A stretch of DNA of 59,753 bases from Ignavibacteriae bacterium HGW-Ignavibacteriae-2 (GTDB lineage: Bacteria; Bacteroidota; Ignavibacteria; Ignavibacteriales; Melioribacteraceae). The stretch's first letter is position 1. Each line of letters starts with the position of its first letter. The notes beneath the pieces are model-generated. The model had not been told where the DNA came from. It saw nothing but the letters and a program-made list of their open reading frames with translations, and did not search any database. Both the position numbers and the translations under genes were made by a program. Of this stretch, positions 1 through 59,753 are shown one piece after another. The stretch covers positions 5,001 to 64,753 of the forward strand of contig PGYT01000001.1 of assembly GCA_002839805.1 (NCBI GenBank), given 5' to 3'.

Positions 1-2
1 TA

Positions 3-269
3 AAAGGTAATATAGTTTCTACAATCAAGAACGAGTATTTAAACGGACATAAATTATTGTTAGTTCGCGAAATTGATTTAGAAGGGAACTTTATAGGTAA
101 AACAGATTATATTTCTTTAGATCTCATTGATTCGGGAATAGGTGATACTGTTTTAGTTACAAAAGAAGGAGATGCAGTTCAACAAGTTCTTGGACACAAT
201 AAAGCCCCTGTAAATACTATAATAGTGGCAAATGTTGATGATATTGAGGTGGAATCGGACGACAACTAA
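3..269 (+). CDS. EutN/CcmL-family microcompartment vertex protein (5' truncated by window edge)
   Basis: This is a pentameric BMC vertex protein of the EutN/CcmL/CsoS4 family, which caps the corners of the polyhedral shell. The open frame already runs from base 3, and its first visible residues (KGNIVSTIKN, then LNGHKLLLVRE) match the family's conserved N-terminal region, where GxVxxTxK is followed by the first strands. The true start is therefore just outside the window, and a TTG at 57 is not the start. The later segment GIGDTVLVTKEGDA and the C-terminal strand IVANVDDIEV also fit the family. About 88 residues are visible, close to the full usual length. It ends 12 bases before dprA in the same direction. 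Shell hexamer genes would be expected upstream or elsewhere in the genome. Family assignment is firm; which BMC type it belongs to is unknown. Confidence 0.88.
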   Translation, partial: KGNIVSTIKNEYLNGHKLLLVREIDLEGNFIGKTDYISLDLIDSGIGDTVLVTKEGDAVQQVLGHNKAPVNTIIVANVDDIEVESDDN

Positions 270-281
270 TTATATGTAAAA

Positions 282-1406
282 TTGAACCAAAATCGATTTG
301 AAATCTTAGCAAAATTACAATTACTTCTCTCCATCGAAAGAGTGGGCCCATCAAGAATCATAAACCTTTATAATAAATACAATGGAATAGACGAAATTTA
401 TAATTCTTCTTATTCTTCATTATTAACTGTTAACTCCATCAATACACACATTGCAAAATCAATTTTACTCTCAAAGAATAGAATTGCAGAAAGTTACGCA
501 AAACTAGAAATTGAAATAAAAAAATTGAATGCTATAGGAGCAAGAATAATTTCCTTTTTGGACGATGATTATCCGGAATATTTGAAGAAAATATTTTCTC
601 CCCCAATAATATTATATGTTAAAGGTACTATTCCAAATGATGGAAAGAATTCTATTGCGATAGTTGGGACCCGCAGACCCACCGATTACGGAAAACTACA
701 AGCAAAACAATTTTCAGAAAATCTAACGATGCAAAACATAACAATTATCAGTGGTTTAGCCCGTGGAGTCGATTCTATAGCGCATAAAGCATGCCTTAAT
801 CATAATGGCAAAACAATTGCTGTAACGGGCTCCGGATTAGATGTAGTATATCCTCCTGAAAACAAAAAATTGTATGAAGAGATAGCTGCTTCCGGAGCTA
901 TTATTAGTGAGTTTGAATTAGGAACAAAACCGGACGCTCAAAATTTTCCTAGAAGAAATAGAATAATTTCAGGATTATCGGCGGGAACATTAATAATTGA
1001 GACTGGAATTACAGGTGGCGCCATGCAAACCGCAGCACACGCATTAGATCAGAACAGGGAAGTTTTTGCGATTCCCGGTAATTTAGGAATTACTCAAACC
1101 GAAGGAACAAACAGACTAATACAACGAGGCGAGGCGAAACTAGTTACAAATGTGGAAGATATACTAGTCGAATTAAATTTGTCAGTAAAATCTGTTGATG
1201 AAACTGGAACAAAACAAGGATATGAAGACCTGAATCTTTTTGAAGAATCAATTCTGTTAAAACTAACAAATAAACCTATTCAAATAGATGAACTGGCAGA
1301 TGAATTAAAGATGTCATCAACTGAATGTTTGGTCTATTTATTGGCACTGGAATTAAAAGGATATGCTAGGCAGTTACCGGGGAAAAATTTCATTTTAAGC
1401 AGATAA
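282..1406 (+). CDS. dprA: DNA-processing protein DprA
   Basis: DprA/Smf loads RecA onto incoming single-stranded DNA during natural transformation. The 374-residue protein has an N-terminal helical (SAM-like) region, then the Rossmann-like DprA core with GTRRPT (129-134), SGLARGVDSIAH (157-168), GSGLDVVYP and PRRNRIISGLS (223-233), and a C-terminal winged-helix segment (about 310-374). The start is a TTG: upstream in this frame lies the stop codon of the vertex gene at 267-269, and no ATG or GTG intervenes. No clear Shine-Dalgarno is visible, so translation may depend on the upstream gene. It converges on rarA with only two bases between the stop codons. Confidence 0.95.
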   Translation: MNQNRFEILAKLQLLLSIERVGPSRIINLYNKYNGIDEIYNSSYSSLLTVNSINTHIAKSILLSKNRIAESYAKLEIEIKKLNAIGARIISFLDDDYPEYLKKIFSPPIILYVKGTIPNDGKNSIAIVGTRRPTDYGKLQAKQFSENLTMQNITIISGLARGVDSIAHKACLNHNGKTIAVTGSGLDVVYPPENKKLYEEIAASGAIISEFELGTKPDAQNFPRRNRIISGLSAGTLIIETGITGGAMQTAAHALDQNREVFAIPGNLGITQTEGTNRLIQRGEAKLVTNVEDILVELNLSVKSVDETGTKQGYEDLNLFEESILLKLTNKPIQIDELADELKMSSTECLVYLLALELKGYARQLPGKNFILSR

Positions 1407-1408
1407 AT

Positions 1409-2707
1409 CTACAGATACTTTTTTAAATCTTTCCAATATTCCTTCAACCTTTCTTTCATTTGTTTTTCCATTCCGTTTCCAGTTGGATAATAATACTGAC
1501 TTCCTCTAATTTCTTCGGGAAAATAATTTTCCGAAATAAAATTAGAATCGAAATCATGAGGATATTTATATCCTGATCCGTAACCGACTTCTTTCATCAA
1601 ATTTGTGGGGGCGTTGCGTAAATGAAGAGGAACACTGTACAACTTATTATTACGAACTTCTGAAAGAGCCTTTTGTATTCCCATATATGAAGCGTTGCTT
1701 TTCGGGGAAGCCGCTAAATAAGTTACACATTGAGCTAAAATTATTCGGGCTTCCGGCATACCAATTTTTTCCACCGCACCGAATGCTGCCTCTGCTAGGA
1801 CCAAACCATTGGGAGAAGCATTTCCTATATCTTCTGAAGCAAGAATTATCAACCTTCGGGCTATAAAGAGAGGATCTTCCCCTCCTTCCAACATTCTTGC
1901 CAACCAATAAAGCGAAGCATCGGGATCGCTGCCCCTTACACTTTTAATGAAGGCCGAGATCACATTATAATGATCCTCTCCCGCTTTATCGTAAAAGATA
2001 TTTTTTTGTTGAATAACATTTTCGATAACTTCTTTTGAAATTTTAATTTCGGATTTATCGATGTTGTCGATAACCGCGCTTTCAATTGTATTAAGTAATG
2101 TTCTGGCGTCTCCACCGCTTATATAGTATAAATAATCGTAATCAATTGATGTGATATTAAAATCGCTCAAAAACTTATCATTTTTAATTGCGCTGTCTAT
2201 AATTTCAGTTATGTTTTCTGAAGAAAGTTCTTCGAGTATATAAACACGAGCACGAGACCTAAGCGGAGGAATCACCTCAAAAGACGGATTTTCAGTAGTT
2301 GCGCCTATTAAAATAATTTCGCCCGATTCCACAGCTGCAAGCAAGGCATCCTGCTGGGATTTATTAAACCTGTGTATTTCATCTATAAATAAAATTGTTT
2401 TCTTAAAATGCTGCAAATTCTCCTTTGCAACCGAAATAACTTGTCGAACATCTTTTACACCCGAAGAAACGGCGTTTAATTGAAAAAATTCTGATTGGGT
2501 TTGATTAGAGATTATTTTTGCAATTGTAGTCTTCCCTGAACCCGGAGGTCCCCAAAGAATAAACGAAGACAATTTATCACTTTCGATCATTTTACGAAGA
2601 GGACCGTCTGGCCCAACAAGTTTTTGCTGTCCCCGAAAATCGTTTAGTGTTTTCGGTCTAACTCTTTCTGCAAGAGGAATTTGCGGTATTGTTATTTTTT
2701 CACTCAA
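1409..2707 (-). CDS. rarA: Replication-associated recombination protein A (RarA/MgsA AAA+ ATPase)
   Basis: RarA is a clamp-loader-like AAA+ ATPase that acts at stalled replication forks. The 432-residue protein has Walker A GPPGSGKT (53-60), Walker B DEIHR (109-113), a sensor-1 GATTEN segment near 133, and the C-terminal MgsA tetramerisation region with the typical YPHDF motif near 380. Its length is normal. It is the last gene of a minus-strand run beginning at metF, 21 bases after the ftsB-like gene. Its stop codon almost touches that of dprA on the other strand. Confidence 0.95.
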   Translation of the reverse strand: MSEKITIPQIPLAERVRPKTLNDFRGQQKLVGPDGPLRKMIESDKLSSFILWGPPGSGKTTIAKIISNQTQSEFFQLNAVSSGVKDVRQVISVAKENLQHFKKTILFIDEIHRFNKSQQDALLAAVESGEIILIGATTENPSFEVIPPLRSRARVYILEELSSENITEIIDSAIKNDKFLSDFNITSIDYDYLYYISGGDARTLLNTIESAVIDNIDKSEIKISKEVIENVIQQKNIFYDKAGEDHYNVISAFIKSVRGSDPDASLYWLARMLEGGEDPLFIARRLIILASEDIGNASPNGLVLAEAAFGAVEKIGMPEARIILAQCVTYLAASPKSNASYMGIQKALSEVRNNKLYSVPLHLRNAPTNLMKEVGYGSGYKYPHDFDSNFISENYFPEEIRGSQYYYPTGNGMEKQMKERLKEYWKDLKKYL

Positions 2708-2728
2708 AGTGGGTTGTATGGTGATTAA

Positions 2729-3013
2729 CTATTCTTTTTTTTCAACTTTTAAAGCCTGTTCCTTTGTACCAATCATGTGGTACTTAACACGCGCTATTTT
2801 TTCAATTTTATAAAGACTTGTTTTAACAGAATCTATTTCGGCGTTAAATTGTTCAATTTCCGTTTCAGTATTGTTAATCTGAATATTAATTTCCTTTATC
2901 TCTTCTCTCAATTTTAAATATTTAAGCACTCCTGAATTATTAAAAACTAAAAAAACAATTAAAGACACGAAAAGAAAGAAGTAAATAATTTTTTTAAAAT
3001 TTATATTTTTCAT
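2729..3013 (-). CDS. FtsB/DivIC-like septum formation protein
   Basis: This small bitopic division protein of the FtsB/DivIC family bridges FtsQ and FtsL in the divisome. The 94-residue product has a short basic N-terminus (KKII), one membrane segment at about 10-26, and a coiled coil at about 32-72 (LKLREEIKEINIQI...), followed by the family's short conserved end, which includes IEKIARVKYHMI. It lies six bases after ddl, so cell-wall precursor synthesis and septation genes are together. FtsL and DivIC proteins look similar at this size, so the family is sure but the exact orthologue is not. Confidence 0.82.
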   Translation of the reverse strand: MKNINFKKIIYFFLFVSLIVFLVFNNSGVLKYLKLREEIKEINIQINNTETEIEQFNAEIDSVKTSLYKIEKIARVKYHMIGTKEQALKVEKKE

Positions 3014-3019
3014 TTATTA

Positions 3020-4024
3020 CTATCGTAAAGAGTTTAGAATTATTTTATCTACCAACTCTTCATAGGTTATTCCTTCGGCTTTTGCTGTTTTAGGTAACAA
3101 ACTTGTGCTGGTTAATCCAGGCAAAGTATTAACTTCAAGACAGTAAGGTACAAGTTCTTTGTTGAGCCGGAAATCGATACGTGCATAACTTTGACATGAA
3201 ATTGAATTATAAGCTATCATTGTTTGATGTTTTAGATTATTTAATACATCTTCCGGGAAATTTGCTGGTACAATATATTCACTCATTCCGTGAGTATATT
3301 TACATGTATAATCATAAAAATCATGTTTGGGTTTAATTTCCAGAGGGGGGAAAGCATGACCATCAAGAATTCCTACAGTAAGTTCGTAACCATCAATATA
3401 TTCTTCCACAAGAACTTCTTTGGAATATTTGCCTGCTAGTTTAATTGCATCTGTAAATTGATCGGAACTATTACAAATGGATAAACCTATTGCCGAACCT
3501 TGATTATTAGGCTTAACTACGCAAGGGAATTTTAAACCGGAATTAATTTTTTCAATTGTTTCGATTATATTAATATTGTCTGTATCAATTAGAAGCCAAT
3601 TTGGCGTATTAACTCCATAATGTTTAAACATAACTTTAGTGAAAGTTTTATTCATCGAAATTGAACACGGCAACACACCCGAGCCTGTGTACTTAATACC
3701 CCTCATTTCCAAAAGAGCTTGAATGGTACCGTCCTCGCCCCACGTGCCATGCAAGGCAATAAATGCAGTGTCTACGTCATCAAAAATTTCAGAATTAATT
3801 ATATCTATATAATTTTTCTGATTAACCGGGGAAAAGCTTTCTTGACTAAAAAAATTTTCTTCGCTGTTAGGCTGATTAAGTCCATAGGCTGGATCTATAA
3901 TTACATATTTATAACCAAGCTTTTTTACAGCTTCCACCACACCTTTGCCGGAGGAGATAGAAACTTCTCTTTCACTGGATGCTCCCCCCAGAATTATTGC
4001 GACTTTAATTTGACGTTTATCCAT
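3020..4024 (-). CDS. ddl: D-alanine--D-alanine ligase
   Basis: Ddl joins two D-alanines with ATP for the peptidoglycan precursor. The 334-residue ATP-grasp protein shows the N-terminal GGASSEREVSI motif (about 13-23), the HGTWGEDG motif near 95, the NNQGSAIGLS loop near 175, and the metal-binding end region DFRLN...YCLEVNTLPGLT near 288-310. It begins 18 bases after the class II aldolase and is followed closely by the ftsB-like gene. Nothing appears missing. Confidence 0.96.
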   Translation of the reverse strand: MDKRQIKVAIILGGASSEREVSISSGKGVVEAVKKLGYKYVIIDPAYGLNQPNSEENFFSQESFSPVNQKNYIDIINSEIFDDVDTAFIALHGTWGEDGTIQALLEMRGIKYTGSGVLPCSISMNKTFTKVMFKHYGVNTPNWLLIDTDNINIIETIEKINSGLKFPCVVKPNNQGSAIGLSICNSSDQFTDAIKLAGKYSKEVLVEEYIDGYELTVGILDGHAFPPLEIKPKHDFYDYTCKYTHGMSEYIVPANFPEDVLNNLKHQTMIAYNSISCQSYARIDFRLNKELVPYCLEVNTLPGLTSTSLLPKTAKAEGITYEELVDKIILNSLR

Positions 4025-4042
4025 TATTTTTTCGTCTCTATA

Positions 4043-4705
4043 TCAGTAATCGAGTCGGTTTCTTTTATCTATTTTTATTCCATATGTTGACTCAGCAATA
4101 GAATAAAGTTCTTTTAGTTTTACTAAAGGAATTGTTTTCTCGCGCCCCATGCTTCTGGCAATGCTCAAAGTTTTGGCAGAATGTTCGAGCTTTTCCATTC
4201 TGTAAAAAGCGCCTTGAATATTTTTACCAATAGTTACTACACCATGGCTTTCAAGCAAAAAAGCCCACGAAAATTCCACATAAGGCAGCATTGAGTTTGG
4301 TAATTCTTCAGTAGAAGGCGTGGCATATTTGCAAAGAGGAACTTTACCCAATGATAAAACAACTTCGGGAAATACAGGCGTCGTAAAGCCTTCTCCTAAA
4401 GCTGCAAAGGCGGTACAATAAACGGGATGACAATGAATAACGGAATTAATTTCCGGCCTGTTGTTGTAAATCACTAAGTGAATTTTATTTTCGGTGGACA
4501 CCTTCCCGAATCCCGAAATTCTGTTACCATAATTGTCTATCTCAAGAATATCCTCGTATTTTATATCACCTTTACATACGCCAGAAGGGGTAATTAAAAT
4601 TTTGTTTTCATCAATGCGCGCAGATAGGTTTCCATCATAGGCGGATACAAAACCTCTTTCGTAAACCTTATGACAAGCTTCTACGAGTTCTTCTTTCAGA
4701 TTCAT
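4043..4705 (-). CDS. Class II aldolase (fuculose/rhamnulose-phosphate aldolase type)
   Basis: This is a zinc-dependent class II aldolase/adducin-domain protein, probably cleaving a phosphorylated sugar such as L-fuculose-1-phosphate to dihydroxyacetone phosphate and lactaldehyde. The 220-residue protein keeps GNLSAR (25-30), TPSG (39-42), the catalytic Glu at 72 and the zinc-binding histidines His91, His93 (HCHP) and His154 (ESHG). Its start overlaps the stop of the Gfo/Idh oxidoreductase by four bases (ATGA), which indicates translational coupling. In fucose/rhamnose microcompartments such an aldolase feeds lactaldehyde into the pathway, but I see no obvious encapsulation tail here. Ribulose-phosphate 4-epimerase or methylthioribulose-phosphate dehydratase are alternatives within the same fold. 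Confidence 0.85.
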   Translation of the reverse strand: MNLKEELVEACHKVYERGFVSAYDGNLSARIDENKILITPSGVCKGDIKYEDILEIDNYGNRISGFGKVSTENKIHLVIYNNRPEINSVIHCHPVYCTAFAALGEGFTTPVFPEVVLSLGKVPLCKYATPSTEELPNSMLPYVEFSWAFLLESHGVVTIGKNIQGAFYRMEKLEHSAKTLSIARSMGREKTIPLVKLKELYSIAESTYGIKIDKRNRLDY

Positions 4706-5706
4706 TCGCTTTCGAGCCTCTCCATAAGTTGCAAATTAATAAGTGCATCGTTCCCAGTAACTTTAGGAGTTTTATTTTGCAGAAAACACTTCTGTATTTC
4801 TTTAATAAGAAGCCCTTGATTGTTTGCCTTTTTCTTGAAAGCTTTTCTCGCTTCGCCCGATAAGTCTATAATAATTTTACTTGACGCATTTTTTCGTCCA
4901 ACAAGATTATCGATACTTATTGAACCATTATATCCAAGAATTTCAATTCTGTTTATCGGTTTTTTAGCATTATACGAAACATTGAAGTAACCGTACCCAC
5001 TATTCTTAAATTTTACAATACCATTTGCAAAATCTTCAACTTCACCTTTATAAATTATATTATCAATGTTCCCTTTAATGTCAGAAATCTCACCTCCGAA
5101 ATATAATAGAAGATCTATCATATGTGAGCCGAGGTCCCTAAGCGCTCCACCGCCCGATTCAGCTTTATTGAATCTAAAATTGTCTGATGGAGAATAATCT
5201 ATATTTAGATTGGTGGAAATAGAGACTATTTTGCCAATAACTTGCTTATCAATCAATTCTTTAGCTTTTATAACTAAAGGATTATACCTGTAAACATAAT
5301 TGAGGGTAAGCAAAACATTATTTTCGCTACAAGTCTTAACCATTTCAAAAGCTTCTGCAGTATTAATAGCAATCGGTTTTTCGCAAAGAATATGTTTCCC
5401 GGCTTTTGCCGCGGCTATTACCTGCCATGAATGATCGGAATTTCTGCTGGATATGTAAACAGCATCAAAATCGGCTTTTAAAAATTCCTCGAAATCGTTG
5501 AATGCTTTATCTGCATTAAACTTATTAGAAATAAACTTAGCTCTATCTAAATCTGAACTGTAAACAGCAACCAGATTATTTCTTTTAAGAGTTTTCAAAT
5601 TCGGCAAAAAACTATTTTCGAGATATTTTCCGCAACCGGCAACACCCCATTTTAGCCAAGCCAAATTTCTTTTAGGCAGCCCAATTTTACTTTTAATAGT
5701 TTCCAT
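4702..5706 (-). CDS. Gfo/Idh/MocA-family NAD(P)-dependent oxidoreductase
   Basis: This is a sugar or inositol dehydrogenase-type protein; its substrate is unknown. The N-terminal Rossmann motif is GVAGCG (21-26), the EKP motif that positions the catalytic lysine is at 109-111, and the Asp/His pair of the second domain is in RDLGSHMID (Asp191, His195). The length of 334 is typical. It sits directly after metF (adjacent bases) and overlaps the aldolase, so the two sugar-handling enzymes are probably made together. The pairing suggests a shared sugar route, which is inference. Confidence 0.88.
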   Translation of the reverse strand: METIKSKIGLPKRNLAWLKWGVAGCGKYLENSFLPNLKTLKRNNLVAVYSSDLDRAKFISNKFNADKAFNDFEEFLKADFDAVYISSRNSDHSWQVIAAAKAGKHILCEKPIAINTAEAFEMVKTCSENNVLLTLNYVYRYNPLVIKAKELIDKQVIGKIVSISTNLNIDYSPSDNFRFNKAESGGGALRDLGSHMIDLLLYFGGEISDIKGNIDNIIYKGEVEDFANGIVKFKNSGYGYFNVSYNAKKPINRIEILGYNGSISIDNLVGRKNASSKIIIDLSGEARKAFKKKANNQGLLIKEIQKCFLQNKTPKVTGNDALINLQLMERLESE

Positions 5707-6660
5707 TTATAGTTTTAGCTTCGACATTAGTTTCTTTATTGGATCAGAGTTTTGCATAATATAAAAATGAATTGCAGGAACATTATTATTAAGCAAATCT
5801 TCAACTTGTTTTACAGCCCATTCGACACCAATTTCAATAACATGTTCCGGTTTGGCTTCCATTACTTCACTGGCAAGATCATTTGGCACATCAATATGAA
5901 AATTCTTTGGTAGGTTATGTATATGCGATTTTGTAGTAAGGATCTTTAATCCGGGAATAATTGGGGATTTAATACCCGCTTGCTCACATTTATTCCTGTA
6001 ATTATAAAATTTAGAATTATCGAGGAACATCTGCGAAACTATATACTCAGCACCTGCATCAATTTTAGTTTTAGTGAATTGAATATCCGTTTCGAGGTTA
6101 GGGGCCTCAAAATGTTTTTCCGGATATCCACTGGAGCCAATACAAAAATCCATAGGCTTGGCATCTAATAAACTATCTTCAATATATTTACCATGATTTA
6201 TATCAGTAATCTGTTTTATTAGATCAATTGCAAATGAGTTGGTGCTTCTGCCAAACTTAATCGGTTTATGAAAACCGCTATCATCCCCTCTAATAGCCAG
6301 CACATTATCGATTCCTAAAAAATGAAGTTCGATCAAAAAATCTTCAGTTTCTTCACGTGTAAATCCTTGACAAATTACATGAGGCACTGCATCAACATTG
6401 TATTTATTTTGAATTAAAGCGCAAATACCCAATGTACCGGGACGCTTACGTTTAATTCTCATTTTAAAGTCGCCTGGAGCTGTTTCTTCATAGTACACTT
6501 CGGCTGCATGACTTGTAATATCAATGAACGGAGGATCATATTTTATAATGTCGTCTAATACGTTCATCAACTGTTTAATGTCTCCTCCGCGCTTTGGAGG
6601 TATAATTTCAAAACTTATTACAGTGTCCTTGGCTTTCGCCAGATGTTCAATTACTTTCAT
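5707..6660 (-). CDS. metF: 5,10-methylenetetrahydrofolate reductase
   Basis: MetF is the flavin-dependent enzyme that makes 5-methyl-THF for methionine synthesis. The 317-residue TIM barrel begins with the expected SFEIIPPKRG segment (16-25), has DITSHAAEV near 48, ALRGDD-like AIRGDD near 141, and the YIVSQMFLDN segment near 208. It is the first gene of the minus-strand run down to rarA, and the 119-base gap upstream probably holds the promoter. On the minus strand a TTGAAA and a TAACTTTG element occur there, but their spacing does not let me fix a promoter. Confidence 0.95.
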   Translation of the reverse strand: MKVIEHLAKAKDTVISFEIIPPKRGGDIKQLMNVLDDIIKYDPPFIDITSHAAEVYYEETAPGDFKMRIKRKRPGTLGICALIQNKYNVDAVPHVICQGFTREETEDFLIELHFLGIDNVLAIRGDDSGFHKPIKFGRSTNSFAIDLIKQITDINHGKYIEDSLLDAKPMDFCIGSSGYPEKHFEAPNLETDIQFTKTKIDAGAEYIVSQMFLDNSKFYNYRNKCEQAGIKSPIIPGLKILTTKSHIHNLPKNFHIDVPNDLASEVMEAKPEHVIEIGVEWAVKQVEDLLNNNVPAIHFYIMQNSDPIKKLMSKLKL

Positions 6661-6779
6661 GTTATCCTAATAATTTGAGACCAAAGTTAATAATTTTTTT
6701 TATAAACAATTTTTCAAAAAATATTTATGCTATTGATTTTCATTTAATTCAGCTTTTGTTATTCTAACAATCCAAATAC

Positions 6780-9203
6780 TTATTTATTCTTAAGGATAAG
6801 CAGTTGAAAAGCGGATGGATCAGAAAAATCGGGTTCGACATCCAATTCTATGTATTTACCATTTAACCACATTTTCGTCATATCATCGTAATGATCACTC
6901 ATTATGTGTCCTGATTGGCCCGTTGGCATTACGTAATAAAACTTATTAGGATCAGAAAAATCATAAATATATCTCATAGACGGGCCAAGTTTTACCTCAT
7001 AAGGTGATGTAAAAGAATATTCGGTGTTAAAAACAGTAGTTCCATCTCCGCTAATATCAAATGGTCCGATATTAATAAGTTTATCTATAAATATTGAAGC
7101 ACCGCTAAATGGATGTTTAAATGTAACTGTATGAAGATTAAGCCACTGCCAATTTTCAATTTTCTTACCGTATGTAATTTCTAATAGTTCAAGCGCCTCA
7201 ACAAAACTTTTTCTAATTATTTCATCTAAAGTTTCAATTTTTTTGGTTCTTATGTCATCAATCCAGCTTATATTTTTACCGGCAAATATCTCCTCTATTA
7301 TTCTGTACGGAACATTTGCAATAAAAACATATTCCAAAAATAAATTTTCGCCCATTTCGTCAACAAACAGATTCCGAAGTAATTTATCATAAAATGTAAG
7401 ATAAATTGAAGGTGCCTGGGAGTCTTTATTCATCACATTATCCCATTGACTCAGCAATTGCAAGGCCGTTTTAAGATTGGCATCACCAATATTTGTTTTT
7501 TCGAATGCTGTAAATATTCGCGGGACAACCATTTTTGCATAATGAGAGTAAAAATCATTTTGCAATTTTTTATAATCGGAAACAGACAGCAAATTTTTGC
7601 CTGTTAACACTTCATTTATTCTTGTTATACGGGAGGCCGGTTCCCATATATTAGAGATATGATAAGGAAAATGTGCTACTGTTTTATTATTCGCCGAAGC
7701 TATGAAATTTTGAGACGGATTAAAAAGTTTGGGCATATCCTCGTAGGGGACAAAACCTTTCCAATCATTTGCTTCCGTTGTACCATCATAAATGAGTGTC
7801 GGACTAGAACTATTACGTATCGGAAGTCGGGCGGCACATATGTAACCGATATTGTCGTCTTTATCGCCATATACAAAATTCTGACCAGGCACTGTAAAAT
7901 TTCTTACAGCCTCAGCAAATTCCGACCAGTTTCTGGATTTATTAATTTTGTACATAGCAAAATATTCATCGCTTAGTTCACTTGCGGTCCAACGCATACT
8001 GATGTTAGCTTTATTTTGCTCATTATTTGGAAACAAAACATTATACGGATGAATACCAGATACAATTGGTCCTCTGTGAGTTGATTGTATTTGTAAAACG
8101 ACATCCGATGAATCTTTAACTTTAATTGTGTCTTTAACAATTGATAGAGTTTTCCACTCATTATTAAAAAAATATTTTGTTTTTGAACTGTCAAATTTCT
8201 CCAGGTAAAAATCCGCGTCGTCGGTCATTACGTTTGTTAATGCCCAGGAAATATTTTTATTTTTTCCAATTACAATTGCTGGCACTCCCGGTATTGTAAA
8301 TCCTTCGGCGTTCCAATCAGCAGCTTTTATTACTGCCAGATACCATTTGCCAGGAACTGAAAAAGCAAGGTGAGGATCGTTGGCAATAATTACTTTTCCG
8401 GATTCCGATTTACGGCTGTTAACCACCCAATTATTTGATCCTATATGTGTACCCCCCATACCGATGAATTCACGGAATTTACGGTCGGTTTTAATAAAAT
8501 CCATATCTATAATTTCTGCAACATTAAAACCTTTAGGGATAATTGTTGGCGCATTTTCATCAAATCCTGGTAAAATTTCAGAGACTTTTTCAGGACCAAA
8601 TTTTTGAATTAGATGACTAAAAGCAATATCTGTCCACCAGCTGATATTAAGTTCCCAGGCCATAAGTTTAGCGACTAAAAGACTATGTATTGGTTTCCAC
8701 TCTTCAGGTGAATAACCCAACAAATCGAATTCAAATGAATATGTATCGTTTGATTTAAGATAAGCATTTACTCCATTTGAATATGCGGTTAACATAATTC
8801 TGGTTTTTGGGTTCAACTTTTCATAGTTCTTAACAATATTGCTTTTAAGTCCTACAGTTCTAAACATTAAATCGAAGGGCAATACTTTACGTCCCATTAC
8901 TTCGGCTAATCTGCCTTCGGCTGCCCTGCGGATTAAATCCATCTGGAACATTCTTTCCTGCGCATGAACAAATCCCAAAGCAAACGCCGCGTCCTCTTCG
9001 CTTTCGGTTTCAATAAACGGCACACCGTATTTATCTCTGTATATTTTTACATCCTTCTCTATACCCTCAACTTTAACTTGTCCGCTATAATTTGGTATAG
9101 GTTCCAGCATAACTTTATATGAAATAACAAAAAAACCCGCCAAAATAATTAATAAAACAAGCCCCAGACCAATAGATATTTTAATCCATTTCTTCATATT
9201 CAT
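6780..9203 (-). CDS. Penicillin-acylase-family N-terminal nucleophile hydrolase
   Basis: This belongs to the penicillin G acylase / acyl-homoserine lactone acylase (S45) family, periplasmic enzymes that remove acyl groups from amides. The 807-residue precursor has an N-terminal membrane anchor or uncleaved signal (about 7-28), then an alpha-chain region with the typical IYRDKYGVPFI and HAQERMFQMDL segments. The self-processing site is in THIGSNNWV, making Ser256 the new N-terminal nucleophile of the beta chain. The beta-chain motif NDPHL follows. The C-terminal GQSGHIMSDHYDD segment is also family-typical. The substrate is not predictable from sequence. A 96-base gap separates it from the channel gene upstream. 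Confidence 0.92.
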   Translation of the reverse strand: MNMKKWIKISIGLGLVLLIILAGFFVISYKVMLEPIPNYSGQVKVEGIEKDVKIYRDKYGVPFIETESEEDAAFALGFVHAQERMFQMDLIRRAAEGRLAEVMGRKVLPFDLMFRTVGLKSNIVKNYEKLNPKTRIMLTAYSNGVNAYLKSNDTYSFEFDLLGYSPEEWKPIHSLLVAKLMAWELNISWWTDIAFSHLIQKFGPEKVSEILPGFDENAPTIIPKGFNVAEIIDMDFIKTDRKFREFIGMGGTHIGSNNWVVNSRKSESGKVIIANDPHLAFSVPGKWYLAVIKAADWNAEGFTIPGVPAIVIGKNKNISWALTNVMTDDADFYLEKFDSSKTKYFFNNEWKTLSIVKDTIKVKDSSDVVLQIQSTHRGPIVSGIHPYNVLFPNNEQNKANISMRWTASELSDEYFAMYKINKSRNWSEFAEAVRNFTVPGQNFVYGDKDDNIGYICAARLPIRNSSSPTLIYDGTTEANDWKGFVPYEDMPKLFNPSQNFIASANNKTVAHFPYHISNIWEPASRITRINEVLTGKNLLSVSDYKKLQNDFYSHYAKMVVPRIFTAFEKTNIGDANLKTALQLLSQWDNVMNKDSQAPSIYLTFYDKLLRNLFVDEMGENLFLEYVFIANVPYRIIEEIFAGKNISWIDDIRTKKIETLDEIIRKSFVEALELLEITYGKKIENWQWLNLHTVTFKHPFSGASIFIDKLINIGPFDISGDGTTVFNTEYSFTSPYEVKLGPSMRYIYDFSDPNKFYYVMPTGQSGHIMSDHYDDMTKMWLNGKYIELDVEPDFSDPSAFQLLILKNK

Positions 9204-9299
9204 TACTATTTAATTTTTATTCCCTGATATAAATTAACACTCAATTAAAAATTAATATATATCCAAATATTGTTTGAGGTAATACTAAAGCTGAAATTG

Positions 9300-10307
9300 T
9301 CATTTAATTTTCGAATGGCATAATTGTGTTAATTTATTCAATGCTTCTGTTTCGCCAATAGCTATCAGGTTATCGTTTTCCAAAATTTCTGTTGATGATT
9401 GGGGATTATAAATAAAACTTCCTTCCTCTCTGTAAACAGCAACTATAATTATGTTCAAGTCCTTTCGTATGGGAGAATCCATAAGTTTAATCCCAATAAG
9501 GGGAGAACCTTTTGTAACAATAATTTCTTCAAGATTTATGGCTATATCTTTGTCACGAGCAACTCCATCAATAAAATCCATCACTCCGGGACGTATTAAT
9601 AGTTGAAGCATTCTATTTCCACCGAGCTCATATGGTTTAACTACTCTATCGGCTCCGGCCTTAAGAAGTTTAGATTCCGTGCCTTCATCAATTGCTCTGG
9701 CAACAACAAATACATTCGGATTCAATTCTTTAGCCGATAAAGTTGTGAATACATTTTCAGCGTCTGTCGCCACTACTGAAACTAGTCCTTTGGCTCTTTC
9801 AATTCCGGCTTTGAGCAGCGCCTCGTCACTGGTTGCATCCCCGTCAACAAAGTAAAATCCTTTATTTATAAGATACTCCACATTTACAGGATTATTTTCA
9901 ACGACTACAAACGAATATTTATTTTCCTTTAGCGCTTCACAAATTTGTTTTCCCATTCTGCCGCATCCGCATACTATATAATGGTTAGCGAGCATTTCAA
10001 GTTTTCTTTCCATTCTTTTTCTCCTAAACAATTGTTTCTCAATTAAAACTTGCGCCGCTTTACTTACCGTGTATCCAATTGTAAGTACTCCAGCAATAAT
10101 AAGAAAACTCGTAAACAACCTGCCTATATCGGAAAGTGGCTTTACTTCTTTAAATCCAGTTGTGGATATTGTAATTACTGTCATATAAAATGATTCGAGT
10201 ATTGTCCAATCGTGTTCGATAATTTCGAATCCAATAGTACCGATAACTATAATAGCAAATATGCCAATTAGACCATTCTTAAATTGATTTGTACCGTTAC
10301 CAGACAT
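9300..10307 (-). CDS. Two-TM RCK-domain ion channel (MthK-like) with atypical filter
   Basis: This is a membrane potassium-channel-type protein: two membrane helices with a pore loop, followed by cytoplasmic RCK (TrkA-N and TrkA-C) domains that bind ligand and gate the pore. I start it at the ATG at 10307 (335 residues). The frame opens further upstream with a TTG at 10358, but that adds only 17 residues and no ribosome site. In this numbering the pore loop reads TISTTGFKEV, with the filter at 49-53 being TTGFK instead of TVGYG. The Rossmann motif GCGRMG is at 114-119, and the C-terminal RCK_C domain is at about 255-335. The Lys in the filter is unusual and makes K+ selectivity uncertain. The gene is divergent from the LiaF operon. 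Confidence 0.88.
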   Translation of the reverse strand: MSGNGTNQFKNGLIGIFAIIVIGTIGFEIIEHDWTILESFYMTVITISTTGFKEVKPLSDIGRLFTSFLIIAGVLTIGYTVSKAAQVLIEKQLFRRKRMERKLEMLANHYIVCGCGRMGKQICEALKENKYSFVVVENNPVNVEYLINKGFYFVDGDATSDEALLKAGIERAKGLVSVVATDAENVFTTLSAKELNPNVFVVARAIDEGTESKLLKAGADRVVKPYELGGNRMLQLLIRPGVMDFIDGVARDKDIAINLEEIIVTKGSPLIGIKLMDSPIRKDLNIIIVAVYREEGSFIYNPQSSTEILENDNLIAIGETEALNKLTQLCHSKIK

Positions 10308-10385
10308 ATTAACTACTAATTTTTGAGTAAAAAAAACTAATTTTAACTTAAAATTCAATACTATTTATTTCATGAGAGGCAATTT

Positions 10386-10412
10386 ACCGATAAATTTCGG
10401 TGATTCACCGAT
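10386..10412 (+). promoter_or_regulatory. Candidate LytTR operator: two ACCGAT repeats 21 bp apart
   Basis: ACCGAT occurs at 10386-10391 and again at 10407-10412, a 21-bp period, which puts both on the same helical face. LytTR regulators typically bind two 9-bp direct repeats spaced 12-13 bp apart, with a consensus close to [TA][AC][CA]GTTN[AG][TG]. Each copy here matches 7 of 9 positions by my count. The site lies about 60 bases before the operon that encodes a LytTR regulator. Binding is inference. Confidence 0.45.
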
Positions 10413-10417
10413 TTTTT
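10397..10417 (+). terminator. Terminator-like hairpin in the leader of the LiaF/LytTR operon (possible attenuator)
   Basis: TCGGTG-ATT-CACCGA (10397-10411) forms a six-pair stem with a three-base loop, and it is followed by a run of T (10412-10417) on the plus strand. No plus-strand gene ends upstream, since the neighbour is divergent. A terminator here would therefore act on the leader of the LiaF operon. A competing hairpin, ACCGA (10386-10390) with TCGGT (10397-10401), uses the same bases. Confidence 0.4.
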
Positions 10418-10471
10418 ATACTAACAATAATATTTATAAAATAAATTAGTTTCAAAAAAAGAGAGGATATT

Positions 10472-11155
10472 ATGAATAAAGCGCAAAGTAATACCCGGCT
10501 GATAATAGGACTCATAATTATCGCTATTGGTGTTATCTTCCTGCTGGGTAACCTGGATATTTTGGATTACGATATTCCCAGAATAATTTTTCGTTGGCAG
10601 TCTATTCTTATTATTATAGGGCTAGTAATCTTTGGAACCACTACAAATAAGTCAACGGGTGCTGTATTAATTGCCATTGGGCTAATAGGGCATTTTCCGG
10701 AATTTTGGCCTTTGCTTCTTATAATAATAGGATTATACATTATAATCCGAACCGGTGGACTTTCTAAATCCAAAGAATCACCGGAATTGAATGAGACTGG
10801 ACCCGCAGCATCAAGTGAATTTTTAAATGATGTGTCCATATTCGGCGGCGGAAAAAAATATATACAAACCGATAATTTTAGAGGCGGCAAAATTACTTCC
10901 ATTTTCGGAGGTTCTGAAATAGATTTGTTTGATTGCAAATTGTCCGAAGGATATCATACAATGGATGTATTTGCTTTGTTTGGAGGCTCAACTATAATTG
11001 TTCCTTCCGATTGGAAAGTTGAAATTGATGTTGTTCCTATATTCGGCGGTTTTGTTGATAACAGAAGAAAGGATCCAAATCTTATACAACGGGATGATAG
11101 AATACTCTATGTAAAAGGATTGATTCTTTTTGGCGGCGGCGAAATTAAGAATTAA
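10472..11155 (+). CDS. LiaF-like membrane protein (DUF5668 / LiaF C-terminal domain), copy 1
   Basis: This is a membrane protein with an N-terminal set of short hydrophobic helices (about 8-28, 38-55, 59-72, 76-94) of the LiaI/DUF5668 type. Its C-terminal beta domain carries repeated FGG turns (FGGGKK, IFGGSEI, LFGGSTI, IFGGFVD, LFGGGEI), as in LiaF and VraT-like sensors. In Firmicutes LiaF restrains a histidine kinase during cell-wall stress. A clear ribosome site, GAGAGGA, lies seven bases before the ATG. It is the first gene of a four-gene operon with a paralogue, a LytS-like kinase and a LytTR regulator. The role as envelope-stress input is inferred from this context. Confidence 0.8.
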   Translation: MNKAQSNTRLIIGLIIIAIGVIFLLGNLDILDYDIPRIIFRWQSILIIIGLVIFGTTTNKSTGAVLIAIGLIGHFPEFWPLLLIIIGLYIIIRTGGLSKSKESPELNETGPAASSEFLNDVSIFGGGKKYIQTDNFRGGKITSIFGGSEIDLFDCKLSEGYHTMDVFALFGGSTIIVPSDWKVEIDVVPIFGGFVDNRRKDPNLIQRDDRILYVKGLILFGGGEIKN

Positions 11156-11902
11156 ATGGAGAATGAAATGAAAAATTTGAATGCACGAACGATAATTGGC
11201 ATAATACTGGTTCTAATCGGGATATCTTTTCTAGCGGATAATATATTCTTTCTTCCTTTCTATTTCAGCCATTATATTTTTTCTGTTCCTTTCCTACTGG
11301 TTGTAATAGGATTAATAATGCTATTGAACTCCAAAGACTCACACGCCGGATTTGCGCTAATATTCGTAGGTGCAGCTTTACTTATATTCAGATTTTATGA
11401 AGTGCCTTTCCGCGAAATTTTTAGAGATTATTGGCCATTAATTTTAATACTATTCGGCGTATACATTCTAATTAAACCTCGCCGGGAAAAGCATAACAAA
11501 AAAAACGAAGCATTTGAGTTCAGCAATAAAAGAACATCTGATTCTAACAAAAACTTGGAAGATGATTATATTAATGAGGTTGCCGTTCTAAGTGGAGTTG
11601 ATAGAAGAATTATCTCAAAAAATTTTAGGGGCGGTAAAATAACTACAATGTTTGGTGGGGCAGATCTCGATTTTAGTGAGGCCAAACTGGCTGAAGGGAG
11701 AAATGTAATTGATCTGATTACTTTTTTTGGCGGTACTGATATTCGTGTTCCAAAAGACTGGAAAATTGTCCTTTCTATTACTTCAATATTCGGTGGATTC
11801 GATGATGAACGCAGATCATCCAGTTCTGAAAATATAGATGAAGCACGCGTTCTTGAAATAAAAGGAGTGGTGTTTTTTGGCGGCGGAAATTTAAAAAATT
11901 AA
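11156..11902 (+). CDS. LiaF-like membrane protein, copy 2 (tandem paralogue)
   Basis: The 248-residue protein has the same architecture as the preceding gene: four hydrophobic helices in the first 105 residues, a charged linker (about 106-140), then the beta domain with MFGGADL, FFGGTDI, IFGGFDD and FFGGGNL turns. The FRGGKIT segment is shared with copy 1, which supports a tandem duplication. The ATG follows the upstream stop codon with no gap. A second in-frame ATG (codon 5) is possible. The linker is longer and more charged than in copy 1, so the two may have diverged in partner. Only five bases separate it from the kinase gene. Confidence 0.8.
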   Translation: MENEMKNLNARTIIGIILVLIGISFLADNIFFLPFYFSHYIFSVPFLLVVIGLIMLLNSKDSHAGFALIFVGAALLIFRFYEVPFREIFRDYWPLILILFGVYILIKPRREKHNKKNEAFEFSNKRTSDSNKNLEDDYINEVAVLSGVDRRIISKNFRGGKITTMFGGADLDFSEAKLAEGRNVIDLITFFGGTDIRVPKDWKIVLSITSIFGGFDDERRSSSSENIDEARVLEIKGVVFFGGGNLKN

Positions 11903-11906
11903 TATT

Positions 11907-12953
11907 ATGAAAAATCCTTTTATACAAAATACTTCGAGTTTTATAGCATACCTTATCGTGTGGTCGATTATTACAATTAATCATATTTTAGTTGCAAAAA
12001 TCCTGCTCCATGTTAGAATTGACTATGCGGTATTCGACGCAGTTATACACAATGCATTATATATGATTTTAGGATTAAGTTTATGGTATCCATCAATTTA
12101 TTTAAGTATAGATAAAAACAAAATCTGGAAAACAATTTCCAACCATATAGCAGGTGGGATTTTTTCAACGGTTATTTGGGTTTATGCGGGTTATTTTATA
12201 CTTTCAAATTCTATAGAAAATAAACAATATTTAACTTTCCTAAACGACGCTGTATACTGGAGGGTTAATATTGGATTACTTTTTTATCTTGTAACGGTAG
12301 TATTTTATTATGTAGCATATTATTATAAAGGATTCAAAGAAAAAGCTCAAAACGAAGCTGAACTAAAATCACTTGTAAAAGAGGCCGAACTAAAAACTCT
12401 TAAATATCAGATTAATCCGCATTTTATTTTTAACAGCTTAAATTCAATTAGTTCTTTAACAATTTCTAATCCTGATAAAGCTCGTGAAATGACAATTAAA
12501 CTTTCCTCCTTTATGAGAAAAACCCTTTCCAGTAACGAATCGCAGATGACACGGCTAAAAGATGAAGTTGATAATTCCCGCTTATATATGGAGATAGAGA
12601 AAATTAGATTCGAAGACAAACTTGAATACGTTGAGTCTTTTGATGAAAACTGCAGAAAAATTAATGTACCCAACATGATTCTGCAACCTCTGTTTGAAAA
12701 CGCGATTAAACACGGCGTTTACGAAAGTACAGAGAAAATTACGATTAGTTTATCGTGTAAAAAAGAAAAGGAATATCTGAAAATATCATTACAAAACAAT
12801 TTTGATCCTGAAGGTGTCAGCCGAAAAGGCGAAGGCATTGGATTAATGAATATTAAAAATAGATTAAAATTGATTTATAATGAAGACAATCTGTTAACTT
12901 TTGACAGACTCGAAAATTTGTTTACTGTCAACATTTATATCCCATATGAATAA
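11907..12953 (+). CDS. LytS/YehU-type sensor histidine kinase
   Basis: This is a membrane sensor kinase of the His_kinase (PF06580) family, the usual partner of LytTR regulators. The 348-residue protein has four or so membrane helices in residues 10-140, a short coiled segment, and the family phosphoacceptor motif QINPHFIFNSLN (His172). Its ATPase domain carries the N box FENAIKHG near 268 and the glycine box GEGIGLMNIKNRL near 316-328. There is no extracellular sensor domain of any size, so the input probably comes from the membrane itself or from the two LiaF-like proteins encoded just upstream. It is separated from the regulator gene by nine bases. Confidence 0.92.
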   Translation: MKNPFIQNTSSFIAYLIVWSIITINHILVAKILLHVRIDYAVFDAVIHNALYMILGLSLWYPSIYLSIDKNKIWKTISNHIAGGIFSTVIWVYAGYFILSNSIENKQYLTFLNDAVYWRVNIGLLFYLVTVVFYYVAYYYKGFKEKAQNEAELKSLVKEAELKTLKYQINPHFIFNSLNSISSLTISNPDKAREMTIKLSSFMRKTLSSNESQMTRLKDEVDNSRLYMEIEKIRFEDKLEYVESFDENCRKINVPNMILQPLFENAIKHGVYESTEKITISLSCKKEKEYLKISLQNNFDPEGVSRKGEGIGLMNIKNRLKLIYNEDNLLTFDRLENLFTVNIYIPYE

Positions 12954-12962
12954 AAATTTGGA

Positions 12963-13724
12963 ATGTTTATGAATAAAATCAGTTGTATTGTAATTGACGA
13001 TGAAAAACTCGGACGTGATGTTGTTCTTGAATATTTGAAAGCACATATCAACATAGAAGTTATTCAGGAATGCAAAAACGGATTCGAAGGAATAAAAGCA
13101 ATTCAGGATCTAAAACCCGATTTAATTTTTTTAGATATACAGATGCCAAAGATAAATGGATTTGAGATGTTGGAATTATTGGATGAGCCGCCAACAATTA
13201 TATTTACAACGGCATTCGATCAATATGCATTAAAGGCATTTGAAGTAAACGCTATCGACTACCTTCTGAAACCATTTTCAAAAGATCGTTTTGCAGAAGC
13301 TGTGGAACGAGCCGAAAAAAACATTAACAATAAAATCGAATCCTCAAAAAATATCGAAAAATTAAAAACACACGTTGCCGAGAATTTAGAATATTTAAAT
13401 AGAATAATTATTAAAGAAAAAAGTCGAATAAAAATTTTACCTGTGGAGGAAGTTGAAATCCTTGAAGCATTGGACGATTATGTACAGATTGTTTGGAAAG
13501 GCGAGAAACTACTAAAACAAAAAACAATGAAATATTATGAAACTCATCTTGATCCCAAATTATTTCTACGTATACACCGATCATATATTGTTAACATCAA
13601 TCAGATCAAAAACATAGAATTGTTAGAAAAGGATACTCACCATGCTTTACTGCACAATGGATTAAAATTACCGATTAGTAAAACAGGTTATAGTAAAGTT
13701 AAAGAACTTTTAAATATGGGTTGA
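12963..13724 (+). CDS. LytTR-family response regulator
   Basis: The receiver domain (about 6-120) holds the acidic pair DD (12-13), the phosphoacceptor Asp58 in LIFLDIQMP, and the later Thr and Lys of TTAFD and LLKPF. A LytTR DNA-binding domain follows at about 145-250, with the typical LDDYVQIVW and FLRIHRSYIVN segments. The protein has 253 residues. Two starts (ATG at codons 1 and 3) are possible. It is the last gene of the LiaF-LiaF-LytS operon and probably controls it. The ACCGAT repeats at 10386-10412 are the best candidate site in the window. Confidence 0.94.
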   Translation: MFMNKISCIVIDDEKLGRDVVLEYLKAHINIEVIQECKNGFEGIKAIQDLKPDLIFLDIQMPKINGFEMLELLDEPPTIIFTTAFDQYALKAFEVNAIDYLLKPFSKDRFAEAVERAEKNINNKIESSKNIEKLKTHVAENLEYLNRIIIKEKSRIKILPVEEVEILEALDDYVQIVWKGEKLLKQKTMKYYETHLDPKLFLRIHRSYIVNINQIKNIELLEKDTHHALLHNGLKLPISKTGYSKVKELLNMG

Positions 13725-13769
13725 GCGTTAAGTGAGTAATATATCTACAAATAACTGTTATATAAGTGA

Positions 13770-13798
13770 TTGAAGTTTTACAGACCTATATGTATATT
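13770..13798 (+). promoter_or_regulatory. Sigma70-like promoter for the aldehyde dehydrogenase gene
   Basis: TTGAAG (13770-13775) and TATATT (13793-13798) are separated by 17 bases, and the start codon follows 30 bases later. A downstream extension gives TATATTTTGGTTCAAAA, which recurs with one difference before gatB. Confidence 0.55.
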
Positions 13799-13828
13799 TT
13801 GGTTCAAAAATAATAAAACGGATTTGTA

Positions 13829-15400
13829 ATGGATAAAGATCTGCAATCGATCCAGGAAGTAAGAGAATTAATTCAACTCGCCAAACAAGCTCAATTGGAA
13901 TACAAACATTACAGCCAGCCCCAAGTTGATAAAATTATAAAAGCTATGGCAGATGCCGGTTACACTGAGGCGGAAAGATTAGCCAAACTTGCTCATGAAG
14001 AAACCGGATTCGGGAAATGGCAGGATAAAGTAATAAAAAATCAATTCGGGACAAAAAACGTTTACGAATCGATTAAGGACTTAAAAACAGTAGGCGTAAT
14101 TGGAGTTGAGCACAATGGAAAAGTTGTAAAAATCGCGGAACCTATGGGTGTAGTAGCCGCACTTATTCCATCTACCAATCCTACATCAACGGTAATGTTT
14201 AAGGCGATTATATCTTTAAAATGCCGCAATGCAATTGTAGTAAGTCCTCATCCAAAAGCAGTAAATTGTACATTTGAATCATTGAAAGTACTTATTAAAG
14301 CTGCTGAAGCAGCAGGTGCACCAAAGGGCCTAATTCAATGTTTAACTACCCCCACTCTACCGGCTACGGAAGAATTGATGAAAAACAAGTCTGTTGCTGT
14401 AATTCTTGCCACTGGTAGCAATCCAATGGTTAAAGCCGCATACAGCGCAGGTACACCCGCATACGGAGTTGGTTCGGGGAATGTTCCGGCATTTATAGAA
14501 AAGACGGCTAATGTTCAAAAAGCAGTAGCAGATATCGTTTCGGGAACCACTTTCGATAATGGTACTTTGTGTTCATCTGAACAAGCGCTTATTGTTGACA
14601 GACCGTTGAAAGATAAAGCTATTGCCGAGGCAAAAAAGCTTAACTGCTACTTTGTTGATGAAAATGAAAAACTGAAATTGGAAAAAGCAGTAATTAAAGG
14701 GGGACACATTAATGCGGAGATAGTTGGTAAATCCGCTAAATTTATAGCCGAATACGCCGGATTTAATGTGCCGGAAAATACTTCCGCATTAATTGCTTAC
14801 TGCGATAGTGTTGGAAGAAACGAGCCTTTATCTATGGAAAAACTTTCGCCGGTGCTTGCATTTTATACAGTTGATGGTTGGCTGGAAGGATGCCATAAAT
14901 GTATTGAATTGCTTGAGTTTGGAGGCATTGGACATACAATGGCAATTCATTCTAACGACAAAGAAGTAATAATGAAATTCGCGCTTGAAAAACCGGCTTT
15001 CCGGATTGTTGTAAACACACCAAGTTCACTCGGCGCTGTAGGTTATACAACTATGCTAGCTCCATCCCTTACATTGGGAGTAGGAACTTGGGGCGGATCA
15101 ATTGTTTCGGAAAATGTAACCGCAAAACATCTTATGAATATTAAAACACTCGCATTTGAAACAAAAGCTATCAACGAGGGATATTCTGTTTCGTCGTTTG
15201 AAGATTCACCAAAATATTCAGGCGAAAAACGTCATGGTTTTCAGGAGGAAATTGAAGAACGGCTTCGCGCCCGTGCGGGCAATCCTGTTGTCTCTTCTTT
15301 TACTCCGCAGGGTAACAAATCAGCTGAATCTAAAAAAGTTTTCGGTTCGGGGATTTCCTCTTCGGAAATTGATAAAATTATAAAAGAATTTAAATCCTAG
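13829..15400 (+). CDS. CoA-acylating aldehyde dehydrogenase with C-terminal microcompartment-targeting-like helix
   Basis: This is an acylating aldehyde dehydrogenase (PduP/EutE-like) that turns an aldehyde, NAD+ and CoA into acyl-CoA. The 523-residue protein has the nucleotide-binding IPSTNPTSTVMFK segment (113-125), a GSGNVP turn near 215 and the catalytic Cys248 in FDNGTLCSSE. After the catalytic fold ends (about 455) comes a Ser/Lys-rich linker and a final short helix, SGISSSEIDKIIKEFKS. Its hydrophobic Ile/Phe spacing resembles the amphipathic encapsulation peptides of BMC enzymes. With a vertex gene at the left edge, this suggests a lumen enzyme. It stands alone between the LytTR operon and convergent lptB, with its own promoter. 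The aldehyde used (propionaldehyde or lactaldehyde-derived) is not shown by sequence. Confidence 0.9.
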   Translation: MDKDLQSIQEVRELIQLAKQAQLEYKHYSQPQVDKIIKAMADAGYTEAERLAKLAHEETGFGKWQDKVIKNQFGTKNVYESIKDLKTVGVIGVEHNGKVVKIAEPMGVVAALIPSTNPTSTVMFKAIISLKCRNAIVVSPHPKAVNCTFESLKVLIKAAEAAGAPKGLIQCLTTPTLPATEELMKNKSVAVILATGSNPMVKAAYSAGTPAYGVGSGNVPAFIEKTANVQKAVADIVSGTTFDNGTLCSSEQALIVDRPLKDKAIAEAKKLNCYFVDENEKLKLEKAVIKGGHINAEIVGKSAKFIAEYAGFNVPENTSALIAYCDSVGRNEPLSMEKLSPVLAFYTVDGWLEGCHKCIELLEFGGIGHTMAIHSNDKEVIMKFALEKPAFRIVVNTPSSLGAVGYTTMLAPSLTLGVGTWGGSIVSENVTAKHLMNIKTLAFETKAINEGYSVSSFEDSPKYSGEKRHGFQEEIEERLRARAGNPVVSSFTPQGNKSAESKKVFGSGISSSEIDKIIKEFKS

Positions 15401-15410
15401 ATTTTTGTGT

Positions 15411-15445
15411 CTATAAGTCATATCTCTTCAAGGAGATTGATTTAT
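15411..15445. terminator. Possible bidirectional terminator between the ALDH gene and lptB
   Basis: ATAAGTCATATCTC (15413-15426) can pair with GAGATTGATTTAT (15433-15445) with one bulge and one wobble, in the gap between two convergent genes. There is no strong T run on either side, so this is a weak call. Confidence 0.35.
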
Positions 15446-15455
15446 GGACATTTTA

Positions 15456-16187
15456 TCAGCTATATCTATCTAATTTAAACTTTTCTCCCAGGTACAGTTT
15501 ACGCACTTCTTCATCTTCGGCCAAATGATCAGCGGTGCCATCCTTAAATATTACGCCGTTAATAAGAATATATGCCCTGTCAACGATGCTTAAAGTTTCA
15601 TGCACATTATGATCCGTAATCAGTATTCCAATTCCTTTGTGTTTAAGGTTAGCAACTATATTCATAATATCTTCGACGGCAATAGGATCAACACCCGCAA
15701 ATGGTTCGTCAAGCAAAATAAATTTTGGATCCGTTGCAAGTGCTCGGGCAATCTCAGTTCTCCTTCTTTCGCCTCCGCTCAATTGAAAACCTAAACTTTT
15801 TCGAATATTATTAATACTGAGTTCTTCCAGCAGACTATCTGTTTTAATTTGACGTTCCTTTTTACTCATTTTCATCATCTGCAAAACAGCCATAATATTA
15901 TCTTCTACACTTAAGCGCCTGAATACAGATGCTTCCTGAGGAAGATACCCAATGCCCATTTTTGCCCTTTTATACATTGGTTCACCGGTTATATCCACCG
16001 ACTCCAGAAAAACTTTACCGTTATTAGGTTTAATCATACCAACTATCATATAAAATGTAGTTGTTTTCCCTGCACCGTTCGGTCCAAGAAGTCCTACAAC
16101 TTCACCCTGATTAACTTCAACCGATACTTGTTTAACAACGGTTCTTTTTTTATAAATTTTTACCAGCCCTTCGCTTCTTAAATTCAA
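15456..16187 (-). CDS. lptB: LPS export ABC transporter ATP-binding protein LptB
   Basis: LptB is the cytoplasmic ATPase that, with LptF and LptG, extracts LPS from the inner membrane. The 243-residue protein has Walker [10 protein letters not shown] (35-43), the signature LSGGERRR near 138, Walker B with [12 protein letters not shown] near 157-168, and the switch histidine in ITDHN near 193. Length and motifs are normal. It begins where lptA ends (adjacent bases), at the end of the envelope gene run. LptF/G are not in this window. Confidence 0.97.
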
Positions 16188-17573
16188 TCAGTTACTCCCG
16201 TTTTTTTTGTAACCAAAATTAGGAATTACATCTAGTATATTTTTTTTATCGGGTTTGTTGGTATAAAGTACAAATGAAGGCAATGTAAACTCCCTTTCTT
16301 TGCCTTTAATTAAATTTTCGGGATGAAATTCACTTTTAATGGATCCATAAAGTTTAACATCGGAAACGGTGTTATCTTTAAAAAGCAGTTTTGCTCTTTC
16401 AGAACTGGATTTAAGCACTCCGTTGGGCTCGTCCTCTTCAAATACATAATAATAACTAAGTACATTTCCTATTACTTCAGTTTTTTGGAGCTTATTTTCA
16501 TCAAAATACATAATTGTTCGTTCACCGGAAATTTGGTTAAATCTATTTTCGTAATTTTCTTCTTTGGATAACACGAACGAATTTCCGAGAACATCAATCC
16601 ATTTGATTTTTTTATCTTTCATTTTAACTTTTACAGTATCGCCTGTTAACTGACTGTTCTCGTACCAAACGATAGGTTGTGTAACATCCGTCTCCAATTT
16701 GTAAGTTAATATCTCATCTTTTGCACGGAACATTATACTGTAATTATTAATTGAATAGAAAGAGCTTCTTATTACTTTTACCGAATCAGAAGCGACCAGC
16801 TTTTTTGTGCTGTCTTGATATGCCTCCATAACTTTGGAAATTACAATAAGTGTATCCAGCTGACCATTATCGCTTGTATCAATCTGTGTTAGCGCCGGAT
16901 TTTGGGATATAAAAGTATATTTATTCACTCCGTCATCCTTCAAATATCCGCCTGTAATTATCACATTATTTTCGGGATATTGAATTTTAATATTAGAATA
17001 TCCATAACTGAGATCTTTATTTCTGAAATGCACGAGGCTATCCGCAGCAATCTCCGATTTGTCATCAAATATTTTCACATTTCCAATCGATACGGCCTTA
17101 TCGAGATTATTATAATAAATCAATTGATCCGCCAAAAGAGTGTTTACAGAATCTTTTAATTTAACATTATTAAAGAATTCCGCACGATCATCGTCAAAAT
17201 AATAATATCCTTTATCGGCAGTAAGTGTTATATGCCCATCGTTTAGTTTAACTGGAGTTTCCGAGAATGTATATTTTTCATTGCCGAAATAAAATCCGCG
17301 TTCAGTATAAATTGTAATCGAATCCTGCACAGCAACCACATCACCGATTAATTCTGCTTCGTTCCTGGCTAAATACTGGATTGCTTTTTTACATGTTATA
17401 CGCACATTGCCTTGAGTCATTACAACATTACCCAAAATTTCACGAATATTCTGACCATCAATATATTTACCCACAAGACTATCGCCCAAAATTGTTATCT
17501 TTTCATCTTTTTGCGCGAATGTTTCGATAGAAACCATTAAAAGCAATATCAGCATTAATGATAATTTAGTCAT
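16188..17573 (-). CDS. lptA: OstA-like LptA protein (long FCB type)
   Basis: This is the periplasmic LPS bridge protein of the OstA/LptA family. A signal peptide (about 1-20, ending FAQ) is followed by beta-jellyroll repeats in which short alternating strands carry motifs such as ILGNVVMTQGNVRITCKKAIQYL and further D-G-N-V-type turns. At 461 residues it is more than twice the length of the E. coli protein (about 185), which is common in Bacteroidetes/Chlorobi relatives and may form a longer bridge or combine roles. It lies between lptC and lptB, overlapping the lptC stop by one base. The position and fold make the assignment good, although the sequence is divergent. Confidence 0.85.
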   Translation of the reverse strand: MTKLSLMLILLLMVSIETFAQKDEKITILGDSLVGKYIDGQNIREILGNVVMTQGNVRITCKKAIQYLARNEAELIGDVVAVQDSITIYTERGFYFGNEKYTFSETPVKLNDGHITLTADKGYYYFDDDRAEFFNNVKLKDSVNTLLADQLIYYNNLDKAVSIGNVKIFDDKSEIAADSLVHFRNKDLSYGYSNIKIQYPENNVIITGGYLKDDGVNKYTFISQNPALTQIDTSDNGQLDTLIVISKVMEAYQDSTKKLVASDSVKVIRSSFYSINNYSIMFRAKDEILTYKLETDVTQPIVWYENSQLTGDTVKVKMKDKKIKWIDVLGNSFVLSKEENYENRFNQISGERTIMYFDENKLQKTEVIGNVLSYYYVFEEDEPNGVLKSSSERAKLLFKDNTVSDVKLYGSIKSEFHPENLIKGKEREFTLPSFVLYTNKPDKKNILDVIPNFGYKKNGSN

Positions 17574-18139
17574 CAGTTTTTCTTTTTAGCGGTTGTTTGA
17601 TATGTGATATCGAAAACAATATAATTGCGTAATAATTGATCAGACTCAAATCCATATCCCTCAATTATTTCATCTTCGGTAGTAATTTTAACAAATTTAT
17701 CCGTAACAATTTTTTTATCGGATTTACGCCACATCAATTCTTCGGTTTCAAGTTTAACTTTACTGCTGTCGTTAAAAGCTACAACACTGTCTATTGCAAA
17801 CATATTCTCTGTGATATCGTCAATACGACCTTTTTTGGAAGTTAATTGTGAAGCTGGTTTATTATTTTTATCATAAAAATCTATTTTAACTTTTGTTAAA
17901 AGTTTTTCCCGCGGTTCATTAAAAATTCTTATATGATCCGAATATAAAATTGCTTTTACATCTCCATTTTCAGAAAATATAATTTCGCTGTCCCAACTTT
18001 CCTGCACAGGAAAATTTTCGTCTTCCAGCGTATAATCAACTTGCGGCTTTACTTTCGACTCGGTGCATCCGTTAAATAAAAACGATAATGATAAAAGAAG
18101 AAGAATATTAAGAGTGATATAATGAAAGAGAATTTTCAT
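17573..18139 (-). CDS. lptC: LPS export protein LptC, lipoprotein form
   Basis: LptC passes LPS from LptBFG to LptA. The 188-residue product has a signal sequence ending in a lipobox-like FNGC (Cys25 region), so it is probably lipid-anchored rather than held by a membrane helix as in E. coli. The rest is a beta-strand domain with W-D-S-E-I, SDHIRIFNEPREKL and SKKGRIDD segments typical of LptC/YrbK. It overlaps kdsD by four bases and lptA by one, so the three are co-translated. Confidence 0.85.
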   Translation of the reverse strand: MKILFHYITLNILLLLSLSFLFNGCTESKVKPQVDYTLEDENFPVQESWDSEIIFSENGDVKAILYSDHIRIFNEPREKLLTKVKIDFYDKNNKPASQLTSKKGRIDDITENMFAIDSVVAFNDSSKVKLETEELMWRKSDKKIVTDKFVKITTEDEIIEGYGFESDQLLRNYIVFDITYQTTAKKKN

Positions 18140-19113
18140 CTTCTTCTTAATCCAAGTTTAACAAGATCGTGCAAGTGAACAATTCCGATCGGATTATTAT
18201 TTTCAGAAACAACAACCAAAGCTGTTATGCTGTATTGTTCCATATGTTGAAGCGCAAATGATGCGAGATACTCGGCTCGAATAGTTTTAGGATTTTTAGT
18301 CATCACATCTTTCGCAACAATTTTATAAATCTCCATATTTTTTTCAAGCAGCCTGCGTAAATCTCCATCGGTTATTATACCTGTTAACACCCCTTCTTCG
18401 TTAACTACAGATGTCATTCCAAGTCTTTTGGAAGTCATAATAAAAATTAGATCTTTTAATGCCGTTTTTTCAGATACTATTGGGACGTCTGTGCCTTTAT
18501 ACATTATTTCTGAGATACGAAGTGAAAGTCTTTTACCGAGGCTGCCCGCGGGGTGTAACATTGCGAAATCATCCTCTGTAAAACCCCTTTTTTCAAGTAA
18601 AGCTACCGCTAACGCATCGCCCATAACCAATGTTGCAGTAGTAGATGCTGTTGGTGCTAGATCGTAAGGGCATGCTTCTTCCTTAACTCCCACATCAAGT
18701 ATTAAGTTGCACTCGTTTCCAATTGTTGAATTTCTCTGCCCGAGCATTCCTATTATAGTAACACCCAGGCGCTTAAACATGAATACCAAATCGATAAGTT
18801 CTTCCGTACTGCCACTTTTTGAAATCAGTATCGCAATATCACCCTTACGGACCATTCCTAGATCCCCATGCATAGCATCTGTAGGGTGTAAATAAAATGC
18901 GGCCGTGCCGGTTGAGTTTAACGTAGCAACAATTTTTCGAGCAATAAGCCCGGATTTTCCCATGCCCGTAAATACAACTCTGCCTTTAGATTTATAAATT
19001 TCGTTAACTGCCTTTACAAAATCACCATTAATTTGATTTATTAAGTTTCCAACAGCCTCACTTTCAATACGTATTACTTCCTTGCCTTTCTCTAAAATCG
19101 TTTGATCTGACAA
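18136..19113 (-). CDS. kdsD: D-arabinose-5-phosphate isomerase
   Basis: This enzyme interconverts ribulose-5-phosphate and arabinose-5-phosphate, the first step of Kdo synthesis. The 325-residue protein has an N-terminal SIS domain (about 35-170), with GMGKSGLIARK, AMHGDLGM and SKSGSTEEL motifs, followed by two CBS domains (about 205-325). This is the full KdsD/KpsF architecture. The start is eight bases before the end of an unrecognised gene, and downstream lptC overlaps it. Confidence 0.96.
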   Translation of the reverse strand: MSDQTILEKGKEVIRIESEAVGNLINQINGDFVKAVNEIYKSKGRVVFTGMGKSGLIARKIVATLNSTGTAAFYLHPTDAMHGDLGMVRKGDIAILISKSGSTEELIDLVFMFKRLGVTIIGMLGQRNSTIGNECNLILDVGVKEEACPYDLAPTASTTATLVMGDALAVALLEKRGFTEDDFAMLHPAGSLGKRLSLRISEIMYKGTDVPIVSEKTALKDLIFIMTSKRLGMTSVVNEEGVLTGIITDGDLRRLLEKNMEIYKIVAKDVMTKNPKTIRAEYLASFALQHMEQYSITALVVVSENNNPIGIVHLHDLVKLGLRRR

Positions 19114-19121
19114 TTGAACCT

Positions 19122-19841
19122 CTATAATTTCTTAAAACTAAATAAATTTCTTTTTTGTTTTACAGGCTTATCAACTTTTATTTCATCGAAAATAAATTTT
19201 TTCATGTAACGATTATAATTTATGAAAGCGGATACAATTTCACCTTCAGTAAACTTAAATAAATCTTCAAAAAAAATATTGACGTTACTTCTTTCTTTTA
19301 TTCCTTTTAGCATTAAAAGCTCATTTATAAAATTGGAAATCGGAATTAAATGATTAATTCCATCATTGGAATCGTAAAGCCAAATTCTTTTATGCTTTGG
19401 AGCCACGGCAATAACAAAGCGGCCGCCGTTAAATGGAATTTCTCTGATTTCTGAATTATCATTAGGAGCTTTTTGTCCTGGTAACCAGTTACTATAACTC
19501 CAGCTTTTTAATTCTGCTTCCAATCCATTTTCTATTTTAATTTTATAAATCTCATCTAAATCAACTTCTATTTGGTAGTACCGTTCTTCATGAATAACAA
19601 TATCAAATTTATATTCATCATATAAAACTGTTCCTGCTGCGAGTATTGGTGCGGAAGAATTTTCAATATCCGGTTTATCATTCCTTGCGCCTAATATTAA
19701 ATTTCCGTTTCCAAACCTTCCATTTCCAATAACAAAGTTTTGTTCAATTTTACGCCTGTACACCGCATATCCCGGCCGATTCCCGGGTAGAAGCTTAAAT
19801 AATGCTGATAATTCCAGTTTATTAAGAGGACGCGGATACAA
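19122..19841 (-). CDS. Unrecognised protein between kdsA and kdsD
   Basis: I do not recognise this 239-residue protein. It has no signal peptide or membrane helix and looks like a mixed alpha/beta soluble protein, with a Gly-rich stretch (IGNGRFGNGNLILGARND, about 38-55) and a basic C-terminus ending KQKRNLFSFKKL. It occupies the place where a Kdo-8-phosphate phosphatase (kdsC) is often found, but it lacks the HAD DxD motif, so it is not a classical KdsC. The start is a TTG. A GGAG seven bases upstream and the close kdsA stop support that start. A link to LPS synthesis is inference from position. Confidence 0.7.
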   Translation of the reverse strand: MYPRPLNKLELSALFKLLPGNRPGYAVYRRKIEQNFVIGNGRFGNGNLILGARNDKPDIENSSAPILAAGTVLYDEYKFDIVIHEERYYQIEVDLDEIYKIKIENGLEAELKSWSYSNWLPGQKAPNDNSEIREIPFNGGRFVIAVAPKHKRIWLYDSNDGINHLIPISNFINELLMLKGIKERSNVNIFFEDLFKFTEGEIVSAFINYNRYMKKFIFDEIKVDKPVKQKRNLFSFKKL

Positions 19842-19852
19842 CTTTTACTCCA

Positions 19853-20680
19853 CTAATAATTTTTTACCGCTTTATCAATTTTTTGAACAATTACCAAAAG
19901 ATCTTCGAGTTCATTAATATTTAGCTGACTACCGGCATCGCTTTTAGCATTTTTCGGATCCGGATGAACTTCCAAAAAAAGCGAATCAATTCCTACTGCG
20001 GCTGCAGCTTTCGCCAATGGTTTAATAAATTCGGGATTGCCTCCGGAAGTATCTGTATTACTTGGCATTTGAACTGAATGAGTCGCATCCATAACAACGG
20101 GATAATTGAGCGCCCGCATAATCACAAGAGAACGCATATCAACTACGAGGTTATGATACCCAAATGTTGTTCCCCTTTCCGTAAGAAGAATTTTATTGTT
20201 GCCTGTAGACTTAACTTTATTAATAGCATGTTCCATATCTTCAGGCGCAAGAAACTGCCCTTTTTTAATATTAATTATTTTGCCTGATTCTCCGGCGGCA
20301 ATAAGCAAATCGGTTTGCCTGCAAAGAAATGCGGGTATCTGCAGGATGTCTGCCACATTCGCAGCTTGTTTAATTTCTTCGGGAGTATGTATATCGGTTA
20401 AAATGGGCAAATTAAACTCGGCTTTTATATCCGACATTATTTTTAGAGATTCCCGAATACCAAGTGTTGAAAATGAATTTATACTTGTTCGGTTAGCTTT
20501 TTTATAACTCGACTTAAAAACGTAAGGTATGTTCAGTCTTTGGGTAATTTCTTTTACTCTTTCGGCGACTTCAAATGTAATTTCTTTATTTTCAACTACG
20601 CAAGGTCCGGCGATAAGTACAAAAGGACTATCTTCGCCAAAAATTATTTTGTTCAATTCAATTTTCATTATCCAGCTCAT
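19853..20680 (-). CDS. kdsA: 3-deoxy-8-phosphooctulonate synthase
   Basis: KdsA condenses arabinose-5-phosphate and phosphoenolpyruvate to Kdo-8-phosphate. The 275-residue TIM barrel has IAGPCVVE near 24, FKSSYKKANR near 55, the TERGTTFGYHNLVVDMRSL block near 165 and LEVHPDP near 245. The first ATG directly follows the ruvB stop. An alternative ATG four codons later would give the usual KdsA beginning (MKIELNKI) and may be the real start. Confidence 0.96.
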   Translation of the reverse strand: MSWIMKIELNKIIFGEDSPFVLIAGPCVVENKEITFEVAERVKEITQRLNIPYVFKSSYKKANRTSINSFSTLGIRESLKIMSDIKAEFNLPILTDIHTPEEIKQAANVADILQIPAFLCRQTDLLIAAGESGKIINIKKGQFLAPEDMEHAINKVKSTGNNKILLTERGTTFGYHNLVVDMRSLVIMRALNYPVVMDATHSVQMPSNTDTSGGNPEFIKPLAKAAAAVGIDSLFLEVHPDPKNAKSDAGSQLNINELEDLLVIVQKIDKAVKNY

Positions 20681-21712
20681 TTAATCGAATAACATTTTCT
20701 CATCTTTCTTTGAACTTTTTCTTTTCTGATTAAATCTAGCATATGCAAGATCGGTTGCTTCTCTGCCGCGAGGAGTTCGCTGAATAAATCCCTGCTGAAT
20801 AAGAAAAGGTTCGTAAACTTCTTCGAGCGTTCCGGCATCCTCGTTAACCGCAACGGCAAGTGTATTTAATCCAACCGGTCCTCCCCCAAACTTCTCAATA
20901 ATGGCAAGTATAATTTCTTTATCCATTTCATCTAATCCGAATTCATCAACTTCCAATGCACTTAGAGCTTTTTGAGAAGTATACAGGTCAATACTGTCCT
21001 TATCTTCAAAATCAGCGAAATCACGCGTGCGTTTCAATAATCTGTTGGCAATTCTCGGTGTACCGCGAGATCGTTTTGCAATTTCGGCCGCTGCGTCTTC
21101 ATCGATTTTAATATTTAAAATAGATGAAGATCTTTTAACAATTTTTGTAAGTAATTCGGAGTTATAATAATCCAATCGTGATTTTATTCCAAACCTGTCC
21201 CTCAAAGGTGCTGTTAATAATCCGGCGCGTGTTGTAGCCCCTATCAATGTATATTTTGGCAATTTAATTTGAACACTGCGCGCGTTTGGTCCGGAATCGA
21301 TCATAATATCCAATTTATAGTCTTCCATAGCCGAATATAGGTATTCTTCCACGACAGGTGATAGTCTATGTATCTCATCAATAAAAAGCACTGAATTTTC
21401 TTCCAGGTTAGTTAAAATGCCAGCCAGGTCACCTGGTTTTTCCATAACTGGGCCAGAAGTAACTTTTATATTTACGCCCATCTCGTTTGCTATAATATGG
21501 GACAAAGTTGTTTTGCCGAGTCCAGGTGGTCCAGTTAAAAGAACATGATCCAGACTTTCATTACGTTTTTTTGCCGCTCCAATAAAAACCCGTAAATTAT
21601 CAGTAATCTTTTTTTGACCTTCAAATTCTTCAAATCCTTTTGGTCTTAAAGATTGCTCAAATGCAACCTCTTCATTCTTTGGAGAGGAATCGGTCGTTTC
21701 TGAATTTCTCAT
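20681..21712 (-). CDS. ruvB: Holliday junction DNA helicase RuvB
   Basis: RuvB is the AAA+ motor for Holliday-junction branch migration with RuvA. The 343-residue protein has Walker [10 protein letters not shown] (61-69), Walker B DEIHRL (112-117), the sensor-1 GATTRAG near 157, and the C-terminal winged-helix with [12 protein letters not shown] and FIQRTPRGR. Its start overlaps the acyltransferase stop by four bases. RuvA and RuvC are not in the window. Confidence 0.97.
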
Positions 21713-22836
21713 TTAGCACCGGGTCTAATTTTATTAATATTTGATTTTATAGTAGCATAAATTGTTTCAGAATTTTTGTTGTAATATTCCAATAGCCACG
21801 TCATTAAAAGCATTGCGCTCATCAGTAAAATTACAACAATAAAACATTCGAAAACATTTAAAGTTTCTCCAAATACATAGAGCAATCCCGGGAATAATGC
21901 CGATCCGTAAATTATCATAAGATGGACTGCATAAATTACTAAGCTGTGCTTTCCGTATAATTGAACTGCTTTTGGCACACTCGTAATCTGCTGTGTGAGT
22001 AAAATTACAATAGAATTTAGTACTAAAATAATACCAATCCGCCAAAAAGGTAAACTGTAAGCGGAATTCCAGAAATCAGGTTTACCTTCGCCAATTCCTT
22101 CAATAAGATTGAGAGAATAAGATAAAAATATCGATAAAAAACCTATTGCGGCAAGCCCTACTGCAAGTTTTCTTTTATTCTTCATCCCATTTGCCGCTAA
22201 ATATTTTCCAAAAAATGCCCCGGCTAGTATGAAGCCAATCCATGGAAATAATGGGAATATTGAACCATAATTAGTTGTAAGATATGAAGCGAAAAACAGT
22301 GGAAGATAATCTGACCATTGGATTTGATTTATGACTGGCGAGAAAAGGAAAAAAATCAATGTTCCTGTAAAATAAAAATATAAGGAATTTATTTTCGTGA
22401 GTTCAGAAATATATCTAACAATCATAACGGAAAAAAGTCCGAAACCGATTAAGTGCAAAGCATCCACGGCAAAAAAAGTAAGCCATTGTTTTTCTGTTAT
22501 GAAATCGATTCCGGATAATTTAAATGTGGGAAACCGTAGTAGATAGCCCACAACTAGTAATAGAATTACTCGTTTAAGTCCTTTCTTTATTCGAATATTT
22601 TTAAAGAAGGGATCCTTGTTTTTATTTAGAAGGTAGGTGAAAACCGTTCCGGCTGTAAACATAAAAATAGGGGCGGTAAATCCTCTTATTGTAAACCAAA
22701 TATTAAACACAATTGAATCGAATGAACGATAATCGTTCGACAATAATGCATGTACTGTATGTCCTTCCAACATCAAAAAAACTGCCGTAGCTCGCATAAT
22801 ATCAAGAAATATTATTCTCTCTTTTTTAGGCTGCAC
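21709..22836 (-). CDS. Multi-pass membrane acyltransferase-like protein (DUF1624 / heparan N-acetyltransferase-like)
   Basis: The 375-residue protein has about ten membrane helices. Its N-terminal [18 protein letters not shown] segment (10-27) resembles the beginning of acyltransferase-3 and DUF1624 proteins, where Asp/Arg and the following His are conserved. Such proteins move acyl groups onto sugars across the membrane. It is translationally coupled to ruvB, which is probably coincidental gene packing, and it lies in a block rich in LPS genes. Modification of a cell-surface sugar is plausible but unproven. Confidence 0.7.
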
Positions 22837-22920
22837 AATATTCCAATTTTCCTATTATAAAGTTGAAAAATACACAAAGTGAGTGAGATTATAAAATAGA
22901 TATGAAATATGAATAAGAAT

Positions 22921-23334
22921 TTAATCCAAGAAACGCGGATGTGACGATACCCATCTTTGCAGAAATTTTATTATTTCGGATGTGGTGGCTCCGGGTGTAA
23001 ATAACTCTCCAACTCCCATTTCTTTAAGTTTTTTGATATCCTCTGCTGGAATGATTCCACCACCGAACAACAAAACATCTTCCATTCCTTTTTCTTTCAT
23101 TAAATTAAGGATTTTAGGGAATAGAGTCATATGAGCACCCGAAAGAAGGCTTACTCCAATTGCGTGAACATCTTCCTGAAGCGCAGCTTCAACAATCATC
23201 TCCGGAGTTTGGCGAAGACCTGTATAAATAACTTCCATACCCGCATCGCGTAATGCAGCCGCAACCACTTTAGCTCCGCGGTCATGTCCGTCTAATCCGG
23301 ATTTGGCAACAATAACTCTTATTTTATTCTCCAA
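22921..23334 (-). CDS. B12-binding (small C-terminal) subunit of a methylmalonyl-CoA mutase-type enzyme
   Basis: The 137-residue protein is a stand-alone cobalamin-binding domain. It has DGHDRG (15-20, His17 being the cobalt ligand), GVSLLSGAH near 80 and FGGGIIP near 110, and it matches the C-terminal domain of methylmalonyl-CoA mutase. In split mutases this subunit pairs with a separate catalytic subunit, which is not in this window. The family rearranges succinyl-CoA and methylmalonyl-CoA, or related acyl-CoAs. If propionyl-CoA is made by the acylating aldehyde dehydrogenase, this enzyme could consume it. That connection is inference. Confidence 0.9.
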
Positions 23335-23351
23335 AACGGTTCCCTTATTAT

Positions 23352-24311
23352 TTAATGAGATAAAAATTTTTCGGCTTTAGCAAAAATTCCGAATAACCCG
23401 CCTGTATGAAGAAACAATATATTACTTTTTGTCTTCCCTTTTAAAAAATTTTCATTATATGCGAAAAACGCTTTCCCGGTGTATGTATTGTCCAGCATTA
23501 TTCCTGTATTCTGAACGAAGTCTTTAATTAGTTCTATTTTATCCATTGAAATATTTTTATAACCTTCTTCGGAGTAACCGTCAAGCAGTTCCAAGTTACT
23601 GAAATTTACATTTACATGTAGATTATAATTTTTAATACATTCTTCAACTATTTCGATGATTTTTACTTTCATTTCCTCGGCGCGTCCAAAAACATTAACA
23701 CCAAATACTTTTGAGTTTATTCCACTTAGAGCCATTCCTAACAAAATGCCCGCTATTGTTCCGCCACTTCCATTGGCACAGCAAATACCATTAAACTCTT
23801 TTGAAGATATTTGACTTTTCAGTTCTTCAACAAAATTTATATAGCCCCAAATTCCCAGAGGGTTAGATCCTCCGGTCGGCACAATATAAACCTTTTTCCC
23901 GGCACTTTGCAATTTTAACGCATCACTCTGCATTAAATCGTCAACATTTTTATATTCGCTTAATTTAAGGAACCTTGTCTCTGCTCCAGCCAACTTATTT
24001 AAGAGTAGGTTACCTGAATATTTTTTAGACTGTCTTCCCCATAAATAGATTTTACTTTTTAGACCTAATCGGTTACAAGCATAAACAGTTGCCCTGCAAT
24101 GGTTGGATTGATCACCACCGCAGGTAAAAACATAGTCGTAATTTTTACTTTTGGCGTCGTATAATAAATATTCCAGTTTTCTTATTTTGTTGCCAGATAA
24201 TTCAAGCCCTGTGTAATCATCCCTCTTAATAAGAAATTTACATTTATTGTACTCCAGCTTTTGTATTGGAGTTGGGATGTTGGCGAGTGATAGCTTTCGG
24301 GGAATTTTCAT
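23352..24311 (-). CDS. PLP-dependent deaminase of the ACC deaminase / D-cysteine desulfhydrase family
   Basis: The 319-residue fold-type II PLP enzyme has the Schiff-base lysine Lys42 in [13 protein letters not shown], the [12 protein letters not shown] segment near 105-116, and a Gly-rich phosphate-binding NGSGGTIAG near 190. It probably removes ammonia and sulfide from D-cysteine, or it may open 1-aminocyclopropane-1-carboxylate; sequence alone does not separate these. It lies nine bases after kdsB and 17 bases before the B12 subunit, in the same direction. Confidence 0.85.
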
Positions 24312-24320
24312 TTGAATGAA

Positions 24321-25076
24321 TTATTTTAAATTAACATATTTTTCATAATACTTTCGTGCAATTTCAAGATCTTTTGGTGTGTCTACAGATAAACTTTCGA
24401 ATTCTGTAATTACAACTTTAATTTTTATTCCGTTTTCCAACATACGCAGCTGTTCCAGTTTTTCTATCTGTTCGAGATCAGTCGGGGGCATTTGCGTAAA
24501 ATTTAATAAGGCATTTTTTCTATATACATATAGCCCAATATGTTTATAAACATCTGCCATATTAACTCTGTCAAGATTAGTTTTTGCATCTCGTACATGG
24601 GGAATTGGTGCGCGGGAAAAATAAAGGGCAAAATTATTATAATCGAAAACAACTTTAGGAATTGAAGTAGATTTAAGTTCTTCGTACTTGTCAATTTTTT
24701 TTACAAGAGTAGATACCTGAACTTTTTTATCGAACAAAAGAGGTTCAATAGCCTGATCAATCATTTTTCCCTGAATGAAAGGCTCATCTCCCTGAATATT
24801 TACAATTATTTCAGCGGAAAGTTGTTTGGCAACATAAGCTATTCTATCCGAACCGCTGGGTAATTCTTTTGGAGTCATATATGCTTCAGCTCCAAATCCT
24901 TTAGCAACGGCTAATAATTTTTCATCGTCTACAGCAATAACAACTTTTTTTAACAATTTAGATTTGAGGGCGCTTTCATAAGTATGCTGAATCATAGGCT
25001 TACCACCGATATCGGCAAGTGGTTTCCCCATCAACCTAGTAGAAGCAAAACGCGCAGGAATAATTCCTATAATCAT
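24321..25076 (-). CDS. kdsB: 3-deoxy-manno-octulosonate cytidylyltransferase
   Basis: KdsB activates Kdo with CTP to CMP-Kdo for transfer to lipid A. The 251-residue protein opens with IPARFASTRLMGKPLADI (5-22), which holds the nucleotide-binding Arg and Lys, and has NIQGDEPF near 93 and the SRAPIPHVRD segment near 154. It follows gatC by 12 bases. With kdsA and kdsD it supplies three of the four Kdo steps from this region. Confidence 0.96.
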   Translation of the reverse strand: MIIGIIPARFASTRLMGKPLADIGGKPMIQHTYESALKSKLLKKVVIAVDDEKLLAVAKGFGAEAYMTPKELPSGSDRIAYVAKQLSAEIIVNIQGDEPFIQGKMIDQAIEPLLFDKKVQVSTLVKKIDKYEELKSTSIPKVVFDYNNFALYFSRAPIPHVRDAKTNLDRVNMADVYKHIGLYVYRKNALLNFTQMPPTDLEQIEKLEQLRMLENGIKIKVVITEFESLSVDTPKDLEIARKYYEKYVNLK

Positions 25077-25088
25077 AATAATTAACTA

Positions 25089-25382
25089 TTAATCGACTTT
25101 AATTATTTTTGGCACTTTAAAAAACTCATCATTTGCCTCAGGTGCGTTTTTTAATGCTTCCATACGGGAAACCGTTGGTTTCAAAATATCGTCGCGGAAA
25201 ACGTTTACATTTTCAACAGGATGAGACAGAGGTTCAATGTTATCGGTATCAAGTTCATTCAGTTTATCTACATATTGCAGAATTTGATTCAGTTGATCTG
25301 TAAAATTTTCAATTTCGCTGCTAGAAAATTCCAACCTTGCTAGATTAGCTATATATTCAACATCCTTCTTTGATACTGCCAT
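25089..25382 (-). CDS. gatC: Aspartyl/glutamyl-tRNA amidotransferase subunit C
   Basis: GatC is the small subunit that holds GatA and GatB together in the enzyme that amidates misacylated Asp-tRNA(Asn) or Glu-tRNA(Gln). The 97-residue protein has the typical YIANLARLEFSSSE start, LNQILQYVDKL helix and the conserved PLSHPVE...RDD end. Its ribosome site AGGGG lies eight bases before the ATG inside a hairpin formed with the end of the upstream VWA gene (25389-25408). gatB is in the window at 39.5 kb; gatA is not. Confidence 0.94.
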   Translation of the reverse strand: MAVSKKDVEYIANLARLEFSSSEIENFTDQLNQILQYVDKLNELDTDNIEPLSHPVENVNVFRDDILKPTVSRMEALKNAPEANDEFFKVPKIIKVD

Positions 25383-25408
25383 AAAAAAATCCCCTAGATT
25401 AAGGGGAT
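25383..25408 (-). promoter_or_regulatory. Hairpin with T run that hides the gatC ribosome-binding site
   Basis: On the minus strand ATCCCCT (25408-25402) pairs with AGGGGAT (25395-25389), and seven T follow at 25389-25383, immediately before the gatC ATG. The upstream VWA stop codon (25401-25399) is in the loop. The 3' arm contains the gatC Shine-Dalgarno. The same element can be read as the terminator of the VWA gene or as a translational-coupling device. Confidence 0.6.
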
Positions 25409-26970
25409 AAAATTACGAAATTAATTGATTTAGAGAAACCATTAACTACATCAACCACTTGTATTTCAATTTTTGTTCCTGGAACGGCATTACTCAACGC
25501 GCTAATTTTAACAGCTGATCTATTGCTATTCAGATAATTAAGATAAAGATTAGGATCGGACTGCCATGAATAAAACGGTTCTTTTGTAGCGCTGCCTCCG
25601 TAAGTTTTAACTTGAATTTCAATCCCTTCCGCGCCGGGAACCAACCCCAATTCTTTTTCACCTAATGGATCTCCAAATGAGGAATTAAAATATATACCCG
25701 GTATGGGGTCGAAGAACCCAGCGCTGCTGAAGGTGCCCTCTACAAAGGAATTTATAACATTATCTTTTATCATGAGTTGCAACAGATGATCTCTGTTGCC
25801 GCGTTTAGGACTTTCGTATTCGAGCCAGTAAAAACTGTTCGCGTATTTTGTTATATCCAGTTGAATCTCTGCAAATATTTGAGTCAGCTGATTAGTTTGA
25901 TCAATTTTAAAGAAAGCCTCCGTCGCAATTAAATCTAATATTTCAGGGTCAATATCAGCGCCTAAACCGACAGTGTATACCTTTTTGCCCGCAACTGCGT
26001 CCAGTGCATTCGAAAGAGTTTTGGATCCCTGAGTATCATCTCCATCTGTAAATAATATCATATAACTTTGTTGAATTAATGTTGCACTATATGTCTCTTT
26101 TAGTCTGTTAGCGCCTTCAATAACAGCACCGTAAAGATTGGTGGTTTTTGCACCAGGCGTTATTGAATTGATTACGTTTATTATATTTACTTGATTAGCT
26201 TTTCCTGTGAAATCAATTATCTGCACAGGATTAGATGAAAACATATACACCGCTATTTCCTGCTGATCAATCATATTGTAAACAAAATCTTTAGCTGCAT
26301 TTTTTATTTGCTGTAAATTGTTCGGGTCGCTTGCAGTTATACTTGAGCTGTTATCCAGCATAAGAACAGTTCTAAGCACATAAGGGTTATCTTGCCGTTT
26401 TGTAATTTTCATACTGGATTCGAGTAATGAAATTTTTTGAGCGTCTTCCCAAATAATAAAATCATTCGTTGTTAAATTAGTTATACCCTTCTCTTCAACA
26501 TCCAGCACTTGAAACAAAATTTTAACTTTATTTGGAGTCTCCGTAGATAGACTATGTTTAAGCATAATAAATCCGGGCTCGGTTATATGATCTGATTTGG
26601 TGATAAAAGACCATACCTCACTTGGAACTTCCGTACCATCATCCAAGATTGATATCACTTGCCAATAATAAATTTTATTATAGCCTTGCGCATAAACAGT
26701 AGCGGATTTTGTATTTACGTCACTGCGTCCAAGCAATTTAGGAGGATTTGACGTATCAAGTAAAATCCGGAAAGAATCGGCACTTTCGGATTCCCATGAG
26801 AGTTTAACTAAATTATCCACATCAGCGGAGCCGTCACGGGGCGAAGGATTTAAAGCCACATATTTATTTGAAGGTGGAGTTACAGGATTACCATCCCTAT
26901 TCCCATCGTCATTAAAAGTACAGGAAGCGCTTAATATGCCGATCAATATTAAAAAAATTATATTTTTCAT
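25399..26970 (-). CDS. Surface or periplasmic lipoprotein with fibronectin-III-like and von Willebrand A domains
   Basis: The 523-residue protein begins with a lipoprotein signal peptide (lipobox LSASC, Cys17). A fibronectin-III-like domain follows (about 38-128, with WESESADSFRILLD and a Trp-rich YYWQV strand). Then comes a VWA domain (about 200-375) that keeps the metal-site motif DNSSS near 205 and the TDGDD segment near 312. Proteins like this usually bind other proteins or matrix; no enzyme site is visible. The gene ends in the hairpin that controls or precedes gatC. Its exact role is unknown. Confidence 0.8.
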   Translation of the reverse strand: MKNIIFLILIGILSASCTFNDDGNRDGNPVTPPSNKYVALNPSPRDGSADVDNLVKLSWESESADSFRILLDTSNPPKLLGRSDVNTKSATVYAQGYNKIYYWQVISILDDGTEVPSEVWSFITKSDHITEPGFIMLKHSLSTETPNKVKILFQVLDVEEKGITNLTTNDFIIWEDAQKISLLESSMKITKRQDNPYVLRTVLMLDNSSSITASDPNNLQQIKNAAKDFVYNMIDQQEIAVYMFSSNPVQIIDFTGKANQVNIINVINSITPGAKTTNLYGAVIEGANRLKETYSATLIQQSYMILFTDGDDTQGSKTLSNALDAVAGKKVYTVGLGADIDPEILDLIATEAFFKIDQTNQLTQIFAEIQLDITKYANSFYWLEYESPKRGNRDHLLQLMIKDNVINSFVEGTFSSAGFFDPIPGIYFNSSFGDPLGEKELGLVPGAEGIEIQVKTYGGSATKEPFYSWQSDPNLYLNYLNSNRSAVKISALSNAVPGTKIEIQVVDVVNGFSKSINFVILSP

Positions 26971-27013
26971 TTTTATTTTATGCCAGTTATTTTACTAATA
27001 ATTTTCTTGGAAT

Positions 27014-28108
27014 TCATAAACTGTTAATATATGAAATCCGTTTTTTCACTGATGGATGGCTGTAAAAAAACCATTCAACTAATGGATGAGGCTCTTCGTC
27101 GCCTAAATTTTGTTTAGTAAGTTTATTTAATGTTTCTATAAATTCCTTTTTTTTCCCTGTCGATTTCACTGCATAATTATCGGCCTGATATTCAAATTTT
27201 CTCGAAATAACATTCCCAATTGGAGTAAGAATTAAACCAATCAGCATGCTCCATAATACAAGCACTGGCATGGATGCTATTTCTGTGCGTGAATTAAAAC
27301 CGAACCACCTTAAAGAGACATCAAATAAAACGGCTATCGAAAAGAACATTAAAAAACTAATTACAGTGCTTATCATAATATTTTTAATAATATGTTTGTG
27401 TTTGTAATGTCCAAGTTCATGAGCTATTACTGTTTCAATTTCATCATTAGTATATTCTGCCAAAAGGGTATCGCCAAGTATAATTTTTTTTGTTTTTCCC
27501 AAACCCGTAAAAGCTGCATTAGCTTTTTTTGTGTTTTTACTCATGTTGAATGAAAATATATTTTCAACCTTCATGCCAACATCGCTAGAAAGAGCTAATA
27601 TCCTTGTTTTCAAATCATCATTTTCAAGTGGCGAGATTTTATAAAATAGCGGCAGTATTACAATAGGAACAATTTTGGCGAGTAAAACCGAGACGACGAA
27701 CATTATTAATGAAAATGGAAGCCACCAATACCCGCCGAACGTTTCAAGTGAGAAATAAAATATAAATAATATGGGCATTCCAATCAATATTCCTACAATT
27801 AGTCCTTTAAGGTCTTCCCATATCCATTTAATGAAAGTTTGGTTGGATAGATTGTACTTATGTTCTAAATGAAATTCCACATAATATTTAAGCGGGAAAA
27901 ACAAAACTGACAATACAGCACCGGAAATTATAGTAAAAAGTGCCAATACCCCATAATCATTTGAAACAAAGGTGCGAATGTAATTTTCAAGAAAAACGCT
28001 GTATTTAAATGAGACAAAAAAAAGAATTAGTACAAATGTAAGTACTGATTCAGATATTCCTACAGATAGTTTGATGTTATTATATTTTTTAGCATTCATA
28101 ATGTGCAT
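27014..28108 (-). CDS. M48-family integral membrane metalloprotease (Ste24/HtpX-like)
   Basis: The 364-residue protein has about six membrane helices and the zinc-protease motif HELGH (230-234). A later EYQADNYA segment supplies the third zinc ligand, Glu near 310. The N-terminal arrangement, with a long membrane half before the protease core, is that of CAAX-protease/Ste24-type M48 enzymes rather than short HtpX. In bacteria these degrade damaged membrane proteins. An ATG at codon 4 is an alternative start. A terminator precedes the gene, so it is probably transcribed alone. Confidence 0.9.
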   Translation of the reverse strand: MHIMNAKKYNNIKLSVGISESVLTFVLILFFVSFKYSVFLENYIRTFVSNDYGVLALFTIISGAVLSVLFFPLKYYVEFHLEHKYNLSNQTFIKWIWEDLKGLIVGILIGMPILFIFYFSLETFGGYWWLPFSLIMFVVSVLLAKIVPIVILPLFYKISPLENDDLKTRILALSSDVGMKVENIFSFNMSKNTKKANAAFTGLGKTKKIILGDTLLAEYTNDEIETVIAHELGHYKHKHIIKNIMISTVISFLMFFSIAVLFDVSLRWFGFNSRTEIASMPVLVLWSMLIGLILTPIGNVISRKFEYQADNYAVKSTGKKKEFIETLNKLTKQNLGDEEPHPLVEWFFYSHPSVKKRISYINSL

Positions 28109-28135
28109 AATTAATTAAATAGTTGGTTTAAAATA

Positions 28136-28168
28136 GAAAAGGCAGCGGTTAACTGCCTATTTTTTTTG
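28136..28168 (-). terminator. Rho-independent terminator after the small Cys-Pro protein gene
   Basis: AGGCAG (28140-28145) and CTGCCT (28153-28158) form a stem with a seven-base loop, flanked by A and T runs, so it could work on both strands. Both neighbouring genes are on the minus strand, so it most likely ends the upstream small gene. Confidence 0.7.
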
Positions 28169-28180
28169 AGTGGAATTATT

Positions 28181-28468
28181 TTAGATATAATATAATTTAT
28201 TTTTACCATCAGTTTTTTTATTCTTCAGCCCTTCCTGTTTATTCCCATTATAAGGACATTTTTCGGGTATGGATTTTATTTTTCCTGAATTGGAAGATTT
28301 TTTTTCATTTTCTTTCATAATGAAAGGACAAGTTTTCTTATCATTTTTTTCAAGATTCTTAATATATGGGCAAACAGGCGTTTGTTTTTTCCCTAACTCA
28401 TAATGATTTGTACTTCCAATAAATAAAAAACTTAAAGCAAAAAAAATAACTAACACATTCTTTTTCAT
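28181..28468 (-). CDS. Small exported protein with three Cys-Pro-aromatic motifs
   Basis: I do not recognise this 95-residue protein. It has a signal peptide (KKNVLVIFFALSFLFIGS), then a Lys-rich, low-complexity mature part with three similar motifs, VCPYI, TCPFI and KCPYN, spaced about 17 and 26 residues apart. No other cysteines are present. Such Cys-Pro motifs could bind heme or metal, or could form mixed disulfides. The start is the ATG at 28468: a strong GGGGAGG lies six bases upstream, whereas the frame's earlier start lies ten codons further up without a site. It stands alone between batE and the M48 gene. Confidence 0.72.
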   Translation of the reverse strand: MKKNVLVIFFALSFLFIGSTNHYELGKKQTPVCPYIKNLEKNDKKTCPFIMKENEKKSSNSGKIKSIPEKCPYNGNKQEGLKNKKTDGKNKLYYI

Positions 28469-28586
28469 TCTAACCTCCCCTTTATAATTTCTCAACAATT
28501 TGGGAAGGACATAAGTTCGATATCTCTAATAAATTAAATCATTAAAGAGGCTCTACTTATTTTGAATTTGGCGTTAAAATAGATTT

Positions 28587-29339
28587 TTAAATTTTTTCGA
28601 AAGAATTATTTGGAAGCCACCCTACTTTACCGTCGCTCAATCGGATTTTTGACCAATCATTAACTTTATCTTCCAGTTCGAATTTTAATCCTTCGTGTAT
28701 AATAAATACATCACTGCTCTTCTGATCAGGTGTTTGTTTGGCAGAGACTTCAGTTTTAATTACAACGCCATAATCCGTAGACATTTCCCTGTTATAAACA
28801 GAAAATAAAATGATAATAAAAAGCACAAATACCGCGAACGATATAGAACCGGACATAAAACCAATTCGCTGAATTCTTCCCGATTTACCGACAAAATAAA
28901 AAGTTAATGACAATAATAGTGTTATAAATGATAAGGACACTAATACAGACCAACCATTAATACTTAGAGAAGTGAGCAACAGCTCCCACCATTCTGTAAT
29001 AAAAAGTTTGGGCACATTTTTTATTTTATCGACGGTCCGGGCATTAGCAATTTCCAGGTTATATTTTAAATCATCATCGTTTGGTGATAATTTTAGACCT
29101 CTTTCATAATTTAGTATTGCATACCCCAGTTGGTTTATTCTAAAGTAGGAATTGCCCAGATTGTAAAACAAAGCATCAGATACATAACCTTGGTCAATAA
29201 TTTTATTATACTCAACTATAGCTTCATTAAATTGTTCTTCCTGGTAATGTTTATTTGCTTTTTCCATCAGGTTTTCCACCTGAGCACTGGAAACTGAATA
29301 TAAAATAAAAGTCGAAAGCAGAATTATTTTTTTGAGCAT
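28587..29339 (-). CDS. batE: BatE-like TPR and SH3-domain membrane protein
   Basis: The last protein of the Bat operon has 250 residues: a signal peptide (1-19), TPR helices (about 25-105), two membrane segments (about 128-150 and 160-182), and a C-terminal bacterial SH3-like domain (about 190-250) ending in KVGWLPNNSF. This is the BatE layout known from Bacteroides. Bat proteins are linked with aerotolerance and envelope integrity, but the biochemical role is not settled. It follows batD by ten bases. Confidence 0.88.
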   Translation of the reverse strand: MLKKIILLSTFILYSVSSAQVENLMEKANKHYQEEQFNEAIVEYNKIIDQGYVSDALFYNLGNSYFRINQLGYAILNYERGLKLSPNDDDLKYNLEIANARTVDKIKNVPKLFITEWWELLLTSLSINGWSVLVSLSFITLLLSLTFYFVGKSGRIQRIGFMSGSISFAVFVLFIIILFSVYNREMSTDYGVVIKTEVSAKQTPDQKSSDVFIIHEGLKFELEDKVNDWSKIRLSDGKVGWLPNNSFEKI

Positions 29340-29349
29340 ATTGTAATCT

Positions 29350-31200
29350 TTATTTTTTTCTGATGAGAATAGAGTTTTCCAAATTTACTATCACTTTAAC
29401 GGTTTTTTCATGCAATTCACCCGATTGAATCTGATCACCCAACTGGGGCGCAAATCTTATAAATTCGCATCTGTCTAATATTTCTTTAACTTCATCAATT
29501 AAAGAATCGTTAACATTTTTGTTTTTAAGAAGACCAAGAGCTTTGTCTTGAGTAAAATCCGCTTTTTGAAGATTTAGTTTATCTTCTAAATATCCTGCAA
29601 TAGCTTTAGAAATTTCGTTGTGAAATTTGCTTATATCATTTTCATCAAGAGCCTTCTTTGCATTTTTTAATCTTGCTCTTGCATTTTTTTCCGCTTTCTG
29701 ATATTTAACAAGTTGAACATTGCCATTTAATTTATCCTGCCGTTTTTTAATTGTTAAAATGGATACAAAAATAAGAAATGGCAAAGCTATAGAATACCAA
29801 AACCAGGTGCTTATCAGATTGCTCTGGTCTATTTTTTCGAGATTAAAATTGGATGTTTTTATATACCTAATATCTTCATTGAGTAGTTTAACATCCTCTT
29901 TTGTAAAACCAGTAACCGAATTTTCAGTATAATTTTCGCCTCGTTTTATTATAAGTTTATATGAAGGCGAAGATATAGTAATATATTTTTTTGAATTCGG
30001 ATTAAAGTATGAAAATTGAATAGGCGGTATTTCTTTTTCGCCGGCAACTCTGGGCACAATTAAATATTCACCAATTTTACTTCCGCTTATAACGTTTTTT
30101 CTAATGATGTTCTCAGAAGTTTTTGGGTCATATTGTTCAAAACCCGAAGGTAATTTTATCTTCGGTACTTCAAGTAATTTGATGTTACCGGTACCCGAAA
30201 TATTTATTTTAAGTGTAACCGGTTCGTTTGTTTCAACATTAACTTTATCGAGATTAGTTGAAAACTTAAAATCACCTACCGCGCCGTTAAATGATTCGGG
30301 TTTCCCATTAGAAGGGAGTTCGCTGACATCAACTGTTAATGTGTTAGATTTCGCAAGATACTCAACAGTTTGTCTTGTACCGAAAAAAGAATCATTAAAG
30401 AACTCATCAAAAATATCTCCCCTTTGTTTCTTCCTCTGAATTATAACCGGTATGTTTAACTCAAAAGGGGTTATAGTAAGTTTACCGCTCTGCGAAGGGA
30501 AAAGTGCTACACTCTTTAGAACAGCCGAACGAAAGCGCTGACCTTTGTACATTTCAATTTCAAATCGAAGATTATTTATAGCTTCTAATTCTTCAGCCCA
30601 AAAGCCTTTATAAGTCGGAAGTTTAGTTATTTGAGGTGACGATATTTCCAATCGGGTAAGCAATTTGTATGTAACTGTTATCTGTTCACCTTTATAAGCA
30701 GAACGTTTATTAGCTTCAGCTATTATAAATAAATTTTCCGCTATATCTGATTGCGACATTGAAGCGTCATCGGATTTCTGCTGAGCCGACTGCGTGCCTT
30801 GAATTACTTTGATTACTACGGGATTAGTTTTGTACTGACTGCCTTTAAATTCTACTGCAGCCGAACCAATTGTAAATTCTCCAATTTGTGTGGGGGCCAA
30901 AACATATGAAAATGTAACGGAAGCTGACATCGAACCGTTTATTATTTGCACACTTGACGATTGATTTGGTCCGCTTAAAATTCTAAAACCAGAAAATGAA
31001 GGCGGCTGAAAATTTTTAATTCCGCTGTTATCTCCGCCTGTAAATTCAAAGTAAACCTGCACTCTTTCATTTTGGCCTATCGTCGTCTTATCTGCTGTAG
31101 TTTGGAATTGCTGTCCAACTATTAATGATGATATGAAGAATAGAAGCAAAACAAAACTAATAACCTGTTTGAACATTTTCTTTCCGATTACGTTATTCAT
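29350..31200 (-). CDS. batD: BatD-family oxygen tolerance protein
   Basis: The 616-residue protein has an N-terminal signal or anchor (about 10-27), several immunoglobulin-like beta domains (about 30-440, with PPSFSGFRILSGPNQSSSV typical of the family) and one membrane helix (about 465-485). A cytoplasmic helical C-terminus follows (about 490-616). It belongs to the BatD (PF13584) family that is always encoded with VWA partners BatA and BatB. It lies 32 bases after batC. Confidence 0.9.
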   Translation of the reverse strand: MNNVIGKKMFKQVISFVLLLFFISSLIVGQQFQTTADKTTIGQNERVQVYFEFTGGDNSGIKNFQPPSFSGFRILSGPNQSSSVQIINGSMSASVTFSYVLAPTQIGEFTIGSAAVEFKGSQYKTNPVVIKVIQGTQSAQQKSDDASMSQSDIAENLFIIAEANKRSAYKGEQITVTYKLLTRLEISSPQITKLPTYKGFWAEELEAINNLRFEIEMYKGQRFRSAVLKSVALFPSQSGKLTITPFELNIPVIIQRKKQRGDIFDEFFNDSFFGTRQTVEYLAKSNTLTVDVSELPSNGKPESFNGAVGDFKFSTNLDKVNVETNEPVTLKINISGTGNIKLLEVPKIKLPSGFEQYDPKTSENIIRKNVISGSKIGEYLIVPRVAGEKEIPPIQFSYFNPNSKKYITISSPSYKLIIKRGENYTENSVTGFTKEDVKLLNEDIRYIKTSNFNLEKIDQSNLISTWFWYSIALPFLIFVSILTIKKRQDKLNGNVQLVKYQKAEKNARARLKNAKKALDENDISKFHNEISKAIAGYLEDKLNLQKADFTQDKALGLLKNKNVNDSLIDEVKEILDRCEFIRFAPQLGDQIQSGELHEKTVKVIVNLENSILIRKK

Positions 31201-31232
31201 TTATTAATAGAATATATAACTGATATTGCAAT

Positions 31233-31979
31233 TTACCAGTCTTTTTCTTTTTTAGATACTTTCGCTTTACGTTTTCTCAATTCCTTTTGCAGATCGGCTT
31301 CATTCTGTTTTAATGCCTCAAGAATTCTTTGAGCGTCTTCCTTAGAAATTTCTTCCTTCGGTTTTTGTTGCTGCTTCTGCTGTTGATCCTGCTGTTGATC
31401 CTGCTGTTGATCTTTATTCTGCTGTTCGTCTTTCTTTTGCTGATCCTGATTATTTTGATCCTGCTTATCCTGTTGCTTATCTTTATTTTGATCTTTGTTT
31501 TGATCCTGATTCTTATTTTTATTTTCCTGATTTTTATCATTTTTAAGCATGTTAAGAGCATATGATAAATTGTATTTTGTCTCAGGATCGTTGGGATCAA
31601 GTCTCAAAGAATTTTTATAAGCCTCCACGCTTTCTTTTATCTTATTAGATTTAAGCAGAGCATTGCCAACATTGTGCATTACTTTGGAACGTTTATAATC
31701 ATCATCCGTAAGTGCAATTGCGTTTTTATAAGAATCAATAGCTTCTTCATATTTTCCTTGTTTGTAAAGCGCGTCTCCAAGATTAAAATGCCCTTCGAAT
31801 GTTTCAAATGTTTTTTCAATTCCTTTTCTAAAATTCACTTCGGCATCGGGGTATTTATTGTTTTTATACAAATCCACACCTTCATTAACCAAACCCCTAA
31901 GACTTTGTCCGACGGCAATATCAGCATTTAATAATCCAGTAATTCCGCCGAGCAATATAATTTTATATATTAATTTCAT
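31233..31979 (-). CDS. batC: BatC-like TPR protein with Gln/Asp/Lys-rich segment
   Basis: The 248-residue protein has a signal peptide (1-24), three or four TPR repeats (about 25-143, e.g. GHFNLGDALYKQGKYEEAIDSYKNAI), then a highly polar low-complexity stretch (about 148-205) made almost only of Gln, Asp, Asn and Lys, and a basic C-terminus. Low-complexity tails are usual in BatC. Its start overlaps the end of batB by 17 bases. Perfect 12-base repeats lie within the polar segment. Confidence 0.88.
   Translation of the reverse strand: MKLIYKIILLGGITGLLNADIAVGQSLRGLVNEGVDLYKNNKYPDAEVNFRKGIEKTFETFEGHFNLGDALYKQGKYEEAIDSYKNAIALTDDDYKRSKVMHNVGNALLKSNKIKESVEAYKNSLRLDPNDPETKYNLSYALNMLKNDKNQENKNKNQDQNKDQNKDKQQDKQDQNNQDQQKKDEQQNKDQQQDQQQDQQQKQQQKPKEEISKEDAQRILEALKQNEADLQKELRKRKAKVSKKEKDW
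31377..31412. repeat. Three perfect 12-bp tandem repeats inside batC
   Basis: CTGCTGTTGATC occurs three times in a row on the plus strand and codes for repeated Asp-Gln-Gln-Gln on the minus strand. Less regular copies flank it. This is a coding microsatellite that could change in length without breaking the frame. Confidence 0.85.
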
Positions 31980-33012
31980 TTGAATCAGCCTCTTCGAATT
32001 TCATAAAGAATTTCGATTTGTTATTTGAAATAAAGAACTCCACAAACAATAAAATCAGCGCGGGAAAAAGTAGGTAATAATATCTATCCTCATAGTCTGT
32101 AATTCTAGTTGTGCCATACTCAGTTTGTTCAAGTTGGGCCAAATCTTTATAAATCAATTCGAGTTCATCATCTGTGTTTGAAGATCGATAGTATTTTCCA
32201 TTACCAGCCTCAGCAATTTTCTGAAGAGTAAATTCATCAAGTTTGGTTAGTACTACATTTCCATACATATCTTTTTTGTAACCCGTCTGAATACCGGAAT
32301 TGTTATACAATGGAATAGGCACACCCGTAGGCGATCCCAAACCGATTGTGAATGTCTGAACACCGTTGCCTGCCGCTTCTTCAACTATACCTGTAATGTT
32401 CCCCTCATGATCCTCACCATCAGTAATAATTATTATAGCTTTTTTTGTTTCAGCGTCCTTCTTAAAAGAATTTAACGCAAGTTTTATTGCCGGTTCAATT
32501 GCTGTGCCGGCTTGAGGAACTGAGGAAACATCTACAGCATTTAAAAATAAATTAGCCGCGGAGTAGTCAGTGGTCAAAGGAAATTGAACATAAGCTTCGC
32601 CAGAAAAAACTATCAAACCTATTCTATCGCCACGCAATCTTTGAATAAGCAACGCTATTTCGTGTTTGGCCTTTTCGAGTCTGCTAGGCTTAATATCCTC
32701 GGCAGTCATACTTAAAGATACGTCAAGTAAAATATATACATCAATGCCCACTTGTTTTACTTCTTCAACTTTAGAACCCACTTGCGGATTAGCCAATGCT
32801 AGAATCAGCAATATAAAAACAGCAAATATTATTATAAATTTATAAACAGACTTAAACCCGCTGCGCATAGGAAGTAAAACTTTTTGAAGTTTTGATGACG
32901 CAAAGTCATTTAACTGTTTTTTCTGGATTCTATACGTATACCAGAAAATTATTGCCAAGAGAGGCAAAAAGTACAACGCGTATAAATATTCGGTATGTGC
33001 AAAACGGATCAT
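31963..33012 (-). CDS. batB: BatB-like von Willebrand A membrane protein
   Basis: The 349-residue protein has membrane segments at about 8-26 and 57-75, a VWA domain (about 88-285) with the metal-site motif DVSLS and the later TDGED, and a C-terminal helix (about 310-330). The order of helices and VWA is that of BatA/BatB. It follows batA and overlaps batC. It probably forms a membrane complex with its VWA partner BatA and with BatD. Confidence 0.93.
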   Translation of the reverse strand: MIRFAHTEYLYALYFLPLLAIIFWYTYRIQKKQLNDFASSKLQKVLLPMRSGFKSVYKFIIIFAVFILLILALANPQVGSKVEEVKQVGIDVYILLDVSLSMTAEDIKPSRLEKAKHEIALLIQRLRGDRIGLIVFSGEAYVQFPLTTDYSAANLFLNAVDVSSVPQAGTAIEPAIKLALNSFKKDAETKKAIIIITDGEDHEGNITGIVEEAAGNGVQTFTIGLGSPTGVPIPLYNNSGIQTGYKKDMYGNVVLTKLDEFTLQKIAEAGNGKYYRSSNTDDELELIYKDLAQLEQTEYGTTRITDYEDRYYYLLFPALILLFVEFFISNNKSKFFMKFEEADSNEINI

Positions 33013-33051
33013 AATCTATTCAATAATATTATTATAAAAATTTATTTATAA

Positions 33052-34047
33052 TCAAGGCAATCTTCTAAGCCAGGTTCTTGTTAAAATAAACTCGGCTAAT
33101 AAAAACAAGAATCCTAATCCTATCCAATTATAAAATAATTCCGATGCATTTCTATACGAAGTTATTTCCACCCTTGTTTTTTCAAGTTTATCAATTTGTT
33201 CATAAATTTCGAGTAGTTTATTATTATTTGTGGCTCTAAAATATTGCGCGTCGGTCATTGCGGAGACCTGTAATAATACCTTCTCATCGATTTCCACAGG
33301 AACCATTTGATATCGTTTTCCAAAAGGGGTGTTAAAAGGGTAAGGAGCTTCGCCTATTGTACCAACACCTACAGAGTAAATCCTTATTCCAAATGATTTA
33401 GCTATTTGTGCTGCAGTAATTGGGTCTATTTCACCACTGTTATTCACACCGTCAGTAAGCAATATAATCACTTTGCTTTTAGCTTTACTATCTTTCAATC
33501 TATTTACGCCATTTGCAATTGCTGTACCAATAGCTGTTCCGTCTTCAATCATTCCGCTTTTAATCTCTTTTATAAGACCGCGTAAAACAGAATAATCTAT
33601 TGTAAGCGGGCATTGCGTAAAACTTTGGCTTGCAAAAACAACAAGTCCAATTTTATCTGAAGTACGGCCCGCAACAAAGTTATCTATCACTTCCTTGGCT
33701 GCTTCGAGTCTATTAGGCTTAAAATCTTCAGCGAGCATACTGCCGGAGATATCTAACAGCATAACAACATCAATTCCTTCTGTATATACATTCTCACCGC
33801 TCGAAAAGGACTGGGGACGGGCCAGAGCAACAATTAATAATCCAACAGCAAGCGCACGAAATATGGCGGGTAAATGTATTAGTCTCTCCTTTATTGTTGT
33901 TTTGGCAGAGCTAAAAATCTGAAGTGAGGAATAGGTTATATCGGGTGTATTTTTTTTATATTTTTTCCAATACCAAAATAACATTAGCGGTACTAAAGAA
34001 AGAAAGAATAAAACGTAGGGATATTTGAATGTTATGTCACTAAACAT
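33052..34047 (-). CDS. batA: BatA-like von Willebrand A membrane protein
   Basis: The 331-residue protein has N-terminal membrane segments (about 8-26 and 60-77), a VWA domain (about 90-280) with DISGSMLAED (metal-site DxSxS) and LTDGVNNSG, and a final helix (about 308-326). It is closely similar in layout to batB, and its start overlaps the previous gene's end by eight bases. It belongs to the moxR-batABCDE operon. Confidence 0.93.
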   Translation of the reverse strand: MFSDITFKYPYVLFFLSLVPLMLFWYWKKYKKNTPDITYSSLQIFSSAKTTIKERLIHLPAIFRALAVGLLIVALARPQSFSSGENVYTEGIDVVMLLDISGSMLAEDFKPNRLEAAKEVIDNFVAGRTSDKIGLVVFASQSFTQCPLTIDYSVLRGLIKEIKSGMIEDGTAIGTAIANGVNRLKDSKAKSKVIILLTDGVNNSGEIDPITAAQIAKSFGIRIYSVGVGTIGEAPYPFNTPFGKRYQMVPVEIDEKVLLQVSAMTDAQYFRATNNNKLLEIYEQIDKLEKTRVEITSYRNASELFYNWIGLGFLFLLAEFILTRTWLRRLP

Positions 34048-34990
34048 TTTTCACCTCTAACGTCTCAACTTTTACTTCCTCCTCAACTTTAGTTTTGTTC
34101 ACAATCTCATAAGCTTGTTTCATCATATCTTCGTTAATTGTAGGTATGGGCTTAAATTTGGCAAACTTAACCAAATCGGCGTTGTTCAAAAATTCATCAG
34201 TAATTTCAACTATCTCTCTGGTATCGTTAATATTTTTAAGACTCAATAACACTTCCGAAGAAGTCATTTCAAGAGCACGAAAATTAAACTTGTCTTCAAA
34301 ATACTTTCGGATAATTCCAGTGATCTCGGAATGGTATTCTTTTATCATTCCCTGCTGCCAAAGTTTTTTTGTTTCTAATTCCGACAACGAATCCAAAGCA
34401 ATTCGATATGGCGGCAGTTTAATAATTTTTTTCTGAGGAACAATACCTAGTTTCTTTTTCCTGTAATAACGATATAAAAAGTAAACTCCAACAATTACTA
34501 CCACAACAATCAAAATAATCAATAGAATCATCAACCAATCCAATTGAATCTTTAAAGGAGCTTTTACATCTTGAATATCGCCTTGCGCATTTATTTCAAT
34601 TGTTCTAACAATAATTTTAACAGGATTAACATTAACAAATTGCGGTTCAGAATTACCATCTAAAAAATAATTTATTCTAAAACCTGGAATAGTAACATCT
34701 GCCGAGTCGTATTTGGAGAAAATATATTTTCTAAGAATATGCACTGTATTTCCACTTTCCTCAGAAACAACGGGCTCTTCTTTTATAAAATCGAGTACGG
34801 TTATTGAATCCTGAATCTGGGGAATTTCAATACGCGTGTTTTTGGGGTAATTAAGTTCCAAAGTGTAATAGATGTAATCCCCAACTATATAATCGGTGGT
34901 ATCAGTATTTGCAAACACCGTTACAGATTGAGCATTTAATGAAATAGCTATAAAAAAAAGCAGCAGAATATATTTTAATTTACTAATCAA
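34040..34990 (-). CDS. Bat-operon membrane protein with periplasmic beta domain (BatD-like/DUF4381-like position)
   Basis: The 316-residue protein has a signal peptide (1-20), a beta-rich periplasmic domain (about 21-140), one strongly hydrophobic helix (about 150-172) and a cytoplasmic helical part (about 175-316). I cannot name it with certainty. The layout is like a half-length BatD, and a protein of this kind often sits between the DUF58 and batA genes in such operons. It overlaps the DUF58 stop by four bases and batA by eight, so it is certainly part of the operon. Confidence 0.75.
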   Translation of the reverse strand: MISKLKYILLLFFIAISLNAQSVTVFANTDTTDYIVGDYIYYTLELNYPKNTRIEIPQIQDSITVLDFIKEEPVVSEESGNTVHILRKYIFSKYDSADVTIPGFRINYFLDGNSEPQFVNVNPVKIIVRTIEINAQGDIQDVKAPLKIQLDWLMILLIILIVVVVIVGVYFLYRYYRKKKLGIVPQKKIIKLPPYRIALDSLSELETKKLWQQGMIKEYHSEITGIIRKYFEDKFNFRALEMTSSEVLLSLKNINDTREIVEITDEFLNNADLVKFAKFKPIPTINEDMMKQAYEIVNKTKVEEEVKVETLEVKNV

Positions 34991-35862
34991 TATTTTTTCT
35001 CTCTAGCTTTGAAGAAATTAACCAAAGGTTTAACGTAAGACTGTCCTATATCTATCTTAATTGAATCCAGTCCGGCTTTCAGAAATAAATCTTTTCTGTA
35101 ATTCTCGTTGTCTGACAAAGCGGAATAAAATTTATCTCTAACTTCTTTGTTGCTCGTATCAATAAACCTGATTTTACCTGTCTCAGCATCACGAAATTTA
35201 ATAAGTCCGGCTTTTGGCAGATCGCGCTCGCGAGGATCGTGAAGTGCAATACCAACCAAATCATGTTTTCGACCGGCAATATTTAAAATTCTATCGTAAC
35301 CTTTATCTATAAAATCAGAAATAAGAAATGCGATACTCTTCTTTTTAATAGTATGGTGAAAATACTCTAGTGCACTTCTTAAATCTGTTTGATTACCACG
35401 AGGTTCAAATGATAAAACATCCCTAATAATTCGGAGAACATGACTTCTGCCTTTTCTTGGCGGGACAAATTTTTCAATTGTATCGGTAAATAATATCAGT
35501 CCTACTTTATCATTATTTTTCATGGCCGAAAAAGCAAGTATTGAGGTAAGTTCTGCGGCAATCCGTTGTTTTGTTTTTTCCACTGAGCCGAATACGAGAG
35601 AGCCGCTGAGATCGACTAAAAGCATAACGGTTAGTTCCCGCTCTTCCTCAAAAACTTTTACATATGGATGTCCGAATCTTGCAGTAACGTTCCAATCGAT
35701 GGACCGAATATCATCTCCGACCATATATTCTCTAACTTCGGCAAATTCCATTCCTCGTCCTTTAAAAACGGAATGATATTCACCCGAGAATACTTCGTTA
35801 ACTACGCCTCGAGTTCTAATTTCTATCTGTTTAACTTGTTTTAGTATTTCCCTTGTTAACAT
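34987..35862 (-). CDS. DUF58-family protein of the MoxR/Bat system
   Basis: The 291-residue protein has the DUF58 signature (EYMVGDDIRSIDWNVTARFG, about 46-65) followed by a VWA-like fold with VDLSGSL near 85 and ISDFID near 180. DUF58 proteins accompany MoxR ATPases and VWA proteins and are thought to be their clients or adaptors. Here it is the second gene of the operon after moxR, with a 127-base gap between them that may hold a second promoter. Confidence 0.93.
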   Translation of the reverse strand: MLTREILKQVKQIEIRTRGVVNEVFSGEYHSVFKGRGMEFAEVREYMVGDDIRSIDWNVTARFGHPYVKVFEEERELTVMLLVDLSGSLVFGSVEKTKQRIAAELTSILAFSAMKNNDKVGLILFTDTIEKFVPPRKGRSHVLRIIRDVLSFEPRGNQTDLRSALEYFHHTIKKKSIAFLISDFIDKGYDRILNIAGRKHDLVGIALHDPRERDLPKAGLIKFRDAETGKIRFIDTSNKEVRDKFYSALSDNENYRKDLFLKAGLDSIKIDIGQSYVKPLVNFFKAREKKY

Positions 35863-35989
35863 GCACTAAAGCCTTTATTTGAAAATATTGAGAATACTCT
35901 TTAGCATTCTTTTATCGATTATACAATTCTAATTCTTATATAATGCTCTGTTCAGTTAAAACCATAAATAATGTCATCGATATTTGATT

Positions 35990-36973
35990 TTAAGGAACTT
36001 CAACAGCGTTCAAAATTCTCTGGATTATAATTTCAGATGTAATATCCTCGGCTTCTGCCTCATATGTTACAGCTATTCTGTGACGTAAAATATCCATACA
36101 GATACTTCGCACATCTTCAGGTATTACGTAACCGCGACGTTTAATAAATGCCATAGCTTTCGCGCCCAGCGCGAGGTTTATTGAAGCTCGCGGTGAAGCC
36201 CCATACGATATAAGATCTGTCAAATCTTCAAGTCCAAAATCTTTTGGATTTCTTGTTGCGAACACAATATCTAAAATATATTTTTCGATTTTTTCATCGA
36301 CGTAGATGTTCTGAACGAGGTTTCTTGCTTTAATAATTGCCTCAGGAGAAATTACAGGCTTAATTGAAGGCATAGCTCCGGCAACATTCAATTTCATAAT
36401 TTTCAGTTCTTCGTCTCTTGTTGGATATGTGATTTTAACTTTCAGCATAAATCGGTCAACTTGAGCTTCGGGTAAAGGATAAGTACCTTCCTGTTCAATT
36501 GGATTTTGTGTGGCGAGGACAATAAAAGGTTCTTCCAGGGGAAAGGTTGTAGATCCTATGGTAACTTGTCTTTCCTGCATAGCTTCCAATAAAGCACTTT
36601 GAACTTTCGCCGGGGCACGGTTAATTTCATCAGCTAAAATAAAATTTGAAAAGATGGGACCTTTTTTAATCCCGAAATTACCTTCTTTTTGGTTATAAAT
36701 CATTGTTCCGAGCAAATCAGCAGGAAGTAGATCTGGCGTGAATTGAATTCTTTGAAATTTGGCCTGCATAGACTGCGCGAGCGATTTGATGGCCAGCGTT
36801 TTAGCTAATCCGGGAACTCCTTCAAGAAGTATGTGACCGTTTGCAAGTAAACCAATCACAAGTCTTTCAACCATTTCTTTTTGTCCGACGATTGTTTTTC
36901 CAATTTCGCCGATCAGTATCTCAACAAATTCGCTTTCCTGTTTTATTTTTTCATTGAGTTCTGTAATCTCCAA
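35990..36973 (-). CDS. MoxR-family AAA+ ATPase
   Basis: The 327-residue ATPase has Walker A GVPGLAKT near 54-61, Walker B LADEINRAP near 113-121, the sensor ATQNPIEQEGTYPLPEAQVDRF region near 154-173, and a C-terminal lid. MoxR ATPases act as chaperones that mature or activate VWA-domain proteins. It is the first gene of the Bat operon, and the 316-base gap upstream should contain the operon promoter. Confidence 0.95.
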   Translation of the reverse strand: MEITELNEKIKQESEFVEILIGEIGKTIVGQKEMVERLVIGLLANGHILLEGVPGLAKTLAIKSLAQSMQAKFQRIQFTPDLLPADLLGTMIYNQKEGNFGIKKGPIFSNFILADEINRAPAKVQSALLEAMQERQVTIGSTTFPLEEPFIVLATQNPIEQEGTYPLPEAQVDRFMLKVKITYPTRDEELKIMKLNVAGAMPSIKPVISPEAIIKARNLVQNIYVDEKIEKYILDIVFATRNPKDFGLEDLTDLISYGASPRASINLALGAKAMAFIKRRGYVIPEDVRSICMDILRHRIAVTYEAEAEDITSEIIIQRILNAVEVP

Positions 36974-37289
36974 AAGAAACCTCTCATATATTTGTTTAAT
37001 TATTTTTTATTCGATGTTTTTTTACAAAGGCACTATAAGTATTGTTTCACTTATCTGAATATTTTTTTAAAACATTAAAATTTTAATTCCCGGGTTCACT
37101 CTTCACCTCTCATAAATACACTCTCAAGTAATCGAACGGATTTGATTTCGGAATGCTTGATTAAAACTAACTGGTAAATTTATAAAAATTATAGAGAATT
37201 AGTTTGATGAATAAAACCAGGCCAGTAAAATTTTATCGGATGGATGTATACATCCCTCTTTACTAAAATAGTTTGGAGGGATATAAATT
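36974..37289. other. Intergenic region of 316 bp upstream of moxR and downstream of the DUF302 gene
   Basis: No gene is visible here. It is AT-rich and holds a hairpin pair near the DUF302 end (37242-37282). A TTTGGAG ribosome site for moxR is just left of it. I could not fix a promoter. Confidence 0.6.
37242..37282 (-). terminator. Two overlapping inverted repeats after the DUF302 gene
   Basis: ATCCCTC (37252-37258) pairs with GAGGGAT (37276-37282), with an inner ACTA/TAGT stem. The perfect palindrome GGATGTATACATCC (37242-37255) shares four bases with the left arm, so the two hairpins exclude each other. There is no long T run directly after, so terminator function is uncertain. Confidence 0.4.
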
Positions 37290-37688
37290 TTATAATTTTG
37301 ATAAAGCGGATTCAAGCATTATGTTTACCTCACCGGCAATCCTGCCCAAACTTTCGTTTTTAACTACAGACATAGCTTCCATAGGATTCATTATGGCAAC
37401 TTCAACCTTTTGGTCCTGGGTTTCCTGCACAATTACATTACATGGCAACAGAACACCAATTTTATCTTCAGCGGTTAAAGCTTTATAAGCAAATTGAGGA
37501 TTACAAGCGCCCAAAATTTTGTATTGTCTAAAATCGACATCCAGTTTCTTTTTCATAGTCGCTTTAACATCAATTTCAGTGAGAATACCAAACCCGACTT
37601 CTTTTAAGTTTTCTGTAATCTTTTCGATTGTTTCCTCGAAAGTAAAATCAACTTTTTTTGCAAAATAATAGCTCATTATATCTCCCAA
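37290..37688 (-). CDS. DUF302-family protein
   Basis: The 132-residue soluble protein matches the DUF302 family (PF03625). The N-terminal half has the FTEETIEKITENLKEVGFGILTEID-type segment, followed by KILGACNPQFAYKAL and the LLPCNVIVQE segment, both typical. The function is not established; some members are linked to redox or sulfur metabolism. There is no signal peptide. It is a single gene with about 80 bases upstream. Confidence 0.9.
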   Translation of the reverse strand: MGDIMSYYFAKKVDFTFEETIEKITENLKEVGFGILTEIDVKATMKKKLDVDFRQYKILGACNPQFAYKALTAEDKIGVLLPCNVIVQETQDQKVEVAIMNPMEAMSVVKNESLGRIAGEVNIMLESALSKL

Positions 37689-37770
37689 ATATTAAAATAA
37701 TTAATTAGTGAGATGTTATTGGATTGAATTGGTTTCATCATTTATTGTTTTTTAATAATAATTTAATAAT

Positions 37771-38640
37771 TTAAGTCTCTGACGGATTTTTATGGACAGT
37801 ATTATATAATGCAGAATAATCCAAATCCCCCATGCCGGAATTTACCGACTCCTGTAAAATTATTCGAATTCCCTTTAATGTTTCAGTATTGATATTTTTT
37901 TCACTAAATGCGGCTTCAATTAAATTAAGATCTTTAAGCAAATGTTTAAGCGGAAAATTTGGATTACTAAAATCTCTTTCCAAGTAATTATTTAGCTTTT
38001 TGTCGAAAGTAGGAGCATAAAGAGCGCTTTGACGAACAATATCCATAAAAAGATTAATATCAATATTATTTTCACGAATAAATCCAAGACTCATTGTAAA
38101 TACCGATGTTAAACCGATTATTAATTGATTAAGACCCAATTTAAGGGCAGAAGCTTTGCCGACACCTCCCACATGATCAATTCTATTTGAAAATGAAGTA
38201 AAGAGATCTTTGTGCAGTTCAAATAAAGGAGCGGATGAACCCACAAGAACTATAAGTGTTTTCTGTTGTATCTGTGAAATACTGCCTAATACCGGAGCTT
38301 CCATAAAATTACAGCCTATTCCGTTCAATTCATTCTCGAGCATAATGTTTTCTTTTGGAGATATAGTACTCATTTGAATTACGGTTTTTCCCATTAAGTC
38401 TTTTTTATTAATACAATCCAGTAAACTTCTAATGGCATTATAATCCGAGACCATAAAAACAATTATATCAATTCCGCTAAATGCCGTCTTTAAAGATTCC
38501 TCAATTTTAGCTCCAAATGATTTAAGCGCTTCGGCTTTTTTTATATCCCTGTTATAAACAGTTACATCCTGTCCGGATTCCAATAATTTCTGTGCCATAG
38601 GCGCGCCCATTAAACCGGTCCCAATAAATAATATTTTCAT
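37771..38640 (-). CDS. NAD(P)-dependent beta-hydroxyacid dehydrogenase (HIBADH/GLYR family)
   Basis: The 289-residue protein has the N-terminal nucleotide motif GTGLMGAPMA (7-16), a substrate-binding MEAPVLGSISQIQQ segment near 115 and the catalytic lysine region GVGKASALKLGLNQ near 160. The family includes 3-hydroxyisobutyrate dehydrogenase, tartronate semialdehyde reductase and succinic semialdehyde/glyoxylate reductases. The exact substrate is unclear. It is four bases after bshB1 and probably shares its transcript. Confidence 0.88.
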   Translation of the reverse strand: MKILFIGTGLMGAPMAQKLLESGQDVTVYNRDIKKAEALKSFGAKIEESLKTAFSGIDIIVFMVSDYNAIRSLLDCINKKDLMGKTVIQMSTISPKENIMLENELNGIGCNFMEAPVLGSISQIQQKTLIVLVGSSAPLFELHKDLFTSFSNRIDHVGGVGKASALKLGLNQLIIGLTSVFTMSLGFIRENNIDINLFMDIVRQSALYAPTFDKKLNNYLERDFSNPNFPLKHLLKDLNLIEAAFSEKNINTETLKGIRIILQESVNSGMGDLDYSALYNTVHKNPSET

Positions 38641-38644
38641 TTTT

Positions 38645-39370
38645 CTACCCTAATGATTTAACCAAATTTACTAAATCCAATTCCACTTCCTCTTCAGTAT
38701 AAAAAGGCTCACCGTATTGTTTACCTATTTGGAAACCGTAAAAACGCGAACGCGCGTCCAGATAATTTACAAATTTAGGGTCACTTATATAAGTATTCGG
38801 TTCAGTGCTATTGGGATCATAAAATTGTGTTTTATATGCGAACACAGATTTCATTTTTGTATCAAAAAAATCCGATATATCCACAATAAATTTGGGTTCG
38901 AATTTATATGACTGCATGAAATAAAATATTTTTTTTGGTCGGTAGGCCTCATATTTTTCATCTGCATCGGTAGTGTTATAATTGGCAAGTCCGGCAAGAA
39001 AGTAAGCTTTTTTAATCATCTGGCTCACAATAATATGATCGGGATGTCTGTCATTTTTATATGGAGCAAATACAATTTCGGGTTTATAATTTCTTATTTT
39101 GCCTATTATCAATTTCAAATAGTCATCGTTTATCTCCAAACGGCCATCCGGCAATTCCAAATTTTCTCGTACTGCAAGTCCAAGAATTTTTGAGGCTTCA
39201 TCAGTTTCGCGTTGTCTTGTTACAACATTTCCGCGTGTACTTAGTTCAGCTTTAGTAAGATCTATTATTCCAACTTTTAAACCGCCCGATACCATTTTAG
39301 CTATAGTTCCCCCCATACCTATTTCAGCGTCATCCGGGTGAGCTGCAAAAATCAATGAGTCTAATTTCAT
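38645..39370 (-). CDS. bshB1: Bacillithiol biosynthesis deacetylase BshB1
   Basis: BshB1 deacetylates GlcNAc-malate to GlcN-malate during bacillithiol synthesis. The 241-residue PIG-L-fold protein has the zinc motif AAHPDDAEIGMGG (9-21), the TRGNVVTRQRE segment near 45 and the third ligand in DRHPDH near 106. The length and the C-terminal IGKQYGEPFYTEE segment are characteristic of BshB1. BshA and BshC are not in the window. Bacillithiol in Bacteroidetes relatives and Firmicutes fits the host guess. Confidence 0.94.
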   Translation of the reverse strand: MKLDSLIFAAHPDDAEIGMGGTIAKMVSGGLKVGIIDLTKAELSTRGNVVTRQRETDEASKILGLAVRENLELPDGRLEINDDYLKLIIGKIRNYKPEIVFAPYKNDRHPDHIIVSQMIKKAYFLAGLANYNTTDADEKYEAYRPKKIFYFMQSYKFEPKFIVDISDFFDTKMKSVFAYKTQFYDPNSTEPNTYISDPKFVNYLDARSRFYGFQIGKQYGEPFYTEEEVELDLVNLVKSLG

Positions 39371-39500
39371 ATAATACCTTTTATTGGCTAAATAACTTTT
39401 TAAATTAAATATTTCTGTGAGAACAAAAAACAGATTTAAGTTTTTTCCCTTATATAACGCATTAATAGTAGCGCAACTATTTATTGTAAACCCAATTAAT

Positions 39501-39517
39501 TATATTTCGGTTCAAAA
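39501..39517 (+). promoter_or_regulatory. Promoter-proximal motif TATATTTCGGTTCAAAA before gatB
   Basis: The 17-base string differs at one position from that at 13793-13809 before the ALDH gene, and both end about 20 bases before the start codon. The copy before the ALDH gene overlaps a -10 box, so this one may as well. No clear -35 is seen here. Confidence 0.4.
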
Positions 39518-39538
39518 TATCACTATAAATAAAGAACT

Positions 39539-40984
39539 ATGAACGACAAATACGAATCAGTTATTGGATTAGAAGTACATGTGCAATTATTAACCGACAC
39601 CAAAACGTTTTGTGGTTGTCCAAACAAATTTGGAGCACCACCAAATTCTAACGTTTGTCCAGTATGTATGGGACATCCGGGCGTGCTTCCGGTATTAAAT
39701 AAAAAAGTTGTTGAATTTGCCGTATTGCTTGGATTAGCGACTAACTGTACTATAAATGAGAAATCGATTTTTGCCCGAAAAAATTATTTTTATCCCGACT
39801 TACCCAAGGGATGGCAAACCTCTCAATTTGAGAAGCCAATATGCGAGCATGGTTTTATGGAAGTAGACAAATCCGACGGAACCAGAAAACGGTTAGGCAT
39901 AACCCGTATTCACATGGAAGAGGATGCCGGGAAATTAATTCATGATCAGGATTCCAGTTCACTTGTAGATTTGAACAGATGTGGAACACCTCTGCTTGAA
40001 ATTGTAAGCGAACCGGATATGCGCACAGCAGAAGAAGCATACCTGTACCTATCAAAAATTAAACAGATAGTAACATATCTTGGAATTTGCGACGGTAACA
40101 TGGAAGAAGGATCTCTGCGTTGCGACGCCAACATTTCAATACGTTTAAAGGGTGAAAAAGAACTTGGTACAAAAGCTGAAGTAAAAAATATGAATTCTTT
40201 CCGTAATGTAGAAAAAGCCATTGCGGTGGAAATCGAAAGACAAATTGAAATAGTTGAAGATGGTGGGAGAATTATACAACAAACATTATTATGGGACGCC
40301 GACCGAGGCATTGTAAAACCGATGCGCAGCAAGGAAGAATCACACGATTACAGATATTTTCCCGAGCCCGATCTTATGCCTGTTGTAGTAAATGCCGAGT
40401 GGCGAAATGAACTTTCAAAACAGATGCCTGAATTACCTGAAATCCGAAAAAATAGGTTTGTTGATCAATACGGGCTTCCTGAATACGACGCTTCTCTTTT
40501 AACAGTAGAAAAACAAATTGCTGATTATTACGAAGAGATACTAAAAACAACAAACGATTATAAAACCGCAAGCAACTGGGTTATGGGTGATGTTTTAAAG
40601 GTTCTTAACGAAGAGAAATTAAATATTACAAATTTTCCTATTTCAGCTGAAAATATCGGGAAATTAATAAATCTTATTAACAATGGAACAATTAGCATTA
40701 AAATTGCCAAAGAAATTTTTCCCGATCTTATTAAAACAAATAAAGACCCTAAACAAATTGTTGAAGAAAAAAATCTAGTCCAAATAAGTGACACTTCCCT
40801 TATTGATGAAGTTGTACAAACGATTCTGAGAAATAACCCCGGGCAGGTTCAACAATACCTTGATGGGAAGGATAAGGTGATTGGTTTTTTTGTCGGACAA
40901 ATAATGCGTGAAACAAAGGGAAAGGCAAATCCCCAAACAGTAAACGAAATATTAATTAAAAACTTGGACTCGTTAAAAAATTAA
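39539..40984 (+). CDS. gatB: Aspartyl/glutamyl-tRNA amidotransferase subunit B
   Basis: GatB binds the misacylated tRNA and phosphorylates the aminoacyl group in the amidotransferase complex. The 481-residue protein starts with SVIGLEVHVQL (7-17), has the zinc cysteines in FCGCPNKFG and NVCPVCMG, and the HMEEDAGK and SEPDMR motifs, followed by the C-terminal GatB/Yqey helical domain. Length is normal. It stands alone on the plus strand and is divergent from bshB1. Confidence 0.97.
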   Translation: MNDKYESVIGLEVHVQLLTDTKTFCGCPNKFGAPPNSNVCPVCMGHPGVLPVLNKKVVEFAVLLGLATNCTINEKSIFARKNYFYPDLPKGWQTSQFEKPICEHGFMEVDKSDGTRKRLGITRIHMEEDAGKLIHDQDSSSLVDLNRCGTPLLEIVSEPDMRTAEEAYLYLSKIKQIVTYLGICDGNMEEGSLRCDANISIRLKGEKELGTKAEVKNMNSFRNVEKAIAVEIERQIEIVEDGGRIIQQTLLWDADRGIVKPMRSKEESHDYRYFPEPDLMPVVVNAEWRNELSKQMPELPEIRKNRFVDQYGLPEYDASLLTVEKQIADYYEEILKTTNDYKTASNWVMGDVLKVLNEEKLNITNFPISAENIGKLINLINNGTISIKIAKEIFPDLIKTNKDPKQIVEEKNLVQISDTSLIDEVVQTILRNNPGQVQQYLDGKDKVIGFFVGQIMRETKGKANPQTVNEILIKNLDSLKN

Positions 40985-41043
40985 TTCCGACACAGGGGAA
41001 TAATTCTTAAATAAAGATATATTATTTATCCGCTCAAAATAAA

Positions 41044-42231
41044 TTACGGAAGATAAATTCCCCCTAATATTGTGGCTTTTGATGCGCCTGTAGTTCGCGG
41101 TATATTTGTACAGTTTCCATTAAGTGTTTCATTTGCTAGAACAGCAAAACAAATTGCTTCTTTGGCATCGGAGGATAATCCAACTTCGTCAATTATTTTC
41201 ACCTGTACAGATTCTCCAAAATATCCGGAAAGACATTTGTAGAGAAAAGAATTTTTTGCTCCTCCACCGCTGATTAAAAGTTCATCGATAATCGTTTCCT
41301 TTTTAATAAATTTATAATAATTTCTATAAACGGCGAATGAAGTAAATTTTGTAACGGTGTGAAGCCAATCCGCCGGAGTCACAGATTTAAATTCATCCAG
41401 CAAATCATGTAAGAAATTTTCTCCGTAATATTCACGACCAGTAGATTTTGGCGGTGTTGTTTCTATAAAAGAGTCTTTTATTACAAACGCATTAAACAAA
41501 TCCTCGTTAAAATTTCCACTTGCGGCAATTGCGCCGTTTTCATCATATTCTTTGTTAAAAAATCTATTCATTAAAAAGTCTATCATCATATTACCAGGGC
41601 CTGTATCGAAAGCAATTACATCCTCTTGTGTCCCTTTCTTATTAAGAATTGTAAAATTTGAAATCCCACCTATATTTAACAAAGCCCGGTTTTTTTCGTT
41701 AGAGTGAAATATTATATAATCAAAATAAGGAACAAGAGGCGCCCCCTGTCCGCCAAGGGCTACATCGCCTGTACGGAAATTACCAACTGTAACTAAGCCC
41801 GTTAGTTTTGCTATAATAGCCGGATCGGCAATTTGCAAAGTGGAACTAACATTTTCACCGAACAAATTTACCGATTTGGGTAAATGGTGAATCGTTTGCC
41901 CGTGGCTGCCGATTAAATCTATGTCTTCGAAAGCCATGTTTAATTTATTAAGTAAATGCTGAATGGCTTTCACGTAAAATTTTGGCAGAAGAAAATTCAG
42001 TTGGGATATGTCTTCAACATTACTGGTTTCTTTAACTGAATTACGCAACACAAAATCCTTTAAGCCCTCGGGATAAGGATACTCGATAAATCCAACCAAA
42101 TCTATTTTTGTATCGATGCCTTTTCCATCAATTTCAACCAGAGCAACATCCACGCCGTCGACTGAAGTTCCAGACATTAATCCAATTACTTTTCTGATTT
42201 TCTTTTTTGATATACCAATAAGTTTTTCCAA
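41044..42231 (-). CDS. anmK: Anhydro-N-acetylmuramic acid kinase
   Basis: AnmK phosphorylates 1,6-anhydro-MurNAc during peptidoglycan recycling. The 395-residue protein has the phosphate motif GLMSGTSVDGVDVAL (17-31), the HGQTIHHLP segment near 110, GNFRTGDVALGGQGAPLVP near 150, and the ISGGGAKN adenosine motif near 318. The start could be slightly later, since the first 14 residues precede the conserved beginning. It converges on gatB. Confidence 0.95.
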   Translation of the reverse strand: MEKLIGISKKKIRKVIGLMSGTSVDGVDVALVEIDGKGIDTKIDLVGFIEYPYPEGLKDFVLRNSVKETSNVEDISQLNFLLPKFYVKAIQHLLNKLNMAFEDIDLIGSHGQTIHHLPKSVNLFGENVSSTLQIADPAIIAKLTGLVTVGNFRTGDVALGGQGAPLVPYFDYIIFHSNEKNRALLNIGGISNFTILNKKGTQEDVIAFDTGPGNMMIDFLMNRFFNKEYDENGAIAASGNFNEDLFNAFVIKDSFIETTPPKSTGREYYGENFLHDLLDEFKSVTPADWLHTVTKFTSFAVYRNYYKFIKKETIIDELLISGGGAKNSFLYKCLSGYFGESVQVKIIDEVGLSSDAKEAICFAVLANETLNGNCTNIPRTTGASKATILGGIYLP

Positions 42232-42355
42232 TTTGTTTCTCCTAAATTAACTCTCTATTATCAATATATTCACATGGTTAAATAAAATAAAAACAAAATA
42301 AATTTTAGAATCAATAAATCGAAAAGAAATAACATTAACAAACATAAGAAAAATT

Positions 42356-43219
42356 ATGCAACACATTTTAGGCGCGCACACTTCCATTGCCGGGGGCATT
42401 CATTATTCGGTTGATAGAGCACAAAATAATGGATTTGCCGCAATGCAAATTTTTACCAAGAATAATAATCAGTGGAACGCCGAACCGTTAGACGAAAAAA
42501 TAATTGCTCTTTTCAGGCAAAGTTGGAATTCTTCCGGAATAAAATTTATTGTTGCCCACGATTCCTATCTTATAAATTTATGCGCAAAGGATAAACAACT
42601 TCTTAATAAGTCGCGCAAGGCTTTTATCGATGAACTGGAAAGATGCGAGCAACTTGGTATTCCTCATTTAAATTTTCATCCTGGCGCTCATGTAGGACAG
42701 GGAGAAAGCGTGGGAATAAAAATCATTGCTGAGTCAATAAATATTGCTCATGAAAAAACTTCGAATTACAAAGTAAAAAGTATGATTGAGCTGACTGCTG
42801 GACAAGGGACAACTCTTGGCTATAACTTTGAACAGATTGCGTCTATCATCGATTTGGTTGATCAGAAGGAACGAATGACAGTCTGTATTGATACTGCCCA
42901 TATTTTCGCCGCCGGATACAATATTCGGGATTTAAAAGAATATAAAAATGTAATAAAGGAATTTGATTCGGTAATTGGTCTCCACAGATTAAAGTGTCTC
43001 CATATGAACGACAGTAAAAAAGCGCTTGGCAGCAGGGTCGACAGGCATGAGCATATCGGCGAGGGATTTATAGGGCTTGAAGGATTTGCCAATATTATGA
43101 ATGATACAAATTTGCTTTCTATACCCAAAATACTTGAAACTCCTAAGGGCAAAGAGATGAAAGAGGATATAGAAAATTTACGTATACTGCAAACATTAAT
43201 AAAAAAAGTCGTTAAATAA
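42356..43219 (+). CDS. nfo: Endonuclease IV
   Basis: Nfo is a zinc-dependent AP endonuclease that nicks DNA at abasic sites. The 287-residue TIM barrel has GAHTSIAGG (6-14), FHPGAHVG near 120, ELTAGQG near 146, DTAHIFAAGY near 181 and NDSKKALGSRVDRHEHIGEG near 217-236, which contain the metal ligands. Its 3' end forms a hairpin shared with the dnaB terminator from the opposite strand. Confidence 0.96.
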   Translation: MQHILGAHTSIAGGIHYSVDRAQNNGFAAMQIFTKNNNQWNAEPLDEKIIALFRQSWNSSGIKFIVAHDSYLINLCAKDKQLLNKSRKAFIDELERCEQLGIPHLNFHPGAHVGQGESVGIKIIAESINIAHEKTSNYKVKSMIELTAGQGTTLGYNFEQIASIIDLVDQKERMTVCIDTAHIFAAGYNIRDLKEYKNVIKEFDSVIGLHRLKCLHMNDSKKALGSRVDRHEHIGEGFIGLEGFANIMNDTNLLSIPKILETPKGKEMKEDIENLRILQTLIKKVVK

Positions 43220-43232
43220 AAATTTTAACGAC
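43201..43232 (-). terminator. Rho-independent terminator after dnaB
   Basis: GTCGTTAAA (43208-43216) pairs with TTTAACGAC (43224-43232). Read on the minus strand the stem is followed by a run of seven T (43207-43201), which lies within the last codons of nfo. Confidence 0.75.
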
Positions 43233-43258
43233 TCACATAAATTTATAATCTTCTTAAA

Positions 43259-44701
43259 CTAAATCGGTAAATCTTCTTCCCTCATAGCTGGTGCTTGTTC
43301 AAATCGCGGAAGGTCACCATGAAGCAGATCAAGATTTTCGAACCGCGCATAGTCTTTAAGAAATTTCAATCGAACATCGCCCACCGGACCGTTACGTTGT
43401 TTACTAATTATCACTTCTCCAACACCTTCGGTAGGCGACCCGTCTGAATAAGCAGTAATTCCGTAAACTTCAGGACGATAAAGGAACAAAACCACATCGG
43501 CGTCCTGCTCAATTGAACCTGATTCGCGCAAATGAGAAAGCATAGGTCTTTTATCCGAAGTTGATTCAACAGCGCGGTTCAACTGTGAAAGAGCAACTAC
43601 GGGAACATTAAGTTCTTTTGCAAGAGCTTTAAGAGAACGGGAAATTATGGATATCTCTCTCTCACGGCTGTCAACATTTGTTCCCGCACTCATTAACTGA
43701 AGGTAATCCACAATCACCATTCCAATATTTTTTTCGGCCTTTAGTCTTCTGGATTTTGCCCTCATCTCCAAAACAGATAAGGCTGGAGAATCGTCAATAT
43801 AAATCGGTGCCTTGCTTAATTTATGGACAGTGCGGCTAATTTTTGCTCCGTCTTCGGCCTTAAATTTTCCAGTTCTAATACTGTGAGCATTTATTCTGGC
43901 TTCCGCTGAAATTAAACGCATTGCTAATTGTATAGTGGACATTTCGAGACTGAACAACGCGATAGGCACATTATGTTCTATTGCGGCATTACGGGCGAAA
44001 GACAAAGCAAAAGCCGTTTTACCCATAGATGGTCGGGCGGCAATAATCACCAAATCGGATTTTTGAAATCCTCCCAACATTTCGTCGAGAGCAAAAAAAC
44101 CGGAAGGGACTGATACATTAGACAATGTTTTTGAATGGATAGCCTCAATTAATTCGAGAGCTTCTTTTACGGCCTTATCCATAGAAGTAAATGATTCTTT
44201 TGTTCCTTCCTCGGAAATTTTAAATATTTTAGATTCAGCTTCATCGAGCAAATCGAAAACATCATCTCTTCCTTCGTATGCGGAACTGGCTATTTCCATT
44301 GAAGTGGATATTAACTGCCGTAAAATCCATTTTTCCAAAACTAACCTGGAGTGATAATCCACATTTGCAGCTGAAGAAATATCCTGTGATAATTTACTTA
44401 TGTAAACTATACCGCCTGCCGCGTCAACTTTTGCCTCTTTTTTCAATTCCTCATACAAAGAAACCGTATCCACAGGTTCATTGGATTGATAAAGAGATAT
44501 AACTGAATTAAATATCACCTTGTGCTTCGGGTCAAAAAAATGTTCGGGTTTAAGTACTTCAATTACTTTTGGAATTGCGTCATTATCCAGAAGCATTGCG
44601 CCTAATACATTTTGTTCAACTTCCACAACAGCCGGCGGTTGCTTAGCGGCCGCTTTCAATTGATCAATATCTAACTTTTCTTTTTCTCGTCCTTTTGCCA
44701 T
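43259..44701 (-). CDS. dnaB: Replicative DNA helicase DnaB
   Basis: DnaB is the ring helicase that unwinds the chromosome fork. The 480-residue protein has the N-terminal DnaB domain (about 22-125, starting VEQNVLGAMLLD) and a RecA-like C-terminal domain with Walker A ARPSMGKTA near 222, the VDYLQLM Walker B segment near 328 and the SQLNRAVE/LRESGSIEQDADVV motifs. No intein is present. It follows the uracil-DNA glycosylase gene by five bases. Confidence 0.97.
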   Translation of the reverse strand: MAKGREKEKLDIDQLKAAAKQPPAVVEVEQNVLGAMLLDNDAIPKVIEVLKPEHFFDPKHKVIFNSVISLYQSNEPVDTVSLYEELKKEAKVDAAGGIVYISKLSQDISSAANVDYHSRLVLEKWILRQLISTSMEIASSAYEGRDDVFDLLDEAESKIFKISEEGTKESFTSMDKAVKEALELIEAIHSKTLSNVSVPSGFFALDEMLGGFQKSDLVIIAARPSMGKTAFALSFARNAAIEHNVPIALFSLEMSTIQLAMRLISAEARINAHSIRTGKFKAEDGAKISRTVHKLSKAPIYIDDSPALSVLEMRAKSRRLKAEKNIGMVIVDYLQLMSAGTNVDSREREISIISRSLKALAKELNVPVVALSQLNRAVESTSDKRPMLSHLRESGSIEQDADVVLFLYRPEVYGITAYSDGSPTEGVGEVIISKQRNGPVGDVRLKFLKDYARFENLDLLHGDLPRFEQAPAMREEDLPI

Positions 44702-44706
44702 AATGT

Positions 44707-45468
44707 CTACTTATTTAATTCATCATATAATTTTCGAACTTTTTTTACGTCTTCCCAACAGCCCTTTTTCCAATTCGGGTTGCGCAACAAAGCGGCAGGG
44801 TGATAGGTTGCCATTAATTTTATACCGTTAAAATCATATACATTTTCCCTGAGCCGCGTCAATGATTCGTTTTTACCTAAAAGCACATTCGCTGAGATAC
44901 GCCCCAGGCATAGTATTATTTTCGGATTAATCAACTCAATCTGTTTCATCAAATAGGGTGAACACATCGCTCTCTCGGCCGGCAGAGGATCCCTGTTATT
45001 AGGAGGGCGACATTTAAGAATATTAGCGATATAAACTTCTTCCCTATCGAAATTGATGGCTTTAAGAATATCGGTTAATAATTTACCCGCTCTGCCAACG
45101 AATGGAATGCCTTGTTTATCCTCTTCGGCACCAGGTGCTTCGCCTATAAGCATCAAATCGGCATTTGGATTTCCGACACCAAATACAAAACTTGTTCTGG
45201 TAGAGCCAAGAATACATTTCTGGCATTGATTAATTAAATTATCCAGGGTTTCCAGATTCTCGGAGTTTTGAAAATCATATTTTTTCGTCTCAAACTTCAC
45301 TTGTGTTTTCTCTTTGATTACTGTGGGTGTTTTTAAAGCAATTTCTTCAGCAGTATTTTCGCTTAGAATAATTTCTGGAATCGGAACATTTTCATACAGA
45401 TCATCACCAAATATTTCTTTCTGAGTCTGTAATATATTTATTAATTCAGCAATATTTTGGGTCATCAT
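44707..45468 (-). CDS. Family-4 uracil-DNA glycosylase (Fe-S type)
   Basis: This enzyme removes uracil from DNA and uses a 4Fe-4S cluster. The 253-residue protein has the cluster cysteines Cys82 and Cys85 (QCQKC) with the later pair in LKCRPP and AMCSPY, the active-site GEAPGAEEDKQG (109-120), the FVGRAG segment and the motif HPAALLRNP near 228. The first 75 residues are a low-conservation extension. It is upstream of dnaB in the same direction, so it is a base-excision gene next to a replication gene. Confidence 0.93.
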   Translation of the reverse strand: MMTQNIAELINILQTQKEIFGDDLYENVPIPEIILSENTAEEIALKTPTVIKEKTQVKFETKKYDFQNSENLETLDNLINQCQKCILGSTRTSFVFGVGNPNADLMLIGEAPGAEEDKQGIPFVGRAGKLLTDILKAINFDREEVYIANILKCRPPNNRDPLPAERAMCSPYLMKQIELINPKIILCLGRISANVLLGKNESLTRLRENVYDFNGIKLMATYHPAALLRNPNWKKGCWEDVKKVRKLYDELNK

Positions 45469-45692
45469 ATTTTGTGTGTTTTTTCTACATATACAAGGTA
45501 GGTAAATTAAAGAAAAATAAATTCTTCTGCATTATTGTAATTGAACCATTCCTAATTTTCGTTTCTTGCCTTAAACAATTACTGAATTTGAACATTTAAT
45601 TTAGTGGAAACTTTTAATAGATTGAATGTCGTCTTTGTCTGTCAAGTGGGAAAAATATTCTATTTAATTCAATTATTAAAGGTAATAACTAA

Positions 45693-46787
45693 GTGGTCAA
45701 TAACAATGAGGTTTTTAATGCTGCAAACAGCATAAAGAATAATTTGGCTGTTACTGCCTTGCTGGAATCATTATCCGAGGCAGTTATAATAATTAATGAT
45801 TCTGGAAATGTTGTCCTTATTAATAATCGAATGGAAGAATTATTCGGTTATAATGCCGATGAGGTAATTGGCAAACCTCTTGATGTTTTTTTACCGGCAA
45901 GTTTCCAGAAAAGACATGAAGAACATATACTAAATTACTTCGAGAAACCACATAAACGCCCTATGGGTAAAGGTCTGGAGTTATATGGCAGACGTAAAGA
46001 CGGCACAGAGTTTCCTGTTGATGTAAGTCTTAGTGCTTTCCATAGCGAAACGCATAAATTAGCCATAGCATTTGTTATGGACATCACTGCAAGAATACAA
46101 GCCCAGGATGAACTACGCCAGCAGAACGAGGATCTGGATGCTTTCGCACATACTGTAGCCCACGATCTTAATTCAATTATTAATAGCATAGTAGGATTTA
46201 GCCAATTACTTGTTGAAGATAATAGCTATTCTAAGGAAGAACGCTCCGAAATTCTATCTCATATATTTAAAAGCAGCCATAAAATGAGTACAATAATTAA
46301 GGAATTACTGATTTTTGCAAACATTAGAAAAACAGAAGTGGAGTTGAGTCCGATTGATACTTCCAAAATTATTGAAGAGGTGATAATACGATTAGGATTT
46401 CAGTTAAACGAAAATAACGCAAAAATAATTATCCCCAAAAAATTCCATACCGCCCTTGGATATTCTGCCTGGGTTGAAGAAATCTGGTATAATTTGATTA
46501 GTAACGCCATTAAATATGGAGGCACTCCTCCAGTAATTGAACTCGGCAGTGAAGTCGCAGGTGATTCAATTCTATTTTGGATCAAAGACAATGGTGCTGG
46601 ATTAAGTGATGAGGGTAAAAAAATAATTTTTACTTCACCGGAAAAATTACATCAGCAAAATAGTAAAGGATTTGGATTGGGACTTTCAATCGTTAAAAGA
46701 ATATTAGATAAGATAAACGGCTCGATTACCTTAGAGAGTGGGGCAAATACTGGCTCTAAATTTATTTTTTCACTCAAAAAAAAATAA
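45693..46787 (+). CDS. PAS-domain sensor histidine kinase
   Basis: The 364-residue soluble kinase has a PAS domain (about 20-135, with LINNRMEELFGYNADEVIG), a HisKA domain with the phosphoacceptor His157 in FAHTVAHDLNS, and an HATPase domain with the N box LISNAIKYGG near 270, DNGAGLS near 310 and GFGLGLSIV near 330. No membrane helix is present, so it senses a cytoplasmic signal. The start is a GTG after AAAGG; no in-frame ATG occurs near it. No response regulator is adjacent, so it is an orphan kinase. Confidence 0.92.
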   Translation: MVNNNEVFNAANSIKNNLAVTALLESLSEAVIIINDSGNVVLINNRMEELFGYNADEVIGKPLDVFLPASFQKRHEEHILNYFEKPHKRPMGKGLELYGRRKDGTEFPVDVSLSAFHSETHKLAIAFVMDITARIQAQDELRQQNEDLDAFAHTVAHDLNSIINSIVGFSQLLVEDNSYSKEERSEILSHIFKSSHKMSTIIKELLIFANIRKTEVELSPIDTSKIIEEVIIRLGFQLNENNAKIIIPKKFHTALGYSAWVEEIWYNLISNAIKYGGTPPVIELGSEVAGDSILFWIKDNGAGLSDEGKKIIFTSPEKLHQQNSKGFGLGLSIVKRILDKINGSITLESGANTGSKFIFSLKKK

Positions 46788-46818
46788 AAGGAGCAAATAT
46801 TTATTTATCTGCTCCTTT
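46779..46818. terminator. Terminator between the PAS kinase and rpoZ, probably bidirectional
   Basis: AAAGGAGCA (46787-46795) pairs with TGCTCCTTT (46810-46818). The left arm overlaps the kinase stop codon. Read on the minus strand the stem is followed by a long T-rich run, which makes it a good terminator for the rpoZ operon. On the plus strand the T run is weak. Confidence 0.75.
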
Positions 46819-46837
46819 AACAAATGTGGATTAAAAA

Positions 46838-47137
46838 CTAAATTTTTTCTTCGTCTTTATAACGATATTCAATTCCATCAGTAATCAGTTCATTTAGAGC
46901 TGTTTGGTGAGGTTTTGGTCTAGCTTCAATTTCTACAGATATTTTTATAAGATCGGGATTAACTCTGTCGTCAAATTCGTCCTCTGGTCCCGTAACAAGA
47001 TTGTTAACAGCTGTATTATATTCCAAACGATATTCGTCGTTTATTTGTCTAGCCCGTTTCGAAACAATTATAACAGCTTCATAAATGTTATTTGTTTTAC
47101 TATCAATATTCTTTAAATCAACCGGATTAATGTTCAT
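46838..47137 (-). CDS. rpoZ: RNA polymerase omega subunit
   Basis: Omega assists assembly of RNA polymerase and is usually encoded right after gmk. The 99-residue protein has the family's NIYEAVIIVSKRARQINDEYR segment (17-37) that contacts beta-prime, and it is longer at the C-terminus, as in Bacteroidetes/Chlorobi. It overlaps the gmk stop by 11 bases and ends in a strong terminator. Confidence 0.93.
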   Translation of the reverse strand: MNINPVDLKNIDSKTNNIYEAVIIVSKRARQINDEYRLEYNTAVNNLVTGPEDEFDDRVNPDLIKISVEIEARPKPHQTALNELITDGIEYRYKDEEKI

Positions 47138-47711
47138 TTAATTTATCCTCCTGTATTTCATTTTTTACAATTTCTAAAACTCTTTTTTTGGCGTAAACGA
47201 GATCTTCGTTTATCACGATGTAGTCAAACTTATCTTTATAGCCTAATTCCATCTCAGCACGTTCAAATCTTTTTACTAAATCTTCTTCGGATTCTGTATT
47301 TCTTTTAATTAATCTGCTTTTTAAAACTTCTATACTTGGAGGCATAATGAAAATAAGTACCGAATCTGGGTACGCTTTTTTTATGCTTAAAGCCCCTTTT
47401 ACGTCAACTTCAAGAACTACTGAATTGCCATTATTTATTTTTTCATCAATATGAGATTTTACAGTTCCATAATAGTAATCATAAAACTGTTCCCATTCAA
47501 TAAACTCGTTATTTTTAATTTTACGTTCAAACTCAACTTCAGAAATAAAAAAATAGTCAATACCCTCTTTTTCGTTTTCTCTCTGTTTTCTAGTTGTAGC
47601 TGAAACAGAAAACTCCAGATTGGGAATTTCCTTCAAAGTATTTCTTACAATTGTTGTTTTACCGGAACCACTTGGGGCAGAAACAACAAATAATTTTCCT
47701 TTATTAACCAA
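47127..47711 (-). CDS. gmk: Guanylate kinase
   Basis: Gmk converts GMP to GDP with ATP. The 194-residue protein has the P-loop SAPSGSGKTT (10-19), the SATTRKQREN segment near 38, the GMP-binding EFIEWEQFYDYYYGT region near 71 and the lid around IKRNTESEEDL. It is three bases after yicC and overlaps rpoZ, the usual yicC-gmk-rpoZ order. Confidence 0.97.
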   Translation of the reverse strand: MVNKGKLFVVSAPSGSGKTTIVRNTLKEIPNLEFSVSATTRKQRENEKEGIDYFFISEVEFERKIKNNEFIEWEQFYDYYYGTVKSHIDEKINNGNSVVLEVDVKGALSIKKAYPDSVLIFIMPPSIEVLKSRLIKRNTESEEDLVKRFERAEMELGYKDKFDYIVINEDLVYAKKRVLEIVKNEIQEDKLNEH

Positions 47712-47714
47712 AAT

Positions 47715-48590
47715 TTACTCGATGTTTTGAATTTGTTCCCGAATTTTTTCCAGCTCTTCTTTTATATTAATTCCAATGTTAGTAATAATTGTAGAAATAG
47801 ATTTGCTGTTTATAGTATTCGCTTCGCGATTCATCTCCTGAATAATAAAATTAAGTCGTCTTCCTACCTCATCCCCATTTCCAAGTGCATTATTAAACTG
47901 TTCCAAATGAGATTTTAAACGAATACATTCCTCTGTTACATCATATTTTTCTGATAATAACGCCAGTTCCATTTTTAATCTGTCATCATACTGGTTCAAG
48001 TCCTGCAATAGTTCTTTTGCCCTGTTCTTTAATTTTTCGTAATAACTCGTTAATTCAACGGGGTGCAATTTTTCTATTTCTTCAACCGATTTACTAATTA
48101 AATTTAACCTGGCTTTTAAGTCTTTTACAAGTGTGGCACCTTCCTCTTCACGCATCTCAAGTAAATTAATTATTGCGTCATTTAGCGCTTTTCCAGCAAC
48201 CTCAAATTCTTGCGTATTGTCAGCAATTTGATCGGAAAATATTAAGTTTTGAAACGACAAAAGATTTTCTAAAGAAATTTCTGTTTTAACATCGGCTTTA
48301 TCTCTAAGTTCATTAAGGACTTCTATTAAAGATTTTAGATTGTTTTCTTCAATTACCGCAATTTTATTGCTGAGTCCATTTTTTTCTATATAAATATTAA
48401 CAATTACTTTTCCACGTTTTATTCGTTCTTTTAGTGTATTCCTAATTTCAAGTTCTTTATCAGCCAGAATTTTGGGGAGCTTAAGTGATAAATCCAAAAA
48501 TCTTGAATTAAAACTTTTTACTTCAACTTCAGCAGAAATATTACCGTTTTGAGCGGTAGCTCTGCCATAACCAGTCATACTATAAACCAT
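47715..48590 (-). CDS. yicC: YicC-family protein (endoribonuclease-like)
   Basis: YicC proteins are RNA-degrading or RNA-stress proteins found next to gmk; E. coli YicC affects small-RNA decay. I start the gene at the ATG at 48590 (291 residues), giving MVYSMTGYGRA, which matches the conserved family N-terminus. GAAGG is five bases upstream. The longer frame begins with a TTG at 48602, which has no support. Typical segments SFNSRFLDLSLKLP and the C-terminal GRRLNFIIQEMNREANTI are present. Confidence 0.93.
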   Translation of the reverse strand: MVYSMTGYGRATAQNGNISAEVEVKSFNSRFLDLSLKLPKILADKELEIRNTLKERIKRGKVIVNIYIEKNGLSNKIAVIEENNLKSLIEVLNELRDKADVKTEISLENLLSFQNLIFSDQIADNTQEFEVAGKALNDAIINLLEMREEEGATLVKDLKARLNLISKSVEEIEKLHPVELTSYYEKLKNRAKELLQDLNQYDDRLKMELALLSEKYDVTEECIRLKSHLEQFNNALGNGDEVGRRLNFIIQEMNREANTINSKSISTIITNIGINIKEELEKIREQIQNIE

Positions 48591-48670
48591 CATAACCTTC
48601 AAAAAAATTTGACCTTAAATCTACACAATTTTATGCTGTTTGACAAAAGCAACCGGGTGTTATTTTCTTA

Positions 48671-50752
48671 TTAAAATGCTTCGCCGATTCCGAGATGAAA
48701 TACTAGTGCACTTCCTAATATATTCTTTTTGTTGAAAAAACTTTCCCGATTGTTGGGATCGTAAAAGTTAAAACCGAAGTCAAGTCTGATAGGAACAATT
48801 TCCGAGTAATATCTAAAACCAAAACCGACTGCTACGGCTAGTTTATTGAACTTAAATTCATTAGGCCCCATAAAAGTGTTTCCATAATCAACAAAAAATG
48901 CCGAGCCTAAGTTGCCCAAAAACCGCAATCGAGCCTCAAATGAACCTTCCAATTGGAAGTACCCGCCTAATTCTTCTCCTCTAATTAAATAGGCCTCTAA
49001 AGTTTCCGGAGTAAGTGATTCTATGTTGATTTTAGTAGTGCCAGAAACCAACTCCCTTGCCTTCCATCCTCTTACGGAGTTACTTCCACCGGAAATAAAT
49101 CTTTGGTTAAAAGGTACAAAGAATTTATCTCCTGAAAACGTATGAATCTGACCGATTGAAAATTTAACACCCAATGTTGAGTTTCCATTGGATTCAAAAG
49201 GTATAAAGGCAGCGCTTGTTGCCAGAACTTTATAATATTGCGGTTCGTTAAAATCAATTTTGAATATTTTACTTACAAAATATGGAACCAGATTGGCATT
49301 CTCCAAAACCAGAATAAGCGAATAACCACTTGTTGGAAATATAAAATCATTCAATTTAATCGTCCGGGCTTCCAACCCAATTAACGAGTTATTGGATGTG
49401 AAAGTGGGAGTGCCGAGCGTGTCCAAAGCCTGGATGGTTATCAATTTTTTAAGGTAATTCGATTTATAATAAAATTTTGTGTGCTCGTAATTTAGATAAG
49501 TAGTTAAAGACGATAAGTAAACTTTTTGTGGCAGCTCAAAATTAAAACTGAGTTTACTACCTATAATTGTTGCGTTATAATCTCCTTTCCTTTTTTGGAG
49601 TGTTAAATAGTTTTCGAGCCGGGTAAATATTGGACTGCCGAATAAAAATGGTTGATCTAACAATACCCTGACATCGCCGTAACCATCAATTGTGGTATCC
49701 GAAATAACAGGATTGGATAAAAACTCAATTAAATTTTGTGAAGCGGCTGAAGTTATAAAATTAAATTTCCGCGCATTTCCAAAAAAATTTTTTCGGGTGA
49801 ATCCAAAACTTAAACCAAGATTTAGAACGTTGTTTTCGTTATTTATAATAACTTCGGGCGAAAATTCATTTAACAGACCAATATCAGTACTTATTTGCAG
49901 TGGTACGGTATTTCCGCTTGTATCCGCTGTAATACCTGCAACTAAAGCGGAATTGAAAAAATTGGTTCTATATAGTCTTGTTTGCGACATTTGAAATTTG
50001 CCAAAATTATAAAACTCCCCCGGTTTTACATTTACAATCCCCGATATTAATTCATCATCCACCAAATCTTTGCCTATGCCCGACTTCTCAACTCTTACAT
50101 TACTAATCACATACCTTTTACCGGGAATAATGTTTAAATTAACATCAGCAGTGCTTTTTATTGTATCTATAATAACTTCAGGCAAATCACTTGTTGCAAG
50201 CATTAATCCTTTATTTTTAAGATAGGTCAAAATTTCTACTTTGATCTGATCAACAATGTTTTTCGAGAAAATATCATTAGTGTCAATTTGGGAGATTTCT
50301 TTTATATGTGCTTTAAAATCATTATGAATTTTTTCAATCCCTTTAACCGAAAAAGATTTGAAATAAACCGGTTTTCCTTCATAAATATTATAAGTTATGG
50401 ATGCTTTACTTGAGGCTGTATCAATATTATATTTGTATGAAAATTGTGATTCAAAATAACCGTTATCGTAATAAAAATTTGACAGAGCGTTTATATCACT
50501 TTGAATAAGAGTGGAATCAAAATAAACGGCTTCCTGCCCAAACCCTATTATTTTATTAAGAAATTGAGACAGCCAACCTGGCGATTCTTGAGAGACAATT
50601 ATGCTAGACAGCCTTGAGTTTGAAATGTTCTCATTTCCGCTAAATTGTATTTTATCCAATTCAATCAATTTTTTTTGAGAGAACACAAATGGCGAACTCA
50701 AGAAATAGGCTAATGATATAAGAATAATATATTTTGAGTAAATACGATTCAA
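48671..50752 (-). CDS. Omp85-superfamily outer membrane protein (TamA/BamA-like)
   Basis: The 693-residue protein has a signal peptide (about 1-25) and three POTRA-like periplasmic domains (about 30-260), the first containing the IDKIQFSGNENI start. A 16-strand beta-barrel follows (about 290-693) with the conserved barrel-lid motif RFISGGSNSVRGW near 550 and a final strand ending in a Phe. Three POTRA domains favour a TamA-like role over BamA, which usually has five. Substrates are unknown. It lies 22 bases after the L,D-transpeptidase-like gene, which is an envelope setting. Confidence 0.85.
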   Translation of the reverse strand: MNRIYSKYIILISLAYFLSSPFVFSQKKLIELDKIQFSGNENISNSRLSSIIVSQESPGWLSQFLNKIIGFGQEAVYFDSTLIQSDINALSNFYYDNGYFESQFSYKYNIDTASSKASITYNIYEGKPVYFKSFSVKGIEKIHNDFKAHIKEISQIDTNDIFSKNIVDQIKVEILTYLKNKGLMLATSDLPEVIIDTIKSTADVNLNIIPGKRYVISNVRVEKSGIGKDLVDDELISGIVNVKPGEFYNFGKFQMSQTRLYRTNFFNSALVAGITADTSGNTVPLQISTDIGLLNEFSPEVIINNENNVLNLGLSFGFTRKNFFGNARKFNFITSAASQNLIEFLSNPVISDTTIDGYGDVRVLLDQPFLFGSPIFTRLENYLTLQKRKGDYNATIIGSKLSFNFELPQKVYLSSLTTYLNYEHTKFYYKSNYLKKLITIQALDTLGTPTFTSNNSLIGLEARTIKLNDFIFPTSGYSLILVLENANLVPYFVSKIFKIDFNEPQYYKVLATSAAFIPFESNGNSTLGVKFSIGQIHTFSGDKFFVPFNQRFISGGSNSVRGWKARELVSGTTKINIESLTPETLEAYLIRGEELGGYFQLEGSFEARLRFLGNLGSAFFVDYGNTFMGPNEFKFNKLAVAVGFGFRYYSEIVPIRLDFGFNFYDPNNRESFFNKKNILGSALVFHLGIGEAF

Positions 50753-50774
50753 TTTTTATCCTAAAATGAAAAAA

Positions 50775-51401
50775 TTATGGCCTAATAAAAACTTTTGTGC
50801 CAACTTTAACTACTGAGTAAAGTTCATCAGCATTTTGATTGTTTATAGCTATCGATCCATTAGTCCAATTAAAAATAAACGGTAAATTCCTGAATATTAC
50901 ATCGTATTCACCAATACCATGAATTCCAATGTCCGATCCCAACGAGTTATTTTTTAATGGATAATTGCCGATTTTAATTTCAGACATATAACTATTATAT
51001 TCTTGTCGCGATATAAAATTTGCTCTCAGCGCTTCAACAGCATCGTTTTCATTAGGATAATCAAGCAAAAACATTTTATGGTACTTATGTTTCGAATAAA
51101 TTTTACTTATTTTATAGACACCTGAGGGTGTTACAAATTCACTCGATGCAAATTTTCTGTGCGTTTTACTGCGTCCAAATACAGCTTTATAGGATTTTAC
51201 AAGAACTGTGTCCTCGTACAATAATAGTTGATGTTTGCTCTTTTCAATTACCAGTTTCACATTCGATAATGAATCGAATCCTTTGCTTCGCATTTTCTCT
51301 ACAAGGGAAACTTCGTTCAGGTTAAGAATTATCCCATAAATTAATAACCCGATCAAAAACAACATTCCGCTGCAGATGAAATAAACTACATTTTTTAACA
51401 C
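50775..51401 (-). CDS. L,D-transpeptidase-like (YkuD) protein with catalytic Cys replaced by Ser
   Basis: The 208-residue protein has an N-terminal membrane anchor (about 7-26) and a YkuD domain (about 48-207). Family members cross-link peptidoglycan through a Cys in an S/T-x-G-C motif following a His-Gly motif. Here the His is present (IGIHGIG, His161), but the motif reads WTNGSIAINNQ, so Ser183 stands where the Cys should be. The codon is TCG (50853-50855), two changes away from a Cys codon, so this is not a simple read error. The protein may be a serine variant or a non-catalytic cell-wall binder. Otherwise the fold segments are intact. It is the first gene of the Omp85-yicC-gmk-rpoZ run. 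Confidence 0.85.
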   Translation of the reverse strand: MLKNVVYFICSGMLFLIGLLIYGIILNLNEVSLVEKMRSKGFDSLSNVKLVIEKSKHQLLLYEDTVLVKSYKAVFGRSKTHRKFASSEFVTPSGVYKISKIYSKHKYHKMFLLDYPNENDAVEALRANFISRQEYNSYMSEIKIGNYPLKNNSLGSDIGIHGIGEYDVIFRNLPFIFNWTNGSIAINNQNADELYSVVKVGTKVFIRP

Positions 51402-51561
51402 GTTCTATCTATAGAATATTATTAATATCTAGATGAAAAATAAAAGTGAATGTTATTCTTATTATTATAACTGCAAATATCTTACTAAATATTATCATTA
51501 AATATAAAAATAGTAATACGCAATAAAAACGTTAAACCTAATTTGATCCCTGGTGAGACAT

Positions 51562-51586
51562 AAGGAGCGCAATTAATGCGCCCCTT
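51562..51586 (-). terminator. Stem-loop after maeB
   Basis: AAGGAGCGCA (51562-51571) pairs with TGCGCCCCTT (51577-51586) with one mismatch on the plus strand. On the minus strand this mismatch becomes a G-U pair, so the stem is favoured in minus-strand RNA, as expected for the 3' end of maeB. No T run follows directly. Confidence 0.5.
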
Positions 51587-51599
51587 ACAAATTTGATTT

Positions 51600-53858
51600 T
51601 TATGCTTTTGCACTGTTTATTACTTCTACAACAGCTACTGCAGTCATATTGATTATATCATCAACAGTCGCTCCTCTTTGCAGAACATGAACAGGTTTAT
51701 TCATTCCCATCAAAATCGGTCCTATTACAGTTGCGCTACTTAATCGTTCGAATAGTTTGTAAGCGATATTACCAGCACTGAGGTTAGGGAATATTAGGAC
51801 GTTGGCACCGCCTTGAACTTGAGAGAAAGGAAATTCTTTTTCCAATATTTCCGAAACTACAGCTGTATCCGCCTGCATTTCGCCTTCGCAAATTATATCC
51901 GGTCTTCTTTCGTGAACAATTTCGACTGCTTTTTTAACTTTTAAAGACTGCTCATGTACAGAGCTTCCAAAATTACTGAATGAAAGCATTGCAACCTTAG
52001 GAATCATATTGAATTTTTTTACAGTATCGGCGGCACTTACAGCTATTTGCGCCAGTTTTTCCGAATCTGGATCTATATTTACTGTAGTATCGGCAAAGAA
52101 AAATACCTTTCTTTTGATAACTACAATGTACATTCCGGAAACAGTTCCATAATCTTTACTAACACCAACACATTGTAGTGCTGGACGAATAGTTTCTGGA
52201 TAATGGCTGGTTAGTCCGCTTATCAAAGCATCGGCATGTCCCATTTCAACCATCATTGATCCAAAGTAATTTGGTATTTTAATCAGTTCCAAAGCTTTAC
52301 GCTGAGTTATTCCTTTTCTGTGACGTTTTCTATAAAACTGAGTTGCATATTCAGACAACATTTCACTTGATTCAGGATCGAATAACTCAAAATTTGCCTC
52401 GTTCAAATTAAGTTCAGCTATTTTCGCTTTTATTTTGTTAAGATTACCAAGTAAAATAGGTTTAGCGATGTTATCATTAAATATTGCATCGGCTGCCCTA
52501 ATTATTTTCTCTTCCTCACCTTCCGGAAAAACAACTTTTTGCGGATTTTCCTGAGCTTTGTGTATCATTATTCTCATAATTTCTTGTGAGAAGCCCAGTC
52601 TCTCCTGTAATTCTTCCTCGTAGGCCTGCCAATTATCAATTGATTTGCGTGCGACACCTGTTTCCATAGCAGCTTTAGCAACAGCTGGGGCAACTTTCCA
52701 TAAAACACGCGGATCGAATGGTTTTGGGATTATATAATCCTGTCCGAATGAAAATTCTTTTCCACCGTAAGCTTTAATTACAACGTCAGGAACTTGTTCT
52801 TTTGCCAATTCGGAGAGTGCTATTACTGCAGCCATTTTCATTTCTTCATTAATTGCTTTAGCGCGGACATCCAGTGCGCCTCGGAATATAAATGGAAATC
52901 CAAGTACATTATTAACCTGATTAGGATAATCACTTCTGCCGGTAGCCATAATAATATCATCTCGCACCGCTTTTGCTACTTCATATTTGATTTCAGGATC
53001 TGGATTAGCCATTGCGAATACAATTGGATTCTTTGCCATAATTTCAATTAATTCTGGTCCGATAACATCTGCTTTGGACAAACCTAAAAATACATCAACA
53101 TCTTTCATTGCTTCTTCTAAAGAGGATAATTCCTTCTCCTGGGCAAATGCTTTTTTGTACTCATTAAGATCCGTACGTCCATTGTGCAAATGACCTTTTG
53201 AATCGAACATGGAGATATTTTCTCTTATTACTCCAGCACGTATATATAAATTACAACAAGCTATTGCCGATGCACCAGCCCCTGAAACAACCATTTTTAA
53301 ATCTTTAAGTTTTTTCCCCGCAATTTCAGCTGCGTTAATTAACGCCGCACAAGATATTATTGCGGTCCCATGTTGATCGTCATGAAATATTGGAATATTG
53401 GTTGTCCGTTTAAGTTCCTCCTCAATCTCGAAACACTCCGGAGCTTTAATATCCTCCAGATTTATTCCACCAAATGTAGGTTCTAGTAATTGAACGAGTT
53501 CAATCATTTTTTTAGGATCGTGAGTATTTACTTCCAAGTCAAAAACGTCAATATCCGCAAATCTTTTGAATAATACTCCCTTGCCTTCCATAACAGGCTT
53601 ACCTGCTGCGGCTCCTATATCGCCAAGACCTAATACCGCAGTTCCATTGGAGACAACTGCAACCAGATTTCCTTTAGCGGTATAGTTATAAACATCATCT
53701 TCGTTCTTGTGAATTTCTCTGCATGGTTCGGCCACACCTGGAGTGTAGGCCAAAGATAAATCTCTTGATGTAAAACAAGGTTTGGAGGCAATAACTTCAA
53801 TTTTACCTTTTCGTCCCTCGCTGTGGTATTTCAAAGCTTCTTCTTTGGAGATACTCAT
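51600..53858 (-). CDS. maeB: Malic enzyme fused to a phosphotransacetylase-like domain
   Basis: This enzyme decarboxylates malate to pyruvate and CO2 with NAD(P)+. The 752-residue protein has the malic-enzyme half (about 1-425), with YTPGVAEPC near 38-46, the DDQHGTA active-site segment near 162 and the nucleotide motif GAGASAIAC near 192. The C-terminal half (about 430-752) is a phosphotransacetylase-like domain, which in known MaeB enzymes is regulatory (acetyl-CoA responsive) and not known to be catalytic. Length is normal for this type. It is transcribed after frr but a terminator separates them. Confidence 0.95.
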
Positions 53859-53933
53859 ATTAATACTCCTAAATAATAGAATAAGATTCTAAAATATTTT
53901 ATTTGGTATTATAAAATAGGAATTATTCTTTAA

Positions 53934-53962
53934 ACGAAAAAAGCCGGACTATGCCGGCTTTG
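53934..53962 (-). terminator. Rho-independent terminator after frr
   Basis: AAAGCCGG (53940-53947) and CCGGCTTT (53954-53961) form an eight-pair stem with a six-base loop. Read on the minus strand it ends in T residues (about 53942-53937). It lies between the frr stop and the maeB start. Confidence 0.8.
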
Positions 53963-53980
53963 ACTAAAATAGAAAAATTT

Positions 53981-54544
53981 TTAGACTTCCATTATTTCCG
54001 CTTCTTTATGTTTAATCAGATCATCTATTTTTTCTATATGTTTATCCGTAAGATTTTGAACTTCACCCTCGGCATCATGCTTTAGATCTTCGCTAAGTTC
54101 TTTGTTTTTTTCCAACTTTTTAAGACTGTCGTTTGCATCTCGCCGTACGTTTCTTATTGCGATTTTAGATTCCTCACCAATTTTTTTTACAAGTTTTACC
54201 ATATCCCTTCGTCTTTCTTCAGTAAGAGGCGGAATAGGAACTTTGATATTTGTTCCGTCGCTTATTGGATTTAAGCCCAGATCTGCAGACAAAATGGCTT
54301 TATCAATTTCCACAACCATATTTTTATCCCAAGGTGTAATCGACAAGGTGTGGGAATCGAGAACAGAAACATTAGCAACCTGGTTAAGCGGAGAGGCAGA
54401 CCCGTAATAATCTACACGGATACCGTCTAGAAGAGCTGTAGTAGCTTTGCCTGTTCTAATTCGTGTAATTTCATGCCTAAAGGCTTCGATCGTTTTATCC
54501 ATACGATCTTTTGCATCTTTTAGAACTGCGTTATTCATTGTCAC
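53981..54544 (-). CDS. frr: Ribosome recycling factor
   Basis: Frr splits post-termination ribosomes together with EF-G. The 187-residue protein has the conserved RMDKTIEAFRHEITRIRTGKAT start, the DYYG-SASPLNQVANV segment near 45 and the C-terminal helix with EDLKHDAEGEVQNLTDKHIEKID. It begins seven bases after pyrH ends, in the common tsf-pyrH-frr order. Confidence 0.97.
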   Translation of the reverse strand: MTMNNAVLKDAKDRMDKTIEAFRHEITRIRTGKATTALLDGIRVDYYGSASPLNQVANVSVLDSHTLSITPWDKNMVVEIDKAILSADLGLNPISDGTNIKVPIPPLTEERRRDMVKLVKKIGEESKIAIRNVRRDANDSLKKLEKNKELSEDLKHDAEGEVQNLTDKHIEKIDDLIKHKEAEIMEV

Positions 54545-54551
54545 CTCAAAT

Positions 54552-55298
54552 TTATTTTACTGTAGTTCTATCAACTTCAAAAAGACCAACCGCTGTACCT
54601 ATATTCTCTCCAGTAATTACTTTAAGCAGATTATCCACAGTATTCATATTAAAAACAATGATCGGCAAATTATTTTCCTTACACAAACTTATTGCGGTAA
54701 GATCCATTACTCGTAAATTTTTATTTAATACATCATGATAAGATATCTCCTGGAACATTAAAGCATCGGGATTTTTTTCGGGATCGGAGTCATAAACGCC
54801 GTCAACTCTGGTTCCTTTAAAAATTGCATCAGCTTCAATTTCAACTGCTCTTAAAGAAGCGGCTGTATCGGTACTAAAATAAGGGTGTCCGGTACCTGCT
54901 CCAAAAATTACGACTCTACCTTTTTCAAGATGTCTTATTGCTCTTCTTCGTATATAAGGTTCTGCAATTTCATTCATTTCAATCGCGCTCATAAGGCGTG
55001 TAAAAGTACCGTTTTGTTCTAAAGCATTTTGTAAAGCGAGAGCATTAATCATTGTGGCAAGCATACCCATTTGATCGCCCGTAACTCTGTCTATTCCCTG
55101 TTCGTGAGCGTTTAATCCCCTGTAGATATTCCCTCCTCCAATAACTAAGCCCACTTGAACCCCAAGTACATGAACTTTTTTGATTTCGGAGGCAAAAAAA
55201 TTAAGAATAGCCGGATCTATACCCTGCCCTTTGGAACCCATTAAGGATTCGCCGCTTAATTTCAGAAGTATACGTTTGTACTGTAAATTATTATTCAT
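54552..55298 (-). CDS. pyrH: Uridylate kinase
   Basis: PyrH phosphorylates UMP to UDP. The 248-residue amino-acid-kinase-fold protein has KLSGESLMG (13-21), GGGNIYRG near 55-62, the [16 protein letters not shown] segment near 76 and the [13 protein letters not shown] region near 138. A terminator-like hairpin lies between tsf and this gene, so it may have its own promoter or rely on read-through. Confidence 0.97.
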
Positions 55299-55311
55299 CT
55301 TACACCTAATA

Positions 55312-55348
55312 TAAAAAAAAAGGTCTTATTAAGAAATAAGACCTTTTT
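55312..55348 (-). terminator. Rho-independent terminator between tsf and pyrH
   Basis: AAAAGGTCTTATT pairs with AATAAGACCTTTTT around a four-base loop (centre about 55332). Read on the minus strand it is followed by a run of T. It would separate rpsB-tsf from pyrH-frr transcription. Confidence 0.8.
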
Positions 55349-55354
55349 AATAGA

Positions 55355-56215
55355 TTATTTTTTTTCGTCGCTTAAATGATAGCGGTAGAATTTTGAAATT
55401 TTTACATTCTTACTGTGGGCTTTATTAAAATCCGCAACAACCTCTTTAATGGCTTTTGTGTTATCTTTAATAAATGCCTGCTCTAGTAAACATACTTCCT
55501 GATAGAATTTATTTAATTTACCTAAAGCAATTTTTTCCAAGATTTGTTCCGGTTTGCCTTCTTTTCTCGAAATTTCTTTATATATATCAATTTCTTTTTC
55601 AATAGCTTCTTTAGAAACATCTTCAATAGAAAGGTAAAGTGGTTTCATTGCGGCAGTCTGCATAGCAAAATCTTTCAAAAGGTTAACTATATCAGCTCCG
55701 TCAGTATTTTCGGCTTTTATTAAGACACCAAGTTTTGAACCATGATGTATGTAATCTACCAATAATCCGTTCTCAACATTTTCGATTGCGAAGCGGGATA
55801 TTTCAATTTTTTCACCAATTTTTCCGATAATGGTTTCCAATTCATCAGATACTTTTTTACCATCATACTCAGATGCTATTAAATCTTGAACACTGGCTGG
55901 TTTATTTTTAACAATAGCATTTAAAATAAAATCGGCAAAGGATAAAAAGTCATCACTATTGGCTACGAAATCGGTTTCACAATTTACTTCAGCAATTACC
56001 GCTTCTTTCCCATCATTGAAAACTTTTATTTTGACTATACCTTCGTTAGCGTCTCTTTCAGACCTTTTAGCAGCCACAGAGGCGCCTTTTTTTCTAAGAA
56101 TTTCAATCGCTTTTTCATAATCGCCGTTGGCTTCAGTCAGCGCTTGTTTACAATCCATCATTCCCGCGCCGGTTTTATCTCTCAACTCTTTTACTTGTGA
56201 TGCACTAATTGACAT
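55355..56215 (-). CDS. tsf: Elongation factor Ts
   Basis: EF-Ts recharges EF-Tu with GTP. The 286-residue protein has the UBA-like N-terminus (VKELRDKTGAGMMDCKQALTE), the conserved VNCETDFVANSDDF segment near 78-91 and the C-terminal dimerisation region. It follows rpsB by 47 bases and is probably on the same transcript. Confidence 0.97.
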   Translation of the reverse strand: MSISASQVKELRDKTGAGMMDCKQALTEANGDYEKAIEILRKKGASVAAKRSERDANEGIVKIKVFNDGKEAVIAEVNCETDFVANSDDFLSFADFILNAIVKNKPASVQDLIASEYDGKKVSDELETIIGKIGEKIEISRFAIENVENGLLVDYIHHGSKLGVLIKAENTDGADIVNLLKDFAMQTAAMKPLYLSIEDVSKEAIEKEIDIYKEISRKEGKPEQILEKIALGKLNKFYQEVCLLEQAFIKDNTKAIKEVVADFNKAHSKNVKISKFYRYHLSDEKK

Positions 56216-56262
56216 AACTTTATAGTTCCTTACTTTATTACAATTTCGTTTTTGTGGTCCTT

Positions 56263-57216
56263 CTACTCAGCTGATTCTTGTGCTTGTGGAGCAGAGTCAT
56301 CGGCTTTTGGTTTTTCCTCTTTAGGTTCTACCGCTTTAACTTCCTCTGTTTTTACTTCTTCAGTTTCAGCAGCTTCTTCATGTTCAGCTTTTTTTACTCT
56401 TGGACCTTTTTTAGGTTTTCCGTCAAGTTTTACACGTCTAACCTTAACTTTCGATTCATCATCTTTTTCTTCATCGCCTCTTTCTTTTTTAAGGCGTTCT
56501 TTTTCAGCAGCTTCGCCAGCTTTATATTCTTTAGCTTGTGCATTACCTTCAATTACGGCATCAGCCATAACGTTTACAATCAAATCAATAGCTCTAACAG
56601 CGTCGTCGTTGCCGGGAATAATATAATCTATATTATCAGGATCGCAATTAGTATCAACAATAGCGAATAAAGGAATGTTTAATCGGAGTGCTTCTTTTAC
56701 GGCGATTGCTTCTTTTTTGATATCTACTATAAAAAGAGCGCCCGGCAATTTATTAAGAGATTCAACACCATCTAAAATTTTTCTTAATTTATCTCTCTCT
56801 CGAGTTAACATTAATCTTTCGTTCTTGGTAATTTTTTCGAAAGTACCGTCACTTTCCATTTTATCAATTGTCTGTAATCGTTTAATACTTTTACGAATTG
56901 TTTGGAAATTAGTTAGCATTCCACCGAGCCATCTTTCACTCACCCAGTTACTTTCAGATTTTTTAGCAGCAGTAGCTATAACTGATTTAGCCTGTTTTTT
57001 GGTTCCAACAAAAAGCACCTGTTTACCCTGAGAAACAATTTCTCTCAATTTATTTGCTGCGACCTGAACAGATTCCTGAGTTTTTTTCAGATCGATAATA
57101 TGAATCCCATTTTTTTCCATAAAAATGTAGGGTCTCATTTTGGGATTCCATCTGCGGGTTAAATGACCGAAGTGAGCGCCGGTCTCGATAAGTTGGGTTA
57201 ATTCGAGTTTTGCCAT
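56263..57216 (-). CDS. rpsB: Ribosomal protein S2 with long charged C-terminal extension
   Basis: S2 is a small-subunit ribosomal protein. Residues 1-224 form the normal S2 fold with [15 protein letters not shown] (13-27), [12 protein letters not shown] near 69 and the [12 protein letters not shown] segment near 182. After it comes a tail of about 90 residues made mainly of Glu, Lys and Ala, so the total of 317 residues exceeds the common 230-260. Tails of this kind occur in FCB-group S2. The ribosome site ACAGGAG is seven bases before the ATG and can pair with an upstream CTCCTGT. Confidence 0.96.
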
Positions 57217-57312
57217 TATTGTAACTCCTGTTTTTCTTCTACTCCCTTCAACTTTACCTTTAATCCCTTTTTTTTAGCGGGACACAGGAGGTAAATCGGA
57301 GAGTATGTGTAT
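57217..57312 (-). promoter_or_regulatory. rpsB leader with possible anti-Shine-Dalgarno
   Basis: On the minus strand CTCCTGT (57290-57284) is fully complementary to ACAGGAG (57231-57225), which is the rpsB ribosome site. Pairing would block translation. An autoregulatory S2 leader is known in several bacteria, so this could be a counterpart. Structure and S2 binding are inference. Confidence 0.45.
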
Positions 57313-57319
57313 TAAAACT

Positions 57320-57341
57320 AAGGTGAACTGAAGTTCACCTT
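57320..57341 (-). terminator. Hairpin terminator after rpsI
   Basis: AAGGTGAAC pairs perfectly with GTTCACCTT around TGAA. It lies 50 bases after the rpsI stop, between the rplM-rpsI and rpsB-tsf units. The downstream T run on the minus strand is short (AGTTTTAAT). Confidence 0.65.
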
Positions 57342-57390
57342 ATTGTAATTAAAAAAATCTTGTAAAAAATTTCTGACAAATAAAGAGAAA

Positions 57391-57777
57391 TTATCTCTTA
57401 GAGAATTGAAATCTTTTTCTAGCTTTTGGCTGACCGTATTTTTTCCTTTCAACCATTCTAGGATCTCTGCGCAATAAGCCTTGAGCTTTTAACGCGGGTC
57501 TGAAATCTTCATTTATAGTAATTAGTGCTCTTGCTATGCCGAGTCTTATAGCTTCAGCCTGACCAGAGAATCCACCTCCGTTCACATTGGCTAAAATATC
57601 GTATTTGCCTAATGTTTCGGTTATCAATAAAGGAAGTAAAACATCATCTCGATTATCCTTTAATGGAAAATAATTATCGAATTCTCTCTTATTGACAGAT
57701 ACTTTTCCAGTACCGCTTCTTAAAATAACTCTAGCTGTAGCATTTTTTCTTCGACCAACGAATATTTTATCAGCCAT
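57391..57777 (-). CDS. rpsI: Ribosomal protein S9
   Basis: S9 is a small-subunit protein whose C-terminal tail reaches the P-site tRNA. The 128-residue protein has [12 protein letters not shown] (8-19), the [21 protein letters not shown] segment and the conserved end [10 protein letters not shown]. It follows rplM by 11 bases. Confidence 0.97.
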
Positions 57778-57788
57778 TCAATTTCCTC

Positions 57789-58229
57789 TTAAAAGCTTAA
57801 TTGTTCTGGTTGTTGTGCCTGGTGAGGATGATTTTCACCAACATACACTTTTAATTTTTTTATTAATTGTTTTCCTAATCTTGTTTTAGGAAGCATACCT
57901 TTTACAGCATTTCGGATCGCAAAATCAGGTTTTTTGATTTGCATTTCTGGAAAGGATGAAATAGTAACACCGCCTGGGTATCCCGAATGCCTAAAATATG
58001 TTTTCTGCGATTCTCTTTTACCGGTCAATTTAATTTTATCAGCATTGATTATAATAACAAAATCACCCGTATCCATATTCGGCGTAAAAATAGCTTTATT
58101 TTTACCTCTGATTACGCTGGCAACTTGAGAAGCCAATCTACCCAAAACTTGGTCTTTAGCATCAACAACATACCATTTATGATTCGCATCTTCGGTTTTA
58201 ATAAACCTAGTTAGTTTTTCCTGTTTCAC
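57789..58229 (-). CDS. rplM: Ribosomal protein L13
   Basis: L13 is an early-assembling large-subunit protein. The 146-residue protein has the typical KWYVVDAKDQVLGRLAS start and the conserved GMLPKTRLGKQ and LKVYVGENHPHQAQQP segments. The start is a GTG with GGAGG eight bases upstream. A TTGACA/TATTTT promoter lies about 50 bases upstream. Confidence 0.97.
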   Translation of the reverse strand: MKQEKLTRFIKTEDANHKWYVVDAKDQVLGRLASQVASVIRGKNKAIFTPNMDTGDFVIIINADKIKLTGKRESQKTYFRHSGYPGGVTISSFPEMQIKKPDFAIRNAVKGMLPKTRLGKQLIKKLKVYVGENHPHQAQQPEQLSF

Positions 58230-58276
58230 AACCTAATCCTCCAAAGTGCACATTTTATATTTTTACAAAGTTCACA

Positions 58277-58305
58277 AAAATATATCTAATACATTATAAT
58301 GTCAA
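58277..58305 (-). promoter_or_regulatory. Sigma70-like promoter for rplM-rpsI
   Basis: On the minus strand TTGACA (58305-58300) and TATTTT (58282-58277) are separated by 17 bases. The downstream box also reads TATTTTTG, which fits the Bacteroidetes -7 consensus TAnnTTTG. The first base of the GTG start is about 48 bases downstream. Confidence 0.65.
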
Positions 58306-58355
58306 GAAATATGAAATTATTTAAACAACGAATTAATTAGCAAACAATAATTTAT

Positions 58356-58391
58356 GCTGTTTATTGACTTCTACAAAAGTAAATAAACAGC
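58356..58391. repeat. Long stem-loop upstream of rplM
   Basis: GCTGTTTATT (58356-58365) pairs with AATAAACAGC (58382-58391), and an inner ACTT/AAGT stem closes a six-base loop after one mismatch. It lies between the end of the next minus-strand gene and the rplM promoter. No T run follows, so its role (3' end or operator) is open. The rest of 58230-58513 holds nothing else I could see. Confidence 0.5.
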
Positions 58392-58513
58392 TGATTTTGG
58401 CAAAAATAGTGAACTAATTGGACGAAAAAAAGGATTAAGATTATACTAAAATAATTTGATTTGATTTAATAATTATCTTCAATTTAAGAAGATATTATTA
58501 ACATCCTGCTTAA

Positions 58514-59572
58514 TTAGTCTGATTTATAGCGCACAAAACCAAACATAGTATACGGGAAATAGTCTGAAATTACTAAAAACCCAAGATCATCAAGTTTAAC
58601 TAAACCTTCCCAATTTCTTCCTTCATTCGAAGTCAGTTGTAAATATACAGGTTCTTTCGGGCCCATATATATTTTATTTTCTCCTATCTGCAATTGAATA
58701 ATTCTTTCAATCGAATCGAACTTATAATTAGTGCTTCCTACTCCAAAATTATTTGCTATTGAATCTGCCGCGGGATTTAGTTTTTTTATATCTCCTGAGT
58801 ACAAATAATTCATTGCCCAAAAAATCCCGGTGTCATCCGCTTCAGTAGCATCGGTAATTCTATACTCTATCGATGATAGTTTAATATTTTCAATAATACC
58901 CGACGAAGTATTAATTTTATGAACGATTGGAGGATATACAACATTTTTCCCATTGGCTTCATGAATACAGAGTAAATTATTTTCATAATAAACAATAGCC
59001 TCTTCCCCCATATTTTTTAATTTAGAATTGGAGACAATTGTTTTTTTACTATCCGCGTTTATAACTATTGAGTCTAAGTTACCATACACTTGTCCTGAAA
59101 CTATAAAACTCGAAATAATTTTGTCATCAAAGGATTCAATAGACAAATACACTTTGCTTCCGTTAAAAGTTATTGCCTCATAACCAGATCCTTCGGCTTT
59201 TCCAATATCATCTAAACCTTTTGCAATAAAAGGGATTTCAATTGCTTCAAGCGGCTTCAAATTAATTCCATTTATATAATCCAATATTTGTTGTTTTCTG
59301 AGAGCCAGTAGCGCTCCATCGAATCTTTCGCTAACAAGATGTGGGTATTGCGGAAGAATTAAAAGAAATTCTCCGTACCATGCCAAACCCGAAGCTTCAA
59401 TATATCTTTGCCCGGCTTTGCCATTCAGTTGTATTTCCTCAACAGGATACTCTGGTATCATTTTGGTTTCTTTTGGAAAGATATTTTGTTCGCGATGGTA
59501 GCAGGAATAAAAACTAATGCCCGATATTAAAAGCAGCAGAATAAATATTTTAACCCGATAACCTTTATTCAT
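58514..59572 (-). CDS. Unrecognised exported protein, possible lipoprotein with propeller-like repeats
   Basis: I cannot name this 352-residue protein. It has a signal sequence (about 5-22) with a weak lipobox at Cys24 (FYSC). The mature part has recurring short motifs, ASGLAW, GSGYEAITF, GEEAIVYY, ITDATEAD and NWEGLVKL, each with a Glu or Ser before a hydrophobic strand. Together they resemble the blades of a beta-propeller of the esterase-like phytase/SdiA-regulated type. No catalytic site is evident. It is not coupled to neighbouring genes. Confidence 0.65.
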   Translation of the reverse strand: MNKGYRVKIFILLLLISGISFYSCYHREQNIFPKETKMIPEYPVEEIQLNGKAGQRYIEASGLAWYGEFLLILPQYPHLVSERFDGALLALRKQQILDYINGINLKPLEAIEIPFIAKGLDDIGKAEGSGYEAITFNGSKVYLSIESFDDKIISSFIVSGQVYGNLDSIVINADSKKTIVSNSKLKNMGEEAIVYYENNLLCIHEANGKNVVYPPIVHKINTSSGIIENIKLSSIEYRITDATEADDTGIFWAMNYLYSGDIKKLNPAADSIANNFGVGSTNYKFDSIERIIQLQIGENKIYMGPKEPVYLQLTSNEGRNWEGLVKLDDLGFLVISDYFPYTMFGFVRYKSD

Positions 59573-59719
59573 TTTAAGAGTCCCTAATGAGATTGAATGT
59601 TAATTAAATTTGTTTTTCACTTATCTGTTTAATTCAGAATCTAAAATATCATTTTTGTGTGAAGTATAAGAATTAGTTAATTTGAGAAGTGCATTTTATT
59701 AAAATTTTGGATTAAAAAT

Positions 59720-59753
59720 ATGAAAATACTTGTTACCGGCGGTTCGGGATTTT
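59720..59753 (+). CDS. Start of an NAD-dependent epimerase/dehydratase-like gene (cut by window end)
   Basis: Only the first 11 codons are visible. They read MKILVTGGSGF, the beginning of the Rossmann GxxGxxG motif typical of UDP-sugar epimerases and dehydratases of the short-chain extended family. The rest lies beyond the window. Confidence 0.6.
   Translation, partial: MKILVTGGSGF

Follow-up and report, generated by a model that had tools for sequence, protein, structure and literature searches.

The window analyzed here, the whole 59,753-nucleotide stretch of contig PGYT01000001.1 of Ignavibacteriae bacterium HGW-Ignavibacteriae-2, carries on its minus strand, at positions 50775–51401, an open reading frame with a GTG start that encodes a protein of 208 aa, hereinafter P0001. 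Residues 50–206 match the Pfam YkuD domain (PF03734; E = 1.3e-17; score 65.1 bits, cut-off 23.4), and all 54 aligned members of its family also match this profile at E ≤ 0.01. An earlier note on this DNA, which gave no strand, had described an L,D-transpeptidase fold with serine in place of the catalytic cysteine, and this description stands: instead of the family WTxGC motif, P0001 contains WTNGS (N178-W-T-N-G-S183), with I-H161-G located upstream of it. The codon at the catalytic-cysteine position, Ser183, is TCG (50853–50855, minus strand), indeed two changes away from the Cys codons TGC and TGT, and His161, at the general-base position, is encoded by CAT (50919–50921, minus strand). His161 is thus in place, but the catalytic Cys of the (S/T)xGC-type motif, which defines the active L,D-transpeptidases, was tested for and is absent; P0001 is therefore a YkuD-fold protein outside this group of enzymes. 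No other PF03734 match occurs in the 4.16-Mb genome, which is 99.92% complete.

The protein begins with a hydrophobic segment (residues 5–27; 51321–51389, minus strand) that was judged by eye to be a putative membrane anchor. Positions F15, G18, Y22, G23, and N27 of this segment are conserved across the Ser-YkuD family, with F15 and Y22 each present in 140 of 141 rows and G23 in all 141; F15, Y22, and G23 are family-specific. The YkuD fold domain, as delimited by an AlphaFold2 model and VIA Z scores, spans residues 44–208 (50778–51272, minus strand) and includes a family-specific loop, L173-P174-F175, that leads into N178-W179 of the motif (50865–50885, minus strand). Among the filled rows of the family alignment, L173, P174, and W179 are invariant (141/141), and F175 and N178 are each found in 140 of 141.

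As the earlier note had observed, an Omp85 gene lies 22 bases further on. Its open reading frame starts at 50752 on the same strand and encodes a 693-aa Omp85 protein with POTRA domains (48671–50752, minus strand; PF01103, E = 4.3e-28; PF07244). Past it lies what we take to be a YicC-like gene, whereas the reading frames upstream of P0001 are presumably malic-enzyme-like and frr-like. The neighboring Omp85 scores 189.2 bits with the BamA equivalog model TIGR03303, below the cut-off of 297.15, and the BamA equivalog of this genome is another gene (418.4 bits). Nine Omp85 matches were found in the genome, one of them (L192) in a protein that also has a patatin domain. TamB (PF04357) had no match in this 99.92% complete genome, and the control genomes matched in 6 of 14 cases. 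The possibility that the neighboring Omp85 is BamA or TamA was ruled out, given that the scores are under the cut-offs.

Distribution of the Ser-YkuD family

Of 58 relatives, 54 matched P0001, and a 54-row profile found matches in 145 of 164 genomes from the order Ignavibacteriales, although in two of these (G054 and G102) via low-scoring proteins alone. The class sample gave matches in 56 of 197 genomes; five proteins from family f13 scored 235–251 bits, whereas the others outside the order scored at most 64.1. The phylum sample, at E 1e-12, gave matches in 95 of 395 genomes, and nothing outside the class exceeded 128.4 bits. The line between family and outgroup was drawn at 150 bits (HMM score), the interval between 105 and 171 being empty. 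No relative of P0001 was found in 26 stretches of viral contigs.

The first alignment comprised 160 rows and, after removal of five duplicates (the window's own gene twice, L116, L033, and L047), 155 rows, namely 142 from the family and 13 from the outgroup, with L104 and L105 being halves of one gene. Loci L060–L089 were omitted as repeats; seven of them proved to be new genes and were added, bringing the total to 148 genes from 148 genomes, of which 143 belong to the order (P0001 included) and five to f13, a family of the same class. The codon, column, and tree counts refer to the 155-row set without these seven genes, and the tree additionally omits two truncated outgroup rows as well as L104 and L105. 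The more distant YkuD proteins number 33, 13 from the order and class and 20 from the phylum. They derive from 20 genomes fetched among the 56 that matched in the phylum but lie outside the class, and from 7 fetched among the 21 weakly matching class genomes that belong neither to the order nor to f13; 6 weak Cys-type proteins of the order itself are included.

Column 183 holds Ser in 147 of the 148 subfamily genes, Asn in one, and Cys in none, such that a sequencing error or a lone mutation is ruled out as the source of the serine in P0001. Alignment of homologs, which the earlier note had proposed as a check, accordingly finds Ser fixed in this subfamily, and the opposite outcome that it had envisaged, all homologs having Cys, did not materialize. 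The single Asn183 member (L178, from 2061 on the plus strand; NWTDGNVAIS) also has Gln in place of His161. Conversely, all 33 distant relatives have both Cys183 and His161. With Ser in the family and Cys in all of these relatives, the replacement is most simply explained by a single event on the stem of the subfamily; the Ser-YkuD gene may also have been transferred between the order and f13. Among 140 codons for Ser183, TCA is the most common (71), followed by TCT (29), TCG (27), and TCC (10), whereas AGT (2) and AGC (1) are rare, that is, 137 TCN against 3 AGY codons.

Within f1, the family of the window (34 sampled genomes, G000–G033), the Ser protein is encoded in 32 genomes and represents the only PF03734 match in 28. 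One extra weak match is present in each of G004, G009, G028, and G030; G020 has just a different weak match and G031 none. In f2 and f3, additional YkuD proteins are common. Members from the genus g30 (L100, L101, L102) are among the most divergent of the Ser family, with Glu at position 161 in two of the three and the cysteine pair described below absent or shifted, and two g30 genomes (G031 and G162) have no match to the gene.

Gene order around the Omp85 gene

In 147 of 148 loci, the Ser-YkuD gene is followed on its own strand by a downstream Omp85 gene, either immediately or after a gene for a lipoprotein-like protein. A stricter search requiring start codons recovered Omp85 in 136 of 141 rows; the misses L012, L144, L178, and L104 are near contig ends, whereas L034 (the same as L047; f3), in which the YkuD gene and the lipoprotein-like gene are present and Omp85 is not adjacent, is a real exception. 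In f1, Omp85 is the next gene; in 59 of 60 measured loci it starts somewhere from 53 bases within the YkuD gene to 75 bases past its stop, and in the remaining one at 516.

The lipoprotein-like protein, of ~210 aa, is encoded after the YkuD gene and before Omp85 in 67 of 68 f3 loci and in all five loci of both f2 and f13, as detected with a search model built from five of its sequences; the same family was not found in the f1 loci. Examples include L046:1402–2028 (minus strand), L024:816–1547 (minus), and L094:3170–3841 (plus). Most of the examples inspected by eye have a lipobox-like start, and none of the four scanned yielded a convincing Pfam match. In four of the five f13 loci, Omp85 is ~1.6 kb away, and in L090, also from f13, an NAD-epimerase-like gene separates it from the lipoprotein-like gene.

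The genes on the other side are more variable. Within the fetched stretches, maeB was found upstream in 54 of 141 rows and frr in 51, one row having both, and maeB is upstream in all seven added loci; in the f13 loci L090 and L094, the upstream genes are presumably queD/queC/queF-like. Persistence of the pair across these differing upstream genes indicates that the pairing has been kept through rearrangement. A strict dependence is not borne out: in 14 of 15 tested genomes of the order without the YkuD gene (out of 19 such genomes), Omp85 is retained, and Omp85 therefore does not need the YkuD protein. The YkuD gene has been cleanly lost several times, frr or maeB on one side and Omp85 or the ~210-aa gene on the other being kept with no YkuD gene in between. 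In 4.5–5 kb stretches around the genes of 20 Cys-type relatives from the phylum, no open reading frame matched this Omp85 at E 1e-5, in a single-sequence search that could miss a distant one. Judging from gene order, we consider it fairly likely that the Ser-YkuD protein is functionally tied to Omp85, and the proximity that the earlier note had briefly mentioned turns out to be the most informative hint at function.

Loss of catalytic residues and retention of the fold

The statement of the earlier note that the active-site His is kept applies to P0001 and fails for 30 of the 148 subfamily members: position 161 is occupied by His in 118 genes (111 of 141 filled rows), Gln in 26, Glu in three, and Ile in one. 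On the best quick tree, computed with the trait columns masked, the state of this position changed at least 19 times, the lower bound being 8 when branches with SH-aLRT support under 95 are resolved most favorably, versus a single change at position 183 on the quick tree. Ser183 is retained in 29 of the 30 non-His members. Among potentially compensating residues in these 30 rows (H, D/E, K/R, C, Y, or S/T), only Tyr177 is enriched (0.60 vs 0.23), and it is not persuasive as a replacement base.

Comparison of the columns that are at least 94% constant in the Cys types shows which parts of the domain have been preserved. P92, G94, G162, W179, and T180 are kept in all 141 rows of the Ser family, as are T91 (140/141), P116 (142/142), G182 (140/141), and G201 (137/141). 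By contrast, besides C183 (0/141) and H161, relaxation affects K54 (21/141, mostly replaced by Arg), G156 (75/140), I158 (109/141), G155 (126/140), Y115 (128/142, the rest being Phe), and K83, which is invariant in the Cys types (33/33) and differs in 15 of 140 Ser-family rows; relaxation thus extends beyond the catalytic pair.

The consequences of such a replacement have been studied in two engineered enzymes. LdtMt2 C354S formed no product and, according to earlier reports cited in that study, does not bind several penems and carbapenems covalently (PMC11410929), and LdtJ C390S is inactive (PMC12548408). Activity of LdtJ is, according to its authors, dispensable for growth fitness and shape (PMC12548408), an example of how such a protein might have a role other than catalysis. 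Taken together, ordinary cysteine transpeptidase chemistry has very probably been lost in the Ser-YkuD family.

The family also has a characteristic pair of cysteines. C99 and C147 are both present in 127 of 142 rows (Cys99 in 136 of 141 filled rows and Cys147 in 128 of 142), and C147 is missing at its column in five of five rows without C99 compared to 9 of 136 rows with it, although an independent-pairs test on the tree yielded 3–4 pairs, too few to reach significance. P0001 has neither residue, carrying Ser99 (51105–51107, minus strand) and Tyr147 (50961–50963, minus strand) instead. The two cysteines are a probable disulfide that is missing from the Cys-type relatives and was lost in this species. 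Cys99 as a relocated nucleophile is ruled out, given that P0001 has Ser99 and that Cys99 travels with Cys147.

Despite these losses, the predicted fold is that of YkuD proteins. The AlphaFold2 model of the domain, obtained from 6 sequences, has a pLDDT of 83.5 and a pTM of 0.82, with mean pLDDT of 59–63 in blocks 101–110, 121–130, and 131–140 as numbered in the model, the LPF loop being within these. Of 476 chains picked by Foldseek, 86 matched the model at Z ≥ 8, and the best 50 of these 86 have LDT/YkuD-type titles, except for 4xxt (amidase/peptidase/peptidoglycan-binding). The highest scores include Csd6 (4XZZ; Z = 16.2, VIA), Pgp2 (6XJ7 and 6XJ6; 15.5), and Bd1075 (7O21; 14.3), with alignments spanning 119–129 residues, followed by B. 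subtilis YkuD (14.2, tied with Bd1075) and DpaA (12.6). The full-length model (pLDDT 67, active-site loop below 50) was kept out of the argument; its Foldseek matches are mostly YkuD enzymes. No PDB chain matched the single P0001 sequence at E ≤ 1, whereas in a profile search against solved structures DpaA (8IKR) was the best match (E = 2.6e-5), followed by Csd6 (4XZZ; 4e-5). Ten of the 54 members match NF040599, the NCBIfam profile for the DpaA/YafK amidase, at E ≤ 0.01 (best, 2.4e-6), P0001 itself not being one of them.

In the profile alignment, Lys83 of DpaA corresponds to Lys83 of P0001 (51153–51155, minus strand; K in 125 of 140 family rows) and Tyr109 of the DpaA substrate cleft to Tyr107 (51081–51083, minus strand; Y in 124 of 142), whereas the equivalent of the DpaA Cys143 is Ser183. 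DpaA K83A has no activity and Y109A retains 0.7%; docking places Lys83 on the D-center carboxylate of diaminopimelate, and the corresponding residue of Csd6 is Lys107 in loop 1 (PMC10653827). From these correspondences, the chances that the Ser-YkuD pocket binds a peptidoglycan stem appear to be about even.

Possible roles and comparison with known systems

The reading that we prefer, and whose prospects we regard as evenly balanced, is that P0001 is a pseudo-transpeptidase, probably anchored in the inner membrane, that binds peptidoglycan stems and assists a non-BamA Omp85. The subfamily would have retained the YkuD fold together with a large part of the pocket that receives the stem peptide in the DpaA/L,D-carboxypeptidase branch, while losing the Cys-His chemistry. 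The N-terminal helix is predicted to hold P0001 in the inner membrane with the domain facing outward, and the pocket, including Lys83, Tyr107, the W-T-N-G-S turn, and the LPF loop, may grip the diaminopimelate stem and leave it uncut. P0001 would then serve the Omp85 of the same cluster, perhaps by positioning it at the peptidoglycan or by letting it through, and in f2, f3, and f13 the genetically linked lipoprotein-like protein encoded between the two could take part. Several observations fit this scheme poorly. His remains in 118 of 148 members, so some constraint persists at this position; Ser, which can act as a nucleophile, was fixed rather than Ala or Gly; and K83 is not invariant, the relaxation being wider than the catalytic pair. 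The Omp85 role is further weakened by the 14 of 15 genomes with Omp85 and no YkuD gene, by the repeated loss of the latter, and by L034, where the YkuD gene has no adjacent Omp85; adjacency, moreover, is no proof of contact. An active serine enzyme, with Ser183 as the nucleophile of a carboxypeptidase, amidase, or transpeptidase that is possibly less carbapenem-sensitive, would account for the near-fixation of Ser (147/148) in both TCN and AGY codons, for the intact W-T-x-G turn, and for the His of P0001 and most other members. Serine, however, depends on a base more than cysteine does. Given that 30 of 148 members have Gln, Glu, or Ile instead of His, that Ser persists in 29 of these, and that nothing was seen to make up for the missing base, such an enzyme is improbable. 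Serine chemistry on this fold has been reported for Lpg1514 via Ser132 (PMC13400389), but Ser at the catalytic position itself inactivates LdtMt2 (PMC11410929) and LdtJ (PMC12548408). Thus, as to whether the protein uses Ser or only binds peptidoglycan, which the earlier note had left undecided, the loss of His without compensation and the inactivity of engineered Cys-to-Ser enzymes favor the second option as far as catalysis is concerned, binding itself being what we infer from the pocket.

The pocket might, alternatively, be dead altogether and peptidoglycan no longer held, with the protein serving as a scaffold whose only contact is Omp85, the lipoprotein-like protein, or some other protein of the envelope. 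The relaxation of K83, G156, and His relative to the Cys types is in line with this possibility, as is the Omp85 that follows in 147 of 148 loci, and the LPF loop, which is nearly invariant, resembles an interaction surface, as do the conserved anchor positions (F15, Y22, G23); the retention of K83 in 125 of 140 and of Y107 in 124 of 142 rows, and the conservation of W179, T180, and G182 as in the Cys types, nevertheless make it unlikely. It is also conceivable that the joint cluster of the YkuD gene and Omp85 is no more than a historical legacy. The Omp85 genes kept in 14 of the 15 tested YkuD-less genomes and the unpaired YkuD gene of L034 are compatible with mere neighborhood, which is nonetheless distinctly improbable in view of a pairing that survives maeB, frr, and que-like upstream contexts and of the 20 Cys-type phylum relatives with no Omp85 match nearby, even if that search could miss a distant one. 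Returning to the pseudo-transpeptidase, the loss of the essential Cys in a gene that was kept beside Omp85, an outer-membrane insertion gene, suggests that a dead enzyme has been reused as a wall-reading partner. A broader proposal, namely an envelope module that occurs across the order and differs from both BAM and TAM, in which a dead transpeptidase anchored in the inner membrane reads stems and, with a second Omp85 and, in part of the lineages, a lipoprotein, forms a peptidoglycan-gated device for outer-membrane insertion or transport, is tentative and on balance somewhat unlikely.

Several implications follow. Fixation of Ser in 147 of 148 genes and the status of the protein as the sole YkuD match in 28 of 34 sampled f1 genomes imply that the YkuD fold can be selected for something besides transpeptidation. 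How outer-membrane machines handle peptidoglycan in their way is a long-standing question, and the near-constant Omp85 neighbor offers a natural system in which to test it. On a practical note, a Pfam match alone should not lead to annotation of these genes as active, carbapenem-sensitive transpeptidases. Literature searches, which left subscription papers mostly uncovered, found no natural Cys-less YkuD/L,D-transpeptidase pseudoenzyme family, including in the searched passages of a 2025 review (PMC12729407), and searches on Ignavibacteria or Melioribacter and peptidoglycan, with the same coverage, found no such family either.

Among known systems, the L,D-carboxypeptidases Csd6, Pgp2, and Bd1075 share the fold of P0001, and the loop 1 Lys is common to Csd6 and P0001. 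Bd1075 works with a catalytic Cys, and Pgp2 reportedly possesses an accessory NTF2 domain, unlike P0001, which begins with the anchor and stops directly after the YkuD domain. Csd6 likewise uses a catalytic Cys (PMC10653827). The diaminopimelate protein amidase DpaA/YafK/LdtF is the nearest by profile, with K83 and Y109 aligned, but its Cys143 is replaced by Ser in P0001, which would act, at most, like the half of DpaA or Csd6 that does the reading. The nearest published idea that we found is the serine chemistry of Lpg1514, a YafK protein in which Ser132 is required for nitrocefin hydrolysis and His166 contributes; this serine, however, is a different one, located off the catalytic-Cys position, and Cys174 is retained (PMC13400389). 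Finally, LdtJ C390S and LdtMt2 C354S carry the identical Cys-to-Ser exchange, which was made in the laboratory in those two enzymes, whereas in the Ser-YkuD family, which occurs across an order, it is natural and fixed.
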